From assembly GCF_002210345.1 (NCBI RefSeq), contig NZ_MWQI01000001.1, positions 248,001 to 312,000 of the forward strand: 64,000 bases of DNA, in the 5' to 3' direction. The DNA comes from Fibrobacter sp. UWB4. GTDB lineage: Bacteria; Fibrobacterota; Fibrobacteria; Fibrobacterales; Fibrobacteraceae. Below, one piece after another: positions 1 through 64,000 of this stretch (position 1 is the stretch's first letter; every line of letters starts with the position of its first letter). The translations under genes and the position numbers were made by a program. A model generated the notes under the pieces. The model made no database searches, had not been told where the DNA came from, and saw nothing but the letters and a program-made list of their open reading frames with translations.

Positions 1-1320
1 AATGTAGAGAATCTCGGGGAGCATCTCGGCGGGGAGCCAGCGCATTTGCGCTACGTCTTTCCCGATCCAGAAAACTTGCGGGTAAATCGCTCCGGTGCGC
101 ACAAGGTAAAACGCCACTTGCAACATCAAGTGCAAGTAACGCACGGAGTAATGGTGCCACGAAAAATTCCCGGCGCTGAGGCAGCAAAGAGCGCCCATCA
201 CGTTTGTGACGGTAAGATTGCTATTGATGACCTTGTCTGCCATGGACTGCTCGAAATTCCAATGCCATCCGGGCTTGTGGAATAGTCGCAGTTGCTCGTT
301 TTCCATTAGGAACGTCTTTGCGTTGTTCACGCGGAACTGTTCCGAGAAAGCGTCAAAATTCTCGAAGTCGGTAAAGAACTTGTGGCACGATTCTAGTTCG
401 TCCGTAAAACTCTTGCGGAAATTTCCGGCGGGGCAGAACTTCGGGAAGTTTTGCAACATCGCGGGCAGAATGTGCGAGTAGTCTTTCCAACTCTTGAAAT
501 CGAATGTTGGCAGTTGCTTGGGTGGAATGCTGTTTTGCGATTCGCGGCCTGAGCCTTTATACCCACCAAATAAACTTGCGCTCGCGTCTTCCGCATGAGA
601 AAGTTCGGCGGCGTTTTGGGCCTCGCGTTCATCGCTTTCTCCGGCGCTTCTCGCAACAGCACTATCTGCGCTTTCCCCATTACTTCCTGCGACATTCCCG
701 TTTGCGGATGCATTCCCGGCGGCATTTTCGGCATTAGAGCCTACGAGTCTTGTTGCCTTGCTGAACGACCTCACGAGATTTGTTTCGCTGGGTGCTTCCA
801 TTTCCATGGAGTCCGGCTTGTAGTCCTTGATAAAATCCAGGTCGAGTCCGTGAATCTTGAAAAGGACGTTCGGCTCCTTGTCCGCCTGTTCTGCGATTTT
901 CAAAAACGTGGCGACGAGGTATTTGCACGGGCGTTCGTCACGGCAGTCGCAACCCATGTTGACTTTGGCCGGATCGTCAAAAAGCTGGAGGCCGCTTTTG
1001 CTCATCAAGAGTTCAAGCGACGGGCTAAGCGCCTTGTTGTTTAGGGCCAATAGTTCCGCAGGCTGCTGCTTCAAAAAGCTCACGAAAATTTCGGAAGATT
1101 CTTTAGAAAATTTCGGGAAGACGATGTAGTTGTTGTGGAGGCCTCCATTCGGGCCTTTCACCACGGAAATCACGCGGTTATCGACGATGTCGATGCTTGT
1201 GACCTGGCCCCGCGCGGCGAACTTGAGTCCTTGCAAAACAGCTTGATCGCTTGCTGTCGCAAGAATCGAGTTCAGCCATTTGTTTGCCCACCAAGTCTTT
1301 CCGTAATTTCCAAAATCCAT
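1..1320 (-). CDS. SWIM zinc-finger domain protein, partial (C-terminus beyond left edge)
   Basis: Open minus-strand frame from ATG at 1320 with no stop before the window edge, so at least 440 residues. The N-terminus (MDFGNYGKTWWANKWLNSIL) is typical of bacterial SWIM proteins, which are often coded beside SNF2-type helicases; none is visible here, but the partner could lie beyond the left edge. The SWIM motif C-x-C-x(n)-C-x-H appears as C124-D-C126, C132, K133, then Tyr134 where the last ligand His is expected. Residues about 185-235 are a low-complexity Ala/Ser/Asn/Glu insert. There is no Shine-Dalgarno; a TATATTTG box lies just upstream of the ATG. The family role is DNA or protein binding in helicase systems; the exact function is unknown. 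Confidence 0.75.
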   Translation of the reverse strand, partial: MDFGNYGKTWWANKWLNSILATASDQAVLQGLKFAARGQVTSIDIVDNRVISVVKGPNGGLHNNYIVFPKFSKESSEIFVSFLKQQPAELLALNNKALSPSLELLMSKSGLQLFDDPAKVNMGCDCRDERPCKYLVATFLKIAEQADKEPNVLFKIHGLDLDFIKDYKPDSMEMEAPSETNLVRSFSKATRLVGSNAENAAGNASANGNVAGSNGESADSAVARSAGESDEREAQNAAELSHAEDASASLFGGYKGSGRESQNSIPPKQLPTFDFKSWKDYSHILPAMLQNFPKFCPAGNFRKSFTDELESCHKFFTDFENFDAFSEQFRVNNAKTFLMENEQLRLFHKPGWHWNFEQSMADKVINSNLTVTNVMGALCCLSAGNFSWHHYSVRYLHLMLQVAFYLVRTGAIYPQVFWIGKDVAQMRWLPAEMLPEILYI

Positions 1321-1333
1321 GCGTTCAAATATA
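1321..1333 (-). promoter_or_regulatory. Leaderless-type promoter box of the SWIM gene
   Basis: On the minus strand TATATTTG is followed by AACGC and then the ATG. The hexamer TATATT ends 7 bases before the start codon, which would place transcription start at or next to the A of ATG. No Shine-Dalgarno is present. Confidence 0.5.
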
Positions 1334-1397
1334 GTAAAAACTGCTCAAATGAACAAATGAATTGAGCTTGCTGGGGCTTAAAAAATAGCCTTGCTAT

Positions 1398-2747
1398 CTA
1401 TTCTTGTGGCTTGTTTTTTCTTGGAGAAATGGCGATGAAAACGAGAACGCTCACGAGAAGCAGGAATGGATAGAACATGTAGGGGATTACGTCAAACGCG
1501 CTGATGTTTGCGTCTGGAATTGCTGTCGAAATGGCTGCAAGCGCCACAAGCATTTGTGCACCGTAAGGCAAAATCCCTTGAACCACGCAGCTGAAAATGT
1601 CCAAAAGTGATGCGGTCTTTTTCGGCGAAATCCTGTATTCGTTACCCATTTGCTTTGCGATGGGGCCAGCCATTACAATTGCAACGGTGTTGTTTGCTGT
1701 TGCAATGTCGAGAGCGCTTACCAAAAGACCTACGCCCACCTGCCCGCTGCGGTGCCCCTTAAATACTTTGTGAATAAAGTCAAGTAACGCTGCAAAACCG
1801 CCGTGAATGCGGATGAGACCGCATAGAGCGCTCACCAGAACGGCTACAAGGATCGTTTCGTACATTCCGGAAATGCCGTTCCCGATGTTTTGTAAAAGTC
1901 CAATCATGTCGAGAGGTCCAAAGCATACCATAATCACGGATGCGGCGACAATGCCGACCAGCAGCACTGTAAACACGTTGATCCCCGTAAGGGCAAGCAC
2001 CAGTACGAGTACGTATGGAATCAGTTGAACGAGGTTGTATGGGCTTTCTGCAACGGTCTTTGCTTCTGTTGCAAAAGAAATTGCCGTGATAATTAAAATG
2101 GCAAGGATCGCCGCAGGGGAGGCAATCAAAAAGTTCACGTGGAATTTGTCTTTCATTTTGCAGCCTTGCGTTGATGTTGCTGCAATTGTTGTATCAGAGA
2201 TAAAACTCAGGTTGTCTCCGAACATGGCGCCGCCAATCACGGTTGCAACGCAGAATGGAACGCCGAAGCCTGCAACTTGCGCAACCTCGACGGCAATAGG
2301 CGATACGACTGCGATTGTCCCGACGGATGTCCCCATTGCGGTAGAAACAAACGCTGCCACGACGAATAACACCACTACGGCAAACTGCGCCGGAATAAAA
2401 TCCAGAAGCAGGTATGCGGCTGCCGAAGCGCTTGACCGCCCGAGAATCCCGGCGAAAATGCCTGCACAGAGGAATATCAGAATCATCAGGAAGATGTTTC
2501 TGTCGCCAAGTGCTCCTGCCATCACGTTCATCTTTCTGTCAAAATTCAGTTTACGGTTTTGCACACATGCCACAAAAATGGCCACCAAAAATGCCGCAAC
2601 AATCGGGATGTTGTAAAATCCCATCGGAATCTTGAGTACGTATTCGAATGTGATGCCGAGTCCAAGATAAAGTATCAAGAAAACGGCGATGGGCAAAAGG
2701 GCGATTGGGTTACCCTTGATTTTTTCTTCTGTATATTCGTTTTGCAT
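1398..2747 (-). CDS. Na+/H+ antiporter, NhaC family
   Basis: A 449-residue polytopic inner-membrane protein with about 11 hydrophobic segments. The region with FVSTAMGTSVGTI and GAMFGDNLSFISDTTIAA (about residues 133-185) is the conserved NhaC core, where polar and acidic residues within membrane helices carry ion coupling. It probably exchanges Na+ for H+; some NhaC members instead exchange organic substrates such as malate/lactate, so the substrate is not certain. Length is normal for the family. It stands alone, 77 bases from the SWIM gene and divergent from the exporter at 2869. A TATCTTTG box ends 4 bases before the ATG, so the mRNA is probably leaderless. Confidence 0.85.
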   Translation of the reverse strand: MQNEYTEEKIKGNPIALLPIAVFLILYLGLGITFEYVLKIPMGFYNIPIVAAFLVAIFVACVQNRKLNFDRKMNVMAGALGDRNIFLMILIFLCAGIFAGILGRSSASAAAYLLLDFIPAQFAVVVLFVVAAFVSTAMGTSVGTIAVVSPIAVEVAQVAGFGVPFCVATVIGGAMFGDNLSFISDTTIAATSTQGCKMKDKFHVNFLIASPAAILAILIITAISFATEAKTVAESPYNLVQLIPYVLVLVLALTGINVFTVLLVGIVAASVIMVCFGPLDMIGLLQNIGNGISGMYETILVAVLVSALCGLIRIHGGFAALLDFIHKVFKGHRSGQVGVGLLVSALDIATANNTVAIVMAGPIAKQMGNEYRISPKKTASLLDIFSCVVQGILPYGAQMLVALAAISTAIPDANISAFDVIPYMFYPFLLLVSVLVFIAISPRKNKPQE

Positions 2748-2759
2748 GTTCCAAAGATA
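2748..2759 (-). promoter_or_regulatory. Leaderless-type promoter box of the NhaC gene
   Basis: Minus strand reads TATCTTTG, then GAAC, then ATG. It fits TAnnTTTG exactly and stands 6 bases (from TATCTT) before the start codon. Confidence 0.45.
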
Positions 2760-2855
2760 AAAAAAGGTTTTCTGCCAGATTCCCTAAAAGCCTCGATTTT
2801 TGGCGTTTCGTCGGAAATTGCGGCGGACACAGCTATAGGTTTATGGGGATATTTA

Positions 2856-2868
2856 TATATTTCTACGC
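2856..2868 (+). promoter_or_regulatory. Leaderless-type promoter box of the MMPL exporter gene
   Basis: TATATT at 2856-2861 followed by 7 bases and the ATG at 2869. No Shine-Dalgarno is visible upstream of this start. Confidence 0.45.
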
Positions 2869-5487
2869 ATGAACACGAAAAAGTCGTTTACTGAAAGATT
2901 TTCACAGTGGTATATTCCGCTTGTCTGCCGGAATAAAAATAAGGCTCTAGCCTTTTACATTCTACTTGCCATTTTGATGGCTTTCCCGATTCTTGTAAAG
3001 CCGGGATTAAAGCTGGACGCCGACCTTTCGCACCTCTTGCCCGAGAATACGCCGAGCGTAAAGGCTCTTGAAGAGTCTTACCAGCGATTTGGTTCCACCG
3101 ACAGATTCATGATTGCCATTCAGAGCGACGATGCGTACTTGGTCGCCGCCTTGCAGGATTCAATCAGTGACTATATTCGCAAAAATTGGCAGGGCGATGT
3201 TGTCTCGACTCAGGTTGATAACGACAATAAGTTCTTCAAGGATAATGCGCTTTTGTACCTCCCGGTCAAGCACCTTGAACGCATTCGCGACAACTTGGAA
3301 GATCTTCAGCTGGAAATTGGTCGAAAAAATGGGCCGCTTGTAGTCGATTTGCTTGGGGATGCCTCTGCCGATTCTTCGTCTACAGAAAAAAAGGAACGCA
3401 TCTGGTTTGATGCTAATTTACCGCAGGAGCTGGGCCTTCCCGATGAAGCTGCTGGTGCTTTTGATTCGTTCTTTAAGAAGAATAAAGAAAAAACTGAACA
3501 GCAGGTTGCATCGTCGGACAAGCCGAAATGGGATGGCAAAAAGCCTGTTCCCGAAGATTTGAAGACGCGTCTTATTGGTTGCCCTCGTCCTGACAGTACA
3601 GGGAAAATCTTGTTCAATGGTATTGTCAATGCAAAGCTCATCAGGCCATCTACGGATTATGAGTTTGTAACGCATATTCTTGAACGCACGGATTCCTTGC
3701 TTGCTTTCTTCCGCAGCAAAACTTATCCTGTTCCTACACGATTCTCTGTAGAAGGAACTTATGAGGGGCTTAAAGAAGTCGATGAAGTGGCAAATGATTC
3801 CATTTTCTCGTTCGGCGTAAGCCTTGTCTTGATTGTGCTTCTGACAATGTTCTTCTTTAGGAGCGTGAAAGGCCCGATCCTTGTGACGGCATCTGTGCTT
3901 TATGCTTGCATTCCGACGCTTGCATTTACCGCTTTGTTCTACGGTAAGATGAACCCGTTTACGGTTTTTGTGGCGTCCATTATTCTTGGCATTGGTATTG
4001 ACTATTCTATCCATATTTTGGGAACGGCACAAAAATTCTTGCAGAAGAGTTCTACGCTTGAAGAAGTTCTCGAACTTGCCCAGAGAAGGATGCTTAAGCC
4101 CTTTATTCTTGCAAGTTTTACGACGGTGGCCGCATTCCTTACGCTTTTGACGGCTCATTTCCGCGGCTTTTATGAATTTGGTCTTGTGGCATCGATGGGC
4201 GTGATTTTCAGTATGCTCACATCTGTGCTTGTGCTTCCTGTCTTTATCAAGTGCATGGGCGGGATCCCTGCTGCACCTAAGGGGAGTTTGTTACCAAAAT
4301 CCTGGAGTGATGCAAAAATTGTCAGCTTTTTCAAGGTCCTTGCCTTTATCGGCTTTGCTCTTGGTATTGTGGCAATCTGGTTTGCACGAGATGTTGATTT
4401 TGAACACAACCTGCGTAATTTGCGCCGTGTTTCCATTGAAAAAACAGAAAAGAAAGACCGAATTGGGACTGGTGAAGCGCGTAGCAACAATCGCGCGTCA
4501 TCGACTCCGGCGGCAGTTATGGGCAGCAAGTCAGAACAGCTGGATCTGCTGTACGACACCTTGATGGTGCGCTTGCATGTTGAACATGATACGTTGCTTC
4601 GCAGCTTCTTGACGCTCAAAACATTTGTTCCGCCTCTGGATTCCCAGGAACGCCGCCTTGAGGTGATTGAAGAAATTCGAGACCTTGTTGAGGCTAGAGT
4701 TTTCGACCGCGCTGAAGGGGAGGACTCCGCAAATGTGGCGACGCTCAGAAAACTTTCTTCGGTGGATAGAGCTTTTGAAGCTAAGGATATTCCTGATTGG
4801 GCTTTGGACCTGTTGCGTGAAAAAGATGGCAGCTATGGAAAAATTGGCTTTATCTATGGCGGATTCCAAAGCTGGGATGCTAAGGCTTTGCATTTGTTCC
4901 AGGACCGTTATGGACACTGGGATTTTGATGGCGAAAAATTACGCACATTCTCTTCGCAGTTCATTCTTTCGGATGTGATTCAGTCTGTGAAGGAAGATAG
5001 CTTTAGCCTTGCGTCTGTTATTATTATCGTCATTTTTGGTACGTTGGTCATTTCGTTCCGCAAGCCAAAATATTTCCTGGCGGGTTGCGTTTCGTTTGGC
5101 ATGGGAACGCTGTTGACTCTTGGCGTTTTGGGTTGCTTGACGCATTTCTTTGAGTTTGGAAAAATCAGCATCTATAATGTGATTGTGATTCCGATGACTC
5201 TTGGTATCGGTATTGATGCGACGATTCACTTTATCACATCCTGGACTTCAAATTCTAATAAGAACATGTCGATACGCCAGCTCTTTGACACGACGGGCCG
5301 TAACGTGATGGCTAGCTCCACGACGACGATTGCGGGCTTTGTGGGGTTCCTCTTTACGACGCATCGAGGCTTGCAGGGCATTGGACACCTCGCTTGCATA
5401 GGAATCTTTATGTTCCTCGTGACAAGTGTTATCTTCTCGATGTATTTTTGTGGTTCCTGGCTCAAGAAAAAGGATGAAACGAAATAA
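2869..5487 (+). CDS. MMPL/RND-superfamily exporter
   Basis: An 872-residue protein with the two-fold RND architecture: one N-terminal membrane segment, a large extracytoplasmic domain (about 45-300), a block of membrane helices (about 310-500), a second soluble domain (about 510-700) and a second helix block. The paired motifs GIGIDYSIHI (near residue 375) and GIGIDATIHF (near 785) carry the intramembrane acidic residue expected for proton coupling, once per half. This family (MMPL, HpnN-like predicted exporters) moves lipids or hydrophobic compounds using the proton gradient; the substrate here is unknown. The aspartoacylase-like gene follows after 9 bases, so the two are probably cotranscribed. 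Confidence 0.85.
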   Translation: MNTKKSFTERFSQWYIPLVCRNKNKALAFYILLAILMAFPILVKPGLKLDADLSHLLPENTPSVKALEESYQRFGSTDRFMIAIQSDDAYLVAALQDSISDYIRKNWQGDVVSTQVDNDNKFFKDNALLYLPVKHLERIRDNLEDLQLEIGRKNGPLVVDLLGDASADSSSTEKKERIWFDANLPQELGLPDEAAGAFDSFFKKNKEKTEQQVASSDKPKWDGKKPVPEDLKTRLIGCPRPDSTGKILFNGIVNAKLIRPSTDYEFVTHILERTDSLLAFFRSKTYPVPTRFSVEGTYEGLKEVDEVANDSIFSFGVSLVLIVLLTMFFFRSVKGPILVTASVLYACIPTLAFTALFYGKMNPFTVFVASIILGIGIDYSIHILGTAQKFLQKSSTLEEVLELAQRRMLKPFILASFTTVAAFLTLLTAHFRGFYEFGLVASMGVIFSMLTSVLVLPVFIKCMGGIPAAPKGSLLPKSWSDAKIVSFFKVLAFIGFALGIVAIWFARDVDFEHNLRNLRRVSIEKTEKKDRIGTGEARSNNRASSTPAAVMGSKSEQLDLLYDTLMVRLHVEHDTLLRSFLTLKTFVPPLDSQERRLEVIEEIRDLVEARVFDRAEGEDSANVATLRKLSSVDRAFEAKDIPDWALDLLREKDGSYGKIGFIYGGFQSWDAKALHLFQDRYGHWDFDGEKLRTFSSQFILSDVIQSVKEDSFSLASVIIIVIFGTLVISFRKPKYFLAGCVSFGMGTLLTLGVLGCLTHFFEFGKISIYNVIVIPMTLGIGIDATIHFITSWTSNSNKNMSIRQLFDTTGRNVMASSTTTIAGFVGFLFTTHRGLQGIGHLACIGIFMFLVTSVIFSMYFCGSWLKKKDETK

Positions 5488-5496
5488 GGATGATTT

Positions 5497-6405
5497 ATGA
5501 GTAAGATCAACACAATAGTCGTTGCCGGTGGAACGCATGGCAACGAGCGCACGGGCGTGAGCCTGGTCGAAAAGTGGAAGGCTCATCCTGAATGTTATAA
5601 CACGCTTTGTAAATCGGCAACGGTTGATGTAGTGCTTGCAAATCCGGAGGCGGTTCGCCTTAATCGCCGTTACCGTGACCATGACTTGAATCGCGCTTTT
5701 TCGCAGACTTGTTTGGATGTGACTGTAGAGCCTGCGCCGTATGAATTCCGTCGCGCTCGTGAACTCAATAAGATTTATGGCCCCAAGGGTGAGAATACGC
5801 GTACGGACTTGATTCTGGACGTGCACAATACGGGTTCGAACATGGGCTATTGCTTGATTCTTTCGACTCGTGATCCGTTCACGATGAAGGCGTCTGCTGT
5901 GCTCACGCAAGAATTCGAGGATGCCTGGATTTATTACCAGCCCGAAGAACGCAGTGCTTCTCCGTATTTTGGAACGGTCGCCAAGGCGGATGTGTGCATT
6001 GAAATTGGTCCGCAGCAGCATGGAACGTTGAACGCTGAAATTTTTGAACGTTCCGAAAAGCTCGTGAAACGTTATTTGGAACTTGCGGAAGAATGGAACC
6101 GTGGCGAGCTGCAGAAGCGCGCCCCGATTAAGGTTGAAGTTTATACGCAATGGCGAGACCTGGGCTACCCGAAGCCGCAGGGTGGTGGCGCCATACAGGC
6201 GATGATCCACCCGGAATTGGATGGTCATGATTACCGCGAACTTAAGAAGGGCGACAAACTTTTCCGCACGTTCGATGGCAAGGATATCCTGTTTGAAGGT
6301 GAACCGGACGGTCGATCGGTCTACCCGATATTCATCAACGAACCTGCGTACTACGAGAAAGACATCGCTATGAGCCTCACGGTGAAAACCGTGGAAGAAT
6401 GGTGA
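5497..6405 (+). CDS. Aspartoacylase/succinylglutamate desuccinylase family amidohydrolase
   Basis: A 302-residue zinc carboxypeptidase-like enzyme. GGTHGNERTG supplies the zinc ligands His14 and Glu17; DHDLNRAF matches the substrate-binding Asn-Arg pair; DVHNTGSNMG supplies the third zinc-ligand His; EIGPQQHG carries the catalytic Glu, in a setting like animal aspartoacylase. Established family chemistry is hydrolysis of N-acyl amino acids such as N-acetylaspartate; the true substrate here is not shown by sequence. A good ribosome site (AAGGATG) precedes the ATG, in contrast to the upstream exporter, and the 9-base gap suggests cotranscription with it. Confidence 0.85.
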   Translation: MSKINTIVVAGGTHGNERTGVSLVEKWKAHPECYNTLCKSATVDVVLANPEAVRLNRRYRDHDLNRAFSQTCLDVTVEPAPYEFRRARELNKIYGPKGENTRTDLILDVHNTGSNMGYCLILSTRDPFTMKASAVLTQEFEDAWIYYQPEERSASPYFGTVAKADVCIEIGPQQHGTLNAEIFERSEKLVKRYLELAEEWNRGELQKRAPIKVEVYTQWRDLGYPKPQGGGAIQAMIHPELDGHDYRELKKGDKLFRTFDGKDILFEGEPDGRSVYPIFINEPAYYEKDIAMSLTVKTVEEW

Positions 6406-6407
6406 TA

Positions 6408-6452
6408 TTAGACGAAAGACCGCTTCGCTGGTAGACGAGAGACGAAAGAAAA
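6408..6452. repeat. Degenerate 7-bp repeat stretch
   Basis: TAGACGA, GAGACGA and related 7-mers repeat between two genes. It resembles the clearer heptamer arrays at 10731, 12679 and 30457 but is weaker. Confidence 0.4.
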
Positions 6453-6466
6453 ATCACTCGGCGCTT

Positions 6467-6511
6467 GTCATCCTGAGCGAAGCCCGTAAGGGCGTAGTCG
6501 AAGGATCCAGT
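6467..6511 (+). repeat. Short palindromic element (GTCATCCTGAGC...GGATCCAGT)
   Basis: Outer stem ATCCT/AGGAT encloses a variable inner hairpin (GCCCGTAAGGGC). It belongs to the dispersed family seen at least fifteen times in the window. Confidence 0.75.
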
Positions 6512-6573
6512 GAAGTCTAGTTTTGGATCGTAGATACTTTTCTACATTTGTCGAGTAAAAAATAGAGGTCACA

Positions 6574-7218
6574 ATGGCAGAAAACGAAGAAGAATTGAAG
6601 TCTATCACGGGCGAAGAAAGCCTGAACAGTTTTATGGAACTCGTGCAGAAGTTGAAGGACGAACCTTGGACTTCCCGTTTGAACGAAATTCTGGATGCCT
6701 TTGAAGATTTCTTGACGATCCGTCCGGAACCGCCTCAGTCCTGGCAGGACAACTATGCCTCTAGCGGTAAAAAGTTTGACTACTACCAGATAGTGTTGCC
6801 CGAAGATTTCCAGGACCCGTACGAAGACGATCTTGGAAACATCAACCGCTTGCGCGGTGAATTTGCCCGAGTGCCGAGTACGATGGCTCTTGAACATGAA
6901 CTCGTGAGCCGCAATTACTTTATTTTTGAAAACGGCCATGCCGAACCGATTCCTGCACCGCGCCCGATTCTGATGCTCGAAAGCAAGGACCGTGCCGATG
7001 ACGAAAAGCCGCAGGAAGGCGATATCACGTGGGATTGCTGCATCTCGATTTTTGCGGATGGTAGCTACGTAGCCTACAATCTCGATCACGATGACGAAGA
7101 AGAACTTGGCGAAGATTTCAAGGTCGTTTTTGAAAAGCACATCAAGACGCTTTCGAAGTTGCAGCTTGTGATTCCCGTGGAAGGTCGCGATTACGGCATC
7201 CTCCGTAGCGACGCATAA
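6574..7218 (+). CDS. Acidic protein of unknown function
   Basis: A 214-residue soluble protein with no signal peptide or membrane segment, strongly acidic overall (an EEELGED run and many Asp/Glu pairs). I recognise no domain. The N-terminal third is helical in character; the centre (about 65-120) contains an aromatic YYQIVLPEDF segment, and the C-terminal half looks beta-rich (DITWDCCISIFADGSYVAYN). A ribosome site (GAGG) 8 bases before the ATG supports this start. It is a single gene set off on both sides by palindromic elements. Codon use resembles its neighbours, so it looks like a resident gene rather than a recent arrival. Confidence 0.7.
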   Translation: MAENEEELKSITGEESLNSFMELVQKLKDEPWTSRLNEILDAFEDFLTIRPEPPQSWQDNYASSGKKFDYYQIVLPEDFQDPYEDDLGNINRLRGEFARVPSTMALEHELVSRNYFIFENGHAEPIPAPRPILMLESKDRADDEKPQEGDITWDCCISIFADGSYVAYNLDHDDEEELGEDFKVVFEKHIKTLSKLQLVIPVEGRDYGILRSDA

Positions 7219-7235
7219 GGGCTTATCGCGCACTT

Positions 7236-7264
7236 GTCATCCTGAGCATCGCGAAGGATCCAGT
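7236..7264 (+). repeat. Short palindromic element, minimal form
   Basis: GTCATCCTGAGC, a short loop, then GAAGGATCCAGT. Same stem (ATCCT/AGGAT) as the copy at 6467 but without the inner hairpin. Confidence 0.7.
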
Positions 7265-7323
7265 CAAATCTAGAGTTTAAGAATCATCTTTCTCGCTAAG
7301 ATGATGGTCAAAAGCGAATTTTA

Positions 7324-8394
7324 ATGGAACAATTTGAAACAGAAATCTACCTGCGTTACAAGCAAATTATTGAATCGCAAAGTGCGAGTACGCCCTTGCG
7401 CACTCTTGTCATTCCCGGCTCCGACCGGGAATCTCCATTAGAAGCGGCTTTGCCTCGTTCTGTTTCTTTACCCGAACCGCCCCGTGTCCACATGGCGGAT
7501 TTGCTGGACCGTTACGATGCGTTTTGCTTTGATGGCTATGGAACGCTCTACAATCGCGGTAGCTTTGTTTACCCCGGTGCGATGGACTGGTTTCAGATGC
7601 TCCGCCGTGCAGGGAAACATCTTCGATTGGTGACGAATGCTGCCTCGGATGTCGATGAAGTCTTGGCTCGTGATGCGGACAAGCGCGGTTTTGACTTTTC
7701 GACGGAAGAGACGATTTCGTCGGGGAGCTTGTTGCGGGAATTTGTGGAACGGCTGCGTCGTGGTGAACGCGCGGACGGAAATGCGACTGCCGGAATTGTG
7801 AATGGATGCGCTGGTGGAACTGCCGCGAAACCGCTTGGATTGCGCGAGGTCTATTACATCGGTCGCGAGACGGGCAAGCATGTGCTTGAAGCTTGTGGAA
7901 TCACAGCTGTTGCGATGGATGCTGAACCTGCCGAGCCGATTGTTGCGATTTCTTCAGCGAAGGATACGCCAGAAACATTTGCGCGCGCGGTTAAGATTTT
8001 GCAGCGCCCAGGTGCAATCCTTCTCGTTCTCAATTCAGATGCATGGGCGCCCAAAATTCCTGATGAAAATGGCGTGACTGTTCGTGAACCTGTTTCGGGA
8101 GCGCTTTCAGAACGCTTGCGTCGTGATTCGATGTGCGAGGCGAATGGGGGAGTGGGCTGTGAAACTTATTACTTGGGCAAGCCCTTCCCGCAGATTTGGG
8201 AACGTGTTAAAGCTTCGCTTCCTGCGGACTCTCGTGTGCTGATGATTGGCGATACGCTTGGGACGGATGTGTTCGGCGCAAAAGTTGCCGGCTTTGACTC
8301 GGCGCTTGTGATCGGTCGAAATGTGCCAGCCGCAGAATTAGAAGCTGATGAAGTGGCTCTCGGAATCCGCCCAGATTATTATTTGGAACCGTAA
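7324..8394 (+). CDS. HAD-superfamily phosphatase, class IIA (NagD-like)
   Basis: A 356-residue protein. HAD motif I is CFDGYGTLYN with nucleophile Asp70, and Tyr72 at the usual second Asp position; motif II is RLVTNAAS; motif IV is MIGDTLGTD near residue 309. Order and spacing fit the C2-cap class IIA (NagD/TIGR01459-like) phosphatases, usually acting on small phosphorylated metabolites; the substrate is unknown. D-x-Y in motif I also occurs in haloacid dehalogenases, so reaction type is not fixed. Residues 29-38 (VIPGSDRESP) are the translation of a dispersed palindromic element at 7408-7436. No clear ribosome site precedes ATG 7324; ATG 7492, just before the core, is an alternative start that would exclude the repeat. 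Confidence 0.75.
   Translation: MEQFETEIYLRYKQIIESQSASTPLRTLVIPGSDRESPLEAALPRSVSLPEPPRVHMADLLDRYDAFCFDGYGTLYNRGSFVYPGAMDWFQMLRRAGKHLRLVTNAASDVDEVLARDADKRGFDFSTEETISSGSLLREFVERLRRGERADGNATAGIVNGCAGGTAAKPLGLREVYYIGRETGKHVLEACGITAVAMDAEPAEPIVAISSAKDTPETFARAVKILQRPGAILLVLNSDAWAPKIPDENGVTVREPVSGALSERLRRDSMCEANGGVGCETYYLGKPFPQIWERVKASLPADSRVLMIGDTLGTDVFGAKVAGFDSALVIGRNVPAAELEADEVALGIRPDYYLEP
7408..7436 (+). repeat. Palindromic element inside the HAD coding region
   Basis: GTCATTCCCGG, loop CTCCGA, then CCGGGAATCTCC: a near-perfect inverted repeat. Relatives lie at 19729 (in hsdM), 34458 and 52248 with different but still self-complementary stems. Confidence 0.75.
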
Positions 8395-8410
8395 TTTATT
8401 GGGGATGGAC

Positions 8411-8432
8411 CCCTCTTCTCGGGTTCTCGACC
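8411..8432 (+). repeat. Truncated tail copy of the tRNA-Gly-linked repeat
   Basis: CCCTCTTCTCGGGTTCTCGAC matches the last 20 or so bases of the units at 8486 and 8693. It is followed by an imperfect hairpin (AGGCTTTGAGCCT) at about 8462. Confidence 0.6.
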
Positions 8433-8485
8433 TGCTTATATCACTAGTAAAATAAAAGACCAGGCTTTGAGCCTGACTTTTTAAT

Positions 8486-8641
8486 TTCGAGCGGGAACGG
8501 GTTTGATTCGTCGTCAGTCTCCGCTAACGCGGCTGACTCCTCACCCTAACGGGCTTATCGCTTGCGCGATAATTCCAAAATTCGCTCTTCGGACTTCGTC
8601 CATGATCGAATTTTGTCGAACCCTCTTCTCGGGTTCTCGAC
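8486..8641. repeat. Palindrome-rich tandem unit, copy A (207-bp period)
   Basis: About 156 bases nearly identical to 8693-8848, offset by 207. Each copy contains successive inverted repeats: GTCAG/CTGAC, TTATCGC/GCGATAA, AAAATTCG/CGAATTTT and GAACCC/GGGTTC. Between the copies lies a separate terminator-like hairpin. No convincing reading frame runs through it. This is the main content of the 500-base gap between the HAD gene and tRNA-Gly. Confidence 0.8.
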
Positions 8642-8651
8642 CTTATTTACG

Positions 8652-8695
8652 AATAAAAGCAAAAACGACACCATAAAGGTGTCGTCTTTGCTTTC
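8652..8695 (-). terminator. Terminator-like hairpin between repeat units
   Basis: ACGACACC, loop ATAA, then GGTGTCGT, flanked by A-rich and T-rich arms (AAAGC/GCTTT) that extend the stem. Its position after copy B on the minus strand mirrors the hairpin after tRNA-Gly. Confidence 0.55.
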
Positions 8696-8848
8696 GAGCG
8701 GGAACGGGTTTGATTCGTCGTCAGTCTCCGCTTGCGCGGCTGACGACTCACCCTAACGGGCTTATCGCTTGCGCGATAATTCCAAAATTCGCTCTTCGGA
8801 CTTCGTCCATGACCGAATTTTGTCGAACCCTCTTCTCGGGTTCTCGAC
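8693..8848. repeat. Palindrome-rich tandem unit, copy B
   Basis: Second copy of the 207-bp-period unit. It differs from copy A mainly in loops (GCTTGCGC against GCTAACGC) and in GACGACTCA against GACTCCTCA. It lies between two terminator-like hairpins, and on the minus strand directly follows the tRNA-Gly terminator. Confidence 0.8.
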
Positions 8849-8860
8849 TTGTTCACAATC

Positions 8861-8899
8861 TAAAATAAATGGACCCCAAAAGGGATCCATTTATTTTAG
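8861..8899 (-). terminator. Rho-independent terminator of tRNA-Gly
   Basis: Long inverted repeat AAAATAAATGGA...TCCATTTATTTT with a short CCCC/GGG-rich centre, starting right after the tRNA 3' end. Its A/T arms are symmetric, so it could act in both directions. Confidence 0.7.
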
Positions 8900-8972
8900 A
8901 GCGGGAAAAGGGTCTCGAACCCTCGACATCGACCTTGGGAAGGTCGCGCTCTACCAACTGAGCTACTCCCGC
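8900..8972 (-). tRNA. tRNA-Gly (anticodon CCC)
   Basis: A 73-nt cloverleaf on the minus strand. Acceptor GCGGGAG pairs with TTCCCGC (one G-T), discriminator T. The D-arm is GCTCAGTTGGTAGAGC, the anticodon arm CGACC-TTCCCAA-GGTCG with anticodon CCC, and the T-arm holds GGTTCGAGACC. CCA is not encoded. The start lies 12 bases after a plausible promoter (8985-9012). Confidence 0.95.
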
Positions 8973-8984
8973 GTGGGTAGTCTT

Positions 8985-9012
8985 AATTTAGTAAAATTAG
9001 GGGGCTTGTAAA
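8985..9012 (-). promoter_or_regulatory. Promoter of tRNA-Gly
   Basis: Minus strand TTTACA at 9012-9007, 16-base spacer, TAAATT at 8990-8985, then 12 bases to the tRNA 5' end. Close to a sigma-70 consensus. Confidence 0.5.
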
Positions 9013-9031
9013 GGGATGCCTTCTTTTTTTC

Positions 9032-9043
9032 TATTATTGAAAT
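9032..9043 (+). promoter_or_regulatory. Leaderless-type promoter box
   Basis: TATTAT at 9032-9037 (TATTATTG) followed by 6 bases and the ATG of the secreted protein at 9044; no Shine-Dalgarno. Confidence 0.4.
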
Positions 9044-9655
9044 ATGCTTAATATCAAGTTTAAATCTATTTGCAAAGTATTTACTCTCTTTGTTTGTCTT
9101 GTTTCCTTGAACACCGCTTGGGGTGAAGAGCGCTCCTTCTGGCAGCGCTTTGCGAACTTCTTTACGCCAACGGGAGCAGTTAAAGGTGAAGGTCCTGTGT
9201 TCGATGAACTCAGGAGTGTTGAATCGCAAATTGATAAGATTGAAGTCCAGTACTCTAGAGAGCGCCGTCCGGGCAATAAGACGCGTTACCGCAAGCAGTT
9301 GGACAGCCTCCGCAATGTCCGTGATTCGTTGATAACGGTGATTGAAAAAATGCCTTCGTCTGTAACGAGCGTTGCGCAGTCAAGCGCTGCCCTTTCTAGT
9401 GCTGCGCAGTCTAGCTCCAGTGCCGCTCAGTCGAGTTCTTCTGCGGTTGTTTCTGTGCCGGTGGCGAATTCTTCTTCTGCGATGATTCCCGCAAGCAGTA
9501 CTGCAAATGTTGTCTGCTCTCGCGACACGGTCTTTGTCCACGATACACTTGTCGTGCGCGATACGGTCGTGATTCACGATACTTTATACGTTGTACTTGC
9601 GAACAAACCCGAGGCTGCACCTAAGACTGCTCCGAGTAAGGCGAAGAAAAAGTAA
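9044..9655 (+). CDS. Secreted protein of unknown function with Ser/Ala linker
   Basis: A 203-residue protein. Residues 1-27 form a signal peptide (basic start, LFVCLVSLNTAWG). About 30-105 is a charged, probably helical region; about 106-155 is a repetitive Ser/Ala linker (SSSAAQSSSS type) common in Fibrobacter envelope proteins; about 160-190 repeats a short beta-like unit, HDTLVV/RDTVVIHDTL. The tail is Lys/Ala-rich. No enzyme motif is visible. The HDT/RDT repeats resemble segments found in cell-envelope proteins of the Bacteroidota group, suggesting an exported structural role, but that is inference. Monocistronic: a terminator follows at 9699. Confidence 0.7.
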   Translation: MLNIKFKSICKVFTLFVCLVSLNTAWGEERSFWQRFANFFTPTGAVKGEGPVFDELRSVESQIDKIEVQYSRERRPGNKTRYRKQLDSLRNVRDSLITVIEKMPSSVTSVAQSSAALSSAAQSSSSAAQSSSSAVVSVPVANSSSAMIPASSTANVVCSRDTVFVHDTLVVRDTVVIHDTLYVVLANKPEAAPKTAPSKAKKK

Positions 9656-9687
9656 CTGGATTCTTCGGGCTTTACCCTCAGAATGAC
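9655..9687 (-). repeat. Short palindromic element, reversed
   Basis: ACTGGATTC...GAATGAC; stem ATTCT/AGAAT with inner GGGCTTTACCC. It overlaps the last base of the secreted-protein stop codon. Confidence 0.7.
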
Positions 9688-9698
9688 ATGATGAAAAT

Positions 9699-9723
9699 GC
9701 GCGGCTTATCGGCCGCGCTTTTC
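9699..9723 (+). terminator. Terminator after the secreted-protein gene
   Basis: GCGCGGC, short loop, GCCGCGC, then TTTTCT. Confidence 0.65.
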
Positions 9724-9730
9724 TGTACTC

Positions 9731-9816
9731 GTCATCCTGAACCCTGTAAGGGTGATATATGAAACTAGGCACTTTAGTGCCTTAGTTGAATTAGGTTCGA
9801 AGGAGCAGGATCCAGT
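9731..9816 (+). repeat. Long-form palindromic element, copy 1
   Basis: GTCATCCTGA and GGATCCAGT ends as in the short form, but with an inserted segment containing GATATATGAAACT, a perfect palindrome GGCACTTTAGTGCC and TTAGTTGAATTAGGTTCG. A near-identical copy lies at 30202-30292. Confidence 0.8.
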
Positions 9817-9833
9817 AATTTCTTGCTGTTGCA

Positions 9834-10664
9834 TTATTCCTTAATCGTATATCCCGAACGGAAATTCTCGATCAGGCAACTGCTGATGCTTACGCTCGTG
9901 TCGTATTCGGGAATGTCTTCGCGCTTGACCCAAGTGGCGCAAGCGAGTTCCGCTTCTTGCATGTGAATCGTCGGATCGCCATCGAGTTCTGCTGTGTAGC
10001 CCGAGATGAGCGATTCCGAGAATGGCCACGGCTGGCTGCCAAAGTACTTGATGTTCTTCACGCGGACGCCCGCTTCTTCCAGGACTTCGCGCTTGACCGC
10101 CTGCTCAAGCGATTCGCCGATTTCCACGAATCCAGAAATCAGGAACATGCGTGTCTTGTCCGGATTGTCCAAGTTGCGAGCCATCAAAAGTTCATTGCCG
10201 TTGCGAACAGCGACAATTACGACCGGCGAAATCTTGGGGTAGACCGTGTTCTTGCAGCTTGGGCAGATCATGGAGCGTTCTTTGAGGCCACGCTTCATGA
10301 GGCATCCACACTTGCCGCAGAACTTGTTCAAACTTTCCCACTTGGCAATGTGTGCCGACGTTGCACCGCCGAGGCGCTCCAAATGGCTTTCAAGCGTACG
10401 GAACGTGCGGTTGCCGCGGAACTCATAGCCTTCTGGAACTTCTGGCAGATTCGTATTGCACAAGAAATAAACGTCCCCGTCAATGCTGATCAGGTAATGG
10501 CATTCGCACTGTGGAAACTCGCTTACACGCGGAATGGCGAAGTTGTCGCCAGCTTTCTTGAAAAGCGTTTGCTCGCCATTGAAAATAATCAAGTAATCAG
10601 TGGGCTTCGGTGCGATGTCTTTAAATTCGTTATCTAACTTGTGCGGAGCAATTTCGTGAATCAT
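9834..10664 (-). CDS. nudC: NADH pyrophosphatase NudC
   Basis: A 276-residue Nudix hydrolase that cleaves NADH to NMNH and AMP and in other bacteria removes NAD caps from RNA. All family marks are present: a four-Cys zinc ribbon (CGKCG ... CPSC) in the middle, a Nudix box beginning GFVEIGESLEQAV and continuing REVLEEAGV, and the NudC-specific SQPWPFSES after it. I chose ATG 10664; a longer frame upstream reads into repeat-like sequence. No Shine-Dalgarno; a TATACT box is 12 bases upstream. It is followed on the same strand by nothing close; SpeA lies upstream on the same strand with a heptamer array between. Confidence 0.9.
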   Translation of the reverse strand: MIHEIAPHKLDNEFKDIAPKPTDYLIIFNGEQTLFKKAGDNFAIPRVSEFPQCECHYLISIDGDVYFLCNTNLPEVPEGYEFRGNRTFRTLESHLERLGGATSAHIAKWESLNKFCGKCGCLMKRGLKERSMICPSCKNTVYPKISPVVIVAVRNGNELLMARNLDNPDKTRMFLISGFVEIGESLEQAVKREVLEEAGVRVKNIKYFGSQPWPFSESLISGYTAELDGDPTIHMQEAELACATWVKREDIPEYDTSVSISSCLIENFRSGYTIKE

Positions 10665-10730
10665 AAAATAGTTACTAGTATAACCAATGACACTTCTTTC
10701 GGCTCTTGGACCATGGGCGGGCAATCCCGC

Positions 10731-10770
10731 CTACAGTCCTGTCTACTTCCTACTGTCTACTTCTTACTCC
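10731..10770. repeat. 7-bp tandem repeat stretch
   Basis: CTGTCTACTTCCTACTGTC-type heptamers (CTACTTC, CTACTGT) between nudC and speA, overlapping the last codons of speA. Confidence 0.6.
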
Positions 10771-12662
10771 AGATACGTGTATCCGTAAAGTCCGGAACGA
10801 TAGATGTTCAAGAATTCCTTGCCTTCCTGAAGCGTAATCTTTCCTTCCTTCACAGAGCGCGTGACCCAGTTTTCCATGTTGCGGACAAGAGCCTTGTCGC
10901 TGAAGTTCACGTAGTCGAGCACGTCTTCCACGGATTCGCCGTCAATCACCTTGTCGATGTCGTAGCCGCCGTTGTCGTTGCAGACAATGTGTACGGCATT
11001 CGTATCGCCAAAGAGGTTGTGGAGGTCACCGAGAATTTCCTGGTATGCACCGACGAGGTAAACCGCGATAAAGTATGGCTCGTCTTTCTTGATCGGATGG
11101 AGCGGAATGGTTCGTGCCACTTCGCCGCCGCGAACGAACATGTCAATCTTGCCGTCACTATCGCAAGTCACATCCTGAATTGTCGTCTCAATCGTCGGCT
11201 CTTCGTCCAAACGCTGGATCGGCATAATCGGGAACACCTGATCCACGCCCCAGCTGTCCGGGAGGCTCTGGAAAAGGCTGAAGTTGCAGAAGTACTTTTC
11301 GGCAAGCAAGCGCGGAAGTTCGCTCAATTCATAAGGCGGATGGCGCAAGTCGCGAGCGAGCTGGTCCACCTTGCGGGCGATGCTCCAGAACAAGCGTTCG
11401 CTCATAGCGCGCGTCTGCAAATCCACGTCGCCCATCTTGAAACCGCTCAAGGTGTCGTCGTTAATCTGCATGGCATCGTGCCAGCTTTCGAGCAAGTTCT
11501 TCGGAGAAAGGCTCTTGTAAATGCCGTACAAGTCCTTCAGTGCTTCCGGCGCATCATCGCTGATTTCATGAATACTTTCGTCAAAGAACGCCTGGCCAGC
11601 CGTTTCAAGCACGTTGAACACCAGGATGGAATGGTGAGCCGAAAGAGCACGGCCTGATTCCGCAATGATGTTCGGGTGAGGAACGTCGCCGTTTTCGCAA
11701 GCTTCGTACATCGCGTACACGACGTCGTTTGCGTATTCCTGGATGGAATAGTTCACGGAGCTCGCGTTAGAACTGCGTGTACCGTCGTAATCTACGCCTA
11801 AGCCGCCGCCCACGTCCACGAATTCAAGGCCCATGCCCATCTTTCTAATTTGGACGTAGAACTGCGACACTTCGCGGAGTCCATTCTTGATATGGCGAAT
11901 GTTCGTAATCTGGCTACCCAAGTGGAAGTGGATGAGCTTCATACAGTCTTCCATCTTCTCTTCCTTGATGTAGTCGAGAGCTTCCAAAAGTTCAGAGCTA
12001 TTGAGACCGAACTTGCTGTGGTATCCGCCGGATTCTTCCCACTTGCCGCTGCCTGAGCTTGCAAGCTTGATGCGGATGCCGATGTTCGGGCGCACTCCGA
12101 TGCGACGAGACAAGTCTACAACCAAGTGAAGCTCGTTCATCTTCTCGACGACAATGAAAATCTTCTTGCCCATTTTCTGTGCGAGGAGTGCAAGTTCGAT
12201 AAAGTCTTCGTCCTTGTAGCCGTTGCAGATGATCAAAGCGTCCGGGTTCTGCATGTTCGCAAGAACCGCATGGAGTTCCGGCTTGGAACCTGCCTCGAGG
12301 CCGATGTTGAACTTGGAACCGTGACTCACCACTTCTTCCAAGACCGCACGCTGCTGGTTCACCTTGATCGGGAAGATGCTGTAATGGCCACCCTTGTAGC
12401 CATATTCAGTCGTCGCCTTCGTGAAGCACTCGTGAATCTTTTCGATGCGGCTGTCCAGAATATCCGGGAAACGCAACAACACAGGAGTCGAAACATCGCG
12501 CAAGGAAAGTTCCTGCACGAGCTCGTAAAGGTCAATGCTCGGACCGCCGTTCTTGATCGGCGAAACCGTCGCGTGACCCTTGTCGTTAATGTCAAAGTAA
12601 CTTACGCCCCAACCCTTTACGTTGTAAAGATCTCGGGAATCGTCAATGCGCCATTTTTTCAT
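10764..12662 (-). CDS. speA: Biosynthetic arginine decarboxylase
   Basis: A 632-residue fold-III PLP enzyme converting arginine to agmatine and CO2, the first step of putrescine and spermidine synthesis. Residues near 100 (FPIKVNQQRAV) hold the PLP-binding Lys; HFHLGSQI and the GGGLGVDYDG glycine-rich phosphate-binding loop follow; a C-terminal beta domain completes the family's usual length. The start at 12662 has a good ribosome site (GAAGGATC). The carboxynorspermidine dehydrogenase-like gene lies just upstream on the same strand, separated by inverted heptamer arrays, and both probably serve polyamine synthesis. Confidence 0.95.
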   Translation of the reverse strand: MKKWRIDDSRDLYNVKGWGVSYFDINDKGHATVSPIKNGGPSIDLYELVQELSLRDVSTPVLLRFPDILDSRIEKIHECFTKATTEYGYKGGHYSIFPIKVNQQRAVLEEVVSHGSKFNIGLEAGSKPELHAVLANMQNPDALIICNGYKDEDFIELALLAQKMGKKIFIVVEKMNELHLVVDLSRRIGVRPNIGIRIKLASSGSGKWEESGGYHSKFGLNSSELLEALDYIKEEKMEDCMKLIHFHLGSQITNIRHIKNGLREVSQFYVQIRKMGMGLEFVDVGGGLGVDYDGTRSSNASSVNYSIQEYANDVVYAMYEACENGDVPHPNIIAESGRALSAHHSILVFNVLETAGQAFFDESIHEISDDAPEALKDLYGIYKSLSPKNLLESWHDAMQINDDTLSGFKMGDVDLQTRAMSERLFWSIARKVDQLARDLRHPPYELSELPRLLAEKYFCNFSLFQSLPDSWGVDQVFPIMPIQRLDEEPTIETTIQDVTCDSDGKIDMFVRGGEVARTIPLHPIKKDEPYFIAVYLVGAYQEILGDLHNLFGDTNAVHIVCNDNGGYDIDKVIDGESVEDVLDYVNFSDKALVRNMENWVTRSVKEGKITLQEGKEFLNIYRSGLYGYTYLE

Positions 12663-12678
12663 GAATGATCCTTCGGAT

Positions 12679-12757
12679 CAGTAGACAGTAGACGGTAGGC
12701 AGTAGACAGTTTTACTTGCGTTATTCCTGTCTACTTCTAACTTCCTACTTCCTACTA
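12679..12757. repeat. Facing 7-bp tandem repeat arrays
   Basis: CAGTAGA/CAGTAGG heptamers (12679-12710) face CTACTTC/CTTCCTA heptamers (12727-12757), so the arms are inverted and could pair. They fill the gap between speA and the upstream gene and reach its stop codon. Confidence 0.75.
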
Positions 12758-14029
12758 ATCGACAAGCACCGGGTTGAAGTCTTCGTTCCACGGGAGACCG
12801 TACTTAGTGAGGGCTTCCATGAACGGATCCGGATCGAACTCTTCGACCGTATGCACACCCGGCTTGTTCCACTTGCCCGTGAGCACCATCATGGCACCGC
12901 ACATAGCCGGAACGCCAGTCGTGTAGGCGATAGCCTGGCTGCCGAGTTCCTTGTAGCATTCCTGGTGGTCGCAAACGTTGTACAGATAGTAAGTCTTCGG
13001 CTTGCCATCCTTAGTGCCCTTGAAAATGCAACCGATGTTCGTCTTGCCCACCGTGCGAGGACCGAGGCTTGCCGGATCCGGGAGGAGAGCCTTGAGGAAC
13101 TGGATCGGAACAATGTCCTGACCCTGGAACTTGATCGGCTGCGTGCTGAGCATGCCCACGTCTTCGAGGCAACGCATGTGGTCGAGGTAGCTCTGACCAA
13201 ACGTCATGAAGAAGCGGATGCGCTTGATGCCCGGAATGTTCTGGGCCAAGGATTCAATTTCTTCGTGGTGGAGGAGGTACATGTCCTTCTTGCCGACCTG
13301 TGCGAAGTTGTATTCGCGCTTGATGCTCATGGCCGGAATTTCAACCCAGTGACCCTTGCCGTTTTCGTCCGTGTCCCAGTAGCTGCCCGGAGCAGAAACT
13401 TCGCGGAGGTTGATTTCCGGGTTGAAGTTCGTGGCGAACTTGTAACCGTGATCGCCGCCATTGCAGTCGAGAATATCGATTTCTTCGATCGTGTCGAACT
13501 GGTGCTTCAAGGCGTAGGCGCAGTATGCCTGAGAAACACCCGGGTCAAAGCCGGAACCCAACAATGCCGTGAGACCAGCCTTTTCAAACTTTTCCTTGTA
13601 AGCCCACTGCCAGCTGTAATCGAAGTAGGCGCTAAAGCCTTTTTCCTTGCAGCGCTTGTCGTAGACCTTGCGCCATTCCGGATCATCGATATTTTCCGGC
13701 TCGTAGTTCGCCGTGTCCATGTAGTTCACGCCACATTCAAGGCATGCATCCATGATGGCGAGGTCCTGGTAGGGGAGAGCGATATTCATCACCAGGTCCG
13801 GCTTGTATTCTCTAATAAGAGCAGAGACGTTCTCGGCCTTGTCCGCATCGACAGCGGCAGTCGTGATGACCGTCTTCGTATTCGGGCGGAGTTCCTGAGC
13901 CAACTTCTCGCAATTTTCGCGATGACGGCTGGCGATGCAGATTTCGCTAAAAACTTCGCTGCAGGTGCAGCACTTCTTGATAGCAACTGTGGCAACGGCG
14001 CCACAACCGATAATCAATGCTCTTGCCAT
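12755..14029 (-). CDS. Carboxynorspermidine dehydrogenase-like (saccharopine dehydrogenase family)
   Basis: A 424-residue NAD(P)-binding enzyme. The N-terminus MARALIIGCGAVATVAIKK is the nucleotide-binding beta-alpha-beta; the C-terminal half matches the saccharopine dehydrogenase catalytic domain. In this family the close bacterial members reduce the imine of aspartate semialdehyde with a diamine to give carboxy(nor)spermidine, later decarboxylated by NspC, which is not in this window. Proximity to speA supports a polyamine role over lysine breakdown. I chose ATG 14029 rather than 14047 because the nucleotide-binding strand starts there and AGGA lies 11-12 bases upstream. Confidence 0.8.
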   Translation of the reverse strand: MARALIIGCGAVATVAIKKCCTCSEVFSEICIASRHRENCEKLAQELRPNTKTVITTAAVDADKAENVSALIREYKPDLVMNIALPYQDLAIMDACLECGVNYMDTANYEPENIDDPEWRKVYDKRCKEKGFSAYFDYSWQWAYKEKFEKAGLTALLGSGFDPGVSQAYCAYALKHQFDTIEEIDILDCNGGDHGYKFATNFNPEINLREVSAPGSYWDTDENGKGHWVEIPAMSIKREYNFAQVGKKDMYLLHHEEIESLAQNIPGIKRIRFFMTFGQSYLDHMRCLEDVGMLSTQPIKFQGQDIVPIQFLKALLPDPASLGPRTVGKTNIGCIFKGTKDGKPKTYYLYNVCDHQECYKELGSQAIAYTTGVPAMCGAMMVLTGKWNKPGVHTVEEFDPDPFMEALTKYGLPWNEDFNPVLVD

Positions 14030-14164
14030 TTTTTGTTTGTTCCTCATTTGTTGAGAGTTAATCCATCGGGATGGCGATCCCGGTAGAGAATGTTACTATG
14101 CGAAAATGTAGGAACTTTTTCGTATGACGAGTGAAGCGGGACTGCTTGCAGGACCATTTTTGAG

Positions 14165-14197
14165 TCTAAAAAAAAGGCACACGAAGTGTGCCAAAGA
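14165..14197 (-). terminator. Orphan minus-strand terminator
   Basis: Read on the minus strand, GGCACACTTCGTGTGCC is followed by eight T. No annotated minus-strand gene lies upstream of it (hsdR is on the plus strand), so it either ends an unseen short transcript or is a relic. Confidence 0.5.
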
Positions 14198-14298
14198 CGA
14201 GTGCTGCAAAAATGAGCTTGCTCATTTTTATAGCCGAGTCGCACGACATGCACCCCAATGGGGTGCCATGTAGTAAAAGACGGGGGTACGTGCTTCTC

Positions 14299-14327
14299 GT
14301 CATTCTGAGCGAAGCGAAGAATCCAGT
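14299..14327 (+). repeat. Short palindromic element, ATTCT/AGAAT type
   Basis: GTCATTCTGAGCGAAGCGAA followed by GAATCCAGT. Stem ATTCT/AGAAT replaces the ATCCT/AGGAT of other copies. Confidence 0.75.
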
Positions 14328-14409
14328 AAAGTTTCAAAAAACGCGCTTCGACCGCGTCATGGGGGCTTTTGCCCAATCCAGTAAAGTCTAGTTATTGCAT
14401 ATTAGCGGT

Positions 14410-14450
14410 GTCATCCTGAGCGTAACGCTAGTGAAGTCGAAGGATCTAGT
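14410..14450 (+). repeat. Short palindromic element, ATCCT/AGGAT type
   Basis: GTCATCCTGAGC, inner GTAACGCTAG, then GAAGGATCTAGT. Confidence 0.65.
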
Positions 14451-14800
14451 GATTCTGTAAAAATGCGTTGTGAGCTGAATGCTCGGCGGTTGGGCGTTCC
14501 CTTGCCCATGGGCAAGGTCGGGCTATATTCTAGGGGCAACCGCCTTCGCTACGCTCGTCGCTCACCTCCTAGAACGGAGCCTTGCTCCGCCACACCGTGG
14601 TCACTATCCCTAACGCAATTTATCTGTACAAAACGACTACAAATATTCAAATTTGTAGTTGCTTTATTGATTTTTAAACGAAATTCGGAGTGATTAAACA
14701 ATTTCCGTATTTGGATGAAATTTCACCAGAAAATACTTAAATTTCTCTAAAAACCGCCTTTTTTGAGCTTTTCCCATAATCGAAGAACTCCTTTTTGATA

Positions 14801-14813
14801 TATATTTACACCG
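14801..14813 (+). promoter_or_regulatory. Leaderless-type promoter box of hsdR
   Basis: TATATT at 14801-14806, then 7 bases, then ATG 14814. No Shine-Dalgarno. Confidence 0.5.
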
Positions 14814-17123
14814 ATGCCCGAAAACAAGAAAGATCTTTCCGAAGAAGATATCAAGAACCGCTACATTACGCCGGCGTTAAACGCTGTGGGCTGGGCGGCC
14901 GAAGATATGCTTATGGAAAAGTATTTCACCGATGGGCGCGTTATTTTCCAGGGTGGCAAGCATGCCCGCAAACAGGGAAAAAAGGCTGATTATCTGCTTT
15001 ATTCTTCGCCGAATTACCCAATCGCTATTGTCGAGGCGAAAGACAACAACCATCCCGTAGGTGGCGGCTTGCAACAGGCGATGGACTATGCCCAGATTCT
15101 TGACATTCCATTTGCTTACAGCAGCAATGGAGATGGCTTTGTAGAGCATGACTTTTTGACGGGAATGGAAGCGGATATTCCGCTTGACAAGTTCCCGACT
15201 CGCGAACAGCTCCTTGAACGCGTGCGAGCAAGTAAGAAACTTACCCCAGAGCAGGAAACTGTCATCAACCAGCCTTATTACTGGGATGCCGACACACATA
15301 AGCCGCGTTATTATCAACGTATCGCAATTAACCGAACAATCGAAGCGGTTGCTAAAGGTCAAAAAAGAATTTTGCTCGTGATGGCGACGGGCACTGGTAA
15401 GACTTTCACTGCATTTCAGATTATTGAACGTCTGCACAAGTCCGGTTGCAAAAAGAAGATTCTGTATCTTGCGGATCGTAATTTCCTTATTGATCAGACG
15501 ATGATTCAAGATTTCAAGCCCTTCAAAAAAATAATGACGAAAATCAAGGGCAAGGACATGGACTCTAGTTACGAAATCTACATGGCTCTTTATCAACAGT
15601 TGGTTTCGTACGATGAAGGCGTTCCCGATCCGTTCATGGATTTCAAGCCAGAATTCTTCGATTTGATTCTTGTAGATGAATGTCATCGTGGCTCCGCAAA
15701 AGAAGATTCCGAATGGCGAAGAATCCTAGAATATTTCAGTGGTGCAACGCAGATTGGCATGACGGCGACGCCAAAGGTCAAGTTTGGAGCGAACAACCTG
15801 GAATACTTTGGCGAACCGCTTTTCACGTATTCGTTGAAGCAGGGAATCGAAGATGGCTTCCTTGCTCCGTACCGCGTGACAAACAGTTTCTTGAATGTGG
15901 ACTTGAAAGGCTGGGCGCCAGAAGGCCCGCAAGAACTGGACCTTTTCGGTAACGTCATTCCGGAGCAGTTGTATCAGCGTCCGGATTTTGGCCGCGAACT
16001 CGTTATCAAGACCCGCCGCGAGGTGGTTGCTCGCCGCATTACGCAGATGCTTTACAAAATTGGCCGCATGACCAAGACCATTGTGTTCTGCACCGATGTA
16101 GAAGAAGCTGATGCTATGCGCCAACTGCTCGTTTCCTTAAATGCAGACATGGTTAAGGAAGACCCTCGCTATGTAATGCGCATTACGGGCGATGATGCGG
16201 TTGGAAAGAAGGAACTGGGAAATTTCCTTGAACCCAGCGAACCATATCCGGTTGTGGTGACAACCTCCGAAATGTTGAGTACGGGAGCTGACTGCAAGAC
16301 TTGCGGACTTATCGTCATTGACAAGGAAATCGGCTCGATGACGGAGTTCAAGCAGATTGTAGGCCGCGGCACCCGACTCAAGACCGACAAGGGCAAATGG
16401 CACTTTGAAATCCTTGATTTTCGCAATGCAACGCAGATGTTCAAGGATCCTGAATTTGATGGTGAACCCGAAATGCCCGAGGAACCTGTGCATAGTGGCG
16501 GCGGTGGAATGCATGAAAACGTGCGTCCGTACAATCCGGGTCCTAAAAAGTATTACATCAACCACGTTGAAGTGAAAATCGATGCCGAAACGGTTTCGTA
16601 TCTGGGTGCCGATGGCAAAACGCAGGTGGTCGAAAGCTTTACCGACTTTACCCGCAAAAACATCCGCGGCAAGTTCGCAACACTTGATGACTTTATCAAG
16701 CGCTGGACAGCCGAAGAACGCAAGGCGGCCGTCGTTGACGAACTCAAGGAATACGATGTACTGATTGACGCCATCCGCGAGGCGAACCCGGCCCTTGCGA
16801 AAGTCGATGTGTTCGACATTATTTGCCACGTTGCGTTCGACCAGAAACCGCTGACCCGCAGTGAACGCGCGAATAACGTCAAAAAGCGCAATTATTTGGC
16901 AAAATACGAGGGCAAGGCCCGCGAGGTTTTGGAAGCCCTTCTCGTAAAATACGCCGATGACGGCATTTTACAGATGGAACAGAACGAAGTCCTGAAACTG
17001 GACCCGTTCAGCCATATTGGCACCGTTCCCAAGATTATGAAGCTTTTTGGCGGCCGTGAAGGCTACGAAGCCGCCGTTATAGACCTGAAAAAGCAGCTCT
17101 ACTTGACCGACGACGTCGCATAA
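14814..17123 (+). CDS. hsdR: Type I restriction enzyme, R subunit
   Basis: A 769-residue motor and nuclease subunit. The N-terminal nuclease shows Asp59 and Glu74-Ala-Lys76 (AIVEAK), the PD-(D/E)xK pattern. The superfamily-2 helicase follows: Walker A VMATGTGKTFTA near residue 190, DEAH-type VDECHRGS near 287, MTATPK motif III, and QIVGRGTR motif VI. The C-terminal 150 residues match the EcoEI-type HsdR C-terminal domain that binds the methylase core. Length fits this shorter HsdR class. It opens the island; a 12-bp repeat array and fic separate it from hsdM. With hsdM and hsdS it would translocate and cut unmodified DNA. Confidence 0.95.
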   Translation: MPENKKDLSEEDIKNRYITPALNAVGWAAEDMLMEKYFTDGRVIFQGGKHARKQGKKADYLLYSSPNYPIAIVEAKDNNHPVGGGLQQAMDYAQILDIPFAYSSNGDGFVEHDFLTGMEADIPLDKFPTREQLLERVRASKKLTPEQETVINQPYYWDADTHKPRYYQRIAINRTIEAVAKGQKRILLVMATGTGKTFTAFQIIERLHKSGCKKKILYLADRNFLIDQTMIQDFKPFKKIMTKIKGKDMDSSYEIYMALYQQLVSYDEGVPDPFMDFKPEFFDLILVDECHRGSAKEDSEWRRILEYFSGATQIGMTATPKVKFGANNLEYFGEPLFTYSLKQGIEDGFLAPYRVTNSFLNVDLKGWAPEGPQELDLFGNVIPEQLYQRPDFGRELVIKTRREVVARRITQMLYKIGRMTKTIVFCTDVEEADAMRQLLVSLNADMVKEDPRYVMRITGDDAVGKKELGNFLEPSEPYPVVVTTSEMLSTGADCKTCGLIVIDKEIGSMTEFKQIVGRGTRLKTDKGKWHFEILDFRNATQMFKDPEFDGEPEMPEEPVHSGGGGMHENVRPYNPGPKKYYINHVEVKIDAETVSYLGADGKTQVVESFTDFTRKNIRGKFATLDDFIKRWTAEERKAAVVDELKEYDVLIDAIREANPALAKVDVFDIICHVAFDQKPLTRSERANNVKKRNYLAKYEGKAREVLEALLVKYADDGILQMEQNEVLKLDPFSHIGTVPKIMKLFGGREGYEAAVIDLKKQLYLTDDVA

Positions 17124-17134
17124 TATATATTTAG

Positions 17135-17221
17135 GATGTCGGTGTAAATGTCGGTGTATTTGTCAGTGTAAATGACTATGTATCTGTCGGGGTATTTGTC
17201 ATATTATTTGTCGGAGTAAAT
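17135..17221 (+). repeat. 12-bp tandem repeat array forming the fic leader
   Basis: Seven degenerate 12-mers (consensus nnTGTCGGTGTA) plus three bases run directly into the fic ATG. Read in the fic frame they spell repeats of VGVN/VGVF type with no stop, yet contain no ATG, GTG or TTG start, and a TAG stands just before them. The last unit (GTCGGAGTAAAT) supplies GGAG five bases before the ATG. Confidence 0.85.
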
Positions 17222-18199
17222 ATGTACGAGCCGCCATACAAATTGAACTCGGAAATTTTAAAAAATGCGACGGAAATATCGTCGTTGATTGAACGATTTG
17301 TCATCCGTTTGGAACAAGCCGACTCTCTTAAATTGCGTAAAGCGAATAAAATCAAGAGCATTCATAGTTCCCTTGCTATCGAGGGCAATTCGCTTAGCGA
17401 AGATGTGGTAAGCGACATTATTAACGGCAAGAGGGTTCTTGCTCCTGTGCAAGAAATTCTTGAAGTTAAGAATGCTTTGGCGACATATGAACTATACCCC
17501 AAATTGAACGCATTTTCTATTAAAGACTTGTTGAAGGCTCATGGTGTAATGATGCGAGGAATCGCTCTAGATGCAGGCAATTTCCGCAACTGCAACGAGG
17601 GCGTTTTCAAAGGGAAAAAATGCGTCCATTTTGCTCCGCCTCCAAATCGTGTGCCGATACTTATGTCAGATTTATTTGAATGGCTAAAAAAGAGCAACGA
17701 ACATTTGTTGATCCGTTCTTGCGTGTTCCATTACGAATTTGAATTTATACACCCGTTTAGCGACGGCAACGGCCGTATGGGTAGGCTTTGGCAATCCCTT
17801 ATTCTTGGAAAATGGAACCCGGCCTTTGAACATTTGCCGATAGAGAACTTGGTATATGCGAACCAGCAAAAGTATTATGACGCCATTGCAAAGTCCTCTG
17901 CTTCAGGCGAATGCAGCCCATTTATTGTATTCATGCTTCAGAATATTCTTGATTCATTGAAAAAATTTAAGGATGCTCCTATTGAGGGCGACGTTTCAAC
18001 AGTAATCGAAACGAAGCTTTCAGCACGTCAGCAAAAGATTGTTGATATGATCCGAAAAGACGATATCACGATTGCAAGTGTCGCGAAAAAATTGAAAGTT
18101 TCTGAACGAACTATCGAACGTGAAATGTCGAAACTGCAGCAACTGATGGTTATTTACCGCGAGGGTTCAGACAAAACCGGTCGCTGGATTGTCAAATAG
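17222..18199 (+). CDS. Fic-domain protein (predicted AMP transferase)
   Basis: A 325-residue Fic protein. The active-site motif is HPFSDGNGRMGR near residue 178 with all key residues intact. The N-terminus carries SSLAIEGN near residue 55, matching the inhibitory [S/T]xxxE[G/N] helix of class II Fic proteins, so it is probably self-inhibited. A winged-helix-like segment closes the protein (about 265-325). Fic enzymes transfer AMP from ATP to hydroxyls on target proteins. It sits between hsdR and hsdM on the same strand, 17 bases before hsdM, so it is cotranscribed with the restriction system; it may modify a subunit or be a separate toxin-like guard, which sequence alone does not decide. Confidence 0.9.
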   Translation: MYEPPYKLNSEILKNATEISSLIERFVIRLEQADSLKLRKANKIKSIHSSLAIEGNSLSEDVVSDIINGKRVLAPVQEILEVKNALATYELYPKLNAFSIKDLLKAHGVMMRGIALDAGNFRNCNEGVFKGKKCVHFAPPPNRVPILMSDLFEWLKKSNEHLLIRSCVFHYEFEFIHPFSDGNGRMGRLWQSLILGKWNPAFEHLPIENLVYANQQKYYDAIAKSSASGECSPFIVFMLQNILDSLKKFKDAPIEGDVSTVIETKLSARQQKIVDMIRKDDITIASVAKKLKVSERTIEREMSKLQQLMVIYREGSDKTGRWIVK

Positions 18200-18216
18200 G
18201 TTTTATAAGGTAATAT

Positions 18217-19764
18217 ATGTCCGTAAACAACTTGGTCAAAAGATTGCAGAACGAAATGCGCGGCGATGCCGGTATCAACGGCGACGCCCAGCGAATCGAA
18301 CAGATGGTGTGGATGTTTTTCTTGAAGGTCTATGACGCCCAAGAAGAAATCTGGGAATGCACCAAGGACAAGTACAAATCCATCATTCCCGAAAAGATGC
18401 GCTGGCGCAACTGGGCTGTAGATGAAAAAGACGGCAAGGCGCTCACGGGCGATGCGTTGCTCGCATTCGTGAATAACGAACTTTTCCCGACGCTCAAGAA
18501 CTTGCCCGTAAACGAGAATACCCCTCGCGGCAAGGCGATTGTGCGGATGGTCTTCGAAGATTTGAACCAGTACATGAAAGACGGCATCATCCTCCGCAAG
18601 CTCATCAACATCATCGACGAAGTGGACTTTAGCGATGCTGATGACCGCCATACCTTCGGCGATATTTACGAAGGAATCCTGAAGGACTTGCAGAGTGCAG
18701 GTAATGCGGGCGAATTCTACACCCCGCGTGCATTGACCGACTTTATCGTGCAACAGCTGCACCCGAAACTCGGCGAAACCTTTGGCGACTTTACCAGCGG
18801 AACGGGCGGCTTCTTGACCAGCTGCCTGAACTACCTGAAACCCTCCGTAAAGACCACGAGCGATGAAAAAAAATTCCAGTCGTCCATTGTCGGGCAGGAA
18901 TGGAAGCCGTTGCCTTATCTGCTTTCAATAACCAACATGCTTGTCCATGACATCGAAGAACCGAACATCACCCATACGGATTCGCTCGGTCGCAAGGTGA
19001 CGGAATTCAAGGACAGCGACAAGGTGGATTGCATCGGCATGAACCCGCCCTATGGCGGCAGCACCGGCATGAACGCCAAGCTGAACTTCCCGATGAATAT
19101 GCAGAGCAGCGAAACCGCCGACCTTTTCATTGTGCTCATCATGTATCGCCTCAAAAAGATGGGCCGCGCGGGCGTGATTATCCCCGACGGGTTCTTGTTC
19201 GGTACCGACGGCGCAAAACTCGCCATCAAGCAGAAGTTGCTCCGCGAATTTAACCTGCACACCGTCATTCGCTTGCCGGGCAGCATCTTTAGCCCTTACA
19301 CCAGCATCGCGACGAACATCCTGTTCTTCGACAACGAAAAGGCGAAAGGCGCCCCGACAGGGTTCAGCACCAAGGAAACCTGGTTCTACCGCCTCGACAT
19401 GCCCGAAGGCTACAAGCACTTCAGCAAGACGAAACCCATGCGCCTGGAACACTGCAAGCCCATAATGGACTGGTGGAACAACCGCGAAGAAATCCTCGAG
19501 ACCAACGACGACGGCGAAGTCGTGAGCGAAAAGTCCCGCAAGTTCACCCCCAAAGAACTCGTGGAAATGGACTGCAACTTTGACCAGTGCAAATTCCCCA
19601 AGGAAGAAGAGGAAGTGTTGCCGCCCGCAGAACTTCTGGAAGACTACCACAAGAAACGCGCCGCGCTGGACGCCAAGATTGATAAAAAACTTGAAGAAAT
19701 CCAGAAACTTTTGGGAATTGACACCATTGTCATCCCCGACTCCGTTCGGGGATCTAGGAGCTAG
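18217..19764 (+). CDS. hsdM: Type I restriction-modification methyltransferase, M subunit
   Basis: A 515-residue N6-adenine methyltransferase. An N-terminal helical HsdM domain (about 5-140) precedes the catalytic domain with SAM-binding motif I FTSGTGGF near residue 191 and catalytic motif IV NPPYGG near 275. It protects host sites and, with HsdS and HsdR, forms the restriction complex. A ribosome site (AAGG) lies before the ATG. The last dozen or so residues (IVIPDSVRGSRS) are encoded by a dispersed palindromic element, so the natural C-terminus has been replaced or extended. hsdS begins 6 bases after the stop. Confidence 0.95.
   Translation: MSVNNLVKRLQNEMRGDAGINGDAQRIEQMVWMFFLKVYDAQEEIWECTKDKYKSIIPEKMRWRNWAVDEKDGKALTGDALLAFVNNELFPTLKNLPVNENTPRGKAIVRMVFEDLNQYMKDGIILRKLINIIDEVDFSDADDRHTFGDIYEGILKDLQSAGNAGEFYTPRALTDFIVQQLHPKLGETFGDFTSGTGGFLTSCLNYLKPSVKTTSDEKKFQSSIVGQEWKPLPYLLSITNMLVHDIEEPNITHTDSLGRKVTEFKDSDKVDCIGMNPPYGGSTGMNAKLNFPMNMQSSETADLFIVLIMYRLKKMGRAGVIIPDGFLFGTDGAKLAIKQKLLREFNLHTVIRLPGSIFSPYTSIATNILFFDNEKAKGAPTGFSTKETWFYRLDMPEGYKHFSKTKPMRLEHCKPIMDWWNNREEILETNDDGEVVSEKSRKFTPKELVEMDCNFDQCKFPKEEEEVLPPAELLEDYHKKRAALDAKIDKKLEEIQKLLGIDTIVIPDSVRGSRS
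19729..19758 (+). repeat. Palindromic element at the 3' end of hsdM
   Basis: GTCATCCCCGA, loop CTCCG, then TTCGGGGATCTAGG. It encodes the HsdM C-terminus, and AGGAG at its right edge is positioned as the ribosome site of hsdS. Confidence 0.75.
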
Positions 19765-19769
19765 CGACG

Positions 19770-21458
19770 ATGGACGGAAAGCAACTCAAGAACAGCATTC
19801 TGCAATGGGCGATACAAGGCAAGCTCGTTCCGCAGAATCCCAAGGACGAACCCGCCCAGAAATTATTGGAACGCATCGCCGCATCCCGAAATGGTGACGT
19901 GTCACCCTGGAGCGAAGCGATAGGGTCCAGTAAGAATTCAAAGAAATCCTTATCTACGTCATTGCGAGGCCCCTGTAAGGGGACGAAGCAATCCAAGAAC
20001 CCGACATCCCGTATCTACCGCGAAAACGGTGTGTGGTACGAACAAGTCGGCTCTGCCGCCCCCAAGGACATTTCAGATGAAATCCCATTTGAAATTCCTG
20101 AAAATTGGGCGTGGTGCAGAGTATCACAAGTAATGGATGTCAAAGGAGGAAAACGAATTCCTTTGGGAAATTCGTGGATGAAAACTGTTACAAAGCACAT
20201 TTATATTCGCGTCACTGATATGAAAAATGGCACGATTATTGACAGAGATTTACGATATATCTCTGATGATGTTTATGAAAAAATAAAAAACTATACGATC
20301 TCAAAGAATGACCTTTATATAACTGTTGCAGGAACAATTGGCGCCGTGGGGATTGTTCCTGAAAAATTTGATAATATGAATTTAACTGAAAATGCAGATA
20401 AAATAACAAATATTTGCATTGATAAAGATTTTATTGTAAAATGTTTTAACTCGCCCTTTGTTCAGAGTCAATTTAAAGCATTGACCAATCAGATGGCGCA
20501 ACCAAAGTTGTCCATTCGAAATGTCTTAACGACTTTATTTCCCCTCCCGCCCCTAGCCGAACAAAAACGAATCGTCGCAAAACTTGAACAAGTTCTCCCG
20601 CTCGCCGAAGAATACGGAGCCGCCCAGGAACAACTCGACAAACTCAACAAGGAACTCCCCGAAGCCCTCAAAAAAAGCATCCTCCAGCAAGCAATCCAAG
20701 GCAAACTCGTCCCACAGAACCCCAAAGACGAACCCGCCCAAAAAATACTGGAAAAAATCGCCCTTTCACGTCATTCTGAGCGCAGCGAAGAATCCAGTAA
20801 AGGCTCAAAGAAGGCGTCATTGCGAGGAGCTAAGGCGACGAAGCAATCCAAGAACCCGCCTTCCCGCATCTACCGCGAAAACGGAGTGTGGTACGAACAA
20901 ATCGGCACTGCCACTCCCAAAGATATTTCAGATGAAATTCCCTTTGAAATTCCTGAGAATTGGGTATGGGCAAGATGGGGAGAATTGTCTGATTCCATTC
21001 AATATGGATATAACGCTCCAGCACTACAATCTGGACGAATAAAAATGGTCAGAATTAGCGACATTCATGACAATAAAATTGAATGGAGTAAAGTCCCCTA
21101 TTGTCAAATAAAAGAAAGTGAAATTCCAACATATCTCCTCCAAAAGAATGACATTTTATTCGCTCGAACAGGAGGTACTGTTGGAAAATCTTATTTGGTT
21201 GGTGATATTTCCACAGAAGCTGTTTATGCAGGTTACTTGATTCGAACTCGATATAATTCAGAATTGTTGAGTCCGCAATATTTAAAGTTTTTTATGGAAA
21301 GTTCTTTTTATTGGGAACAATTACGAGAAGGGACGATTGCAACTGCACAACCTAATTGTAATGGTAAAACTTTAGGAAAAATGTTATTACCCCTTCCTCC
21401 CTTAGCCGAACAAAAACGAATCGTCGCCAAATTAGAACAACTCTTTAAGGTGCTGTAA
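19770..21458 (+). CDS. hsdS: Type I restriction-modification specificity subunit
   Basis: A 562-residue DNA-recognition subunit with two half-repeats. Each half has a conserved helix (SILQWAIQGKLVPQNP, SILQQAIQGKLVPQNP), a linker, the phrase SRIYRENGVWYEQ, EIPFEIPENW, a variable target-recognition domain, and LPPLAEQKRIVAKLEQ. The two recognition domains (about 105-250 and 395-540) differ, so the target should be bipartite. In both linkers two dispersed palindromic elements are inserted in frame, giving Ser/Lys/Arg-rich stretches such as HSERSEESSKGSKK and SLRGAKATKQSKNP. The recognition domains are visibly more A/T-rich than the conserved parts, as expected for exchanged domains. The start is fixed by AGGAG 9-10 bases upstream. 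Confidence 0.95.
   Translation: MDGKQLKNSILQWAIQGKLVPQNPKDEPAQKLLERIAASRNGDVSPWSEAIGSSKNSKKSLSTSLRGPCKGTKQSKNPTSRIYRENGVWYEQVGSAAPKDISDEIPFEIPENWAWCRVSQVMDVKGGKRIPLGNSWMKTVTKHIYIRVTDMKNGTIIDRDLRYISDDVYEKIKNYTISKNDLYITVAGTIGAVGIVPEKFDNMNLTENADKITNICIDKDFIVKCFNSPFVQSQFKALTNQMAQPKLSIRNVLTTLFPLPPLAEQKRIVAKLEQVLPLAEEYGAAQEQLDKLNKELPEALKKSILQQAIQGKLVPQNPKDEPAQKILEKIALSRHSERSEESSKGSKKASLRGAKATKQSKNPPSRIYRENGVWYEQIGTATPKDISDEIPFEIPENWVWARWGELSDSIQYGYNAPALQSGRIKMVRISDIHDNKIEWSKVPYCQIKESEIPTYLLQKNDILFARTGGTVGKSYLVGDISTEAVYAGYLIRTRYNSELLSPQYLKFFMESSFYWEQLREGTIATAQPNCNGKTLGKMLLPLPPLAEQKRIVAKLEQLFKVL
19901..19932 (+). repeat. Palindromic element in hsdS linker 1, first family
   Basis: GTCACCCTGGAGCGAAGCG, then ATAGGGTCCAGT. 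The stem is ACCCT/AGGGT, against ATTCT/AGAAT in the equivalent site of linker 2: both arms changed together. Confidence 0.75.
19958..19996 (+). repeat. Palindromic element in hsdS linker 1, second family
   Basis: GTCATTGCGAGGC, inner CCCTGTAAGGGG, GACGAAGCAATCC: outer stem ATTGC/GCAAT. The paired copy is at 20816. Confidence 0.75.
20769..20798 (+). repeat. Palindromic element in hsdS linker 2, first family
   Basis: GTCATTCTGAGCGCAGCGAA then GAATCCAGT, in the same reading frame and at the same relative site as the element at 19901. Confidence 0.75.
20816..20852 (+). repeat. Palindromic element in hsdS linker 2, second family
   Basis: GTCATTGCGAGGAGCTAAGG then CGACGAAGCAATCC. It lacks the inner CCCTGTAAGGGG hairpin of the copy at 19958. 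Confidence 0.75.
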
Positions 21459-21470
21459 AAGGAGCCTCTT

Positions 21471-23687
21471 GTGAAATACGATTTTTCAGTATTGAGTCCT
21501 GAAGAATTTGAGGAAATGGTAAATAAGTTGCTGTCTCAAAAGGATATTGTTGTTGAACAATATCGAATGGGGCGGGATGATGGATATGATGGATATCGTG
21601 TGAAAATCCCCGAAAAAGCAATGATTCAAGTAAAGCATTATGCGAATTATCAAAAATTAAAAAGTGTTATAGAAAATGAGGAAATAAAAAAAATAAAAAA
21701 AGAACAACCCGAAGCATACGTTTTAGTGACATCCTTTGATTTGACGCATCATCAGACGGTTGAGTTGAAAACAATAATTTCTACGTATGTAAAAGATGCT
21801 GTTGTTTTAGGATATAAAAGTATTTGCGAATTGCTCGATAATAATCCCAAAGTATTAAAATCAATGGTGAAATTGTGGAGCCTTAATGCAGAATTGATAG
21901 AACAAGTTCTTCATTCTGAAAAAAAGAGCCGTTTTTACCAGCTAAAAAATAGATTTGACAAAATAAATGAAAAATTCGTGACAACCCCAGATTTGAAAAG
22001 AATACAAAAAACACTTGATGAAAAACATGTAGTTCTTATTTCTGGTGAACCAGGCGTAGGAAAAACAACGTTAGCAGAATATTTGTGTTTTTATTATTTG
22101 GCTCTCGACTTTGATATTGAAATTTTTGAAGGTGATTTTTCAAGAGAATCCTATAATTTAAACAATCCTGCGCAAAAAGTTCTTTACTATTTTGATGATT
22201 TTCTTGGTAGCAACTATCTAAATTGCATTTCAGACAAGAGTGATTCTGCCATAGTCAAATTTATGAACGCCATTCAAAATGAACCTAATAAATTATTCAT
22301 ACTGACATCTCGAACAAATATTGTAAATAGAGCTTATGAATATAGTCAACCATATAGAAATTATCGGCTAAAACAGAGCCAATACATTGTAGATGTTGGA
22401 AAGTATGATGAAATAACGAAAGCCCAAATTTTACGCAATCATTTAAAGCTTTCTGATTTGGAAGCAAATTGCATTCAAGATGTTGTTCGTTTAAAAAAAT
22501 ATAATGAAATCATACGCCACAGGAATTTTAATCCAAGATTAATTGAATTTGTTACTAGAAATGTCAATTTTGAAGACAGCAATAAGTCGTATTTAGATTT
22601 TGTGAAAGATTCTTTAGACAACCCGAAAGAGATTTGGCATCAATGCTTTACTGCACAATTAAATCAGTTTCAACGACTACTTGTTAAATTAGTTGTTGCG
22701 AATAGAAATACAATTGAAGAAAAATATTTAAAGAGTGCTTATGAACGGGCCAAAGTTCTCTATAGCCTTCCAATTCCTGAACAAGAACGCGTTGACTACG
22801 AATACACACTAAATATCTGCGAAAGGTGTATTCTTAATAGGACTATAGAAAAAATCAGTTACCCTCACTACCATGAGAAAACGATCGTAACAGTTTTTAA
22901 CCCATCTGTATCAGACTATGTTTTGCCATCAATCAAAAATGATGCTGAACTAGAAAAGTTGTGTTCTGCGTTAAGAACGGTTGAGTCGATTTTATTTATT
23001 GAATTAATGGATATGAAAAATGAACAAAAAATTTTAAAAAATGTACTTCGAAAATATGAAAATGACGAATGGGATGATGCAAAACTTAAACTGATGGACT
23101 GCTTGAATGTGTTTGAAAACATTGACTTTCTCATTGATGCGATTAATCACAATGATTTAGTGATATCTCAGAGGAATCGAGACACTCTTCTTTCCATTAT
23201 TTCAAAAACAATTGACAAATATGATTGGTCTGATTTCTTGAATGAACATATAGAAGAACTTCAGGATGATTCTGCCGGTTACTGCAATATTTATGAAGTT
23301 TATAAAGATTCTCCTTTTTGCCAGGAAAGTGTTTTAGAAAAAATTCGGCGAGAAATTGTAAATGTGCTAAAAAATGGGGTAAATGACAGAATATTAGAGT
23401 CTTTCGATTATGAATTTGATGAAGATATTACAGAGGGCCAAATATATCGAAGATTTGAAAGCATTCAGGAAGATTTGGGTCAAGATTATCAATGGTTAGA
23501 TGATGATGATTTTGAAGAAATTCAAAATGGAATTAATGCTAGCTTTCTTGTTGAACAAATAAGTGTTCAGGCTAGAGAAGACCGTTGGGCGTCAGAACGC
23601 GATGATTACGAAGATGAAGTAATTACATCAACATTAAGTGATGCTGAAAAAATAGACCGCATGTTTTCAGATTTAATTCAGGAGTGA
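21471..23687 (+). CDS. Mrr-like nuclease fused to a STAND-type ATPase (nSTAND3-like)
   Basis: A 738-residue two-part protein. Residues 1-115 form a PD-(D/E)xK nuclease of the Mrr type: GRDDGYDGYRV with Asp40, then IQVKHY with Gln53-x-Lys55. Residues about 165-420 are a P-loop NTPase with Walker A GEPGVGKTT near 193-200 and Walker B YYFDDF near 240, resembling the nSTAND3 group. The C-terminal 300 residues are helical and highly acidic at the end, a probable sensor. STAND proteins with nuclease effectors act in phage sensing and self-directed killing; that role is inferred. Start is GTG with AAAAGGAG upstream. It follows hsdS by 12 bases and is much more A/T-rich than hsdM. Confidence 0.8.
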   Translation: MKYDFSVLSPEEFEEMVNKLLSQKDIVVEQYRMGRDDGYDGYRVKIPEKAMIQVKHYANYQKLKSVIENEEIKKIKKEQPEAYVLVTSFDLTHHQTVELKTIISTYVKDAVVLGYKSICELLDNNPKVLKSMVKLWSLNAELIEQVLHSEKKSRFYQLKNRFDKINEKFVTTPDLKRIQKTLDEKHVVLISGEPGVGKTTLAEYLCFYYLALDFDIEIFEGDFSRESYNLNNPAQKVLYYFDDFLGSNYLNCISDKSDSAIVKFMNAIQNEPNKLFILTSRTNIVNRAYEYSQPYRNYRLKQSQYIVDVGKYDEITKAQILRNHLKLSDLEANCIQDVVRLKKYNEIIRHRNFNPRLIEFVTRNVNFEDSNKSYLDFVKDSLDNPKEIWHQCFTAQLNQFQRLLVKLVVANRNTIEEKYLKSAYERAKVLYSLPIPEQERVDYEYTLNICERCILNRTIEKISYPHYHEKTIVTVFNPSVSDYVLPSIKNDAELEKLCSALRTVESILFIELMDMKNEQKILKNVLRKYENDEWDDAKLKLMDCLNVFENIDFLIDAINHNDLVISQRNRDTLLSIISKTIDKYDWSDFLNEHIEELQDDSAGYCNIYEVYKDSPFCQESVLEKIRREIVNVLKNGVNDRILESFDYEFDEDITEGQIYRRFESIQEDLGQDYQWLDDDDFEEIQNGINASFLVEQISVQAREDRWASERDDYEDEVITSTLSDAEKIDRMFSDLIQE

Positions 23688-24541
23688 GTATTAGACAAAG
23701 AATTGTGATGTATAACGATGTAAAGAAACAACATTATGTTTGGGAATTCTACTTGAAAGCCTGGTGCTTTGAAGGAAACAAAATTTGGTGCAATAGAAAT
23801 GGGAATATTTTTAATACATCAACAGAAAATATTGCACAGGAACGTCGTTTTTATGAAATTACGCCATTAACAAACGATGAAATAGGTCTGATTGAGGCTG
23901 GCATTAACACCATGCCCAAAGAGAATCGTAACATATTAAATCTGAAGTTAAGGAATCTTATTGAATACAGTTTACACAGCGACAACACACGCAAAAATGC
24001 TTTGGAATGTGAATATGCAGATATGGAACAAAGAACCGTATCAATATTACAATCCATAAGAAAAGGCTCAATAGATGTGCTAGACAATCAATACGATAAA
24101 AATATATTCAGCATTTTTTTAGGGATGCAATATACAAGAACTCCAAAATGTCGAAATGGAAAAATAAATTGCTTGCCCGAGGGTCTGTTTCAAATTAGTG
24201 ATAATTTTATGTTCTATTGGAATTACGTTTTTTTCTCAGATGCCATCGGCTCCTGGATTTCTTCAGCAAAGGTATCTTTGTTAAAAAATAAGACCAATAT
24301 TCCGTTTATTACAGGAGATCAACCTGTTATAAACATAAAATCAGAATATGACAATACGCCTGCTAAAGAAATACAATTATATTATCCCATAAGCCCCAAA
24401 TTGGCATTACTATTTGATGAAAAAGAACTCTTTGAAAATCCTATTTCTGTAGATGACGTTCTTTTTTATAATGAAAAAATAAAACAAGCTAGTGAAACTC
24501 TTATAATAGGCAACAAAAAAGAAACTGTAGAAAACGTCTAA
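23684..24541 (+). CDS. DUF4238 family protein
   Basis: A 285-residue protein. The N-terminal KKQHYVWEFYLKAW and the later FITGDQPVIN are the marks of DUF4238, a family of unknown biochemical function that occurs often in defence-type gene clusters. The GTG start overlaps the stop of the STAND gene by 4 bases, which implies translational coupling; ATG at 23708, which removes eight residues, is an alternative. No membrane segment. A/T-rich like its neighbours. It may be a partner or cargo of the Mrr-STAND gene. Confidence 0.7.
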   Translation: MSIRQRIVMYNDVKKQHYVWEFYLKAWCFEGNKIWCNRNGNIFNTSTENIAQERRFYEITPLTNDEIGLIEAGINTMPKENRNILNLKLRNLIEYSLHSDNTRKNALECEYADMEQRTVSILQSIRKGSIDVLDNQYDKNIFSIFLGMQYTRTPKCRNGKINCLPEGLFQISDNFMFYWNYVFFSDAIGSWISSAKVSLLKNKTNIPFITGDQPVINIKSEYDNTPAKEIQLYYPISPKLALLFDEKELFENPISVDDVLFYNEKIKQASETLIIGNKKETVENV

Positions 24542-24562
24542 GCAATATTCAAAAGGGATACG

Positions 24563-25345
24563 ATGATTCCAAATTTATTATACAAGTACCTAGATGTCGA
24601 AGGTGGTTTGAAGATGTTAAAATGTCATAATCTTCAATTTACCAATGCATCAAGACTGAATGATCCTTTCGATTGTCATCCTGGTCTAATAAATTTTTCG
24701 AATGTTCCTGAAGCAAAATGTAAAATTTGGCCTCCCGATATCATCAAATTATTAGAATCCTTCCCGTACAAAAGAAATTGGGAAAATGCTTGGATTTGCA
24801 GTTTGTCTAAGGTCAATGATGCTTTACTTATGTGGAGCTATTATGGAAATCATAATGGCGTATGCATTGGGATAAATATGGAAAAAGCGGATAAATATTT
24901 GTCTCAAATATGGCATGGAAACTATATTGGAGTGCATAAATTGGAGGTCCAATATAAAGATATTGTCAAGAAGCCAGATTATTTCCATGATATAGATAAC
25001 GGAAGATTTTTTGATTATCAACTAGGCACAAAAGCAAAGGCATGGGAGCATGAACAAGAAGTTCGTTTGTTGATGAGTGAACCTTATCCCGGACTTACTC
25101 CTTGTGAATTTCGACCTAAGACAAAGAACAGAAAAAGAAATAGCGACATTAAGGATCTTCGTTTTTATCCACAAATTGGTAGAGAGTGCTTTTGTTCGCT
25201 TTACATTGGTATTAATACGCCCGAAGATAAGCAAAAGGAAATTTTGAAAGTTGCACGATTGCTCAATTCTGATATGAATATTTATAAGATGACTGTCGAC
25301 CCTGATGCGTTTCGGCTGAAACCCCAATCCATAGATTTTGATTAA
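24563..25345 (+). CDS. DUF2971 family protein
   Basis: A 260-residue soluble protein. LLYKYLDVEGGLKML at the N-terminus, FTNASRLNDPFDC, and the central LMWSYYGNHNGVCIGI are the family signature (K-Y ... FNDPFD ... MW-Y-H-G). DUF2971 members have no settled activity but recur in phage-defence neighbourhoods. It follows DUF4238 by 21 bases with an AAGGG ribosome site and shares its low G+C, so the two probably arrived together with the STAND gene. An 87-base gap then separates it from the PIN-domain gene, where composition shifts back. Confidence 0.75.
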   Translation: MIPNLLYKYLDVEGGLKMLKCHNLQFTNASRLNDPFDCHPGLINFSNVPEAKCKIWPPDIIKLLESFPYKRNWENAWICSLSKVNDALLMWSYYGNHNGVCIGINMEKADKYLSQIWHGNYIGVHKLEVQYKDIVKKPDYFHDIDNGRFFDYQLGTKAKAWEHEQEVRLLMSEPYPGLTPCEFRPKTKNRKRNSDIKDLRFYPQIGRECFCSLYIGINTPEDKQKEILKVARLLNSDMNIYKMTVDPDAFRLKPQSIDFD

Positions 25346-25432
25346 TTTTCGCATAAATGTTCCAAAATGTCATAATATGTCGCTAGTGGATTGTATATTT
25401 AGTGAGAATAGTTTTTTTATTAGGAGAATGCA

Positions 25433-26953
25433 ATGAAAGTCCTTTTAGATACAAATATCGTGATTCATCGCGAAAATGTGAAGGTGACGAATCCGTCGAT
25501 TGGGCTTTTGTTTTATTGGCTTGATAAACTGCATTACGAAAAGTGCATTCATCCGTGGTCTCTTGAAGAGTTAAAGGGCTATAAGGACAAAAATATGCAG
25601 GAACTTTATGAAACGAAGTTGCCTGCGTATACAATCTTGAAATCGGTCTCTGTTCCCCAAGAAGTTTTTTTGGCGAAAATGCCGAAAGAAGAATCATCGA
25701 ACGACAAAATTGACCATCAGCTGCTATGCGAGGTCTTCAATAATCGCGTAGATTTGCTGATTACAGAAGACAAAAAACTTCGAGAAAAGGCCCGCAAGCT
25801 CGGCATTGGGCAGAAAGTCTATTCGATTAATGAATTCGTTTCAGAAAAAACCGAAGAATATCCCGAATTAATCAGCTACAAGATGCTCTCCGTCAAAAAG
25901 GAGCTTTTTGGCGACATTGATTTGAATGACGTATTCTTTGACAGCCTTAAAGAGGCTTATCCTGATTTTGTTCCCTGGTTCAACAAGAAAAGCGAAGAAG
26001 AGGCCTACGTTTGTCGTACCGATGAGGGGGTTATAAAGGGGGTCCTGTACATCAAAACAGAAGATCAGTCCGAAAACTACTCAAGTATTGAGCCGAGTTT
26101 TTTGCCAAAGAAAAGACTGAAAATCGGAACATTCAAAGTTGATGTTTCCGGATTTAGACTTGGAGAACGCTTCATAAAGATTATTTTCGACAATGCTCTT
26201 TACCGAAAAGTAGATGAGATTTACGTTACTTTTTTTGAGGATAGTCCGAAATTGGAGGCTCTGAAGGGTTTGTTGGAAACATGGGGCTTTGTGCGGCATG
26301 GCATAAAACACTCCTATGGGAAAGAAGAGGCTGTATTCGTCAAGAAATTGAACGCATTTAACCCTGAATTGTCAGCAAAGAATAATTTCCCAAACATTCT
26401 GTTCGACAAGCAGAAATTTATTCTTCCGATAATGGCGAAATACCATACTTCATTGTTGCCGGATTCTATCCTGAAAACAGAAAAGCAAATTGACTTTATG
26501 GGCAAAGACGCCCAGAAATACGCTTTGCAGAAAGTCTATATTTCGTGGTCGCCGGAGCGGAATATCAATCCCGGTGATTTGGTTCTGTTCTACAGAATGG
26601 GTGAAGATGGCTCCAATAAGAAATACACGTCGGTCTTGACAACTTTAGGGATGGTCGACCGAATTCATTATGGATTCAATAATAAAGAAGACTTCTTGAA
26701 GCAATGCCAAAATAGAAGTGTGTTTTCAAAAGATGATCTTGATTATTTTTGGAACCGGCATCGGGCCAATTTGATGGTTTTGAAATTTGTTTTTGTAAAA
26801 AGCCTGAAGAAACGCCTGACTTTGGATTATTTGCATCGACTTGGCGTGGTCGAACCTCCTAATGGACCGCGTCCATTTATGCGAATATCTGATGAGGTTT
26901 TCAAACAGATTCTCTCGGATTCGAATACAAATGTTAAATTTGTGGATGGTTAA
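25433..26953 (+). CDS. PIN nuclease - GNAT-like - EVE/PUA-like fusion protein
   Basis: A 506-residue three-part protein. Residues 1-135 are a PIN-domain RNase: KVLLDTNIVIH with Asp6, then conserved acidic residues in DKIDHQLL and LITEDKKL. Residues about 215-310 look like a GNAT acyltransferase fold ending in LLETWGFVRHGIKHSY. Residues about 330-500 resemble an EVE/PUA-like base-binding domain (VYISWSPERNINPGDLVLFY ... GMVDRIHYG). PIN cuts RNA; EVE/PUA-like domains read modified bases; GNAT transfers acyl groups. This suggests RNA modification sensing coupled to cleavage, as inference. The ASCH gene begins 3 bases downstream. An AGGAG site supports the start. Confidence 0.75.
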   Translation: MKVLLDTNIVIHRENVKVTNPSIGLLFYWLDKLHYEKCIHPWSLEELKGYKDKNMQELYETKLPAYTILKSVSVPQEVFLAKMPKEESSNDKIDHQLLCEVFNNRVDLLITEDKKLREKARKLGIGQKVYSINEFVSEKTEEYPELISYKMLSVKKELFGDIDLNDVFFDSLKEAYPDFVPWFNKKSEEEAYVCRTDEGVIKGVLYIKTEDQSENYSSIEPSFLPKKRLKIGTFKVDVSGFRLGERFIKIIFDNALYRKVDEIYVTFFEDSPKLEALKGLLETWGFVRHGIKHSYGKEEAVFVKKLNAFNPELSAKNNFPNILFDKQKFILPIMAKYHTSLLPDSILKTEKQIDFMGKDAQKYALQKVYISWSPERNINPGDLVLFYRMGEDGSNKKYTSVLTTLGMVDRIHYGFNNKEDFLKQCQNRSVFSKDDLDYFWNRHRANLMVLKFVFVKSLKKRLTLDYLHRLGVVEPPNGPRPFMRISDEVFKQILSDSNTNVKFVDG

Positions 26954-26955
26954 AC

Positions 26956-27330
26956 ATGTGTACGATTCTTCTTTCCATTAAACCCGAATACACCAACCGG
27001 ATTCTCGAAGGTTCAAAAAAATTTGAGTTCCGCAGAAGCGTCGCCAAAAGAAAGGTGGACCGCATTCTGATTTATTCAACCGCTCCAGAAATGAAAGTGG
27101 TTGCGATGGTCGAAGTTATTGGTGTCATAAAGGATTCCCCAAAGAAACTTTGGGAGAAGACTCGAACTCATGCAGGAATTTCTCGCCCGAAATTCATGGA
27201 TTACTACGCCAACCGGTCGGTGGCATATGCTTACCAATTGGGCGAACTGCAGAAATTTGATACGCCTAAGACGCTTGCAGAATACGGCATTTCTGCAGCC
27301 CCGCAGTCTTTCGTGTATATTGAAAAATAA
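26956..27330 (+). CDS. ASCH-domain protein
   Basis: A 124-residue single-domain PUA-like protein. LLSIKPEYTNRILEGSKKFE followed by FRRSVAK is the ASCH signature strand and loop with conserved Lys and Glu, and ILIYSTAPEMKVVAMVEV follows. ASCH domains bind RNA or nucleosides; one E. coli member (YqfB) hydrolyses N4-acetylcytidine, but this sequence is not close enough to claim that. The 3-base spacing from the PIN-GNAT-EVE gene shows a two-gene operon; it may be an immunity or cofactor protein for it. A strong hairpin follows. Confidence 0.8.
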   Translation: MCTILLSIKPEYTNRILEGSKKFEFRRSVAKRKVDRILIYSTAPEMKVVAMVEVIGVIKDSPKKLWEKTRTHAGISRPKFMDYYANRSVAYAYQLGELQKFDTPKTLAEYGISAAPQSFVYIEK

Positions 27331-27338
27331 ATTCTCAG

Positions 27339-27371
27339 TTTTACTGTGACATTTTTTATGTCACAGTAAAA
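27339..27371 (+). terminator. Perfect palindrome ending the defence operon
   Basis: TTTTACTGTGACAT and ATGTCACAGTAAAA form a 14-bp stem around a short T-rich loop, 9 bases after the ASCH stop. It may act as a two-way terminator or as a protein-binding operator. Confidence 0.55.
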
Positions 27372-27518
27372 TAGACGCTGAAGAAAATCTCTGTAAATAT
27401 ATATATATGTTGGGATAAAAATGCCTTTCCCAAATCCGTAATCTCCATTACTCTCAATTTTAGGAAAATGGTATTTTAAAAGAGCCTTCACGACCTCCAA
27501 AAATTAAGGAATTTGCCA

Positions 27519-27707
27519 ATGCTTCAAAAATTATGGAATAAATGCCAAAAATGCGGCTGCGATAAAGCCGAAAGCTCCGAAAAACTTTGCGAATCGTGCA
27601 AAGAAAAACGTCGCGAATTTTGGAGCGATATCAAGAAGATTGTGGGCGTTGGCGGTGCCGCCTTTCTAGTGCTCATCGTGGGCGGCAAATTAACGAAGAA
27701 TAAATGA
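27519..27707 (+). CDS. Small zinc-ribbon membrane protein
   Basis: A 62-residue protein, MLQKLWNKCQKCGCDKAESS at the start, with CQKCGC and CESC Cys pairs (four-Cys zinc-ribbon pattern) in residues 9-33 and one membrane helix at about 44-58 (VGVGGAAFLVLIVGG). I chose ATG 27519 because AAGGA lies 8 bases upstream; an upstream TTG would add two residues. Function unknown. It stands alone between the defence island and the secreted protein gene; the real status as a gene rests on the ribosome site and the coherent domain layout. Confidence 0.6.
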   Translation: MLQKLWNKCQKCGCDKAESSEKLCESCKEKRREFWSDIKKIVGVGGAAFLVLIVGGKLTKNK

Positions 27708-27815
27708 ATGCTTAGTTGTAGATACAAATTGTATCATAAATGATTCATTTGAATGGCGAAAATCGCAATTTGGCTGTGATTTTGTTTGTGAGGGCTGTGT
27801 GAGAAAATTATATGC

Positions 27816-27844
27816 TTGACAGAGGCGTTTTCTAAAGTTAAATT
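27816..27844 (+). promoter_or_regulatory. Sigma-70-type promoter of the secreted two-module protein
   Basis: TTGACA at 27816-27821, 17-base spacer, TAAATT at 27839-27844. The ATG at 27870 follows with GGAGG in the leader. Confidence 0.75.
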
Positions 27845-27869
27845 ACTTTCTAACAAACTTGGAGGAACG

Positions 27870-29372
27870 ATGGATAAGAAAATCCTATTTACGGTGTGTG
27901 CAACGGCAGCTATGGCTTCTGCACAGTCAACTGCAAACATTGACGATTTTGAAGATGGCAACGGCTTGGCCAAGACTGGCAAGGACGATGCCTGGTATGC
28001 CTACAACGACAAGAACGACCAGGGGGCTTCGACTTACTCGAATGTTGAAGATCAATATGGCCTTGTTGTCGTGTTGGAAGAGGCCGCTGCGGATGGCTCA
28101 AAATATGGGGCCGGCTTGACGGGTATTAAGCTTGTTCAGGGAGACAATCCTTATGATCCTTATGTTGTTCTTGGCCTGAATGTCGCTGGCGGTCTTTCTG
28201 GCTGTACCACGATCTCTTACAAGTACAAGGGTGCTGGCCATAATTTGAAGGCTGTGATGGATGGCGACGAAACGGGTGCATTGACCGAATACAACAGGCA
28301 TTCAAAGGCTCTTGCTGGCAGTACGGCTTGGAAAACGGCTTCGGTTCCTGTATCGCAGCTTGCTCAGGATAAGGGCTGGGGTACCACAGTCGCTTTGAAA
28401 ATGGCTGATGTTGTGCAGCTCGCTTGGGAAGTCAAGGGAGAGGCTACTTCGAACTACCTCTACATTGATGATGTGAACTGTGCAGGTTATGCTGGTGGTT
28501 CTTCCTCGAATCCTGGTGGCGGTACTACGAATCCTCCGGCAGGTACGACGGCTACGATTGACGACTTTGACGATGGTAACACGACTGCGGAAAGTCTCGG
28601 CAAGAAGGCTTACTGGTACTTGTACTCTGCGGGTGGATCTTTCACCAATACGCAGGGAACGGACAAATCCTGGGATATGATCGCTACGGATGGCTCAAAT
28701 TCCTATGCTGCAATGACTGGCATTTCTGGTATTACTCCGGGTGACACGACTTATCCGTCTGTCGGTATGGAAATTGCCTTTGATGAAGGTATTCTTGCTA
28801 ATTGCACTGCAGTGCGGTATGATTACAAGGGTTCTGGTCACCATCTCCGCGCTTCTGTGGCTGGTGTCAAGGCCAATGCTGGTTATGAACACGTTGCTCC
28901 GGACCAGAATGCCGCTTCTGCTTGGAAGACGGTGACGGTTTCTACCATGTCTCAGCCTGAATGGGTTGCCGAGGTGGCTCCGGGCAGCATCAAGGCTTTC
29001 TCCTGGGCTGCTGTTTCCAAGTTGACCTGGGTGGTTGATGAAAAACTCTCTGCTGCTAATCTCGGAACTGAACTTGCAATTGACAATGTCAAGTGCGTAG
29101 GAACTCTTCCGTCTGTTGGCATCGCTGCAGCCAAGGTTGCTAAGGCTTTCAACGCATCTCTCCAGGGCAATGCCTTGCACATGACTATTGCCAAGGCCGG
29201 TATTGTAAAGGTTCAGGTTTTTGACATGATGGGCCATGCTGTTGAAAATCATAGCGAAAAAATGGCTGCTGGCAGCTTCGTGCATACATTCGGTGCGATG
29301 CCTAGCGGTTCTTATGTGGTTCGTGTGCAGCAGGGTTCTGCGGTCAAGACCATGAAGATGCAGGTCAAGTAA
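27870..29372 (+). CDS. Secreted protein with two carbohydrate-binding-like modules and a type IX sorting domain
   Basis: A 500-residue protein with signal peptide (KKILFTVCATAAMASAQ). Two related beta-sandwich-like modules begin with IDDFEDGN (about residue 24) and IDDFDDGN (about 232), each about 185 residues and containing YKYKGAGH or YDYKGSGH; they are separated by a Ser/Gly/Pro/Thr linker. They recall CBM11/CIA30-like folds of Fibrobacter glycan-binding proteins. The last 75 residues (VKVQVFDMMGHAVENHSEKM onward) match the C-terminal sorting domain of type IX secretion. Probable role: surface glycan binding; no catalytic residues identified. Start fixed by GGAGG before ATG 27870. Own promoter and terminator. 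Confidence 0.8.
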   Translation: MDKKILFTVCATAAMASAQSTANIDDFEDGNGLAKTGKDDAWYAYNDKNDQGASTYSNVEDQYGLVVVLEEAAADGSKYGAGLTGIKLVQGDNPYDPYVVLGLNVAGGLSGCTTISYKYKGAGHNLKAVMDGDETGALTEYNRHSKALAGSTAWKTASVPVSQLAQDKGWGTTVALKMADVVQLAWEVKGEATSNYLYIDDVNCAGYAGGSSSNPGGGTTNPPAGTTATIDDFDDGNTTAESLGKKAYWYLYSAGGSFTNTQGTDKSWDMIATDGSNSYAAMTGISGITPGDTTYPSVGMEIAFDEGILANCTAVRYDYKGSGHHLRASVAGVKANAGYEHVAPDQNAASAWKTVTVSTMSQPEWVAEVAPGSIKAFSWAAVSKLTWVVDEKLSAANLGTELAIDNVKCVGTLPSVGIAAAKVAKAFNASLQGNALHMTIAKAGIVKVQVFDMMGHAVENHSEKMAAGSFVHTFGAMPSGSYVVRVQQGSAVKTMKMQVK

Positions 29373-29399
29373 AAGTTCCTGTAAACGATTAAAAATTTT

Positions 29400-29431
29400 G
29401 CCTCGGTTCGAAATGAGCCGGGGCTTTTTTG
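29400..29431 (+). terminator. Terminator of the two-module secreted protein gene
   Basis: GCCTCGG, loop, CCGGGGC, then seven T. Confidence 0.8.
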
Positions 29432-29432
29432 T

Positions 29433-29461
29433 AAAAAAAAACACCGGATTTCTCCGGTGCC
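29433..29461 (-). terminator. Terminator of rubrerythrin
   Basis: On the minus strand CACCGG, loop AGAAAT, CCGGTG, then nine T. It lies back to back with the plus-strand terminator. Confidence 0.7.
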
Positions 29462-29541
29462 TGTTCAATGAATTTTAGTCTAGACGAGCGGCGCGGTGTC
29501 TTGTTGTAACATCCCGCGCTTCTTGTCGCGACTCTCGGCTC

Positions 29542-30081
29542 TTAGTAGTTTTCTTCGTGAACTTCGAAGTAGGCTTGCGGGTGGGCGCAGACGGGGCAGA
29601 CTTCCGGGGCCTTCGTGCCGACCACGATGTGTCCGCAGTTGCGGCATTCCCAAACCTTGACTTCGCTCTTTTCGAAGACCTTGGCCGTTTCCACGTTCTT
29701 GAGGAGGGCGCGGTAGCGTTCTTCGTGCTTCTTTTCGATGGCGGCGACCATGCGGAACTTCTTGGCGAGCGCGGTGAAGCCTTCTTCTTCAGCGGTCTTC
29801 GCGAAACCTTCGTACATGTCGGTCCATTCGTAGTTTTCGCCTTCGGCGGCGGCCTTCAGGTTCTGGGCGGTGTCGCCGATGCCTTCGAGTTCCTTGAACC
29901 AGAGCTTGGCGTGTTCCTTTTCGTTGTCAGCGGTTTTCTGGAACAAAGCGGCAATCTGTTCAAAGCCGTCCTTTTTGGCGCGGCTTGCAAAGTAGGTGTA
30001 CTTGTTGCGGGCCTGGGATTCGCCTGCGAAAGCGGCTTCCAAATTCTTTTCGGTCTGGGTACCTGCGTATTTATTTGCCAT
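29542..30081 (-). CDS. rbr: Rubrerythrin
   Basis: A 179-residue cytoplasmic non-haem iron peroxidase that protects anaerobes by reducing hydrogen peroxide. The N-terminal four-helix domain has the di-iron ligands in [18 protein letters not shown] and, later, [11 protein letters not shown] and IEKKHEERY (paired E-x-x-H motifs). The C-terminal rubredoxin domain has CRNCGH and CPVCAHP binding one Fe. Length is normal. Start supported by GAGGAAG. Single gene with its own terminator; fits a strict anaerobe. Confidence 0.95.
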
Positions 30082-30201
30082 AATAACTTCCTCATTGATA
30101 GGTTTATTTTAATATACCTCATTTTGCGCCTGTGAGGAAACTTTTGTGACACATTTTTGTAATAAGTTGGAGTAATTGGGTTATTGGATCTGCTCATTCT
30201 T

Positions 30202-30292
30202 GTCATCCTGAGCGGAGTGTAACGGTGCCGATATATGAAACTTGGCACTTTAGTGCCTTAGTTGAATTAGGTTCGGAGGAGCAGGATCCAGT
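30202..30292 (+). repeat. Long-form palindromic element, copy 2
   Basis: Same layout as 9731-9816, with GATATATGAAACT, GGCACTTTAGTGCC and TTAGTTGAATTAGGTTCG shared almost base for base. Only the segment next to the left arm differs. Confidence 0.8.
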
Positions 30293-30456
30293 GACTTTTT
30301 TATTAATGATACATTGTGTATCTTTTAGATTTTAAAATTGAAAAATATTTATATAAATATCTAAAAATTTGCAATTTTCTTTGATTTTGTATCATTTTGA
30401 ATATTGCATGCAGTTCGCTAAAAACTTAAATTTATACATGTAAGAACGGTTGTTCT

Positions 30457-30520
30457 AACCAATGACCATTGACTAATAACTAATGACTAATGACTAATGA
30501 CTAATGACTAATGACTACTT
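30457..30520 (+). repeat. 7-bp tandem repeat array (ACTAATG)
   Basis: ACTAATG repeated about five times exactly, preceded by degenerate units, ending at the ATG of the TIGR02147 gene. No separate Shine-Dalgarno; the array itself is the leader. Confidence 0.85.
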
Positions 30521-31354
30521 ATGAAACCGATAACAGAATATAAGGATTACCGCCTGTACATGCAGGACTTTTACGAAGAGCGTAAAAGGACGAGCGCATT
30601 TTCGTGGCGTGAGTTTTCCAAGCTGGCTGGCTTCAAGTCGCCGGTTTACCTAAAGCTTGTTTGCGAAGGCAAGAGCAGCTTGAGTCTTGTCAAGATGGAA
30701 CAGGTCGCACATGCGATGGGGCTTGTGGGGCACGAGTTTGCTTACTTCACGCAAATGGTCAAGTTCGGCAATGCAATGAAGGACTCCGTGAAAAAAGAGG
30801 CGCTTCTTGAAATGCAGAAGATTGCTCACGAGCATCAAGTGCGCGTTGTCGATGCGGAATCTTTTGAATTCTATGAATCGTGGAAAAATCCGACGATTCG
30901 CGAACTCGCTCCGATGATGCCTGGAAAGCGCCCGCTCGAAATGGCGAAAACTTGCCATCAGGTGATTTCGGCAGAACAGGTACGTGACTCGCTGGCATTC
31001 CTGGTGCAGACGGGATTTCTCAAGCGTGAGGCAGAGCATACTTATGTGCAGACTGAAAAAACGGTGATTGGAACAAAGGAATCTTTGCCGATTGCAGTTC
31101 GTGGCATGCACAAAGAAATGGCATCGCTTGCGAGAACGGCTATAGATAAGTTCCCAATCGAAGAACGTCATTTCACGGGGGCTACGCTTGGGCTTTGCGA
31201 AGAAGCCTACGCCCGCATTTCGCAGGAACTAGACGCGTTTGTACGCAAGGTGGCAAACATCGCTGCTGAATATGAAAACATCAACCAAGTTTATCGACTG
31301 AATCTTCAGTTGTTCCCTTTAACAAAAAAGGTTGAGGAGGAATCTTATGAATAA
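30521..31354 (+). CDS. TIGR02147 family regulator-like protein
   Basis: A 277-residue protein of the TIGR02147/DUF4423 type, a family rich in Fibrobacter and Bdellovibrio. The N-terminus (EYKDYRLYMQDFYEERKR, then FSWREFSKLAGFKSPVYLK) looks like a helix-turn-helix DNA-binding region; the rest is helical. A regulatory role is inferred from this and from genomic habit: such genes usually precede a lipoprotein gene. Here the lipoprotein start overlaps its stop by 8 bases, so they form one unit. Translation starts at the end of a 7-bp repeat array with no Shine-Dalgarno, an unusual leader that could vary in length. Confidence 0.8.
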   Translation: MKPITEYKDYRLYMQDFYEERKRTSAFSWREFSKLAGFKSPVYLKLVCEGKSSLSLVKMEQVAHAMGLVGHEFAYFTQMVKFGNAMKDSVKKEALLEMQKIAHEHQVRVVDAESFEFYESWKNPTIRELAPMMPGKRPLEMAKTCHQVISAEQVRDSLAFLVQTGFLKREAEHTYVQTEKTVIGTKESLPIAVRGMHKEMASLARTAIDKFPIEERHFTGATLGLCEEAYARISQELDAFVRKVANIAAEYENINQVYRLNLQLFPLTKKVEEESYE

Positions 31355-32753
31355 CGTAATTAAATTCACTATGGCTGCGGGAGTTCTCGCTTTAATGGGT
31401 TGCACCGACAACAATGTCAGTGGTGCTGCGATTGAAAGCAACGCCATTGCAGAAAATAGTAGTTCATCAGTTGCGAATAACAGTAGCGCTTCGATGAATG
31501 TGCCTGTTCGAATTGCTTTCTCGACCAAGGCAACAGAGGTAATGAATGTTGACAATGCCGATATTTCTGTCTATGGCGAAGAAAACGGCGCTGAAGCGGG
31601 TTGCACGGCTGATGGAAAATCTTTTGAGGCAAAACTCAAGGTGAATGATGGCCTTGTTGAAAACTCCATAGAAATGAAAAACTTTGGAAGCTCTTGTGAT
31701 AGCGTGCTTGCGGAATTTGTCGCATCGTGCCAATCCAGGGCGCTTGTTTTCAATGGTAGTAATAACAAAGAATCCTGTGATGAACATGGTAATGTGATTG
31801 CCTATTGCGTTGATGATAGAGCTGTTGCTATGACTGTGTGTACAGAGACTGTTCCTGGTACTTGCTCGACTAAACCTGCAGAAGCGTCCGTCGATTTCAA
31901 TGAACTCTTCAAGGATTTCTCGAAGTTCTCGGGGAATGTGTGCAACGCTATTTCCAAAGGCGCTAGCTCAACGACGGGGCGTTTTACAACTCCGTCTTCG
32001 ACATCTCGCGATATGTCTAGTTCAAGTACGGGAAATAAGCCGACGAGTAGTTTCGTTGATCCCAATATTAAATGCTTGGAAGAAACAGGGAAAAAGTGCA
32101 ATGAATTGGAGGTGAAGCCCGTGGATCCGCGTCAGGAATTACCGTCTTATTCCGCCATTGGTGTAGATACGAATTCCAATCGTTCCTTTGTCATAAAGCC
32201 GAATGTTGAAACTTTGAATGTGTCTGATGCAGAACGCTCTGTTTTGGATAGCCTTGCGAGAGCTTATCCTCAAAAGACAAAGACTGATGCTATTGATGGC
32301 ATGACGATATTTTTAAGTTACGAAGCCGAATATCGTTTTACGACTGAAAAGGAAATGTTCTATGTTCGTGGCGAAGGAACGGAACGTAGCGAGGTTGATG
32401 TGTATCGCGAAGAAAATGGTGTGAAACGTTCTATGAATGTGCTTCCACAAGATGTATATGGTGGTATGGGTAACATTCCTGTAACGACACTTCAAGTTTC
32501 TGAATCCTTTATAGTTTATATGGTACGTGCTACGCTTGGTTCTTATGCTGGTCAAGTTATAGAAGCTTTCAAAACGGAATGTGAATCTACTCGTGGTTCG
32601 TTTTATGAATATAGTCCGGCATTTAATGCGGATGTGGCAGTAGTGTGTGCCGTCAAGAATTTTTCGGGAATTACGTTTGAAGGAATTCTTGGACAACAGA
32701 AAAACATGTTCAGAAATGCGTATAAAGCTTTTGTGAAGCCCGTTATAGATTGA
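31347..32753 (+). CDS. Lipoprotein of unknown function
   Basis: A 468-residue exported lipoprotein; signal MNNVIKFTMAAGVLALMGC with lipobox LMGC (Cys19). A Ser/Asn-rich stretch follows (about 30-50), then a beta-rich Cys-containing domain (about 50-190), a Ser/Thr linker (about 205-235, with SSSTGNKPTSS), and a mixed C-terminal domain. No enzyme motif recognised. The start is fixed by GAGGA and overlaps the TIGR02147 stop. A layout of this kind is typical of Fibrobacter regulator-lipoprotein pairs. A terminator follows at 32787. Confidence 0.75.
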   Translation: MNNVIKFTMAAGVLALMGCTDNNVSGAAIESNAIAENSSSSVANNSSASMNVPVRIAFSTKATEVMNVDNADISVYGEENGAEAGCTADGKSFEAKLKVNDGLVENSIEMKNFGSSCDSVLAEFVASCQSRALVFNGSNNKESCDEHGNVIAYCVDDRAVAMTVCTETVPGTCSTKPAEASVDFNELFKDFSKFSGNVCNAISKGASSTTGRFTTPSSTSRDMSSSSTGNKPTSSFVDPNIKCLEETGKKCNELEVKPVDPRQELPSYSAIGVDTNSNRSFVIKPNVETLNVSDAERSVLDSLARAYPQKTKTDAIDGMTIFLSYEAEYRFTTEKEMFYVRGEGTERSEVDVYREENGVKRSMNVLPQDVYGGMGNIPVTTLQVSESFIVYMVRATLGSYAGQVIEAFKTECESTRGSFYEYSPAFNADVAVVCAVKNFSGITFEGILGQQKNMFRNAYKAFVKPVID

Positions 32754-32786
32754 CAGTTTGCAATTCCTCTATAATAATTCTAGATT

Positions 32787-32815
32787 GTTCTCCGTATAGT
32801 ACGGAGAACTTTTTT
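32787..32815 (+). terminator. Terminator of the lipoprotein gene
   Basis: GTTCTCCGT, loop, ACGGAGAAC, then six T. Confidence 0.85.
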
Positions 32816-32826
32816 GTATAAATGAA

Positions 32827-33522
32827 AACCACCAGCTAGGCTGGTGGTTCAAAAGAGCCTTCTGGCGTTGCGTCCTCGGATAAAAAGAAATCCCTTGATT
32901 ACTGTTGATATGCGGTCTGCCAACTGCATAACAATAAAATCAAAGGATTTCAAATGAATTATAGAAATAATAACACATTAGCTCATACATCGTGGAACTG
33001 CAAATACCATATTGTGTTTGCTCCTAAATTTAGAAGGAAAGTTTTTTACGGGGAGAAAAAGGTTGAAATCGGGGCAATCCTGAGAAAGCTTTGCGAATGG
33101 AAACAGGTCAATATTTTGGAGGCTGAGGTTTGCCCGGATCACGTTCACATGTTGGTCGAGATTCCACCCAAAGTGAGCGTTTCGGGTTTTGTCGGGTACT
33201 TGAAAGGGAAAAGTAGCCTGATGATCTACGAAAAGTACAAATCACTCCAGTTCAAATACCGTAACAGGGAATTTTGGTGTCGCGGCTACTATGTTGACAC
33301 GACTGGTAAAAATACGGCAAGGATTGCAACGTATATTCAAAATCAGCTGAAGGAAGACCAGTACGGAGAACAGTTGACAATGCTGGGAAAACTATAGCCC
33401 GTTTACGGGCCGCCGGTAAGGAAAACTCGCAAGTGGCAGATCGTGTTACGCGACGTGACGCGTGGCTAGTATCCTAGGGCAGGGCCCGCATATGAAGAAC
33501 CACCGGCTACGCCGGTGGGTTC
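32827..33522 (+). mobile_element. IS200-like insertion sequence
   Basis: About 700 bp. Left-end hairpin AACCACCAGC-TAG-GCTGGTGGTT at 32827-32849, a single tnpA, and right-end hairpin CCACCGGC-TAC-GCCGGTGG at 33501-33518. No tnpB. The end hairpins are the sites bound by IS200/IS605 transposases; exact cleavage points cannot be fixed without an empty site. The right end lies under 15 bases before the cysK ATG. Confidence 0.85.
32954..33397 (+). CDS. tnpA: IS200-family transposase TnpA
   Basis: A 147-residue HUH single-strand transposase. The metal-binding HUH motif is DHVHMLVE near residue 60, and the catalytic Tyr lies in the helix NTARIATYIQNQ near residue 128. Length is standard for IS200/IS605 Y1 transposases and the frame is intact, so it may be active. 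AAAGGA precedes the ATG. As in IS200 elements, long 5' sequence between the left hairpin and the ATG may fold to limit expression. Confidence 0.95.
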   Translation: MNYRNNNTLAHTSWNCKYHIVFAPKFRRKVFYGEKKVEIGAILRKLCEWKQVNILEAEVCPDHVHMLVEIPPKVSVSGFVGYLKGKSSLMIYEKYKSLQFKYRNREFWCRGYYVDTTGKNTARIATYIQNQLKEDQYGEQLTMLGKL

Positions 33523-33529
33523 CTTTTTT

Positions 33530-34450
33530 ATGGCTATTTATAACAACATTCTCGAAACGATTGGCAATACGCCGCTCGTTCGCATTAACAAGCTCAATAA
33601 GGGCGATGCCGAAGTCTATGTGAAACTCGAAATGTTCAACCCGCTCGGTAGCGCAAAGGACCGCGTGGCGCTCAACATGATTGAACGTGCCGAGCAGGAA
33701 GGTAAGCTCAAGCCGGGTGCGCTTATCATTGAGCCGACGAGCGGTAACACGGGCGTGGGCCTTGCTTATGTCGGTGCCGTCAAGGGCTACAAGGTGGTGC
33801 TCACGATGCCCGATTCCATGAGCATGGAACGCCGTATGCTTTTGAAATCGCTCGGTGCCGAAGTAGTGCTGACCGAAGGTGCTAAGGGCATGGCAGGTTG
33901 CATTGCGAAGGCGAATGAAATTGCCGCTGCCAACCCGGGAAGTTTCATCCCGCAGCAGTTCGACAATCCTGCAAATCCCGAAGCGCATTACCTCACAACA
34001 GGTCCGGAAATCTGGCGCGATACGGATGGCAAGGTGGATGTGTTCATCGCTACCGCAGGCACGGGCGGGACCGTTTCTGGTACGGCAAAGTTCCTCAAGG
34101 AAAAGAATCCGAACGTCTACGTGATTGCAATTGAACCGGACGATTCTCCGATGATTTCCAAGGGCGTTGCTGGCCCGCACAAGATTCAGGGCATCGGTGC
34201 AAACTTTGTTCCGAAGAATTACGATCCGAAGGTGATTGACGAGGTCTACCTCACAAGCACCGAGAAGGCGGGAAATGCCGCTCGCGCAGCTGCTGCCGAA
34301 GAAGGAATCTTTGTCGGGATTTCGTCGGGTGCCGCTCTTGAATGCGCACTCACTGTTGCCAAGCGCCCGGAATTTAAGGGCAAGCGTATTGTCGCTGTGC
34401 TCCCGGATACCGGTGAACGTTACCTCAGCACCTGGCTCTGGAATACGTAA
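33530..34450 (+). CDS. cysK: Cysteine synthase A (O-acetylserine sulfhydrylase)
   Basis: A 306-residue PLP enzyme making cysteine from O-acetylserine and sulfide. NPLGSAKDRVAL near residue 39 has the PLP Lys; EPTSGNTGVGLAYV is the substrate loop; GTGGTVSG binds PLP phosphate; GISSGAA completes the site. Length is normal. ATG 33530 gives the usual N-terminus, but its leader consists of the IS200-like right end: a hairpin followed by TTCCTTTTTT, which looks like a terminator, and no clear Shine-Dalgarno. Expression may therefore depend on a hybrid signal. A GTG at 33515 within the hairpin is a weaker alternative start. Confidence 0.9.
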   Translation: MAIYNNILETIGNTPLVRINKLNKGDAEVYVKLEMFNPLGSAKDRVALNMIERAEQEGKLKPGALIIEPTSGNTGVGLAYVGAVKGYKVVLTMPDSMSMERRMLLKSLGAEVVLTEGAKGMAGCIAKANEIAAANPGSFIPQQFDNPANPEAHYLTTGPEIWRDTDGKVDVFIATAGTGGTVSGTAKFLKEKNPNVYVIAIEPDDSPMISKGVAGPHKIQGIGANFVPKNYDPKVIDEVYLTSTEKAGNAARAAAAEEGIFVGISSGAALECALTVAKRPEFKGKRIVAVLPDTGERYLSTWLWNT

Positions 34451-34457
34451 TTACTTT

Positions 34458-34483
34458 GTCATGCCCGCCATTGCGCGGGCATC
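34458..34483 (+). repeat. Palindromic element, GCCCGC type
   Basis: GTCATGCCCGCCATTGCGCG continuing GGCATCAC. Stem ATGCCCGC/GCGGGCAT: a further stem variant of the ATTCCCG family. Confidence 0.6.
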
Positions 34484-34496
34484 ACCCATGAAAAGG

Positions 34497-34530
34497 AAAA
34501 TGCCGACTCTCGAGGAGCCGGCATTTCTAT
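34497..34530. terminator. Bidirectional terminator between cysK and the CotH gene
   Basis: AAATGCCG and CGGCATTT with an inner CTC/GAG pair; convergent genes on both sides. Confidence 0.7.
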
Positions 34531-34553
34531 TAAGTGAGGAATTCATTTAGAAG

Positions 34554-36383
34554 CTATTTAGAAAGCATTTTGCCGTTAAGCGTTGCTATCCAGTGCTTGT
34601 CTCTTGCCTTTGCAGGAACTTCCAACATCGTGGTTCCCGTCTTGATTCTTGTTTTGTACAGAACAGCACCGTTCAAGTCAACAATGGCAAATGTTCCGCC
34701 TAAATCCGTTTGAATTTCAATGTTGTTGCCGTTCACGACAAAGTAGTTTGTCGGGGAGAGCCTACTGAAATTATCCGGGTGGATTTTTACGGTACCAGGA
34801 ATGGAATCATTGTCATTGTCCTTTTGCCAATCCGGTTCATGGATTGAAGGATCGACAGGAGCCATCACAACTGGGCTTGCGGGTTCAGAGAATCCGAGCT
34901 GTTGATCCATCCAGGCCATTCTTTCTTTCATCTTTTTGCGGAGATGTTCGACTTCGCCATCCCAAGTTGTTGCATTGTAGCCACCCATGGCCATGCCAAA
35001 GCCACCACCACTGCTGTTGCAGAATTTCATCGGCTGTGGATCAGGATCGTTTTGACCGCTAGCCTTGCCCAAGTTCGGCCAACGCTTGAAGTTTCTGTCG
35101 GCAGCGCTCTTCAGGTACGTCTTCATGGAATCCAAGTAGAGGTCTAAAGTTTTGGTGTGCCAAACGCCACTGCGGAGTTCAGCCCAACGAGCCTTCAGTT
35201 CTTTCTGGTAATCGGCGTCTTTCCACATTTTCAAGAGCCAGTTCGGAGCCTTCAAGGAACTTCCCATCATGCCACCACCGCTCTTCATGCTGTTTTCTAT
35301 TTGCCAACCGTTGCCGGAGCTACTGAAGCCGCCACCGAAGCCACCGCCAAAGCCGCCGCCACCCCACATGCCGCCGCCACCGCCGCCTTGGCCGCCACCA
35401 TTTTCGGGCTGGCTGCCATTGCTCATAGCGAGGTTGAAGTCCCATGGAGGGCCAAGTGTAACTTTGCCTTCTTTGAGTTCTTTGCCATTCTTGCCACCCT
35501 TATCTTTGGGTTTGTACAAGAAGAAACTGCACCAATAGGAGTCTGCGTTGTTGGTGACTTCCTGGTGCAGAACGTAATCTACAGCAGAGCCAACATCGAC
35601 ATACTTGTCGTATCCCTTTCCGCTACCACCATTCTTGAACAAGCCTTCAAGATTGTTCAAATATTGTTTCAGGTAGTTTTCCTGCTGCTTTTGAATGTTT
35701 TCTTTCTTGGGGTAGTGCAAAATGACGTTCAAGCCGTCAGAAGTGCTAAATCCTTCCTTTTCAATTGGGCCACTGCCTGCGCCACCGGTGTTGGTTCCGG
35801 TCTTGTCGAATGCCCAAATGTAACCGCCGGTAAGGCTATCGCCTGCAATGTCGGTTTCTTTTAGCTTGCTTACGTCAACGCGGTACTTGCCACGTTTGAT
35901 TTTTTCGATGAGCACGTACACGCCGCGGTAAACGCCGTTGATGTACAAGTCAAAATGCTTGGTGCGCGGGCTGTAACGGCCTGCCTGTCTAAAAAGCCAA
36001 TGAGCAAGAGCATTTCGGAGCATACTCTTGTCAACATAAGGACCGTGGAAAACCCAGTCGTCTGCAGGCGGAAGGTTAAACAAACTTACATCCATGCCTT
36101 CACCCGTTGAATCGCGGACTTCTACGCCGTAACCCGGTTTGGGGAACATGGCGGAGGACTGGCCTCTGACTTTGATTCCAATGTTGTAGAACGTGCCTTT
36201 AGCACTGTCTGCCACATTGTTTGTTTTCCCGTCCAGTACTCGCATGGTTGCGGGAATTTTTTCGGTGACTTTATTATCGAGGCATTTACCCTTGGTGTCC
36301 ACGAAGACTATGGGCAAATCGTAAGTTTGCGCTAGGGACATTCCTGCTGCAAAACAACACGGTAATATGATTTTTTTTAACAT
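34554..36383 (-). CDS. Secreted CotH-kinase family protein
   Basis: A 609-residue exported protein; signal peptide KKIILPCCFAAGMSLA. The CotH domain (about 20-330) shows NGVYRGVYVLIEKI and, later, GPPWDFNLAMSN, matching the conserved kinase-like positions of CotH (a spore-coat protein kinase in Bacillus; in other bacteria often joined to surface proteins). A striking Gly-rich run with Trp/Phe (about 330-355) interrupts the domain. The C-terminus (FAIVDLNGAVLYKTRIKTG) resembles a type IX sorting domain. Start taken at ATG 36383; GTG 36395 lies too close to the GGAG. Substrate unknown. Single gene. Confidence 0.8.
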   Translation of the reverse strand: MLKKIILPCCFAAGMSLAQTYDLPIVFVDTKGKCLDNKVTEKIPATMRVLDGKTNNVADSAKGTFYNIGIKVRGQSSAMFPKPGYGVEVRDSTGEGMDVSLFNLPPADDWVFHGPYVDKSMLRNALAHWLFRQAGRYSPRTKHFDLYINGVYRGVYVLIEKIKRGKYRVDVSKLKETDIAGDSLTGGYIWAFDKTGTNTGGAGSGPIEKEGFSTSDGLNVILHYPKKENIQKQQENYLKQYLNNLEGLFKNGGSGKGYDKYVDVGSAVDYVLHQEVTNNADSYWCSFFLYKPKDKGGKNGKELKEGKVTLGPPWDFNLAMSNGSQPENGGGQGGGGGGMWGGGGFGGGFGGGFSSSGNGWQIENSMKSGGGMMGSSLKAPNWLLKMWKDADYQKELKARWAELRSGVWHTKTLDLYLDSMKTYLKSAADRNFKRWPNLGKASGQNDPDPQPMKFCNSSGGGFGMAMGGYNATTWDGEVEHLRKKMKERMAWMDQQLGFSEPASPVVMAPVDPSIHEPDWQKDNDNDSIPGTVKIHPDNFSRLSPTNYFVVNGNNIEIQTDLGGTFAIVDLNGAVLYKTRIKTGTTMLEVPAKARDKHWIATLNGKMLSK

Positions 36384-36417
36384 AAAGCGATCCACACTCC
36401 TTTTCCATCACCTCTAT

Positions 36418-36455
36418 AAAATAAATGCACCCTTAGCAAAAGGGTGCGTTTATTT
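36418..36455 (-). terminator. Terminator downstream of rlmB
   Basis: AAATAAATGCACCCT and AGGGTGCGTTTATTT form a long stem; A/T arms would serve either strand, but position fits the end of rlmB. Confidence 0.7.
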
Positions 36456-36517
36456 CTGTTTACACGTTGTTTGCGTTTACAACTTAACAACGGCTTATTT
36501 GACGCAATTTGGGGCTT

Positions 36518-37675
36518 TTAAGCCTTTATGCGCAGGCGTGCATATTCGTACAGGCCGAGCGAGAGGGCGACAGAAGCGTTATAGGAATGGGCTTCGGGCT
36601 TCATCGGGATGCGGAGTATGGCGTCGCACTGCTTCTTGATGAACGGGGGAAGGCCCACGTCTTCACCGCCGACGGCGAGAACTACGTGGTCTGCAAATTC
36701 AAAGCCGGCGAGGTTCGTTTCAGTGTCGGCGTCGAGTCCGAGAATCTGGTAGCCGGCCATCTTGAGTTCGCCAATGGCGCCTTCAAGGTTGTCCGGGCGG
36801 CAGATGCGGAGCTTTTCGAGGGCGCCTGCAGAAGTGCGGGCGACGCTCGGGGTAATGCCGCACATGCCCTTCGCAGGGAGGAGCAGAATGTCAACGCCCA
36901 AGGCAAGCGAACTACGGATGCATGCACCCAGGTTACGCGGGTCTTCGATGTTTGTCGCTACGGCGATAAGCTTCTTTTCGCCCGTATCGCGAGCGTTGAA
37001 GAATTCTTCGCGGATGTCCATCCAGTTGAGGAGTTCCTTCTCGTTCATGAGGGCTACGACGCCGTGGTTCGGGCGGGCGTAGCTGTCGAGAATCTTGGAA
37101 TCGACCTGCTGCACGTGTACATGGGCGCGCTTGGCGAGCTTCTGGAGTTCATAGAGCTTCGGGTTGCCGGACTTGTGCATGAAGAGCACACGGTGGACCT
37201 GGAGCGGGCTTTTGTTCAAAAGCTCTTCGACTTCCTTGATGCCACCGACGGCGACTTGCGGGGCTGCGTCGGCATCACCGACTGCCGGTACGAAGTTTTC
37301 CTGATTGGCACGGCTTTTGTCAAAATCGCGGCGTTCCTGTGAAAATTCGCGGCGTTCGCCAAAATTGCGCTCGCCTTCAAAGCGCTTCGGGCGGTCGCTG
37401 TTGAAACGGCTTGGACGGTTTGCAAAATCGTCGCGGTCGCGACGGAGGTGTGCCTGGCTACCGATGCCACCACGGCGTTCCTGTGAAAATTCGCGGCGTT
37501 CTGGAGCGCGTTCACCAAAGCTGCGATTGTCGCGTTCGTTACGTTGTGCCGGTTCGTCGTCCGGATGTTCGCGGTTGAACTTCGCCTCATCGAACGTGGG
37601 GCGTGCTGTGCGCCCAAAGTGGCGCTTGCGATCGTTACCAAAACCGCGACGGCTGTCGTCATTATTGAAACTCAT
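36518..37675 (-). CDS. rlmB: SpoU-family RNA 2'-O-methyltransferase (RlmB-like)
   Basis: A 385-residue protein. The C-terminal 245 residues hold a substrate-binding domain (VHRVLFMHKSGNPKLYELQK) and a SPOUT knot: NIEDPRNLGACIRSS (motif 1), AVGGEDVGLP (motif 2) and EAHSYNASVALSLGLYEYAR (motif 3, usually SLNVSVA). RlmB methylates G2251 of 23S rRNA; the family also includes tRNA enzymes, so the target is inferred. The first 140 residues are an unusual Arg/Asp/Phe-rich, disordered extension with repeats of EFSQERR, probably RNA-binding. Start at 37675 has GGAG upstream. Confidence 0.85.
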   Translation of the reverse strand: MSFNNDDSRRGFGNDRKRHFGRTARPTFDEAKFNREHPDDEPAQRNERDNRSFGERAPERREFSQERRGGIGSQAHLRRDRDDFANRPSRFNSDRPKRFEGERNFGERREFSQERRDFDKSRANQENFVPAVGDADAAPQVAVGGIKEVEELLNKSPLQVHRVLFMHKSGNPKLYELQKLAKRAHVHVQQVDSKILDSYARPNHGVVALMNEKELLNWMDIREEFFNARDTGEKKLIAVATNIEDPRNLGACIRSSLALGVDILLLPAKGMCGITPSVARTSAGALEKLRICRPDNLEGAIGELKMAGYQILGLDADTETNLAGFEFADHVVLAVGGEDVGLPPFIKKQCDAILRIPMKPEAHSYNASVALSLGLYEYARLRIKA

Positions 37676-37707
37676 TTTCTGGATTCTCCATGAAAAGGAT
37701 TTTAGTT

Positions 37708-37793
37708 GTTTGTCATTAGTCAATAGTCTTAGGTCATTAGAGAGTCTTGATTTAAAAATCTCTAGTAACTAGTAACTCGGAACTTTGAACTTA
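37708..37793. repeat. 7-bp tandem repeat stretches upstream of rlmB
   Basis: TCATTAG/TCAATAG/TCTTAGG heptamers at 37709-37740 and TAGTAAC/TCGGAAC heptamers at 37766-37790. Confidence 0.65.
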
Positions 37794-37816
37794 ATCTAAA
37801 AATTTAGAATTCCACG

Positions 37817-38401
37817 CTAGTACTTTTCTCGGCAGGCGATCACCGTGTGCATCTTCACATCGGTTTCTTTCTGCACTAGCGGTTCCTTGGAAAGTTGCGC
37901 CGGAGTCATAATCCCTGCCTTAAATGCGTTCGGGTATTTTGCAAGGAACCTATCGTAATATCCCTTGCCGTGACCTTGTCTGCTCCCGTCCCAGTTGAAC
38001 TTTACGCCTGGGACCAGGAACACAGGAATGTCGCCTTCAAACTTCTCGATGCCTTCGCGGGGCTCCATGATTCCATAGTGCCCCTTGACCAAGTCCTTCT
38101 TGAGGTTTGCAATCTTGTAAAAGTGCATGATGCCGTCTCCTTCGCACTTCGGGAGCAAAAGGCGTCCTTCGGTGGCGAGTTTCTCAAGAATCGGCATGAT
38201 ATTCGGCTCGCCCTTGAGCGGGTAAAAAGCCGCGATGTTTCTTGCATCGTGGTAGCCCGGAATGTCGTGGATTTCTTGCCACGGTTCCTTGATGATGTCA
38301 TCGCCTTTTTTCATGCGACGCATCTTCAGGATCATCTCGACGATGGGGCTGCTGCCGAAAATCAGCAACACTAAGATTACAATAACGATGGACGCTGCCA
38401 T
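37817..38401 (-). CDS. 5-formyltetrahydrofolate cyclo-ligase with N-terminal membrane anchor
   Basis: A 194-residue protein. The C-terminal 150 residues match the cyclo-ligase (FAU1/YgfA) that converts 5-formyl-THF to 5,10-methenyl-THF with ATP: AAFYPLKGEPN, LLLPKCEGDGIMHFY, FLVPGVKFNW and RQGHGKGYYDRFL are its conserved blocks. The N-terminus is unusual: residues 2-24 (ASIVIVILVLLIFGSSPIVE) form a hydrophobic helix in place of the basic helix that begins normal members. It may be a membrane-tethered form, or translation may begin later. AAAGG before ATG 38401 supports the long form. It lies 23 bases after rnd and is probably cotranscribed. Confidence 0.85.
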   Translation of the reverse strand: MAASIVIVILVLLIFGSSPIVEMILKMRRMKKGDDIIKEPWQEIHDIPGYHDARNIAAFYPLKGEPNIMPILEKLATEGRLLLPKCEGDGIMHFYKIANLKKDLVKGHYGIMEPREGIEKFEGDIPVFLVPGVKFNWDGSRQGHGKGYYDRFLAKYPNAFKAGIMTPAQLSKEPLVQKETDVKMHTVIACREKY

Positions 38402-38424
38402 TTAAAAACCTTTGTTTTGAGGCT

Positions 38425-39585
38425 TTATTCTTCGTCGCCAATGCGCTTTGCCGTCGGCAACTTGTCACGTAAAATTTCGTTCCAGATATTTTGTTGCCAA
38501 TGCATCAAGTGAGCTTCTTCGTAGCGCTTTTCCCACGGGATGTTCCCCGGGGCAGCAAGCCAGATCAGCTGAGACTTGTTCGCAAGGAGCGCTGCATCGA
38601 TTTTCAGCTCTTCGGCTTTTTCGTCACGCCACGTCTTGAGTGCGTTGAGCAAGTCCGAATGTGGGATGACTGGCGGTGGTGGAGCCTTCGGGAGGCGCAT
38701 CGGCCAATCGCATTCCGGGACGGCCACAGCTGTGCGCAGCATGTTCAGGAACGAATCTAGACGGTCGCCCTTGAAATTGCGGGGGAGCTTTGGCAGGAAC
38801 GTTTCGCTGACTTCCGGGAAATGCGAATTCTGGGCGTTTACAATCGCAAGCATCAGCTCGGACTGCATCACCTTATAAGGCGGACGGTCGAGTTCTTCGG
38901 CTTGCTTTTCACGCCATTCCCACAAGTGCTTGAGAATGTTCAATGCGCAGGGGCCATAAATGCTGGAACCCGTAATGCGCCACGGATCTTTTTTCGGGGC
39001 GTTCGGGGTCCTTGCGTGTTCGATAAGCGTGTTGCACTGCTCCGTAAGCCAGTTCATGCGACCGGCCTGTTGCAGTTTTTCAGCTAAAATGGCACAAAGT
39101 TCGTGAAGGTAGAACGTATCGTGGATGGCGTATTCGCACATGTCCAGCGAAAGTGGTCGAATCGTCCAGTCGGCTCTCTGGTTTTCTTTCTTGAGCTCGT
39201 CGCCAAAATATTCCTTGACCAAATCGGCAAGCCCGAGGTGCTGTTCGCCCAGAAGCTTCGCGGCAAGCATCGTGTCGAAAATGCTCTTCGGCGAAAAGCC
39301 GTAAGTCTGCCACAAAAGTCTGAGGTCGTAATCTGCACCATGGAAAATCAGCGTCTGCATTGCCCGCGCCTTGAACAGCGGTGCAAGGTCCAGCCCACAA
39401 AGCGGGTCCACAATATAATGGTGTTCGCCAATGGTAATCTGGATAAGACAGAGACGAGCCGTGTAATGGTACATGGAATCCGCTTCGGTGTCGACTGCGG
39501 CCATGTCATAGAGTTCCAAATCTGCAAGCAAGTTTGCGAGCGATTCTTCACTATCTACCAATATGTATTTCTCGTCTTTAATCAT
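38425..39585 (-). CDS. rnd: Ribonuclease D
   Basis: A 386-residue 3'-5' exoribonuclease for tRNA and stable RNA ends. DEDDy catalytic residues are visible: AAVDTEADSM (Asp-x-Glu), FHGADYDLRLL, and YAIHD (Tyr-x3-Asp). Two HRDC domains follow, the first at about 215-290 (LKHLWEWREKQAEELDRPP) and a second at about 310-375. Length matches E. coli RNase D. The cyclo-ligase gene follows on the same strand. Upstream is the direct-repeat-flanked nuclease gene on the other strand. Confidence 0.95.
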   Translation of the reverse strand: MIKDEKYILVDSEESLANLLADLELYDMAAVDTEADSMYHYTARLCLIQITIGEHHYIVDPLCGLDLAPLFKARAMQTLIFHGADYDLRLLWQTYGFSPKSIFDTMLAAKLLGEQHLGLADLVKEYFGDELKKENQRADWTIRPLSLDMCEYAIHDTFYLHELCAILAEKLQQAGRMNWLTEQCNTLIEHARTPNAPKKDPWRITGSSIYGPCALNILKHLWEWREKQAEELDRPPYKVMQSELMLAIVNAQNSHFPEVSETFLPKLPRNFKGDRLDSFLNMLRTAVAVPECDWPMRLPKAPPPPVIPHSDLLNALKTWRDEKAEELKIDAALLANKSQLIWLAAPGNIPWEKRYEEAHLMHWQQNIWNEILRDKLPTAKRIGDEE

Positions 39586-39726
39586 TTGACAAGGAAATGT
39601 AATAAAAGAAAACGATAGCGCGCTATTTTTCCCCCGAATTTACCCCAACACGGCACTTTCCCCGTGTAAGTGTGCGTTTGCGCACAAAAAAGTCCTGTTA
39701 ACGATGAATTTTTTTGAAAAAGTGCA

Positions 39727-39989
39727 TTTTTTACGTCAAAAATGAGTTGTGCAAATCGATTTTGACGTAAATTTTGATACAAATTAATCAAATTTGCTTC
39801 TGAAATAGGCATTTTTTTGAGTTTTGATGAGCAGAATTGATTCGTCCGCTTCCAAAAAGAACCTATTTGAGGTGGCTTGGGGGCGTTTTTTGCGGAAAAA
39901 TAGAATTTTGTTACGAATAAACTAAAGATTTTACGTAAGATTTTGAATTTTTTGTGTTTTCTGACGTAAAAAGCGGCGTTTTTTCAAAA
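39727..39989. repeat. 263-bp direct repeat, left copy
   Basis: Close match to 40981-41244, in the same orientation, roughly nine bases in ten identical by eye. It includes the inverted pair TACGTCAAAA/TTTTGACGTA, the pair GAAATAGG/CCTATTTGA, and two more ACGTAA sites. A/T-rich and not coding. Confidence 0.9.
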
Positions 39990-40112
39990 TCAGCAGTTTT
40001 ATTGTTTGTTAATTTGTATATTAAACAGGTTCTTATATCTTTTCTTATATCCTTTTTAAATTGTTTCTTTTATGAAAGCTCGTATAGCCAATTAGGATGG
40101 CGAGGATATTTA

Positions 40113-40934
40113 ATGAACAATCTGAAAATGGATGTCTCTGTTGATTGCATCTTGTCTCAGGCTCAAAAACGTATCGATGAACTTCAGCAAGTTATCGAGT
40201 TCCTGCAAAAACAATTGGAAAAAGCCCCAGAAGGATCCCTTTATGGTACAAGTAGTCATTTCCAGTTGCAATGGCAGCGTATTATAGGTGAAAAACGTAT
40301 TTATTTGTCTGGCGGAAAATCGAAATTGATTAAAGCTCTTGCGCAAAAAAAGTACAATGCTTTGCTCCTCGAGGATTTTAAGCGCCAAAGGAAAGCTTTG
40401 GATAAACTGATAAAAAGTTATGTTCCGCAAAATGGCGAAAGAACGTATATGTCCATGAGCGAAAGATGGCGAAAGCAAATTGAACCATTGAATATCCCGG
40501 ATTCGGAATATGTTGATTTATGGCAGAGCTTGCGTTATAAAGGAAAATCTGTTGAAAATACAGGACTTTGGACTTCAAAAGGGGAGTGCGTTCGCTCTAA
40601 ATCGGAAATCATAATTGCTGATGTCTTAGCAAGTCTGGGGGTTCCATATCGCTATGAGTTTCCGCATAAGTTGAAAAACGTAGATTCCTCTCGCTGCATC
40701 GAAGTATATCCAGATTTTACTTGTTTGAATGTCCACACCCGCAAGGAGTTCGTGTGGGAGCATTTTGGAATGATGGATGATGCTGAATATGCCTGTAATG
40801 CTGTTGCGAAAATAGAAATGTATCTGAACAGCGGGTATTTTTGGGGCGACAATCTCATATTTACTATGGAAACTCACGAGAAACCTTTAAATTCGAAAAT
40901 CGTGCGAATTTTAGCCCAAAAATATTTGGTGTAA
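40113..40934 (+). CDS. Putative PD-(D/E)xK-type nuclease of unknown function
   Basis: A 273-residue protein. The N-terminal half is coiled coil and helical (SQAQKRIDELQQVIEFLQKQ). The C-terminal half resembles a restriction-endonuclease fold: SKSEIIIADVL (Glu), EVYPDFTCLN (Asp) and EFVWEHFGMMDD (Glu-x-x-x-His). I recall similar proteins in gut and rumen Firmicutes, all without assigned function; that is memory, not a search. The start is ATG 40113 with GAGGATATTTA upstream; the frame is open further upstream but enters the direct repeat. It is the only gene between two 263-bp direct repeats and is A/T-rich. Confidence 0.7.
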   Translation: MNNLKMDVSVDCILSQAQKRIDELQQVIEFLQKQLEKAPEGSLYGTSSHFQLQWQRIIGEKRIYLSGGKSKLIKALAQKKYNALLLEDFKRQRKALDKLIKSYVPQNGERTYMSMSERWRKQIEPLNIPDSEYVDLWQSLRYKGKSVENTGLWTSKGECVRSKSEIIIADVLASLGVPYRYEFPHKLKNVDSSRCIEVYPDFTCLNVHTRKEFVWEHFGMMDDAEYACNAVAKIEMYLNSGYFWGDNLIFTMETHEKPLNSKIVRILAQKYLV

Positions 40935-40980
40935 ATAAACTAATTTATAGCGCTGCGGTATTGATTCACGATTTTGGTCG

Positions 40981-41244
40981 ATTTTTACGTCAAAAATGAG
41001 CTGTGTGAATCAATTTTGACGTAAATTTTGATACAAATTAATCAAATTTGCTTCTGAAATAGGCTTTTTGGGGATTTTGATGGGCAGAATTGATTCGTCC
41101 GCTTCCAAAAAGAACCTATTTGAGGTGGTTTGGGGGCGTTTTTTTTGCGGAAAAATAGAATTTTGCTACAGACAAACTAAAGATTTTACGTAAGATTTTG
41201 AATTTTTTGTGTTTTCTGACGTAAAAAATGGTGTTTTTTCAAAA
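40981..41244. repeat. 263-bp direct repeat, right copy
   Basis: Right partner of 39727-39989. It lies just upstream of trpS, so it may be the original trpS upstream region, with the left copy made when the nuclease gene arrived. Confidence 0.9.
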
Positions 41245-41303
41245 CAGCTTCTTTTCCGGCAGTTTTATCGTGCTTGAGGTGCTCGCTGGGCTTGAAATTT
41301 TCC

Positions 41304-41316
41304 TAAATTGCACGCC
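41304..41316 (+). promoter_or_regulatory. Leaderless-type promoter box of trpS
   Basis: TAAATT at 41304-41309, then 7 bases, then ATG 41317. No Shine-Dalgarno. Confidence 0.45.
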
Positions 41317-42312
41317 ATGAGAAAGATTTCACTTACCGGTATCAAGCCGACGGGCACTCCCCATCTCGGCAACTATGTGGGCGCAATCCGCCCGGCTCTT
41401 GAACTTACGAAGACTTACGACACGGTCTATTTCATTGCGGACTATCACGCTTTGACGACTGTGCAGAACGGCGCCGAAATGCGTGCGAACATCTACAAGG
41501 TCGCAGCGACTTGGCTTGCTCTCGGTCTCAATCCGGAAGAATCCCTGTTCTACAAGCAGAGCGATATTCCTGAAATCTTTGAACTTAGCTGGGCTCTCAG
41601 CTGCTTCACGCCGAAGGGCTTCATGAACCGTGCCCACGCCTACAAGGCTAAGGTCGAAGCCAACACCGCCGCTGGTGTTGATGTGGACTCTAACGTGAAC
41701 ATGGGCCTTTACTGCTACCCGTGCCTCATGGACGCCGACATCCTCATGTTCAGCGCCGACATCGTGCCGGTGGGCAAGGACCAGAAACAGCACGTCGAAT
41801 TTGCTCGCGATATCGCCATCAAGTTCAACAAACATTTTGGCGAAGACGTGTTCACCGTCCCGGAACCGGTTTTCCAGGAATCCACCGGTGTCATCCCGGG
41901 TCTTGACGGACGCAAGATGAGCAAGTCCTACGACAACTACATCGACATCTTCCTCGAACCGAAGGCTCTCAAGAAGCGTCTCGGCAAGATTGTGACGAAC
42001 TCCCAGGGCATCGAAGAACCGAAGGATCCGGATACTTGCAATGTGTTTAAGTTATACAAGCTCTTTGCAACGCCGGAACAGACCGAAGCTCTCGCAGCCC
42101 GCTACCGTGCAGGCGGCATGGGCTGGGGCCACGCCAAGCAGGAACTTCAGAATGTTCTCGAAGAGCATCTCGGTGCCGCTCGCGAAAAGTACTTCTACTT
42201 GCTCGACCATACCGACGAAATTGAAAAGATTCTCGCTTACGGTAAGGAACGCGCCCGCGCCAAGGCCAAGGTCATGATGGACAAAGTTCGCCATCTGTTA
42301 GGGACTTACTAG
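41317..42312 (+). CDS. trpS: Tryptophanyl-tRNA synthetase
   Basis: A 331-residue class I aminoacyl-tRNA synthetase that charges tRNA-Trp. The HIGH-type motif is TPHLGNYVG near residue 13 and the KMSKS motif is GRKMSKSYDN near 200. Length is normal for bacterial TrpRS. ATG 41317 follows a TAAATT box at a 7-base distance, so a leaderless transcript is likely. Terminator at 42334. Confidence 0.95.
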   Translation: MRKISLTGIKPTGTPHLGNYVGAIRPALELTKTYDTVYFIADYHALTTVQNGAEMRANIYKVAATWLALGLNPEESLFYKQSDIPEIFELSWALSCFTPKGFMNRAHAYKAKVEANTAAGVDVDSNVNMGLYCYPCLMDADILMFSADIVPVGKDQKQHVEFARDIAIKFNKHFGEDVFTVPEPVFQESTGVIPGLDGRKMSKSYDNYIDIFLEPKALKKRLGKIVTNSQGIEEPKDPDTCNVFKLYKLFATPEQTEALAARYRAGGMGWGHAKQELQNVLEEHLGAAREKYFYLLDHTDEIEKILAYGKERARAKAKVMMDKVRHLLGTY

Positions 42313-42333
42313 TCCTTCTAAAAATCATTTTAC

Positions 42334-42364
42334 AAGGCTCTCGGCTTTCCCGCCGAGGGCTTTT
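42334..42364 (+). terminator. Terminator of trpS
   Basis: AAGGCTCTCGGC, loop, GCCGAGGGCTTTT. The following gene's promoter box overlaps its T-run by a few bases. Confidence 0.75.
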
Positions 42365-42367
42365 GTG

Positions 42368-42380
42368 TATATTGAACTTT
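42368..42380 (+). promoter_or_regulatory. Leaderless-type promoter box
   Basis: TATATT at 42368-42373, then 7 bases, then ATG 42381. It starts only 4 bases after the trpS terminator. Confidence 0.45.
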
Positions 42381-43433
42381 ATGATAAATTTCTTTTGGCC
42401 ATTGCTTGATCTATATGACGATCCCGACTTTTGTGGCATTTTGTGCGTGTTTTCTTTGTCATTCTTGCCTCATTTATTAGGTTTCCTGTTTGCTTTATTT
42501 TATGAAAAATTTCGCTTGAAAAAGCTTTGGCTTTCTTTGTGGAGCGTTCTCCTGTGTGCCCTTGTATGTGGCTATGTTATCTTTGTTTATAAAGCCGATG
42601 AAGACATCATGGTTGAAAATTTTGTTTCAATAGCGATGCCTTTTTTAGTGATGCTCCTTTATATAGCGTTCTTTTTTGCTTGTAGCTTGTTCGGCAAAAA
42701 TTTTGATTCGAAAAGACTTTATTGTAAATTGTTGCTGCCACTTGTGGTTATAATTCCAATGCTACTTTTATGGTCTTTGGGGTGGAGTGTCATGGTTCAT
42801 CCTTATGGTGAAATCTCTGACGAACCTTTGGAGCAAGCCGGGTTAAACGTTTCCCAGGGCGCGGATTACGAAATGTACTTTTCGATAGCCGATGCTTGGG
42901 GAAACGATTCACGAAGCGTAACCATTCTCGAACGGAATGATTTGGTCTTTTTTCAATTCGGTTACAGCGAGTGTGCTGACGTTCAGTACGATACCACTAA
43001 AAATCTGTTGACGGTTCGACACGGTGGTGATGCCGTGGGCAATTGGATTTTATTGGATGCCGAAAAATCTGCCTCAGTTCGAAAGTTAAAGAAATCCATT
43101 GAAAAGTACACTCAGGAATATACTACGGATGATGTCCTCGATGGCTATGGCTCTTCGGTCGTACTCAAAGACTACAAGCGCAAAACACGCCGTCATTTGT
43201 ATTTCCCAAACGCTAAACATTCCCGCGTGCACGATGCCGTGACGATCGAAAAGACGTTCGTAAGTTTCTTGCCTTCGCGAGACTCTTACGCTTCAATGTC
43301 ATATAGCGATGTTTCAAAAAAATGCGCAGATTTGCAGAATGAATTGGTTGTGCAAATGACGATGGGCGAACCGGATAGTTCCATCAAAAAGAAACATCCC
43401 GAACAGACGGGTTGGGCAGAAAAAAGAAATTGA
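42381..43433 (+). CDS. Membrane protein of unknown function, paralogue 1
   Basis: A 350-residue protein: about four membrane helices in the first 135 residues, then a soluble, probably extracytoplasmic domain. The junction HPYGEISDEPLEQAG and the following YEMYFSIADAWGND match HPFGTIVDEPLALDS and YELNISFSDAF of the next gene, so the two are tandem paralogues. No known domain. ATG 42381 is placed 7 bases after a TATATT box without Shine-Dalgarno. The next gene starts 23 bases after its stop, or overlaps it if a TTG is used. Confidence 0.7.
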   Translation: MINFFWPLLDLYDDPDFCGILCVFSLSFLPHLLGFLFALFYEKFRLKKLWLSLWSVLLCALVCGYVIFVYKADEDIMVENFVSIAMPFLVMLLYIAFFFACSLFGKNFDSKRLYCKLLLPLVVIIPMLLLWSLGWSVMVHPYGEISDEPLEQAGLNVSQGADYEMYFSIADAWGNDSRSVTILERNDLVFFQFGYSECADVQYDTTKNLLTVRHGGDAVGNWILLDAEKSASVRKLKKSIEKYTQEYTTDDVLDGYGSSVVLKDYKRKTRRHLYFPNAKHSRVHDAVTIEKTFVSFLPSRDSYASMSYSDVSKKCADLQNELVVQMTMGEPDSSIKKKHPEQTGWAEKRN

Positions 43434-43456
43434 ACCAGGCGATTGAGACTTTGTTT

Positions 43457-44536
43457 ATGCGAGATTTTCTTTTAAAATTTTATAACGAAATGGATTGTAA
43501 TTTGATCGAGTCTATTCCCATTGTCATTTTGGGAATGGTTTTGTTTGCGCTCTACAAGCATACTTCGAAGAAAAAGTTGTGGCTCGTTCTTGGCTGTATT
43601 CCCTTGGTTGTCATTGTTGTACGTACCCTCCAGTGGGTTATTTGTAAAAATTTATACGAAATGGCGCTTGTAGGAATTTATGTTACCGCTTTTTATGGGA
43701 TTGGTTGCTTAATAGGCAATTTCTTTAACCCTCGAAAGATTTGGCATTGGTTGCTTGGCCCGGTAGCCTTGCTGCTTGTGTTTTTGGTACCGAATATTGT
43801 CTCCTATTTTTCAAAAGATTATTGGCATCCCTTCGGCACCATCGTCGATGAACCTTTGGCTCTCGATTCCGCGGGCGGTTCTATAAATAACTTAGCTGGC
43901 GGATTGGCCGCACGTTTCGATTATGAATTGAACATCAGCTTCTCGGACGCATTCATTTTTGACAAACGAATGGCGACAATTCGCGTCAAGGCCGATTCCG
44001 CTTTAGTCTGCACGTCCAAAAAAGTTTGCGGCGTTCTGGATTCTGTCGAAACATGCGAATGGAAAACTTCTGAGTCTGCGCGGTCCTTGTCTAAAGAACC
44101 TCCAATGCGATATCTTGTGAAAATCGATTCCGCTTCTTTTGGAAAGCTAAAGGGCTCCACCAGTCCGTTCTGTGTCTTTTGCACATTGCCGTATGTTGTG
44201 ATCGAAAAGAAACCTATAGAATTTACTTTTGAAAGTTCTCCAGAAAATAAGTCTATCTCAAAAATTCACGAGCTGAAAAAACTAGTTGAATCGTATCAAG
44301 AAGAAAAAATTCCTTACGATGTTTTTGATGGTTACATCTTCGAAGTGACTTTGCTTGATTACCGTCGCGGAGTCAAGCGTTATTTAGAACTCAGTAATGC
44401 CATGGTTGGAAAACCGGATGAAGTTCCCAATGCAAAACGCATTGACCAAATGGCGAACCCGTTCCTACCCATCGACGAAAATACTCCAATCGATTGGGAT
44501 GGCGAAAAATGCCGTGATTCCAAGGCGAAAGACTGA
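43457..44536 (+). CDS. Membrane protein of unknown function, paralogue 2
   Basis: A 359-residue relative of the preceding gene: about four N-terminal helices (up to residue 125) and a soluble C-terminal domain with shared motifs (DVFDGYIFEVTLLDYRRGVK against DVLDGYGSSVVLKDYKRKTR). I chose ATG 43457; a TTG at 43412 would overlap gene 1 and add 15 residues. Function unknown. Local duplication followed by divergence is the simplest origin. Confidence 0.65.
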   Translation: MRDFLLKFYNEMDCNLIESIPIVILGMVLFALYKHTSKKKLWLVLGCIPLVVIVVRTLQWVICKNLYEMALVGIYVTAFYGIGCLIGNFFNPRKIWHWLLGPVALLLVFLVPNIVSYFSKDYWHPFGTIVDEPLALDSAGGSINNLAGGLAARFDYELNISFSDAFIFDKRMATIRVKADSALVCTSKKVCGVLDSVETCEWKTSESARSLSKEPPMRYLVKIDSASFGKLKGSTSPFCVFCTLPYVVIEKKPIEFTFESSPENKSISKIHELKKLVESYQEEKIPYDVFDGYIFEVTLLDYRRGVKRYLELSNAMVGKPDEVPNAKRIDQMANPFLPIDENTPIDWDGEKCRDSKAKD

Positions 44537-44551
44537 TCGAACCTAAAAATC

Positions 44552-44583
44552 CTAACCACTAACCACCAACCACTAACCACTAT
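44552..44583. repeat. 7-bp tandem repeat array (AACCACT)
   Basis: AACCACT/AACCACC/AACCACT/AACCACT, four units between the paralogue pair and the outer-membrane-like gene. Confidence 0.75.
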
Positions 44584-44599
44584 TTATTAAATTACAGTC

Positions 44600-45673
44600 G
44601 TGCGAATTCTTTTTTTAGTCCTCTTGTTGATTTTGAATGTCTATGCCGAAGCTAAAGCTTCCGGTTCCGTTTCGCGTAAGGATAAAAAGTCGAAATCTTC
44701 TGTTGTTGTTAATGACTCTGCCGCTTCCGAAGTGGATTCATCAAAAACAGCGGAGTTCGGTATGGCTTTTGTTCCTGCGGCTTCGGATTCAACCGTTCTG
44801 CTTCGGGCGGATAACGGGGCTGATTCGCTTGTTTCTGGAGAAGCCGTTCAGGATACGGTTGTCGATACGGTTTATGTGATCATGCCGGAATCGATTAAAA
44901 AGAAAAAAAAGCAGCCGGAGGAACGTAGTATCCCATTGCCGCACCAGACGGCGTATCTTGGCAAAGGGCTTTCTGTTGGTATCGGTGCAGGGCTTTTCAA
45001 GGCGTCCGATGACTGTGACTGTCTTGGCGTTTGGGAGGGTCAGGTCGAGTATCACTATAAAAAATTTATAACTGGTGGTATCGACGTTCGCTTCTTTGGC
45101 GGCACTCTTGACAGCGATGTCATGCTTATGTATCAGCGTTATCGTTTTAACGCCCGTCTTCACAAGACTTTTTCCTGGATTGACTTTTATGCTTCGGTTT
45201 TGTTAGGGCTAGAAACGACGGACCTTTCAGAATTCCGTAAAGAGTTGGAAGATGGTGTCCTTAAAAAGCGTAACAACAGCGATTCGGATTCGAGCGAGGT
45301 TGCAAGAAGTTCTGTTGCAAGCGAAGACTCTGTTGATGTGGAAAATCAAGAATTTCTGGATGAAGAAAACAATTGCGAAAAGATGTTTTCGCTTGACGGG
45401 TTTACGCTTGGCGTTGAAGTGGGCATGGGTGCCGCTTTGGGCCGGTATATTGGTCTTGTTGGCAGTGCCAGTTATGAATTCAACTTTTCGTGGGCGCAGC
45501 AGGTGACGTTTAGTTCTGGCCTTGCTTTCAATTTACGCGAAGTATGGCCTTGGGCACGAAAGAATCTCCGTTCCACGTGGATTTCCTTTGAAATGGTCTT
45601 CCAGCGATACTTCAACCGCGATGTAAAGGAATGGGCTGTCGCGGGATTCCTCGGCCTCCAGTTCGGCATTTAA
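44600..45673 (+). CDS. Probable outer-membrane beta-barrel protein
   Basis: A 357-residue exported protein. Signal peptide RILFLVLLLILNVYAEAKA; then a Ser/Lys/Asp-rich segment (about 22-110) with DTVVDTVYVIMPE; then alternating beta-strand sequence to the end (LSVGIGAGLF, GQVEYHYKKF, GGIDVRFFGG, LGLQFGI), typical of an outer-membrane barrel. An acidic loop (about 218-260) interrupts it. Ends in Phe-Gly-Ile. Start is GTG, 6 bases after TAAATT, without Shine-Dalgarno. Function unknown. It precedes the ribosomal operon, which has its own promoter. Confidence 0.6.
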   Translation: MRILFLVLLLILNVYAEAKASGSVSRKDKKSKSSVVVNDSAASEVDSSKTAEFGMAFVPAASDSTVLLRADNGADSLVSGEAVQDTVVDTVYVIMPESIKKKKKQPEERSIPLPHQTAYLGKGLSVGIGAGLFKASDDCDCLGVWEGQVEYHYKKFITGGIDVRFFGGTLDSDVMLMYQRYRFNARLHKTFSWIDFYASVLLGLETTDLSEFRKELEDGVLKKRNNSDSDSSEVARSSVASEDSVDVENQEFLDEENNCEKMFSLDGFTLGVEVGMGAALGRYIGLVGSASYEFNFSWAQQVTFSSGLAFNLREVWPWARKNLRSTWISFEMVFQRYFNRDVKEWAVAGFLGLQFGI

Positions 45674-45704
45674 AACATAGGCCCTCCCGACCTCCGCCCG
45701 GGGT

Positions 45705-45733
45705 TTGACATCGAAAAAGCTTTTTTCTATATT
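45705..45733 (+). promoter_or_regulatory. Sigma-70-type promoter of rpsF-rpsR-rplI
   Basis: TTGACA at 45705-45710, 17-base spacer, TATATT at 45728-45733. Consensus -35, near-consensus -10. Confidence 0.85.
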
Positions 45734-45740
45734 AGGCGCA

Positions 45741-45795
45741 CCGATTTTAATCGGAACCCTCCCGGAACCAATGTCGGTATCCGGGCGATAGACCA
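45741..45795 (+). promoter_or_regulatory. Structured rpsF leader
   Basis: Two inverted repeats: CCGATTTTAATCGG and CCCGGAACC...GGTATCCGGG. In many bacteria the rpsF leader binds the S6:S18 complex for feedback control; location fits, but I cannot confirm the required bulge here. Confidence 0.4.
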
Positions 45796-45807
45796 AAGGG
45801 ACTCATT

Positions 45808-46179
45808 ATGAGACAATACGAAACGATGGTGATCATCGACGCTATGATCTCTGACGACGCTATCAAGGCTGAAGTCGAGACTATCGCCGCCAACATCACC
45901 AGCGGCAACGGCGAAATTCTCCGCCGTGACGACTGGGGCAAGCGCAAGCTCGCATACACAATCAACAAGCGCCAGCACGGCTACTATGTCATCTTCTACT
46001 ACAAGGCAGAAGCTGCAACAGTCGCTGCTATGGAAGCCGCTCTCAAGCTGAACGAAAACGTTCTCCGTTGGATGACCCTCGCTGATTATCCGATGAGCGA
46101 AATCGTCTACGATCAGACTCAGACACAGTCCACCGAAGAAATTGTTCCGGTTGACGCAGAAGAAGGGGAGGCTGAATAA
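45808..46179 (+). CDS. rpsF: 30S ribosomal protein S6
   Basis: A 123-residue ribosomal protein of the 30S platform that binds 16S rRNA as a pair with S18. [14 protein letters not shown], then [20 protein letters not shown], is diagnostic. An acidic C-terminal tail (DAEEGEAE) as in many S6. First gene of a three-gene operon; its stop shares a base with the rpsR start (TAATG). No priB or ssb gene lies between, unlike in many bacteria. Confidence 0.97.
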
Positions 46180-46430
46180 TGGCTTTTGAAGATAAGAAGC
46201 AGGCTACTCGCATCCGCCGCAAGAAGACTTGCTGGTTCACCGAGAACAACGTCAAGTTCATTGACTACAAGGACGAAAAGACTCTTCGTCGCTTTATCTC
46301 TGAACGTGGCAAGATCATCCCGCGCCGCATTTCTGGCACTTCCGCTAAGTATCAGCGTATGCTGAACGAAGCTATCAAGCGTGCCCGTCAGATGGCTATT
46401 CTCCCGTTCGTTTCGGACAGCATGCGTTAA
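46179..46430 (+). CDS. rpsR: 30S ribosomal protein S18
   Basis: An 83-residue basic protein, partner of S6. [20 protein letters not shown] and [20 protein letters not shown] are conserved S18 blocks. The Cys in KKTCWF is retained, but the later zinc-ligand Cys residues found in some S18 proteins are not seen. Start overlaps the rpsF stop by one base. Confidence 0.97.
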
Positions 46431-46446
46431 TAGGAGGAACTAGACT

Positions 46447-46893
46447 ATGGAAATTATTCTTAAGGCTAACGTCCCCCACTTGGGCAAGATGCTCGACGTC
46501 GTGAAGGTTAAGGATGGTTACGCTCGTAACTACCTCTTCCCGCGCAAGCTCGCTGTTCGCGCAACTAAGGAAGCCAAGCTCGAAATCGAAAACAACCGCG
46601 CTGCTGTTGAAGCTCAGTTCCAGAAGGAACTCGCTCTCGCAGGTGACGTGGCTGCAAAGCTTTCTCAGATTTCTGTCAACCTCGAACGCCGCGTTGTTGA
46701 AGGCGAACGTCTCTACGGTTCTGTGACCGCAGGTGACATCGCTGAAGCAATCACCAAGGCTGGTGTCAAGGTTTCTCGTGCTCAGATCGACCTTGCTGAA
46801 CCGATCAAGCAGCTCGGTGTCTACACCGTGACTGTCAAGGTCTTCAGCGATGTTGAAGCACAGGTCAAGGTTTGGGTGGTTGCGGAGAAGTAA
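46447..46893 (+). CDS. rplI: 50S ribosomal protein L9
   Basis: A 148-residue protein of the 50S L1-stalk base. The N-terminal domain (LGKMLDVVKVKDGYARNYLF) is the canonical L9 signature; a long connecting helix (about 40-75) and a C-terminal domain with GSVTAGDIAEAI follow. GGAGGAAC before the ATG gives a strong ribosome site. Last gene of the operon, with a terminator at 46924. Confidence 0.97.
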   Translation: MEIILKANVPHLGKMLDVVKVKDGYARNYLFPRKLAVRATKEAKLEIENNRAAVEAQFQKELALAGDVAAKLSQISVNLERRVVEGERLYGSVTAGDIAEAITKAGVKVSRAQIDLAEPIKQLGVYTVTVKVFSDVEAQVKVWVVAEK

Positions 46894-46923
46894 TTCTCTT
46901 CAGTTCCACTGAAAATCTTACGG

Positions 46924-46950
46924 ACCGCTCCCGATTGGGGGCGGTTTTTT
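46924..46950 (+). terminator. Terminator of the rpsF operon
   Basis: ACCGCTCCC, loop GATT, GGGGGCGGT, T-run. Confidence 0.85.
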
Positions 46951-47052
46951 GCGTTGAAGCCCCTATTTTACAACGATTTATCGTGATTGCTGTTGAAAAC
47001 GTAAGTAAAAAATTATATTTTTCAATGGGTTTGATTAAAAAGAGAGTGGTTT

Positions 47053-49920
47053 ATGTTTAAAAAGATTGCTATGTTCGCTCTTGCCGTATCGGCAGCGTTT
47101 TCAAATGCGGTTGCCCAGGACGATTGTTCAGTTACATTGTCTGGTGCCACTGTATTCACGGGTTATCAGATTCAGCCTTCGGTAACAAAGGTCATATGCG
47201 GAGACAATGAATATACCGCAGACCAGTTGACATCGGTTTCTTATGGAGCAAATATCAATGCTGGCACAGATGCCGGTTCTGTTACGGTAAAGTTGCCCAA
47301 TGGGGATCGAATTACAAAGAACTTCACTATTAAGTCGAAAGGCATCCTTGTAAAGATTGAAGATTGCGAAAAGGAGCTGGGTGGTGAAAATCCGGAGTTC
47401 TCCTGGTATATCGAAGAACGAACGAACATGAGCACTCTCCAGGCGGATACGGCTAAGAAATTTCAGGCTGAACTGGCCAAGAAGTTTAAAACGACTTTGG
47501 CTTCGGGTGTCGAAGAGGTCGGCTTCAAGTTTGAAATTTCTAACGACAAGTCTGTTGATTTAAAAAAGCTCTTCCCTAACTACGATATTATGGTGACTAG
47601 TGGTTACATGACCATTACGAAAACCAAGATTAAAGTTACTGCGAAAAATGCGGGCAAGACTTATGGCGCTGCTGATCCGAAATTAGAATATACGATTACG
47701 GGTAATATTAAAGAAGCTGATTACAAAAAGCTGGGAACGATCACTCTTTCTCGAGCTGAAGGCGAAAATGCTGGCACCTACGATATTTCAGTCTCTGTAG
47801 TCGATGAAACTGAAGATTACATTGTTACGGCAGTTCCTGGTAAGTTTACCATTTCTCCTGTAGCCGCATCCTTGACTGTTGATAGTTTCACAAAAATCTA
47901 TGGCGAGACTACTCCTGAATTTACATACAAGGTCTCTGGACTTATTGGAAAGGATGTGCTGAAAGATGTCACTCTCTCGTGTGCGAAGTGCCTTTCGACG
48001 AATCTTGAAAATGTGGACGAATACACAATTACGGCTAACGTAAAGGCCGGCTCCAATCCGAACTACACGGTGAAGGTAACGAATGGTACGCTTACTGTTA
48101 CTCCGAAGGATGCAAAGGTCTATGTTGGTACTTTCGAAAAGCTTTATGGCGATAAAGATCCGACATTTACGTTTGAGACGGAAGGTCTTGCCCGTGAAGG
48201 CGAAGAACTGGAACTGCCGAAGGTTACCCGTGCCAAGGGTGAAAATGTCGGTACTTACAAGGTCAGTGTTTCTTTTGCAGAAGGTTCGAACACTAATTAC
48301 ACATTGACTATTGTTCCTGGTTCTTTGACCATCAATCCGAGACCGGTTGTTTTGACGGTAACAGATGTTGTGAAAAAATTTGGCGAAAAGGACCCAGAAC
48401 TGGGATACACGGTTGACGCTTTAGCTTCTTTCGACGGTGTTAAAGATGTGCTGAAGGGCGTTGCCTTGCAGCGTGAACCCGGTGAAGACGCTGGTGACTA
48501 TGCGATTACTGCAACGGTCGATGACGAAGCCAATCCGAATTACGTTGTGAGCACGGTTGATGGCAAGTTGACCATTGTTGCTAACAATGACAAGATTGTT
48601 GTTACGGTTGTTGGTCACGACCTTACTGCGGAATACAATGGCAAGGAACAGGTTGTTAAGGGCTTTGATATTTCTTGCAGCAGTGAGGCTTATTCCCTGG
48701 ACTATGTGGAATACACCGGTGATTCTGTTGTGACTGGACTCGACGCTGGTAAGTATGTAATGGGGCTTTCCGCAAAGAATTTCAAGAATACATCGCTCAA
48801 CTATCCTAATGTGACTTTCAATATTACGGATGGCGTCTTGACGATCACCCCGAGAAAGCTGATTGTCTCGGCAAAGGCTGATACGATTACGTATGGCGAT
48901 GAAATCCCGACTGAATTTAAATGGTCTGCGGATAGCCTTCTGGAAGGCGATGAGCTGACTGGAATTCATGTGGCTCTTTATAATGGCATGCAAGTGGATG
49001 AAAATGGCTCGCTGAGTGTTGACGCCAATGGTCGCCTTGCTGCAGGCAAGTATTTACTGGATTTCGATCAGCGTAATCCGTCAAATAAGAATTATGTTGT
49101 AAGTAAATATGAACCGAGCTATCTTACTGTGCTCAGGAAAGAGGTGGTCCTGGCTATTGCTGATACCTGTAAGATCTATAGCGAAGCTGATCCGGACACG
49201 TTTGCTTATGAGATTACGGGTCTTCTTGAAGGCGACAGGCTTACCGGAATTTATGTAGCTCGTGAACTGGGCGATACCGTGCGCCCTGCTGGTGATTTGT
49301 ATAGAATTTCGGCATTGGTTGATGATAACCCCAATTACACCGTGGTCGTTAAGCAGGGCTACTTTACGGTTAAACCCTATACGGGAAGAATTACAGTTGC
49401 CATCTATGGCGATGTCATCAAGTCCCTTTATACGGGTGAAGAAATTACGGTGTTGAAGACTTTCGATGTAAGCCCGATGAAAATTCCTGGTGAAGAATGG
49501 CTTGCTGATAGTATTGCCTACAAGAAAGAATTTGTGGCTTACAAGGGCGATCTGAATATGTCTGGCGTGGATATGGGAACTTATCCTATGGGCCTCCAGG
49601 CTTCCGACTTTGTCAATATTTCGCCGAACTTTGAGAGAGTCAACTTCATCGTTGCCTATGATGGCAAGCTGGTGATTACGGACGAGCCGATTTCGATTGC
49701 TGCTGTTAAGGGAATTAAGGCTTTTGAGGTTTCTTCCATGAATCGCCGTATTCAGATTAGCGGTTCCACGGTGGGTAAAGCTTATGCCGTGCTCGATATG
49801 CAGGGAAAGGTTATCAGCAGGGGCTTTGTCAAGACCCCGAATTTCGGAATTACAGTCCAGAATTCTGGTGTCTACATGGTGCGAATCGGTTCTTCGATAC
49901 AGCGTGTTCGCGTGAAGTAG
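47053..49920 (+). CDS. Secreted MBG-repeat surface protein with type IX sorting domain
   Basis: A 955-residue exported protein. Signal peptide about 1-21 (FALAVSAAFSNAVAQ). Six MBG-type repeats, each about 75 residues and opening with a Tyr-Gly-like motif: KTYGAADPKLEY, KIYGETTPEFTY, KLYGDKDPTFTF, KKFGEKDPELGY, ITYGDEIPTEF, KIYSEADPDTF. Two units of another type carry EYNGKEQVVKGFDIS and LYTGEEITVLKTFDVS. The last 75 residues, with AYAVLDMQGKVISRGF and VYMVRIGSSIQRVRVK, form a type IX sorting domain. MBG repeats serve as stalks in adhesins of many bacteria; adhesion is inferred. GAGAGTGG before the ATG; a terminator follows. Confidence 0.85.
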   Translation: MFKKIAMFALAVSAAFSNAVAQDDCSVTLSGATVFTGYQIQPSVTKVICGDNEYTADQLTSVSYGANINAGTDAGSVTVKLPNGDRITKNFTIKSKGILVKIEDCEKELGGENPEFSWYIEERTNMSTLQADTAKKFQAELAKKFKTTLASGVEEVGFKFEISNDKSVDLKKLFPNYDIMVTSGYMTITKTKIKVTAKNAGKTYGAADPKLEYTITGNIKEADYKKLGTITLSRAEGENAGTYDISVSVVDETEDYIVTAVPGKFTISPVAASLTVDSFTKIYGETTPEFTYKVSGLIGKDVLKDVTLSCAKCLSTNLENVDEYTITANVKAGSNPNYTVKVTNGTLTVTPKDAKVYVGTFEKLYGDKDPTFTFETEGLAREGEELELPKVTRAKGENVGTYKVSVSFAEGSNTNYTLTIVPGSLTINPRPVVLTVTDVVKKFGEKDPELGYTVDALASFDGVKDVLKGVALQREPGEDAGDYAITATVDDEANPNYVVSTVDGKLTIVANNDKIVVTVVGHDLTAEYNGKEQVVKGFDISCSSEAYSLDYVEYTGDSVVTGLDAGKYVMGLSAKNFKNTSLNYPNVTFNITDGVLTITPRKLIVSAKADTITYGDEIPTEFKWSADSLLEGDELTGIHVALYNGMQVDENGSLSVDANGRLAAGKYLLDFDQRNPSNKNYVVSKYEPSYLTVLRKEVVLAIADTCKIYSEADPDTFAYEITGLLEGDRLTGIYVARELGDTVRPAGDLYRISALVDDNPNYTVVVKQGYFTVKPYTGRITVAIYGDVIKSLYTGEEITVLKTFDVSPMKIPGEEWLADSIAYKKEFVAYKGDLNMSGVDMGTYPMGLQASDFVNISPNFERVNFIVAYDGKLVITDEPISIAAVKGIKAFEVSSMNRRIQISGSTVGKAYAVLDMQGKVISRGFVKTPNFGITVQNSGVYMVRIGSSIQRVRVK

Positions 49921-49948
49921 CCTTTGTTTTAAGAATTTATTGAAGAAA

Positions 49949-49976
49949 GCCTCGGATTTGTGTCCGAGGTTTTTTG
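49949..49976 (+). terminator. Terminator of the MBG-repeat gene
   Basis: CCTCGGA, loop TTTGTG, TCCGAGG, then six T. Confidence 0.85.
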
Positions 49977-50009
49977 TTTTGACAACATTTTTTGCTATTT
50001 TAGAATCAT

Positions 50010-51536
50010 ATGCGCAAGTATGTCCTTTTACCCTTGTTTTTAGGTTTGTCTCTCGCCCAGGTTTCTTTTGCTCAGGTGCGAGATCTTTTCGCTGAATTTG
50101 AAGAAGAGGCTAAGGCCCCGGCTTCTGTTCCGGCGAGTTCTGCTTCTGTTGCTCCTGTGGCTACAGAAAAGCCTTCGACTCCGGCGGTTGCCCCGTCTAG
50201 CTCTGCGGCAAAGGCACCGGCAAGCTCCGCTTCCAAAAAGTCTAAAGCGAAGTCTTCTAGTAGCAAGGCTGTTTCGAGTTCTTCCGCTGTTCCGTCCAGT
50301 TCTTCGGAAGTCGTCATGAACTCGTCCGCCGTAGAGGTTAGCGTTTCGAGTTCGTCGGTGGCTGTGGTTGAGTCTAGCTCATCTGCCGATGTTGCGCCAG
50401 TTGTTGCTGTAACGGACACCTCGGTACTGGATTCTGCGGCTCGTGATTCCTTGATGCGAGAAGCTGCTATTGCCGAAGCCGAAAAGGTCCGTGCAATGGC
50501 CGATTCTTCAAGGCGCGCTGATTCTATCGCTCAGGCTTTGTCCGCTGGTCTTACGAATGTGAGCAGCAGTTCCGTTGCCGCTTCTTCAAACAGCATGAGC
50601 CGTCGCGATCTTTTGGGACCGGTAAAGATTTCCAAGGTTCATGGGATTGATGAAATGAAGGGGCGTTACAAGAACCCGCGTAAGGCTTTGTTCCTTTCGC
50701 TCTTGGTCCCTGGCGTTGGACAGATGTATGTTGGCGGTTCTACGGCGACTTATGTTCGTGGTGGCGTTTACATGGCCTTGGAAGCGTTCTTGTGGACCGG
50801 CTGGGGATACTTCTCCGTCCATAAGTACAATCAGCAAGTTGATAAGTACAAGAAGTTTGCAAAGGAACATTATTCCATTGGTCGTTACGAAGCCGTAATG
50901 CGCAATCTCTATAGTGCAGAGGGTGGTGATGTGTATCGCCAGGAATTCAATAACCGCTACATGGGAACGCGTAAGTCGTTCTGTGAAGCCTTGTACGGTA
51001 ATGCAAGCTACGGTGGCTGCTATCATGAAAATGTCCTTTTTGATAACGATTCCAAGCACTTGAGCAATTTCCCCAACCCAGATGCAAGCTCCGATAAGAA
51101 AAAAGCCAACTTGGGCACGGAAATGAAGAATTTCAAGGGAAATTTCGACAAGGAATCTGAAGTGTTCCAGTTGATTTCTGAAGGTGCGTATGTCCGTGGC
51201 TGGGATGATGTTAAAAATGGCGGTACTTTGGCCATCAATCTTAATCTCGAAGATCCAAATTCCGAAACGGTTCCGCTCGGTGAATCGGACAACTTGAAAA
51301 AGTACCGTTCTATGCGTAACAAGGCGAACGATTATGCCGACATGCAGGCGTGGTTCATAGGCGGTTTGATTTTGAACCATATCGCTTCTGCAGTGGATGC
51401 TGCCTTTACAGCTAATGCGCATAATAAGGTCCTTTACGAAGAAAAGGTTTCTTGGTACGATCGTCTGCGTTTCGATAGTGGTTTTTCGTTTGCGGATTCC
51501 TTCAGTTGGGAAGTTCGTGCAAATTGGGGATTCTAA
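50010..51536 (+). CDS. Envelope protein with Ser-rich linker and DUF5683-like domain
   Basis: A 508-residue protein. Signal peptide RKYVLLPLFLGLSLAQVSFA; a long Ser/Ala/Pro/Val low-complexity region (about 30-200); then a domain starting PRKALFLSLLVPGVGQMYVG with hydrophobic segments, resembling the DUF5683 family of Bacteroidota. A large loop (about 285-440) and a final hydrophobic segment follow. The next gene is a shorter paralogue lacking the linker, and its start overlaps this stop (TAATG). ATG 50010 comes only 33 bases after a terminator, leaving room for little more than a promoter, so the mRNA has almost no leader. Function unknown. Confidence 0.7.
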   Translation: MRKYVLLPLFLGLSLAQVSFAQVRDLFAEFEEEAKAPASVPASSASVAPVATEKPSTPAVAPSSSAAKAPASSASKKSKAKSSSSKAVSSSSAVPSSSSEVVMNSSAVEVSVSSSSVAVVESSSSADVAPVVAVTDTSVLDSAARDSLMREAAIAEAEKVRAMADSSRRADSIAQALSAGLTNVSSSSVAASSNSMSRRDLLGPVKISKVHGIDEMKGRYKNPRKALFLSLLVPGVGQMYVGGSTATYVRGGVYMALEAFLWTGWGYFSVHKYNQQVDKYKKFAKEHYSIGRYEAVMRNLYSAEGGDVYRQEFNNRYMGTRKSFCEALYGNASYGGCYHENVLFDNDSKHLSNFPNPDASSDKKKANLGTEMKNFKGNFDKESEVFQLISEGAYVRGWDDVKNGGTLAINLNLEDPNSETVPLGESDNLKKYRSMRNKANDYADMQAWFIGGLILNHIASAVDAAFTANAHNKVLYEEKVSWYDRLRFDSGFSFADSFSWEVRANWGF

Positions 51537-52243
51537 TGCGCATCATTCTTGCCATACTGCTTGCGTCAGTTGCCGCTTTCTCGCAGATTGTAGTGAGTGT
51601 CGATGCAGATGTCTATAGGAACCGCGATAAGAACGTGTTTCTTGCTATAGGCGCTTCGGCGCTTTTGCCTGGCATGGGCGAGTCTTATCTGGGTGAACAG
51701 AAAATGGTTCGTCCGTTTTTGTGGACCGACCTTGCTCTATGGGTTGCAACTATTGGCTCTTATGTGGTGGGCGACCGCTATTTGTCGTCTGCTCATAATT
51801 ATGCCGTCCGCCATGCAGGATTCAATGGCAACAAAAGTGTAGCCTTGTTGAATACAGTGGGTTCTTACCGCAGCCGTTCCGGCGTGTTTGGTCAGAATTC
51901 CTCGCCAGATATGAATGAAGATTATAATCAGGCGATGATCCGTTCGGGTAAAAAAGTCGATGAAGAATTCTCGAATGATGTCCAATGGGACTGGGGCAGT
52001 TCTGACAATCCAGAATCGTCCAGGAATATTGATGAATTTAAAAGTCGCATGCGTCATTATCGCGTGAGCCGTATTGTGTTCCAGGCTTCTGTGGGGGCGC
52101 TGATTTTGAACCGTGTGGTTTCCATGCTCGATGCAATACGCATTTACCGTGCAACCTCGGCCAAGTCGTTCTCTAGCAGGGTGCAGTTTGAACCGGAATT
52201 TTACCAAGACGGCGGCGCGCTCTTGATGAACGTGAAGTTTTAA
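51536..52243 (+). CDS. DUF5683-like envelope protein, short paralogue
   Basis: A 235-residue exported protein. Signal peptide RIILAILLASVAAFSQ; then NVFLAIGASALLPGMGESYL and a hydrophobic segment, matching the domain of the preceding gene. The start is fixed by the one-base TAATG overlap with that gene, so translation is coupled. The two products probably act together at the envelope; no activity can be assigned. Confidence 0.7.
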   Translation: MRIILAILLASVAAFSQIVVSVDADVYRNRDKNVFLAIGASALLPGMGESYLGEQKMVRPFLWTDLALWVATIGSYVVGDRYLSSAHNYAVRHAGFNGNKSVALLNTVGSYRSRSGVFGQNSSPDMNEDYNQAMIRSGKKVDEEFSNDVQWDWGSSDNPESSRNIDEFKSRMRHYRVSRIVFQASVGALILNRVVSMLDAIRIYRATSAKSFSSRVQFEPEFYQDGGALLMNVKF

Positions 52244-52247
52244 GATT

Positions 52248-52276
52248 GTCATTCCCGCCTCAGTGCGGGAATCTCC
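52248..52276 (+). repeat. Palindromic element, ATTCCCGC type
   Basis: GTCATTCCCGCCTCAGTGCG continuing GGAATCTCC; stem ATTCCCGC/GCGGGAAT. Confidence 0.7.
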
Positions 52277-52331
52277 TTTTATGCAACTCTTTAAGTAACT
52301 CAAGCATCTAAATCTGCGAAATTGAAAAGCC

Positions 52332-52363
52332 CTGGATTCTTCCACCTTCGGTGTCAGAATGAC
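52332..52363 (-). repeat. Short palindromic element, reversed
   Basis: CTGGATTCTTCCACCTTCGG then TGTCAGAATGAC: the ATTCT/AGAAT family on the minus strand. Confidence 0.65.
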
Positions 52364-52379
52364 AGAATAAAATCAAACC

Positions 52380-52414
52380 ACTTCTTACTGTCTACTTCCT
52401 ACTTCTAACTGATT
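52380..52414. repeat. 7-bp repeat stretch in the efflux-gene leader
   Basis: CTACTTC-type heptamers (ACTGTCTACTTCCTACTTC) end about 6-10 bases before the ATG of the periplasmic adaptor gene. There is no Shine-Dalgarno. Confidence 0.65.
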
Positions 52415-53506
52415 ATGAAACACCTTCTTCTAATAGCTCTCTCTTCTCTCCTTCTTGTTGCTTGTGGTAGTAAAGGCGATTCCGCCAAGGGCGCTCCTGG
52501 TGGTAAAGGCAATGGCGGCAAAAAGGGTGGCGCTCAGAGAGTGCTGAATGTCGAAGGTTATGTGGCAGAGCTTGGGCTGCAGGGCAAGAATTTCCAGACG
52601 ATGGCAACTCTCATGCCGAAGAACAGCGTCTCGCTTTCGGCGGCGACTTCTGGCCGTCTGGTAAGCCTCAAGGCAAAAGACGGTGCGATTGTCAAGAAGG
52701 GGGCGCTCCTTGCAAAAATTGACGATTCTGAACTCCGAGCGCAGCTCAAGCAGGCGCAGTCGAACAAGATGCTTGCCGAGCAGAAGGAACAACGCGTTCG
52801 CAGCCTCTTTGAAAAGAATGGCGCGACCAAGCAGGATTTGGAATCGGCAGAAGCTTCTCTCAAGTCCGCTCAGGCAAGCGTAGAACTCATCCAGGCTCAA
52901 CTTGCAAAGACCGAAGTCCGTGCGCCGTTTAGCGGTAAACTCGGTTTTGTCGATGTGTCCGTAGGCGCCTGGCTCAATTCCGGCACGCCGATTGCAGAAC
53001 TCAGCGAAGTGGACCGCCTCAAGGCAAAGTTCTCGCTCCCGCAGCGCTATGCGTCTGTCATCAAGGTGGGCGACAAAATTTCTCTCAAGGATTCTGAACG
53101 CAACGTTGAAAAGCTCGGCGTTGTCTCTGCGCTTGATGCTGTGATTTCTGAAAGCAGCCGCACTCGCCGCGTGATGGTCGATGTCGATAATGCAAAGGGC
53201 GAACTCATTGCGGGTAGCTTTGTGAGCGTAAATGTTGCCATGGAAGCTAGCAACGTGCAGAGTTTTACGATTCCGTCCGAAGCGATGATTCTCGACAGGG
53301 AAGGCGCTTACGTTTTTGTGAGCCAGGGCGGCAAGGCTAAGATCAAGCATATCACGACGGGACTCCGCACACCGATGTCTGTGCAGGTGCTTTCGGGCCT
53401 TGATGTTGGTGATACGGTGATTGTTTCGGGTATTGTGAGCCTCCGTCCAGGTGCCGATGTCAAGATTAAGGGACTCCGCCATTCGATCAATTATGAGGTA
53501 GAGTAA
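52415..53506 (+). CDS. RND efflux periplasmic adaptor (membrane fusion protein), lipoprotein
   Basis: A 363-residue adaptor joining an inner-membrane RND pump to an outer-membrane channel. Lipobox LLLVACGS (Cys17). A Gly/Lys-rich tether (about 20-45) leads to the barrel-sandwich halves (LSAATSGRLVSLKAKDGAIV and VRAPFSGKLGFVDVSVGAWL), an alpha-hairpin of coiled coil (about 105-160), a beta-barrel, and a membrane-proximal domain. The pump gene overlaps by one base (TAATG). No TolC-like gene is nearby. Its leader is a heptamer repeat stretch. Confidence 0.9.
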   Translation: MKHLLLIALSSLLLVACGSKGDSAKGAPGGKGNGGKKGGAQRVLNVEGYVAELGLQGKNFQTMATLMPKNSVSLSAATSGRLVSLKAKDGAIVKKGALLAKIDDSELRAQLKQAQSNKMLAEQKEQRVRSLFEKNGATKQDLESAEASLKSAQASVELIQAQLAKTEVRAPFSGKLGFVDVSVGAWLNSGTPIAELSEVDRLKAKFSLPQRYASVIKVGDKISLKDSERNVEKLGVVSALDAVISESSRTRRVMVDVDNAKGELIAGSFVSVNVAMEASNVQSFTIPSEAMILDREGAYVFVSQGGKAKIKHITTGLRTPMSVQVLSGLDVGDTVIVSGIVSLRPGADVKIKGLRHSINYEVE

Positions 53507-56500
53507 TGAGCGTAAGCCAGCTCTCCGTCCGTCGCCCAGTCCTCATGACAGTGATGGCGCTTGTCATCCTGTTGCTCGGATTTTTTGGGCTCAGCTCTCT
53601 CGGCATTCGTGAATACCCGAACGTCGACTATCCGTTGATTCAGGTGCGTACTTCTTACCCGGGCGCAAACGCTGCCGTGGTCGAAGCGGAAGTTACTGAA
53701 ATCTTGGAAGCCTCCATCAACAGTGCGTCTGGTATCAAGGCTTTGACGTCTACAAGCCGCGATGGTTTCTCTTACATCAGCATTGAATTTGAAACGGGCA
53801 TGGACCTGGAAGCGGCTGCAAACGAAATTCGTGACCGCGTGAGCCGTGTGCGTCGCCGCTTGCCGGACGATGTCGATGAACCGACGGTCTACAAGTCCGA
53901 TAGCGACAACGACCCGATTTTGATGGTGAGCCTTGTGAGCGATAGGCTTGATCCGATGGAAGTTTCGGAAATTGCGAACAACCATGTGAAGGAACGCTTG
54001 CAGACGATTAACGGCGTTTCGGAAGTGGCAATCTGGGGTGAAAAACGCCCGGTGGTGCGTTTGTGGATTGACCCGGTGCGTATGCAGGCGCTTGGCGTCT
54101 CGGGAGCGCAGATGGCGGCCGCTTTGAAGCAGGGCAACCTGGAACTTCCGTCCGGTTCTATTGAAGGTTCTGAAACGACGCTTTCGATCCGTACGCTTGG
54201 CCGAGTTCTCGATCCGAAATCGTTTGGCAACATTGCGGTGAGAACGGCTGAGGATGGAACTGTAATCCGCATTTCAGATGTCGCGGATATCCATTACGAA
54301 CCGAAGGATACGCGTACAGGTTTTAGACGTAACGGCAAGAATTCCATTACGCTTGCGCTCATGGCGCAGCCGGGCAGTAACCACGTCGAAATTGCAAACG
54401 AATTCTACAAGCGCGTCGAAGATATCCGCCGTGAAATCCCGGAAGGCGTAGAACTGCTTTACGGTCGCGATACTTCGATTAACATCCGTGCTTCCATCAA
54501 GGAAGTGGTGGAGACTATCTTTATTGCGTTTATCCTCGTGATTGCGATTATCTTTGCTTTCCTCCGCGAAGGCCGTACGACGTTTATCCCGATGGTCGTG
54601 GTGCCTGTATCCGTGATCGGTAGCTTCTTTGTGCTTTACCTCTGCGGGTTCAGTATCAACGTGCTTACGCTTTTGGCGATGGTCCTTGCAATTGGCCTTG
54701 TTGTGGATGATGCGATTGTGATTGTGGAAAACATTTACCACAAGATTGAAAGCGGCATGACGCCGAAACAGGCGGCGATTGCAGGGACAAACGAAATCTT
54801 TTTTGCGGTGATTGCAACGTCAGTCGTTTTGATGGCGGTGTTCATTCCGGTGCTTGCTCTGGGAGGCACGACGGGGCTTTTGTTCCGCGAATTTGTGGCT
54901 GTGATGATTGGAACGGTGTTTCTTTCGACGCTTTGCGCTTTGACACTTTCGCCGATGCTTTGTTCCAAATTCCTGAAGCACCAGAAGAAAGGCCGTTTCT
55001 TTAAGCTCACGGAACCGTTCTTTGATTGGCTGAACGGGATGTATTCCCGCTTGCTGGGCGGATTCCTCAAGTGGCGTTTGCTGTTGTTCCCGATTGTGGC
55101 GGTGCTCTTGTTTGGGGCATACTTCTGCTTTAACAACATGAGTAGCGAAATGGCGCCGACTGAAGACTCGAACGCCGTGATGGTGAACATGAGCATGCCC
55201 GAAGGCGTGAACCTTGCAAGAACCAAACGCATGGCAGACGAGTTTGCTGATGAGGTGATTTCTATTCTCGATACGAATGAATATTCAGAATTCCAGGCGG
55301 GCGCCTGGAATGCGGGCAACTCGAGAATGCGCTTGTTCTTGAATGATGACAAGAAGGCTCGCCGTCCGCAGAGCGAAATTGCCCGTGCAATTCAGGTGCT
55401 CGGTAACGAATACCCGGATTTGCGTGTGATGGTGTTTGAACCGCAGAGCATCAGTACGCAGCGCGGTGGCCTCCCGGTGCAGTTTGTGCTACAGGCTCCG
55501 AACATCGAAGTGCTGCGAGACCTTGTTCCGAAATTCGAAGAAGCGGCTAGCAAGAGCCCTGTGTTTAGCGTGGTGAACAGCAACTTGCGCTTTACGAAGC
55601 CGGAACTCCACATTGAAATTTTACGCGATAAGGCTAATGAAGAAGGCGTGTCGGTGAACGATATTGCACAGGCGGTGCAGCTTGCGATTAGCGACCAGAC
55701 TTATGGCGATTACTATAAGGACGGCCGTCAGTACGATATCATTGGCGCTGTCGGTTACCAGTACCGTGATACGCCGGAAAACCTCTCGATGCTCACGGTC
55801 AAGAACGGCAAGGGCGAGTTGGTGAGCTTGGACAACTTTATTACGTACAAGGAACAGTCCGCTTCTCCGTCGCTCCCGCGTTACAACCGCTTTAGCGCTG
55901 CGACTATCCAGGCGGGCCTTGTGCCGGGCAAGACGATTGGCGATGGCGTCGAAGAAATGCGCCGCATTGCAAAGACTTTGTTGAAGGATTACCCGAGCGT
56001 GAGTACGACCTTGAGCGGTTCGTCCAAGGAATTCGAAGAAAGCTCTTCGGGATTGTACGTGGTGTTCTTGCTTGCGCTTGCGCTTGTATTCCTGGTGCTT
56101 GCGGGGCAGTTCGAAAGCTTCCGTGCGCCGTTCGTGATTTTCTTTACGGTGCCGCTTGCGCTCTCGGGTGCATTGGTAAGCTTGTATGTCACAGGCCAGA
56201 CGCTCAACATCTTTAGCGAAATTGCCTTGATCTTGTTGATCGCGCTTGTGACGAAGAACGGTATCTTGATTGTGGAATTTGCAAACCAGATTGCCGAGAA
56301 TACGGGCTGCAGCAAGCTTGAGGCGGCTCGGATGGCGGCGGAACGCCGCTTCCGCCCAATTCTCATGACGAGCCTTTCGACGGTATTGGGCGCGGTACCG
56401 CTCATTTTGACCGGCACCCCGAGCCGCATTGCAATGGGTGTTGCGATTGTCGGCGGTCTCACATTTGCGACGTTCATGACGCTCTTTATTGTGCCTGCCG

Positions 56501-56562
56501 CCTATAGCTTCTTTGCCGGGAAGGTCGAATCCGTCCGCACCGATGCAAGTAAAATGGCGTAA
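53506..56562 (+). CDS. RND multidrug efflux pump, inner-membrane subunit (HAE1/AcrB family)
   Basis: A 1018-residue proton-driven exporter. One helix, porter domain (ASINSASGIKALTSTSRDG and SDNDPILMVSL), TM4 with GLVVDDAIVIVENIYHKIE containing the paired Asp for proton relay, then a second half with a parallel helix block (LILLIALVTKNGILIVEFAN) and final helices. Length and order match the AcrB/MdtB group. The substrate cannot be predicted. Start overlaps the adaptor stop by one base, so they are translated together. Confidence 0.95.
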   Translation: MSVSQLSVRRPVLMTVMALVILLLGFFGLSSLGIREYPNVDYPLIQVRTSYPGANAAVVEAEVTEILEASINSASGIKALTSTSRDGFSYISIEFETGMDLEAAANEIRDRVSRVRRRLPDDVDEPTVYKSDSDNDPILMVSLVSDRLDPMEVSEIANNHVKERLQTINGVSEVAIWGEKRPVVRLWIDPVRMQALGVSGAQMAAALKQGNLELPSGSIEGSETTLSIRTLGRVLDPKSFGNIAVRTAEDGTVIRISDVADIHYEPKDTRTGFRRNGKNSITLALMAQPGSNHVEIANEFYKRVEDIRREIPEGVELLYGRDTSINIRASIKEVVETIFIAFILVIAIIFAFLREGRTTFIPMVVVPVSVIGSFFVLYLCGFSINVLTLLAMVLAIGLVVDDAIVIVENIYHKIESGMTPKQAAIAGTNEIFFAVIATSVVLMAVFIPVLALGGTTGLLFREFVAVMIGTVFLSTLCALTLSPMLCSKFLKHQKKGRFFKLTEPFFDWLNGMYSRLLGGFLKWRLLLFPIVAVLLFGAYFCFNNMSSEMAPTEDSNAVMVNMSMPEGVNLARTKRMADEFADEVISILDTNEYSEFQAGAWNAGNSRMRLFLNDDKKARRPQSEIARAIQVLGNEYPDLRVMVFEPQSISTQRGGLPVQFVLQAPNIEVLRDLVPKFEEAASKSPVFSVVNSNLRFTKPELHIEILRDKANEEGVSVNDIAQAVQLAISDQTYGDYYKDGRQYDIIGAVGYQYRDTPENLSMLTVKNGKGELVSLDNFITYKEQSASPSLPRYNRFSAATIQAGLVPGKTIGDGVEEMRRIAKTLLKDYPSVSTTLSGSSKEFEESSSGLYVVFLLALALVFLVLAGQFESFRAPFVIFFTVPLALSGALVSLYVTGQTLNIFSEIALILLIALVTKNGILIVEFANQIAENTGCSKLEAARMAAERRFRPILMTSLSTVLGAVPLILTGTPSRIAMGVAIVGGLTFATFMTLFIVPAAYSFFAGKVESVRTDASKMA

Positions 56563-56563
56563 G

Positions 56564-56662
56564 CAGTTAGCAGTAGGCAGTAGACAGTAGGCAGGAATAG
56601 TTAGGCGGCTTTGCCGCGATTATACAAACTTCCTACTTCCTACCGACTACTTCCTACAAATC
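56564..56662. repeat. Facing 7-bp tandem repeat arrays
   Basis: CAGTAGG/CAGTAGA heptamers (56564-56595) face CTTCCTA/CTACTTC heptamers (56630-56657), with a GCGGCTTTGCCGC hairpin between. They fill the gap between the convergent pump and divIC-like genes. Confidence 0.75.
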
Positions 56663-56663
56663 A

Positions 56664-56942
56664 TCACTTCACCAGCTGAAATACTTTCTCGTTTTCGCGG
56701 CTCATGCCATAGTGGGTGCGAAGTATTTCTTCCTTGTAGAGGGAATCGCTCTTTAATTTCTGAATGAGCTGTTCTCGATTCTCTAGAACTTTACCTAGAG
56801 AATCAATTTTTTTCTGGTAGAGTTCGATTTCCTTCGTGATTCTACGCTGTTCCGGAATGCTGTTCTTGCCGAACAGCAAATGGAAGACCAAGAACGCGAA
56901 TGTAATCGCGGTGGCAATTCCAATAATAAGTCGTATGTGCAA
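56664..56942 (-). CDS. FtsB/DivIC-family septum formation initiator
   Basis: A 92-residue bitopic protein. One N-terminal membrane helix (about 4-24) and an extracytoplasmic coiled coil (about 30-70, ITKEIELYQKKIDSLGKVLE), followed by EEILRTHYGMSRENEKVF, the family's closing signature. FtsB/DivIC joins FtsL and FtsQ to activate septal wall synthesis. It starts 4 bases after the dprA stop and is thus cotranscribed with it. Confidence 0.85.
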   Translation of the reverse strand: MHIRLIIGIATAITFAFLVFHLLFGKNSIPEQRRITKEIELYQKKIDSLGKVLENREQLIQKLKSDSLYKEEILRTHYGMSRENEKVFQLVK

Positions 56943-56946
56943 CTAA

Positions 56947-57831
56947 TTATGCTCCGTTAAAATAGAATTGGAAGTTGTCTTTTGATGAAACCAGACCAGA
57001 TATTTCTAGCTCCGTCAATATAGCTAAAAGTTCTGGTGCCTTAAAGTCAAATTCCTGTTGAAGTTCCGAAAATGTTTTGCGAAAACCGTTAAAACGCTTA
57101 AATACCTTTTGTGCCCCGCTTGAAAGTTCCACTCCGCATGCATTCAGATCTTCGATATTCGCGCCTTCGATGAGCGGTATTCCGGCCACTGACCGCAAGC
57201 TTTCGGGGATGAATACCGGTTTTGCGCGACCGTTGTCGAGGAGCGCGTTTGTGCCGCTGTAGAGTTCGCTGTCGAAGTTCCCGGGGCAGGCGAGGAGCAG
57301 TTTCCCATCGTCTAAACAGAATTGCGCGGTGAGGAGTGCTCCTCCTTTTTTACGGCTTTGCACTACGAGCGTGGATTGGCTGAACCCGCTGATGATGCGG
57401 TTTCGTGCGATGAAGTTCCCCTTGTAGGCTGGTGTGTCGCCTTCGTATTCGCTTATTAGGGCGCCTCCGGCTTCGAGAATACGCCTCGCGAGAATGCTGC
57501 GTTCTCCCTCGATTTTGGCGTCTAGCCCTTGCGCTAGAACGGCTATCGTTGGAATGCCTGCATCGAGCGCTGTACGGTGGCAATAGCTGTCTATGCCCTG
57601 GGCTAGCCCTGAAACGACGATGGCGTTTGTCCCTTTGAGCGAGAAAACGAGACGGCGGCAAAGTTCTTCGGCGTTTGCGGACGGACGGCGTGTACCAACC
57701 ATGGCTATGCCGATTTTATCAGCGGTGGGGAGGGTTCCCTTGTAGAAGAGCTGTTTGGGGCAGTACTTGGAAGTTCGTAATGTGTGAGGGTAGTTCTCTA
57801 GTGTCAGCTCGTTGTATGTTTTCGTTTCCAT
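56947..57831 (-). CDS. dprA: DNA-processing protein DprA
   Basis: A 294-residue single-strand DNA-binding protein that loads RecA onto incoming DNA in natural transformation. The Rossmann-like core shows MVGTRRPS, VVSGLAQGIDSYCHRTALD, AVLAQGLD, IARNRIISGFS and GGALLTAQFCLDDGK, all standard. The C-terminal 60 residues resemble the winged-helix tail found in many DprA proteins. No N-terminal SAM domain. No Shine-Dalgarno; a TATATC box stands 13 bases before the ATG. The divIC-like gene follows. Confidence 0.95.
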   Translation of the reverse strand: METKTYNELTLENYPHTLRTSKYCPKQLFYKGTLPTADKIGIAMVGTRRPSANAEELCRRLVFSLKGTNAIVVSGLAQGIDSYCHRTALDAGIPTIAVLAQGLDAKIEGERSILARRILEAGGALISEYEGDTPAYKGNFIARNRIISGFSQSTLVVQSRKKGGALLTAQFCLDDGKLLLACPGNFDSELYSGTNALLDNGRAKPVFIPESLRSVAGIPLIEGANIEDLNACGVELSSGAQKVFKRFNGFRKTFSELQQEFDFKAPELLAILTELEISGLVSSKDNFQFYFNGA

Positions 57832-57934
57832 AAAAGCTTGTGTTGATATAAGAAACGATAAAATTAAGAATCTAATAACGGTATTACTAATTTACAGAAT
57901 TTGTCAAGAAAAAACAAGGGGCGCATTTACTTTC

Positions 57935-57947
57935 TATCTTTGTGTAC
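57935..57947 (+). promoter_or_regulatory. Leaderless-type promoter box of mazG
   Basis: TATCTTTG at 57935-57942 (TAnnTTTG) with the ATG 7 bases after TATCTT; no Shine-Dalgarno. Confidence 0.5.
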
Positions 57948-58745
57948 ATGAAATATTCGTTTAATGATCTCGTCGATATTATGGCTCGCCTTCGTTCGGA
58001 GAATGGCTGCCCGTGGGACCGCCAGCAGACCACTCATTCACTGCTGCCGTATCTGGTTGAAGAAAGTTGTGAATTTATCGATGCCGCACAGGATGGCGAC
58101 AAGGAACACATGTGCGAGGAACTCGGCGATGTGCTGTTCCAAGTGATATTCCATTCTCAGGTGTGCAAGGAACAGGGTGACTTTACGATTGACGATGTTA
58201 TTCAGGGATTGTGCGAAAAGATGGTGCGCAGGCATCCGCATGTGTTTGGGGATGCTAAAGTGGATACGGCAAGTGACGTGAGCCGCCGCTGGGAACGCAT
58301 CAAGGCGCAGGAAAAGAATAATTTAAAACATGCTGGCGAGTCTATTATGGACAAAGTCAGTAAGAGCATGCCCACGCTTGCGCGCTCGCAAGACATTATT
58401 CGCCGTGTGGCAAAAGTCGGTTTTGACTGGGGCGAGGCTGCTCCCGTGTTCGACAAGGCTCAAGAGGAATTTGCAGAATTCCGTGCCGAAATGGAAAAGA
58501 TTACTCCCGAGAATGCAAACGTGGACCGTCTGGAAGATGAATTCGGCGATATCATGTTCAGCCTCGTGAATGTGGCTCGCCATTGCGGTTTCAACGCCAA
58601 CATTGCCTTGCAACGCGCAAACAATAAATTCGAAAGGCGCTTCCGCGAGGTGGAGCGCCGTGTTAAAGAACAGGGTAAAGAAATTAAGGACGTGGGGCTA
58701 GAAGGCCTGCAAAAGCTCTGGAAAGAAGCTAAACTTAGCCGTTAG
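57948..58745 (+). CDS. mazG: Nucleoside triphosphate pyrophosphohydrolase MazG
   Basis: A 265-residue two-domain all-alpha NTP pyrophosphatase that hydrolyses (d)NTPs to monophosphates. Domain 1 has ENGCPWDRQQTTHSL and the metal motif EESCEFIDA ... EELGDVLFQVIFHS; domain 2 (about 150-260) has FDWGEAAPVFDKAQEEFAEF and EDEFGDIMFSLVNVARH, the second E-x-x-E/E-x-x-D set. Length matches E. coli MazG. ATG 57948 follows a TATCTTTG box; a GTG two codons earlier is possible. Confidence 0.95.
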   Translation: MKYSFNDLVDIMARLRSENGCPWDRQQTTHSLLPYLVEESCEFIDAAQDGDKEHMCEELGDVLFQVIFHSQVCKEQGDFTIDDVIQGLCEKMVRRHPHVFGDAKVDTASDVSRRWERIKAQEKNNLKHAGESIMDKVSKSMPTLARSQDIIRRVAKVGFDWGEAAPVFDKAQEEFAEFRAEMEKITPENANVDRLEDEFGDIMFSLVNVARHCGFNANIALQRANNKFERRFREVERRVKEQGKEIKDVGLEGLQKLWKEAKLSR

Positions 58746-58753
58746 TTGTACGT

Positions 58754-59329
58754 CTATTGCCTTTCAATTTTAATTGAATCCAGCAAGTCGATGCGAAGAA
58801 GTCCGTCTACAGCAGAGATGTAGAACTTGTCGTAATTACAACCGTTGTTTTCGGCTTCAGTAGCGTCGAATTCCAATACATCACGGTAAGTTTTCTTGCC
58901 GATTTCCAGCGAATCGAGCATACGGACTGTGTAGCCGTCCGCATTTGTCATCTTGTTTCCTTTGAGATTCTTGAAAACGATTTCAGGACCGTATTGCCAG
59001 CTTTCATCGCGGAACTGCTCGATGCAGTATATGGTCATGTTCCCGCCGTTGCTGTTGCATTCGATTCTTGCGCCGACATGGATTTCGTTGAGGGAACCTT
59101 TTGCTTTGAAATCGAAATTCTCGTTTTTGTGACTGTATAGACGTTGTTTGTAATTATCCTCGATTCCGATATTGTCTATGACATCAATCGAGTCGTTCCA
59201 TTCCTGTTCTTTCCGAACAAGCTTTCCGAAATCTCCGCCGACATAATCATCGTCCAGGCTTAACCCGCATGAAGTTAATAGGAATGAGCCTGCAATAAGA
59301 GCTAGTACATTCTGCTGAATCTTATTCAT
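58754..59329 (-). CDS. Lipoprotein of unknown function, second of a pair
   Basis: A 191-residue exported lipoprotein. Signal NKIQQNVLALIAGSFLLTSC with lipobox LTSC. The mature part is acidic and beta-rich (TIYCIEQFRDESWQYGPEIV, RDVLEFDATEAENNGCNYDK). The C-terminal phrase KFYISAVDGLLRIDLLDSIK parallels RLYFSKKKGILKLEISDDEY in the upstream gene, so the two are probably distant paralogues. GAAGGAGGCGACA before ATG 59329 fixes the start, which overlaps the upstream stop by 8 bases. Confidence 0.75.
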   Translation of the reverse strand: MNKIQQNVLALIAGSFLLTSCGLSLDDDYVGGDFGKLVRKEQEWNDSIDVIDNIGIEDNYKQRLYSHKNENFDFKAKGSLNEIHVGARIECNSNGGNMTIYCIEQFRDESWQYGPEIVFKNLKGNKMTNADGYTVRMLDSLEIGKKTYRDVLEFDATEAENNGCNYDKFYISAVDGLLRIDLLDSIKIERQ

Positions 59330-59900
59330 TGTCGCCTCCTTCCTTGATGGTGAAATATTCGTCATCCGAGATTTCAAGTTTCAAGATCCCTTTCTTTTTT
59401 GAAAAATAGAGACGTGATTTGTCATCATTTTTTACCACGAGAACGCTATCGTAAGTTACGCCGTTGAATGTAATTGTGTCTAACGTTGAAATGTTTTCTT
59501 CATCAAGTAAATGTTCTGATTCTAGTTCTACGTAAAAAGAGGTTTCGCTGTTGCGGACCGTCATTGGAGTCGTGTATTCGCTTCCGTAAAAGTTTATTTC
59601 AACGCTTATGATGGGGTAGGTTGAAGAAAGTATAACTGAACGAGTTTCTTCAACACCGTCTACGCAAAAATCTCTCAACTTTTTCGTGTAGATGGAGTCT
59701 TGCGTAACGGCTAGATCGAATTCGAAACCGTTGGAATGAACGTAATGGGTGGTCTTGCCTTTTTTGAAATTCCCGACGGTTTTCTGGATTTCTGCGAGCT
59801 TGTTATCTGGATGAGCGACATCGTTACAGGAATCTGTACAGCCATATAGCGCGGTAAGTGCAAGGGCGAATAGTGCGAATAAAGATGTTGTTTTTTTCAT
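59322..59900 (-). CDS. Lipoprotein of unknown function, first of a pair
   Basis: A 192-residue lipoprotein. Signal KKTTSLFALFALALTALYGC with lipobox LYGC. The mature part is beta-rich with TITFNGVTYDSVLVVKNDDK, which resembles the conserved beta-hairpin of small Fibrobacter lipoproteins. ATG 59900 is supported by AAGGA 8-9 bases upstream. Translation is coupled to the downstream lipoprotein. Function unknown; the pair is a single transcription unit on the minus strand. Confidence 0.75.
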   Translation of the reverse strand: MKKTTSLFALFALALTALYGCTDSCNDVAHPDNKLAEIQKTVGNFKKGKTTHYVHSNGFEFDLAVTQDSIYTKKLRDFCVDGVEETRSVILSSTYPIISVEINFYGSEYTTPMTVRNSETSFYVELESEHLLDEENISTLDTITFNGVTYDSVLVVKNDDKSRLYFSKKKGILKLEISDDEYFTIKEGGDNE

Positions 59901-60052
59901 AAATGAATTCCTTGCTTTCATGGGTTTTCGTTTATATTGCATGAATACTCAATTTAATGTACAAAAAAAACAATTTAATAATCCAATATGGAATGTTCTT
60001 TTTAGGAATTTTAACTTTTTAGAAATTTTGTACGCACTTACGATTCGTGTGC

Positions 60053-60180
60053 TATATTATTCTTGTGGCACAAGTAAATTCTGGTTCTGAGACGGGATGC
60101 CGGATCGAATCGCGGAGTAGAACTTACTAGTGTTACGTTTATAAGAGAGTCCCGTGAGAGCATTGCGGGACTCTTCTTTT
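60053..60180 (+). ncRNA. Candidate small RNA with terminator
   Basis: A TATATT box at 60053-60058 precedes about 115 bases ending in a clear terminator, with no reading frame or ribosome site. Inverted pairs include CTTGTG/CACAAG at the presumed 5' end and GTTCT/AGAAC enclosing a G+C-rich centre (60083-60122). No known RNA family recognised. A -35 is weak (TTGTAC, 19-base spacer). Confidence 0.4.
60144..60180 (+). terminator. Terminator of the candidate small RNA
   Basis: GAGAGTCCCG, loop, CGGGACTCTTC, then TTTT. Confidence 0.75.
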
Positions 60181-60212
60181 ATACGAATTACTGTGTGTGT
60201 GTTAACCCCAAA

Positions 60213-60250
60213 CAAAAAGACCTGCAACTTCCGTTGCAGGCCTTTTAAAC
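60213..60250. terminator. Bidirectional terminator-like hairpin
   Basis: CCTGCAA, loop CTTCCG, TTGCAGG, flanked by AAAA and TTTT. It lies at the outer edge of the fusA downstream array. Confidence 0.65.
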
Positions 60251-60281
60251 TTTCGAGAAATCTCGACTTTTTGGGGATTTC

Positions 60282-60582
60282 GTGAGCAAAAAGAAGCTCC
60301 CGGTATGAACCGGGAGCTTCTTGCGAGAGCGAGGGGCCGACGGAGGTTCTTTGCCTGCGTTTAGACCTGAGCGGTCATTTCTGTGAGCAAAAAGAAACCC
60401 TCGGTATTAACCGAGGGTTTCTTGCGAGAGGAACGGCAGTGAAGTAATTTCTTACTTAAGTCTAGCCGTTCCGGTCGTATTTGTGAGCGATAAAAAAGCC
60501 CCCGGTATTAACCGGGAGCTTTTTAGCGAGAGCGAGGGGCTGAAGGAGTTATTTAGCCTGCTTTTAGCCCCGAGCGGTCGTG
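60282..60582 (-). repeat. Three tandem 100-bp units with hairpins downstream of fusA
   Basis: Units begin (plus strand) at GTGAGC, positions 60282, 60383 and 60483. Each has a terminator-like hairpin with the same TATTAA-type loop but different stems (GCTCCCGG, ACCCTCGG, GCCCCCGG with their complements), then a second stem (GGAACGGC/GCCGTTCC in unit 2, GGGGCT/AGCCCC in unit 3). T-runs lie on the fusA strand, so the array would act as repeated terminators. The unit edges (GCGAGAG, CGGTC) are conserved. Confidence 0.8.
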
Positions 60583-62712
60583 TTAGGCTCTTGCCTTGAC
60601 CTTGTCGCCGTACTTCTTGATGAGTTCTTCCTGGATGTTCTTCGGAACCGGGAGGTACTTGCAGAATTCCATCGTGAATTCAGCCTTACCCTGGGTCATG
60701 GAACGGAGGTCCGTAGCATAACCGAACATTTCGGAAAGCGGAACTTCAGCAGTAATCGTGGTCATGCCGAGTTCTTCGGAAGTACCAACGATGCTACCAC
60801 GACGCTGGGAAACGTTACCCACGACACCGCCCTGGAATTCGGTCGGGGTCTGGATTTCGACCTTCATGATCGGTTCGAGGATCTGAGCGCCTGCCTTAGC
60901 GAAAGCTTCGCGGAAGGCCATACGGGCAGCAACCTGGAACGCCATATCAGAGGAGTCGACCGGGTGGAATGCACCATCCTGGACTTCCATTTCGATACCA
61001 ACAACCGGGAAGCCGATGAGGGAACCTGCTTCCATGCAGCTCTGGAAACCCTTATCGCAAGACGGGATGTATTCCTTCGGAATACGGCCACCGACGACGG
61101 AGTTGACGAAGTTGTAGACCTTTTCCTGGTCGCCTTCGACAGCCATCGGACGCATTTCGCCGACGACCTTAGCGTACTGACCAGAACCACCGGTCTGCTT
61201 CTTGTGGGTGTAGTCGAACTTGGCCGGGCGGGTGATGGTTTCGCGGTAAGCAACCTGCGGAGCACCAGTCGTCACGTCGCACTTGTATTCACGGCGCATA
61301 CGTTCGATATAAACGTCAAGGTGGAGTTCGCCCATACCCTTGATGATGGTCTGACCAGATTCCTTGTCCACTTCGACCTGGAACGTCGGGTCTTCCTTCG
61401 TGAAGCGGTTGAGGGCCTTGGACATGTTGTCGAGGTCGTCACGGTTCTTGGCTTCAATAACAAGTTCGATAACCGGGTTAGGAACGTGCATAGAAGTCAT
61501 GTTGTAGTGGTTCTTGCCATCCGTGAATGTCGTACCGGATGCGCAGTCGATACCGAACAGAGCAACGATGTCGCCTGCACCGGCTTCGGTGATATCCACC
61601 ATTTCGTCAGCGTGCATACGGACGAGACGGCCAACGGAAACCTTCTTGCCGGTTGCCATGTTGGTGATCATGTCGCCCTTCTTGAGGGTACCCTGGTAAA
61701 CGCGGACGTAGGTGAGCTGGCCATAGCGGTCGTTCACGAGCTTGAATGCGTAGCAGACGAGCGGTGCGTTGTCTTCGGACTTGAGAACAACTTCAGCTTC
61801 GTTGTTGTCGAGGTCGAGAGCCTTGTTTTCAACGTCGGTCGGGCACGGGAGGAAGTCGATAACACCGTCGAGGAGCTTCTGGACACCAATGTTCTTGTGA
61901 GCAGAACCCATGAACACCGGAGTGATGTCGAGACGGATGGTAGCTTCGCGGATGACCTTCTTGAGGAGGTTCTTGTCGATCTGGTCGACACCGTATTCGC
62001 CTTCCATAGCCTTTTCCATGACTTCGTCGCTGTAGTCAGCGCAGCAGTCAACGAGCTTTTCACGGTATTCGTTAGCCTGGTCGACGAGTTCTGCCGGGAT
62101 TTCCTTTTCGATCATGTCGTCGCCATTGTCGCCTTCGAAGTAGTATGCCTTCATTTCGAGAAGGTCGACCACGCCCTTAAGATTGGATTCCAAACCTATA
62201 GGAATCTGCATGACGCACGGCTTGTGGTTGAGCTTTTCCTTGAGCATGACTGCAACGCGGAGCGGATTTGCACCAGAGCGGTCGCACTTGTTCACGAACA
62301 CGACGCGCGGCACATGGTAACGGCGCATTTGGCGGTCAACGGTAATAGACTGGGACTGGACGCCTTCAACGCCAGTGAGGACGAGGATAGCACCGTCCAA
62401 CACGCGGAGAGAACGTTCCACTTCGATCGTGAAGTCCACGTGCCCCGGGGTATCGATGATGTTGATGGAGTCCTTTTCACCGGTCTTGGTGTGAGTCCAG
62501 TTTGCAAACGTAGCGGCAGACTGAATCGTGATGCCGCGTTCGCGTTCAAGTTCCATGGAGTCCATCGTGGCACCGACGCCGTCTTTACCACGAACTTCGT
62601 GGATAGCGTGGATACGCTTTGTGAAGTAGAGGATACGTTCGGTAAGAGTTGTCTTACCGGAGTCGATGTGAGCAGAAATACCAATATTTCTGTGCTGCTG
62701 AATGTCTTTCAT
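60583..62712 (-). CDS. fusA: Translation elongation factor G
   Basis: A 709-residue GTPase driving ribosomal translocation. G1 is AHIDSGKTT (Ser, where classical EF-G has Ala), switch RGITIQSA, G3 DTPGHVDF, G4 NKCD; domains II-V follow with normal length. The Ser form and [12 protein letters not shown] resemble the spdEFG1 and mitochondrial-type EF-G1 group rather than the common bacterial EF-G. It is outside any str operon here. A long open frame on the opposite strand is a codon-bias artefact. A hairpin array ends the transcript. Confidence 0.95.
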
Positions 62713-62819
62713 ATTTTTATTCCACTAATGGAGTTGATGTTATTGAATGTTGCGCCCAAAAATAGAAAAATTTGGGGGGAACTCAAGGGCGGTTTTTCAT
62801 TTGATAGTATAAATGAGGG

Positions 62820-64000
62820 CTAAAATGGGTAAAATTTGCGTTTTTGCACAATCTGGTAGACTAAAAATCCCGTTACAATAGAGATTCCTGTCCATATGGC
62901 AAGTGAACGAAATGACATCCAAGGACCCAAATTCATGAAATAGCGCTGGGATATTCCGTAATAATCGTTAATAACAAGGGAATATGCAAATCCATCGATG
63001 TTTAGTGGTATGTAAAAATGACTCAGGGCGATTTGCAAGGCGAGTAACGCTGCGACAGTCTTTGCGCTTAGGTTTGTTTTGTCGAGGGTGTCGCCGAGCG
63101 GGACAAGAATCAAAGGGAGTAGCGGAATGATATGCCTAGCCTCGCTGTCGATAGCAAAGAACATGAAGACGAGGAATGCAAGTGCGTAGCCGGGACTCCG
63201 ATTGAAAATGTTCTTTGAAAAATCGCGGAACAGAAAAATCACAAGTAGCGGCAAGATACCGAAATAGCAGATATGCGAGACCGGTGTGATGAACGGATAC
63301 TTGAGCGGGCGTAAAAAGGCTTGGAGGATAAATGCGACTTCACTAAAAAAGAATTTGTCATTCGCATGTGCGTGGAGGTAAAGAATGATTGCGATGAAGG
63401 GGATGAGGATCATCGCCAATTTTTTCCACAGGGACTGGCGGATAAATTCACGGGCGTATGTGGACGGGGTGTAGATGTGGCCGTCGCAGTTTCGAAGGAC
63501 GATGTAGAGGAAAGCACTCCAGGCAATAGCGTTTACGACGAGTAAAGGCTGGGATGCAGGGATGAACAGCATGCTTTCGAGAAGCTGCTGCTTGTGTAGC
63601 AGGTAGAGCGCGGCAACAGCTCCGACAGAAAGTAACGGAAGCGTTAGGGCGAGAAGTTTCCCGGTGTGGATCTTTAGGTAGTGTGCGTCTTGTGAAAAAG
63701 GTTTATTGAAAAAGTAAAGGAGCCAAATGATGTAGGAGACTGTTGGCCATGTAAAAATGCCCAAAAATGAAATGGCGATTGCCAGCATGTTTTTTTGCCG
63801 CAGCAAATAATAAAAGGACACAAGGAAAATCGTATTTGCGAAGGCGTCCGTCTGAAATATTTCGTAGCCGCAGTTTTTGAGTATGAAATGATTGAAAAAG
63901 AAACACCCAAAGATTAAAGCCGAGGTCGTCTGTTTCCAGGCGCACAGCTTTGTGAGCTTGAAGAAAAATAATATCAGAATGGCGAGATTGCAAAAATGGA
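62820..64000 (-). CDS. Polytopic membrane protein, possibly a GT-C-type glycosyltransferase, partial
   Basis: Open minus-strand frame to the right edge, at least 392 residues, with 9-11 hydrophobic segments. The N-terminal part visible (CGYEIFQTDAFANTIFLVSF then YYLLRQKNMLAIAISFLGIF) recalls the first loops and helices of GT-C mannosyltransferase-like proteins, and DSEARHIIPLLPLILVPLG near the end resembles their later helices. No catalytic Asp-Asp or DxD pair can be assigned with confidence. The gene start lies beyond the window; GTG 63821 is only an internal codon. Downstream lies fusA on the same strand. Confidence 0.6.
   Translation of the reverse strand, partial: HFCNLAILILFFFKLTKLCAWKQTTSALIFGCFFFNHFILKNCGYEIFQTDAFANTIFLVSFYYLLRQKNMLAIAISFLGIFTWPTVSYIIWLLYFFNKPFSQDAHYLKIHTGKLLALTLPLLSVGAVAALYLLHKQQLLESMLFIPASQPLLVVNAIAWSAFLYIVLRNCDGHIYTPSTYAREFIRQSLWKKLAMILIPFIAIILYLHAHANDKFFFSEVAFILQAFLRPLKYPFITPVSHICYFGILPLLVIFLFRDFSKNIFNRSPGYALAFLVFMFFAIDSEARHIIPLLPLILVPLGDTLDKTNLSAKTVAALLALQIALSHFYIPLNIDGFAYSLVINDYYGISQRYFMNLGPWMSFRSLAIWTGISIVTGFLVYQIVQKRKFYPF

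Follow-up and report, generated by a model that had tools for sequence, protein, structure and literature searches.

A putative nuclease paired with phased palindromic arrays at the trpS locus of Fibrobacter and in other gut and rumen bacteria

Introduction

In Fibrobacter sp. UWB4 a single gene lies between two long direct repeats in the interval from rnd to trpS, and its form raises the question of what kind of element it is and what the repeats are to the gene. The window, meaning the whole stretch of 64,000 nucleotides that was analysed (G000:C1:248001-312000, where G000 is the Fibrobacter genome carrying it), had previously been interpreted from its letters and open reading frames. That sequence-only reading proposed a candidate mobile or self-excising cassette with a nuclease-like product, whose repeats contain inverted pairs that the nuclease could recognise. 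Here we compare the locus with its relatives, and ask whether it is a lone cassette that moves or excises itself, or a part of something more widespread.

Results

Layout of the interval

The repeats, put at 263 bp by the sequence-only reading, are real: they measure 262-263 bp each and are 92.2% identical over 269 aligned bases (E=1e-110; Table 1). Each is built of two palindromic modules of 41-42 bp, 200-201 bp apart, and these are the inverted pairs that had been noticed. The nuclease-like gene, with an SD-like GAGG ahead of its ATG, is the only gene between the repeats and is A/T-rich as claimed (39% GC vs 47% for the window). The repeats also adjoin trpS, which starts about 70 bp beyond the end of the right copy. 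We agree that the interval contains no transposase or recombinase, and an Rfam search gave no match. Elsewhere in the window, in the intergenic stretch at 8576-8822, an inverted-repeat block (CAAAATTCGCTCTTCGGACTTCGTCCATGAYCGAATTTTG) occurs twice in nearly identical form with a distance of 207 bp, apparently an unrelated direct repeat.

Table 1. Features of the rnd-trpS interval (window positions) and solo elements of the same genome (contig positions)
Feature	Position	Strand	Basis or remark
rnd	38425-39585	-	Pfam
Stretch missing where the rnd-trpS site is empty (G046 and similar genomes)	39687..41291 (approximate ends)	.	
Upstream repeat, an array element with two palindromic modules	39728..39989	.	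repeat alignment
Upstream copy, module 1: TTTACGTCA-N24-TGACGTAAA, 42 bp	39730..39771	.	palindrome and pattern search
Upstream copy, module 2: TTTACGTAA-N23-TGACGTAAA, 41 bp	39930..39970	.	200 bp (19 helical turns) past module 1
Gene of nuclease-like protein, 273 aa, without Pfam or NCBIfam family	40113..40934	+	
Codons of residues 39-66: sheet of three strands with a long helix on either side, proposed to read the arm	40227..40310	+	AlphaFold2; Mantel test
Codons of residues 150-273: PD-(D/E)XK-like domain	40560..40931	+	AlphaFold2, weak PDB matches, conserved residues
Downstream repeat, second array element	40982..41244	.	repeat alignment
Downstream copy, module 1	40984..41025	.	palindrome and pattern search
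Downstream copy, module 2	41185..41225	.	palindrome and module-spacing analysis
trpS	41317-42312	+	Pfam
Solo elements in G000	C1:204578, C1:1181332, C5:83662, C5:155339, C6:18197, C6:56953, C6:156471		

The trpS site in related genomes

Related genomes show this site in three states. Neither gene nor repeat is found between rnd and trpS in G046 (where the gap is 126 bp), G001, G045, G042, G022 or G054, and the gene occupies the trpS site in G000, G069, G066, G067, G061 and G007. The third state, one repeat and no gene, is what recombination between the repeats had been predicted to leave, and it occurs in G071, whose sister genome G007 carries the full repeat-gene-repeat arrangement. Compared with G007, the diagnostic positions on the left of the G071 element are of the upstream type and those on the right of the downstream type, and the switch from one to the other falls in an identical stretch of about 24 bp (CAAACTAATGAAATTACGTGAAAA), part of which is an arm. 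To judge from this hybrid make-up, the solo copy in G071 arose by recombination of the flanking repeats with each other, and because the gene stands at the trpS site in the six genomes named above, we infer its loss rather than its gain. The switch lies within the longest block common to both repeats, so ordinary homologous recombination suffices, and excision by the nuclease itself is unsupported. In most cases the two flanking copies of a species resemble each other more than they resemble those of other species, and so have been homogenised or re-duplicated.

Modules of another type, TGGACTCC, are found to either side of trpS in G030 (L279, 3012-4390) and directly downstream of trpS in G032 (L278, 1223-1445), so the trpS region draws arrays of other specificities.

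The protein

The 273-aa protein belongs to no Pfam or NCBIfam family, and a sequence search of the PDB gave no match. Its AlphaFold2 model (70-row alignment, pLDDT 91) comprises a helix at residues 11-37, strands at 42-65, a second helix at 67-102 and a C-terminal alpha/beta domain. A fold search of the PDB returned weak matches that include many PD-(D/E)XK enzymes, none at E<=0.001, and the N-terminal domain alone had no significant match. E165, D201, E216 and H217 are invariant in 70 relatives and K233 is nearly so; the lysine of the (D/E)XK motif is off its usual place, with EH followed by K233 further on. The C-termini of PADLOC PDC-S68 proteins, which are RecD-like helicases, match that of our protein at 6e-23, and helicase-IV-like proteins carry the domain as an insertion. 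The modelled C-terminus therefore resembles a PD-(D/E)XK-like domain, in line with the restriction-like fold first proposed for it. One of the RecD-like helicases, a 1213-aa protein encoded at L269 446-4087, ends in the same nuclease domain and is a candidate defence gene of the PDC-S68 type.

A family of gene-array pairs

What had been taken for a lone cassette belongs to a large family in which such a gene is paired with an array. The protein has relatives at 583 or more loci in the species genome set, with up to eight in one Fibrobacter genome; their hosts are gut and rumen bacteria of three phyla (Bacillota among them), including Fibrobacter, Treponema, Lachnospiraceae, Clostridiaceae, Ruminococcaceae and others. 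Counting as an array two or more modules that share an 8-bp arm and lie no more than 700 bp from the gene, we find arrays at 40 of the 77 gene loci examined, against 0 of 77 when shuffled and 1 among 129 segments taken from distant parts of those contigs; the other 37 relatives have fewer than two same-arm 8-bp modules by that criterion. The arm word is specific to the gene (TGCTACTAAA, TGGGTACCAAA, GGCGGTGGAAA, TACCGGCAAAA, ACATACGAAA, TTACTTACTG and ACGGATAAA, among others). Most arrays lie upstream of the gene (43 vs 13), and modules precede the gene in most relatives with arrays and flank it in others. No relatives of the protein were found in the viral contigs searched, which suggests that the nuclease-like gene is not common phage cargo. 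A paralog in G071 and G007 (L273, L275) has eight TACGTACT modules around the gene, some upstream and some downstream.

Solo copies and dispersed modules

The repeat recurs elsewhere, as the sequence-only reading had thought worth checking: DNA and pattern searches of G000 place it at seven further sites, all intergenic and all without the gene. Exact modules number 11 in this genome, and the reversed control pattern has none; within solo elements the modules are 189-190, 198-201 or 210 bp apart, which amounts to 18, 19 or 20 helical turns. In exact-pattern searches of 80 Fibrobacter genomes, the ACGTCA module occurs in seven, and these include all six genomes with the gene at 60% identity or more (Fisher p 2e-8, for genomes that are related and so not independent, and many or most of which are MAGs). 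Dispersed copies were verified for three further arm words. Most genomes with the paralog of the TGCTACYAAA word have 6-17 such modules each, Treponema bryantii has nine ACGGATAAA modules (four at the gene and five solo), and a Ruminococcaceae MAG has 21 TTACTTACTG modules; neither of the latter two words forms a module in the three other genomes searched.

The elements adjoin unrelated genes (trpS, mnmE, metF, metG, tRNA-Gln). Several are in divergent intergenic regions, and some lie between convergent genes or past terminators. Close species differ by whole arrays, which are entirely there or entirely missing. Homing or active transposition is unsupported: solo copies are old and diverged and occupy the same sites across species, we saw no fresh insertion, and alignment of occupied with empty sites at four loci resolved no target-site duplication, the intergenic flanks being too diverged. 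G071 retains 22 intact ACGTGA modules, their cognate gene was not found in that genome, and we read this as recent gene loss.

Arms that change with the nuclease

Among solo elements at the same site in different species, the arms are 97-100% identical outside one position, and the remaining columns are 55-82% identical. Detection bias does not account for this conservation, since intact arms are present in all 13 same-site elements that were detected through their internal sequence and not through the arms. The one variable position alters jointly in both arms (C..G, G..C or A..T), and its letter differs by genome: ACGTCA in G000, ACGTGA at most sites of G007 and G071, and predominantly ACGTAA in G066 and G067. 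The match to the core is imperfect, as ACGTCA solos persist in G007 and cores are mixed in G066, G067 and G069. Across these genomes the arm letter switches at most sites together with the nuclease version present locally. Each site keeps its internal sequence, which argues that arms were altered in place and not through the copying of elements. In a Mantel test, arm similarity correlates most closely, if weakly, with the three-strand region of the protein (rho 0.16, p 0.0015); for the nuclease domain p is 0.14. Because the inverted pairs change with the protein they are likely its recognition sites, much as had been suggested at the outset.

Module anatomy

Neighbouring modules are strongly phased to the helix, with centre-to-centre distances giving a Rayleigh R=0.83 and z=71 at 10.5 bp (103 distances in 56 arrays) and clustering at 52, 64, 74, 84, 95, 105, 136, 147, 158, 168, 190, 200 and 211 bp. 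Given these multiples of 10.5 bp, the modules look like docking sites on double-stranded DNA. Their A+T content follows a bending pattern: it is 84-90% at the centre and +-9 but about 33% at +-5. Their spacers show no self-complementarity beyond that of shuffled ones. Together, the phasing, the A+T pattern and the non-complementary spacers speak for proteins that would sit on one face of bent double-stranded DNA. We rejected an RNA hairpin or type III antitoxin (the repeat folds with z=-2.4, yet its spacers are non-complementary and its spacing helical), and attC/integron-like single-strand sites on the same two grounds.

Discussion

Association, co-occurrence and co-variation across the genomes compared tie the nuclease-like gene to its array, and from this pairing we infer binding, cutting and a cellular function or benefit. 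With moderate confidence we explain the locus as a two-part system, made up of a putative sequence-specific PD-(D/E)XK-type nuclease and a cognate array of palindromic double-stranded DNA sites. The N-terminal helix-sheet-helix domain would read one arm, and two protomers would hold one palindrome. Two to eight modules on one DNA face could then build up a larger complex, and there the nuclease would nick or cut array DNA. Repair off another array copy may in turn duplicate arrays, place the gene between two copies or remove it. As with RAYTs and REPINs, the array population would be kept while its nuclease is present, being useful or selected, and would decay once the gene is lost.

A less likely alternative is that the protein regulates genes or shapes DNA architecture with a nuclease fold that does not cut, in which case the dispersed arrays would be operators or anchors and the gene-proximal array would serve autoregulation. 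Helical phasing, arms conserved in situ that change in parallel as in a regulon, and arrays that are intergenic, in several cases divergent, and mainly upstream of the gene (the 43 vs 13 above) would all suit such a protein. It sits poorly, however, with catalytic-type residues that stay invariant in 70 diverged relatives, with adjacent genes as unrelated as those listed above, with elements between convergent genes or after terminators, and with arrays wholly present or absent in close species. We consider it improbable that the protein is a toxin-like nuclease which arrays in the chromosome restrain by acting as decoys: harm to the cell from any mismatch with the nuclease would account for selection on every arm and for array loss where the gene is absent, but G071 retains its arrays without the gene, and gene and arrays can vanish together without trace. 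That an ordinary dispersed MITE-like repeat flanks an unrelated gene by chance is highly improbable, for although inverted repeats, intergenic copies and presence or absence between species would all fit, the association recurs with different arm words in many relatives from three phyla, gene and word co-occur genome-wide, and the arms are conserved.

The nearest analogue of our two-part system is the REPtron (RAYT/TnpA-REP), in which palindromes specific to a nuclease lie on both sides of its gene, and REP/REPIN copies are non-autonomous, intergenic, vertically retained over long times and fewer in genomes without the gene (PMC8266576, PMC8049555, PMC3116915). Here too, the gene stands beside cognate palindromes, non-autonomous copies are dispersed in intergenic space, long retained and fewer where the gene is missing, and the palindrome co-evolves with its enzyme and appears specific to it. 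In contrast to the RAYT, an HUH/Y1 tyrosine transposase of the IS200/IS605 kind, the enzyme here is PD-(D/E)XK-like. REP palindromes act as single-stranded hairpins, whereas the sites here are phased double-stranded modules of 33-45 bp with non-complementary spacers and varied arm words lacking the GTAG/CTAC tetranucleotide; genomes here carry a few to about 20 modules each and several orthogonal pairs. The best reading is that the nuclease-array pair may work like a REPtron by analogy without being one, since the enzyme is unrelated and the site is of a different nature.

Other known systems share less. PDC-S68 and helicase-IV-like proteins have the PD-(D/E)XK-like domain in common with ours (E, PDF and EH.G motifs), but they are helicases of 1000-1200 aa, whereas here a small helix-sheet-helix domain is present and no helicase. 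MITEs and insertion sequences likewise form intergenic repeats with inverted ends that are present or absent between relatives; here, however, the interval has no DDE transposase, no target duplication is resolved, and the sites change in place to fit the nuclease. Homing endonuclease genes resemble ours as nuclease genes set between copies of a sequence that the protein may recognise, but ours lies outside any conserved gene or intron and has repeated arrays as its candidate sites.

No prior description of a nuclease-array system was found in the literature searched, which covered few subscription papers, so the system is apparently undescribed and its novelty provisional. On balance we lean towards a new class present in at least three phyla, in which a nuclease of the PD-(D/E)XK type, having a DNA-reading domain of a new kind, would maintain and recombine its own scattered and phased palindrome arrays, with many specificities distinct from one another and with sites that follow the enzyme in place. 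If so, bacteria would have a second, independently evolved way to keep a cognate palindrome population beside RAYT/REPIN, which would allow explanations for the persistence of these populations to be tested. The arm words that nature has paired with protein sequences offer data at hand for working out a DNA-recognition code, in a fold for which we found no solved relative. In-place switching of sites at many loci also poses the question of what benefit selects each site.

The TGCTAC-type pair adds some minor observations. At a second paralog in G000 (L009, C1:333010-333795; 42% identity) the TGCTAC arms have decayed in part, and a search of that genome for exact dispersed TGCTACYAAA modules gave none. 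Where the paralog of this type was lost in G001, the left breakpoint falls exactly at the first module, which is suggestive only. In G069, two TGCTACC-type arrays about 83-85% alike and 1.78 kb apart (L287, G069:C6:61300-65300) surround two small lipoprotein-like genes and not a nuclease, and are thus arrays with other cargo.
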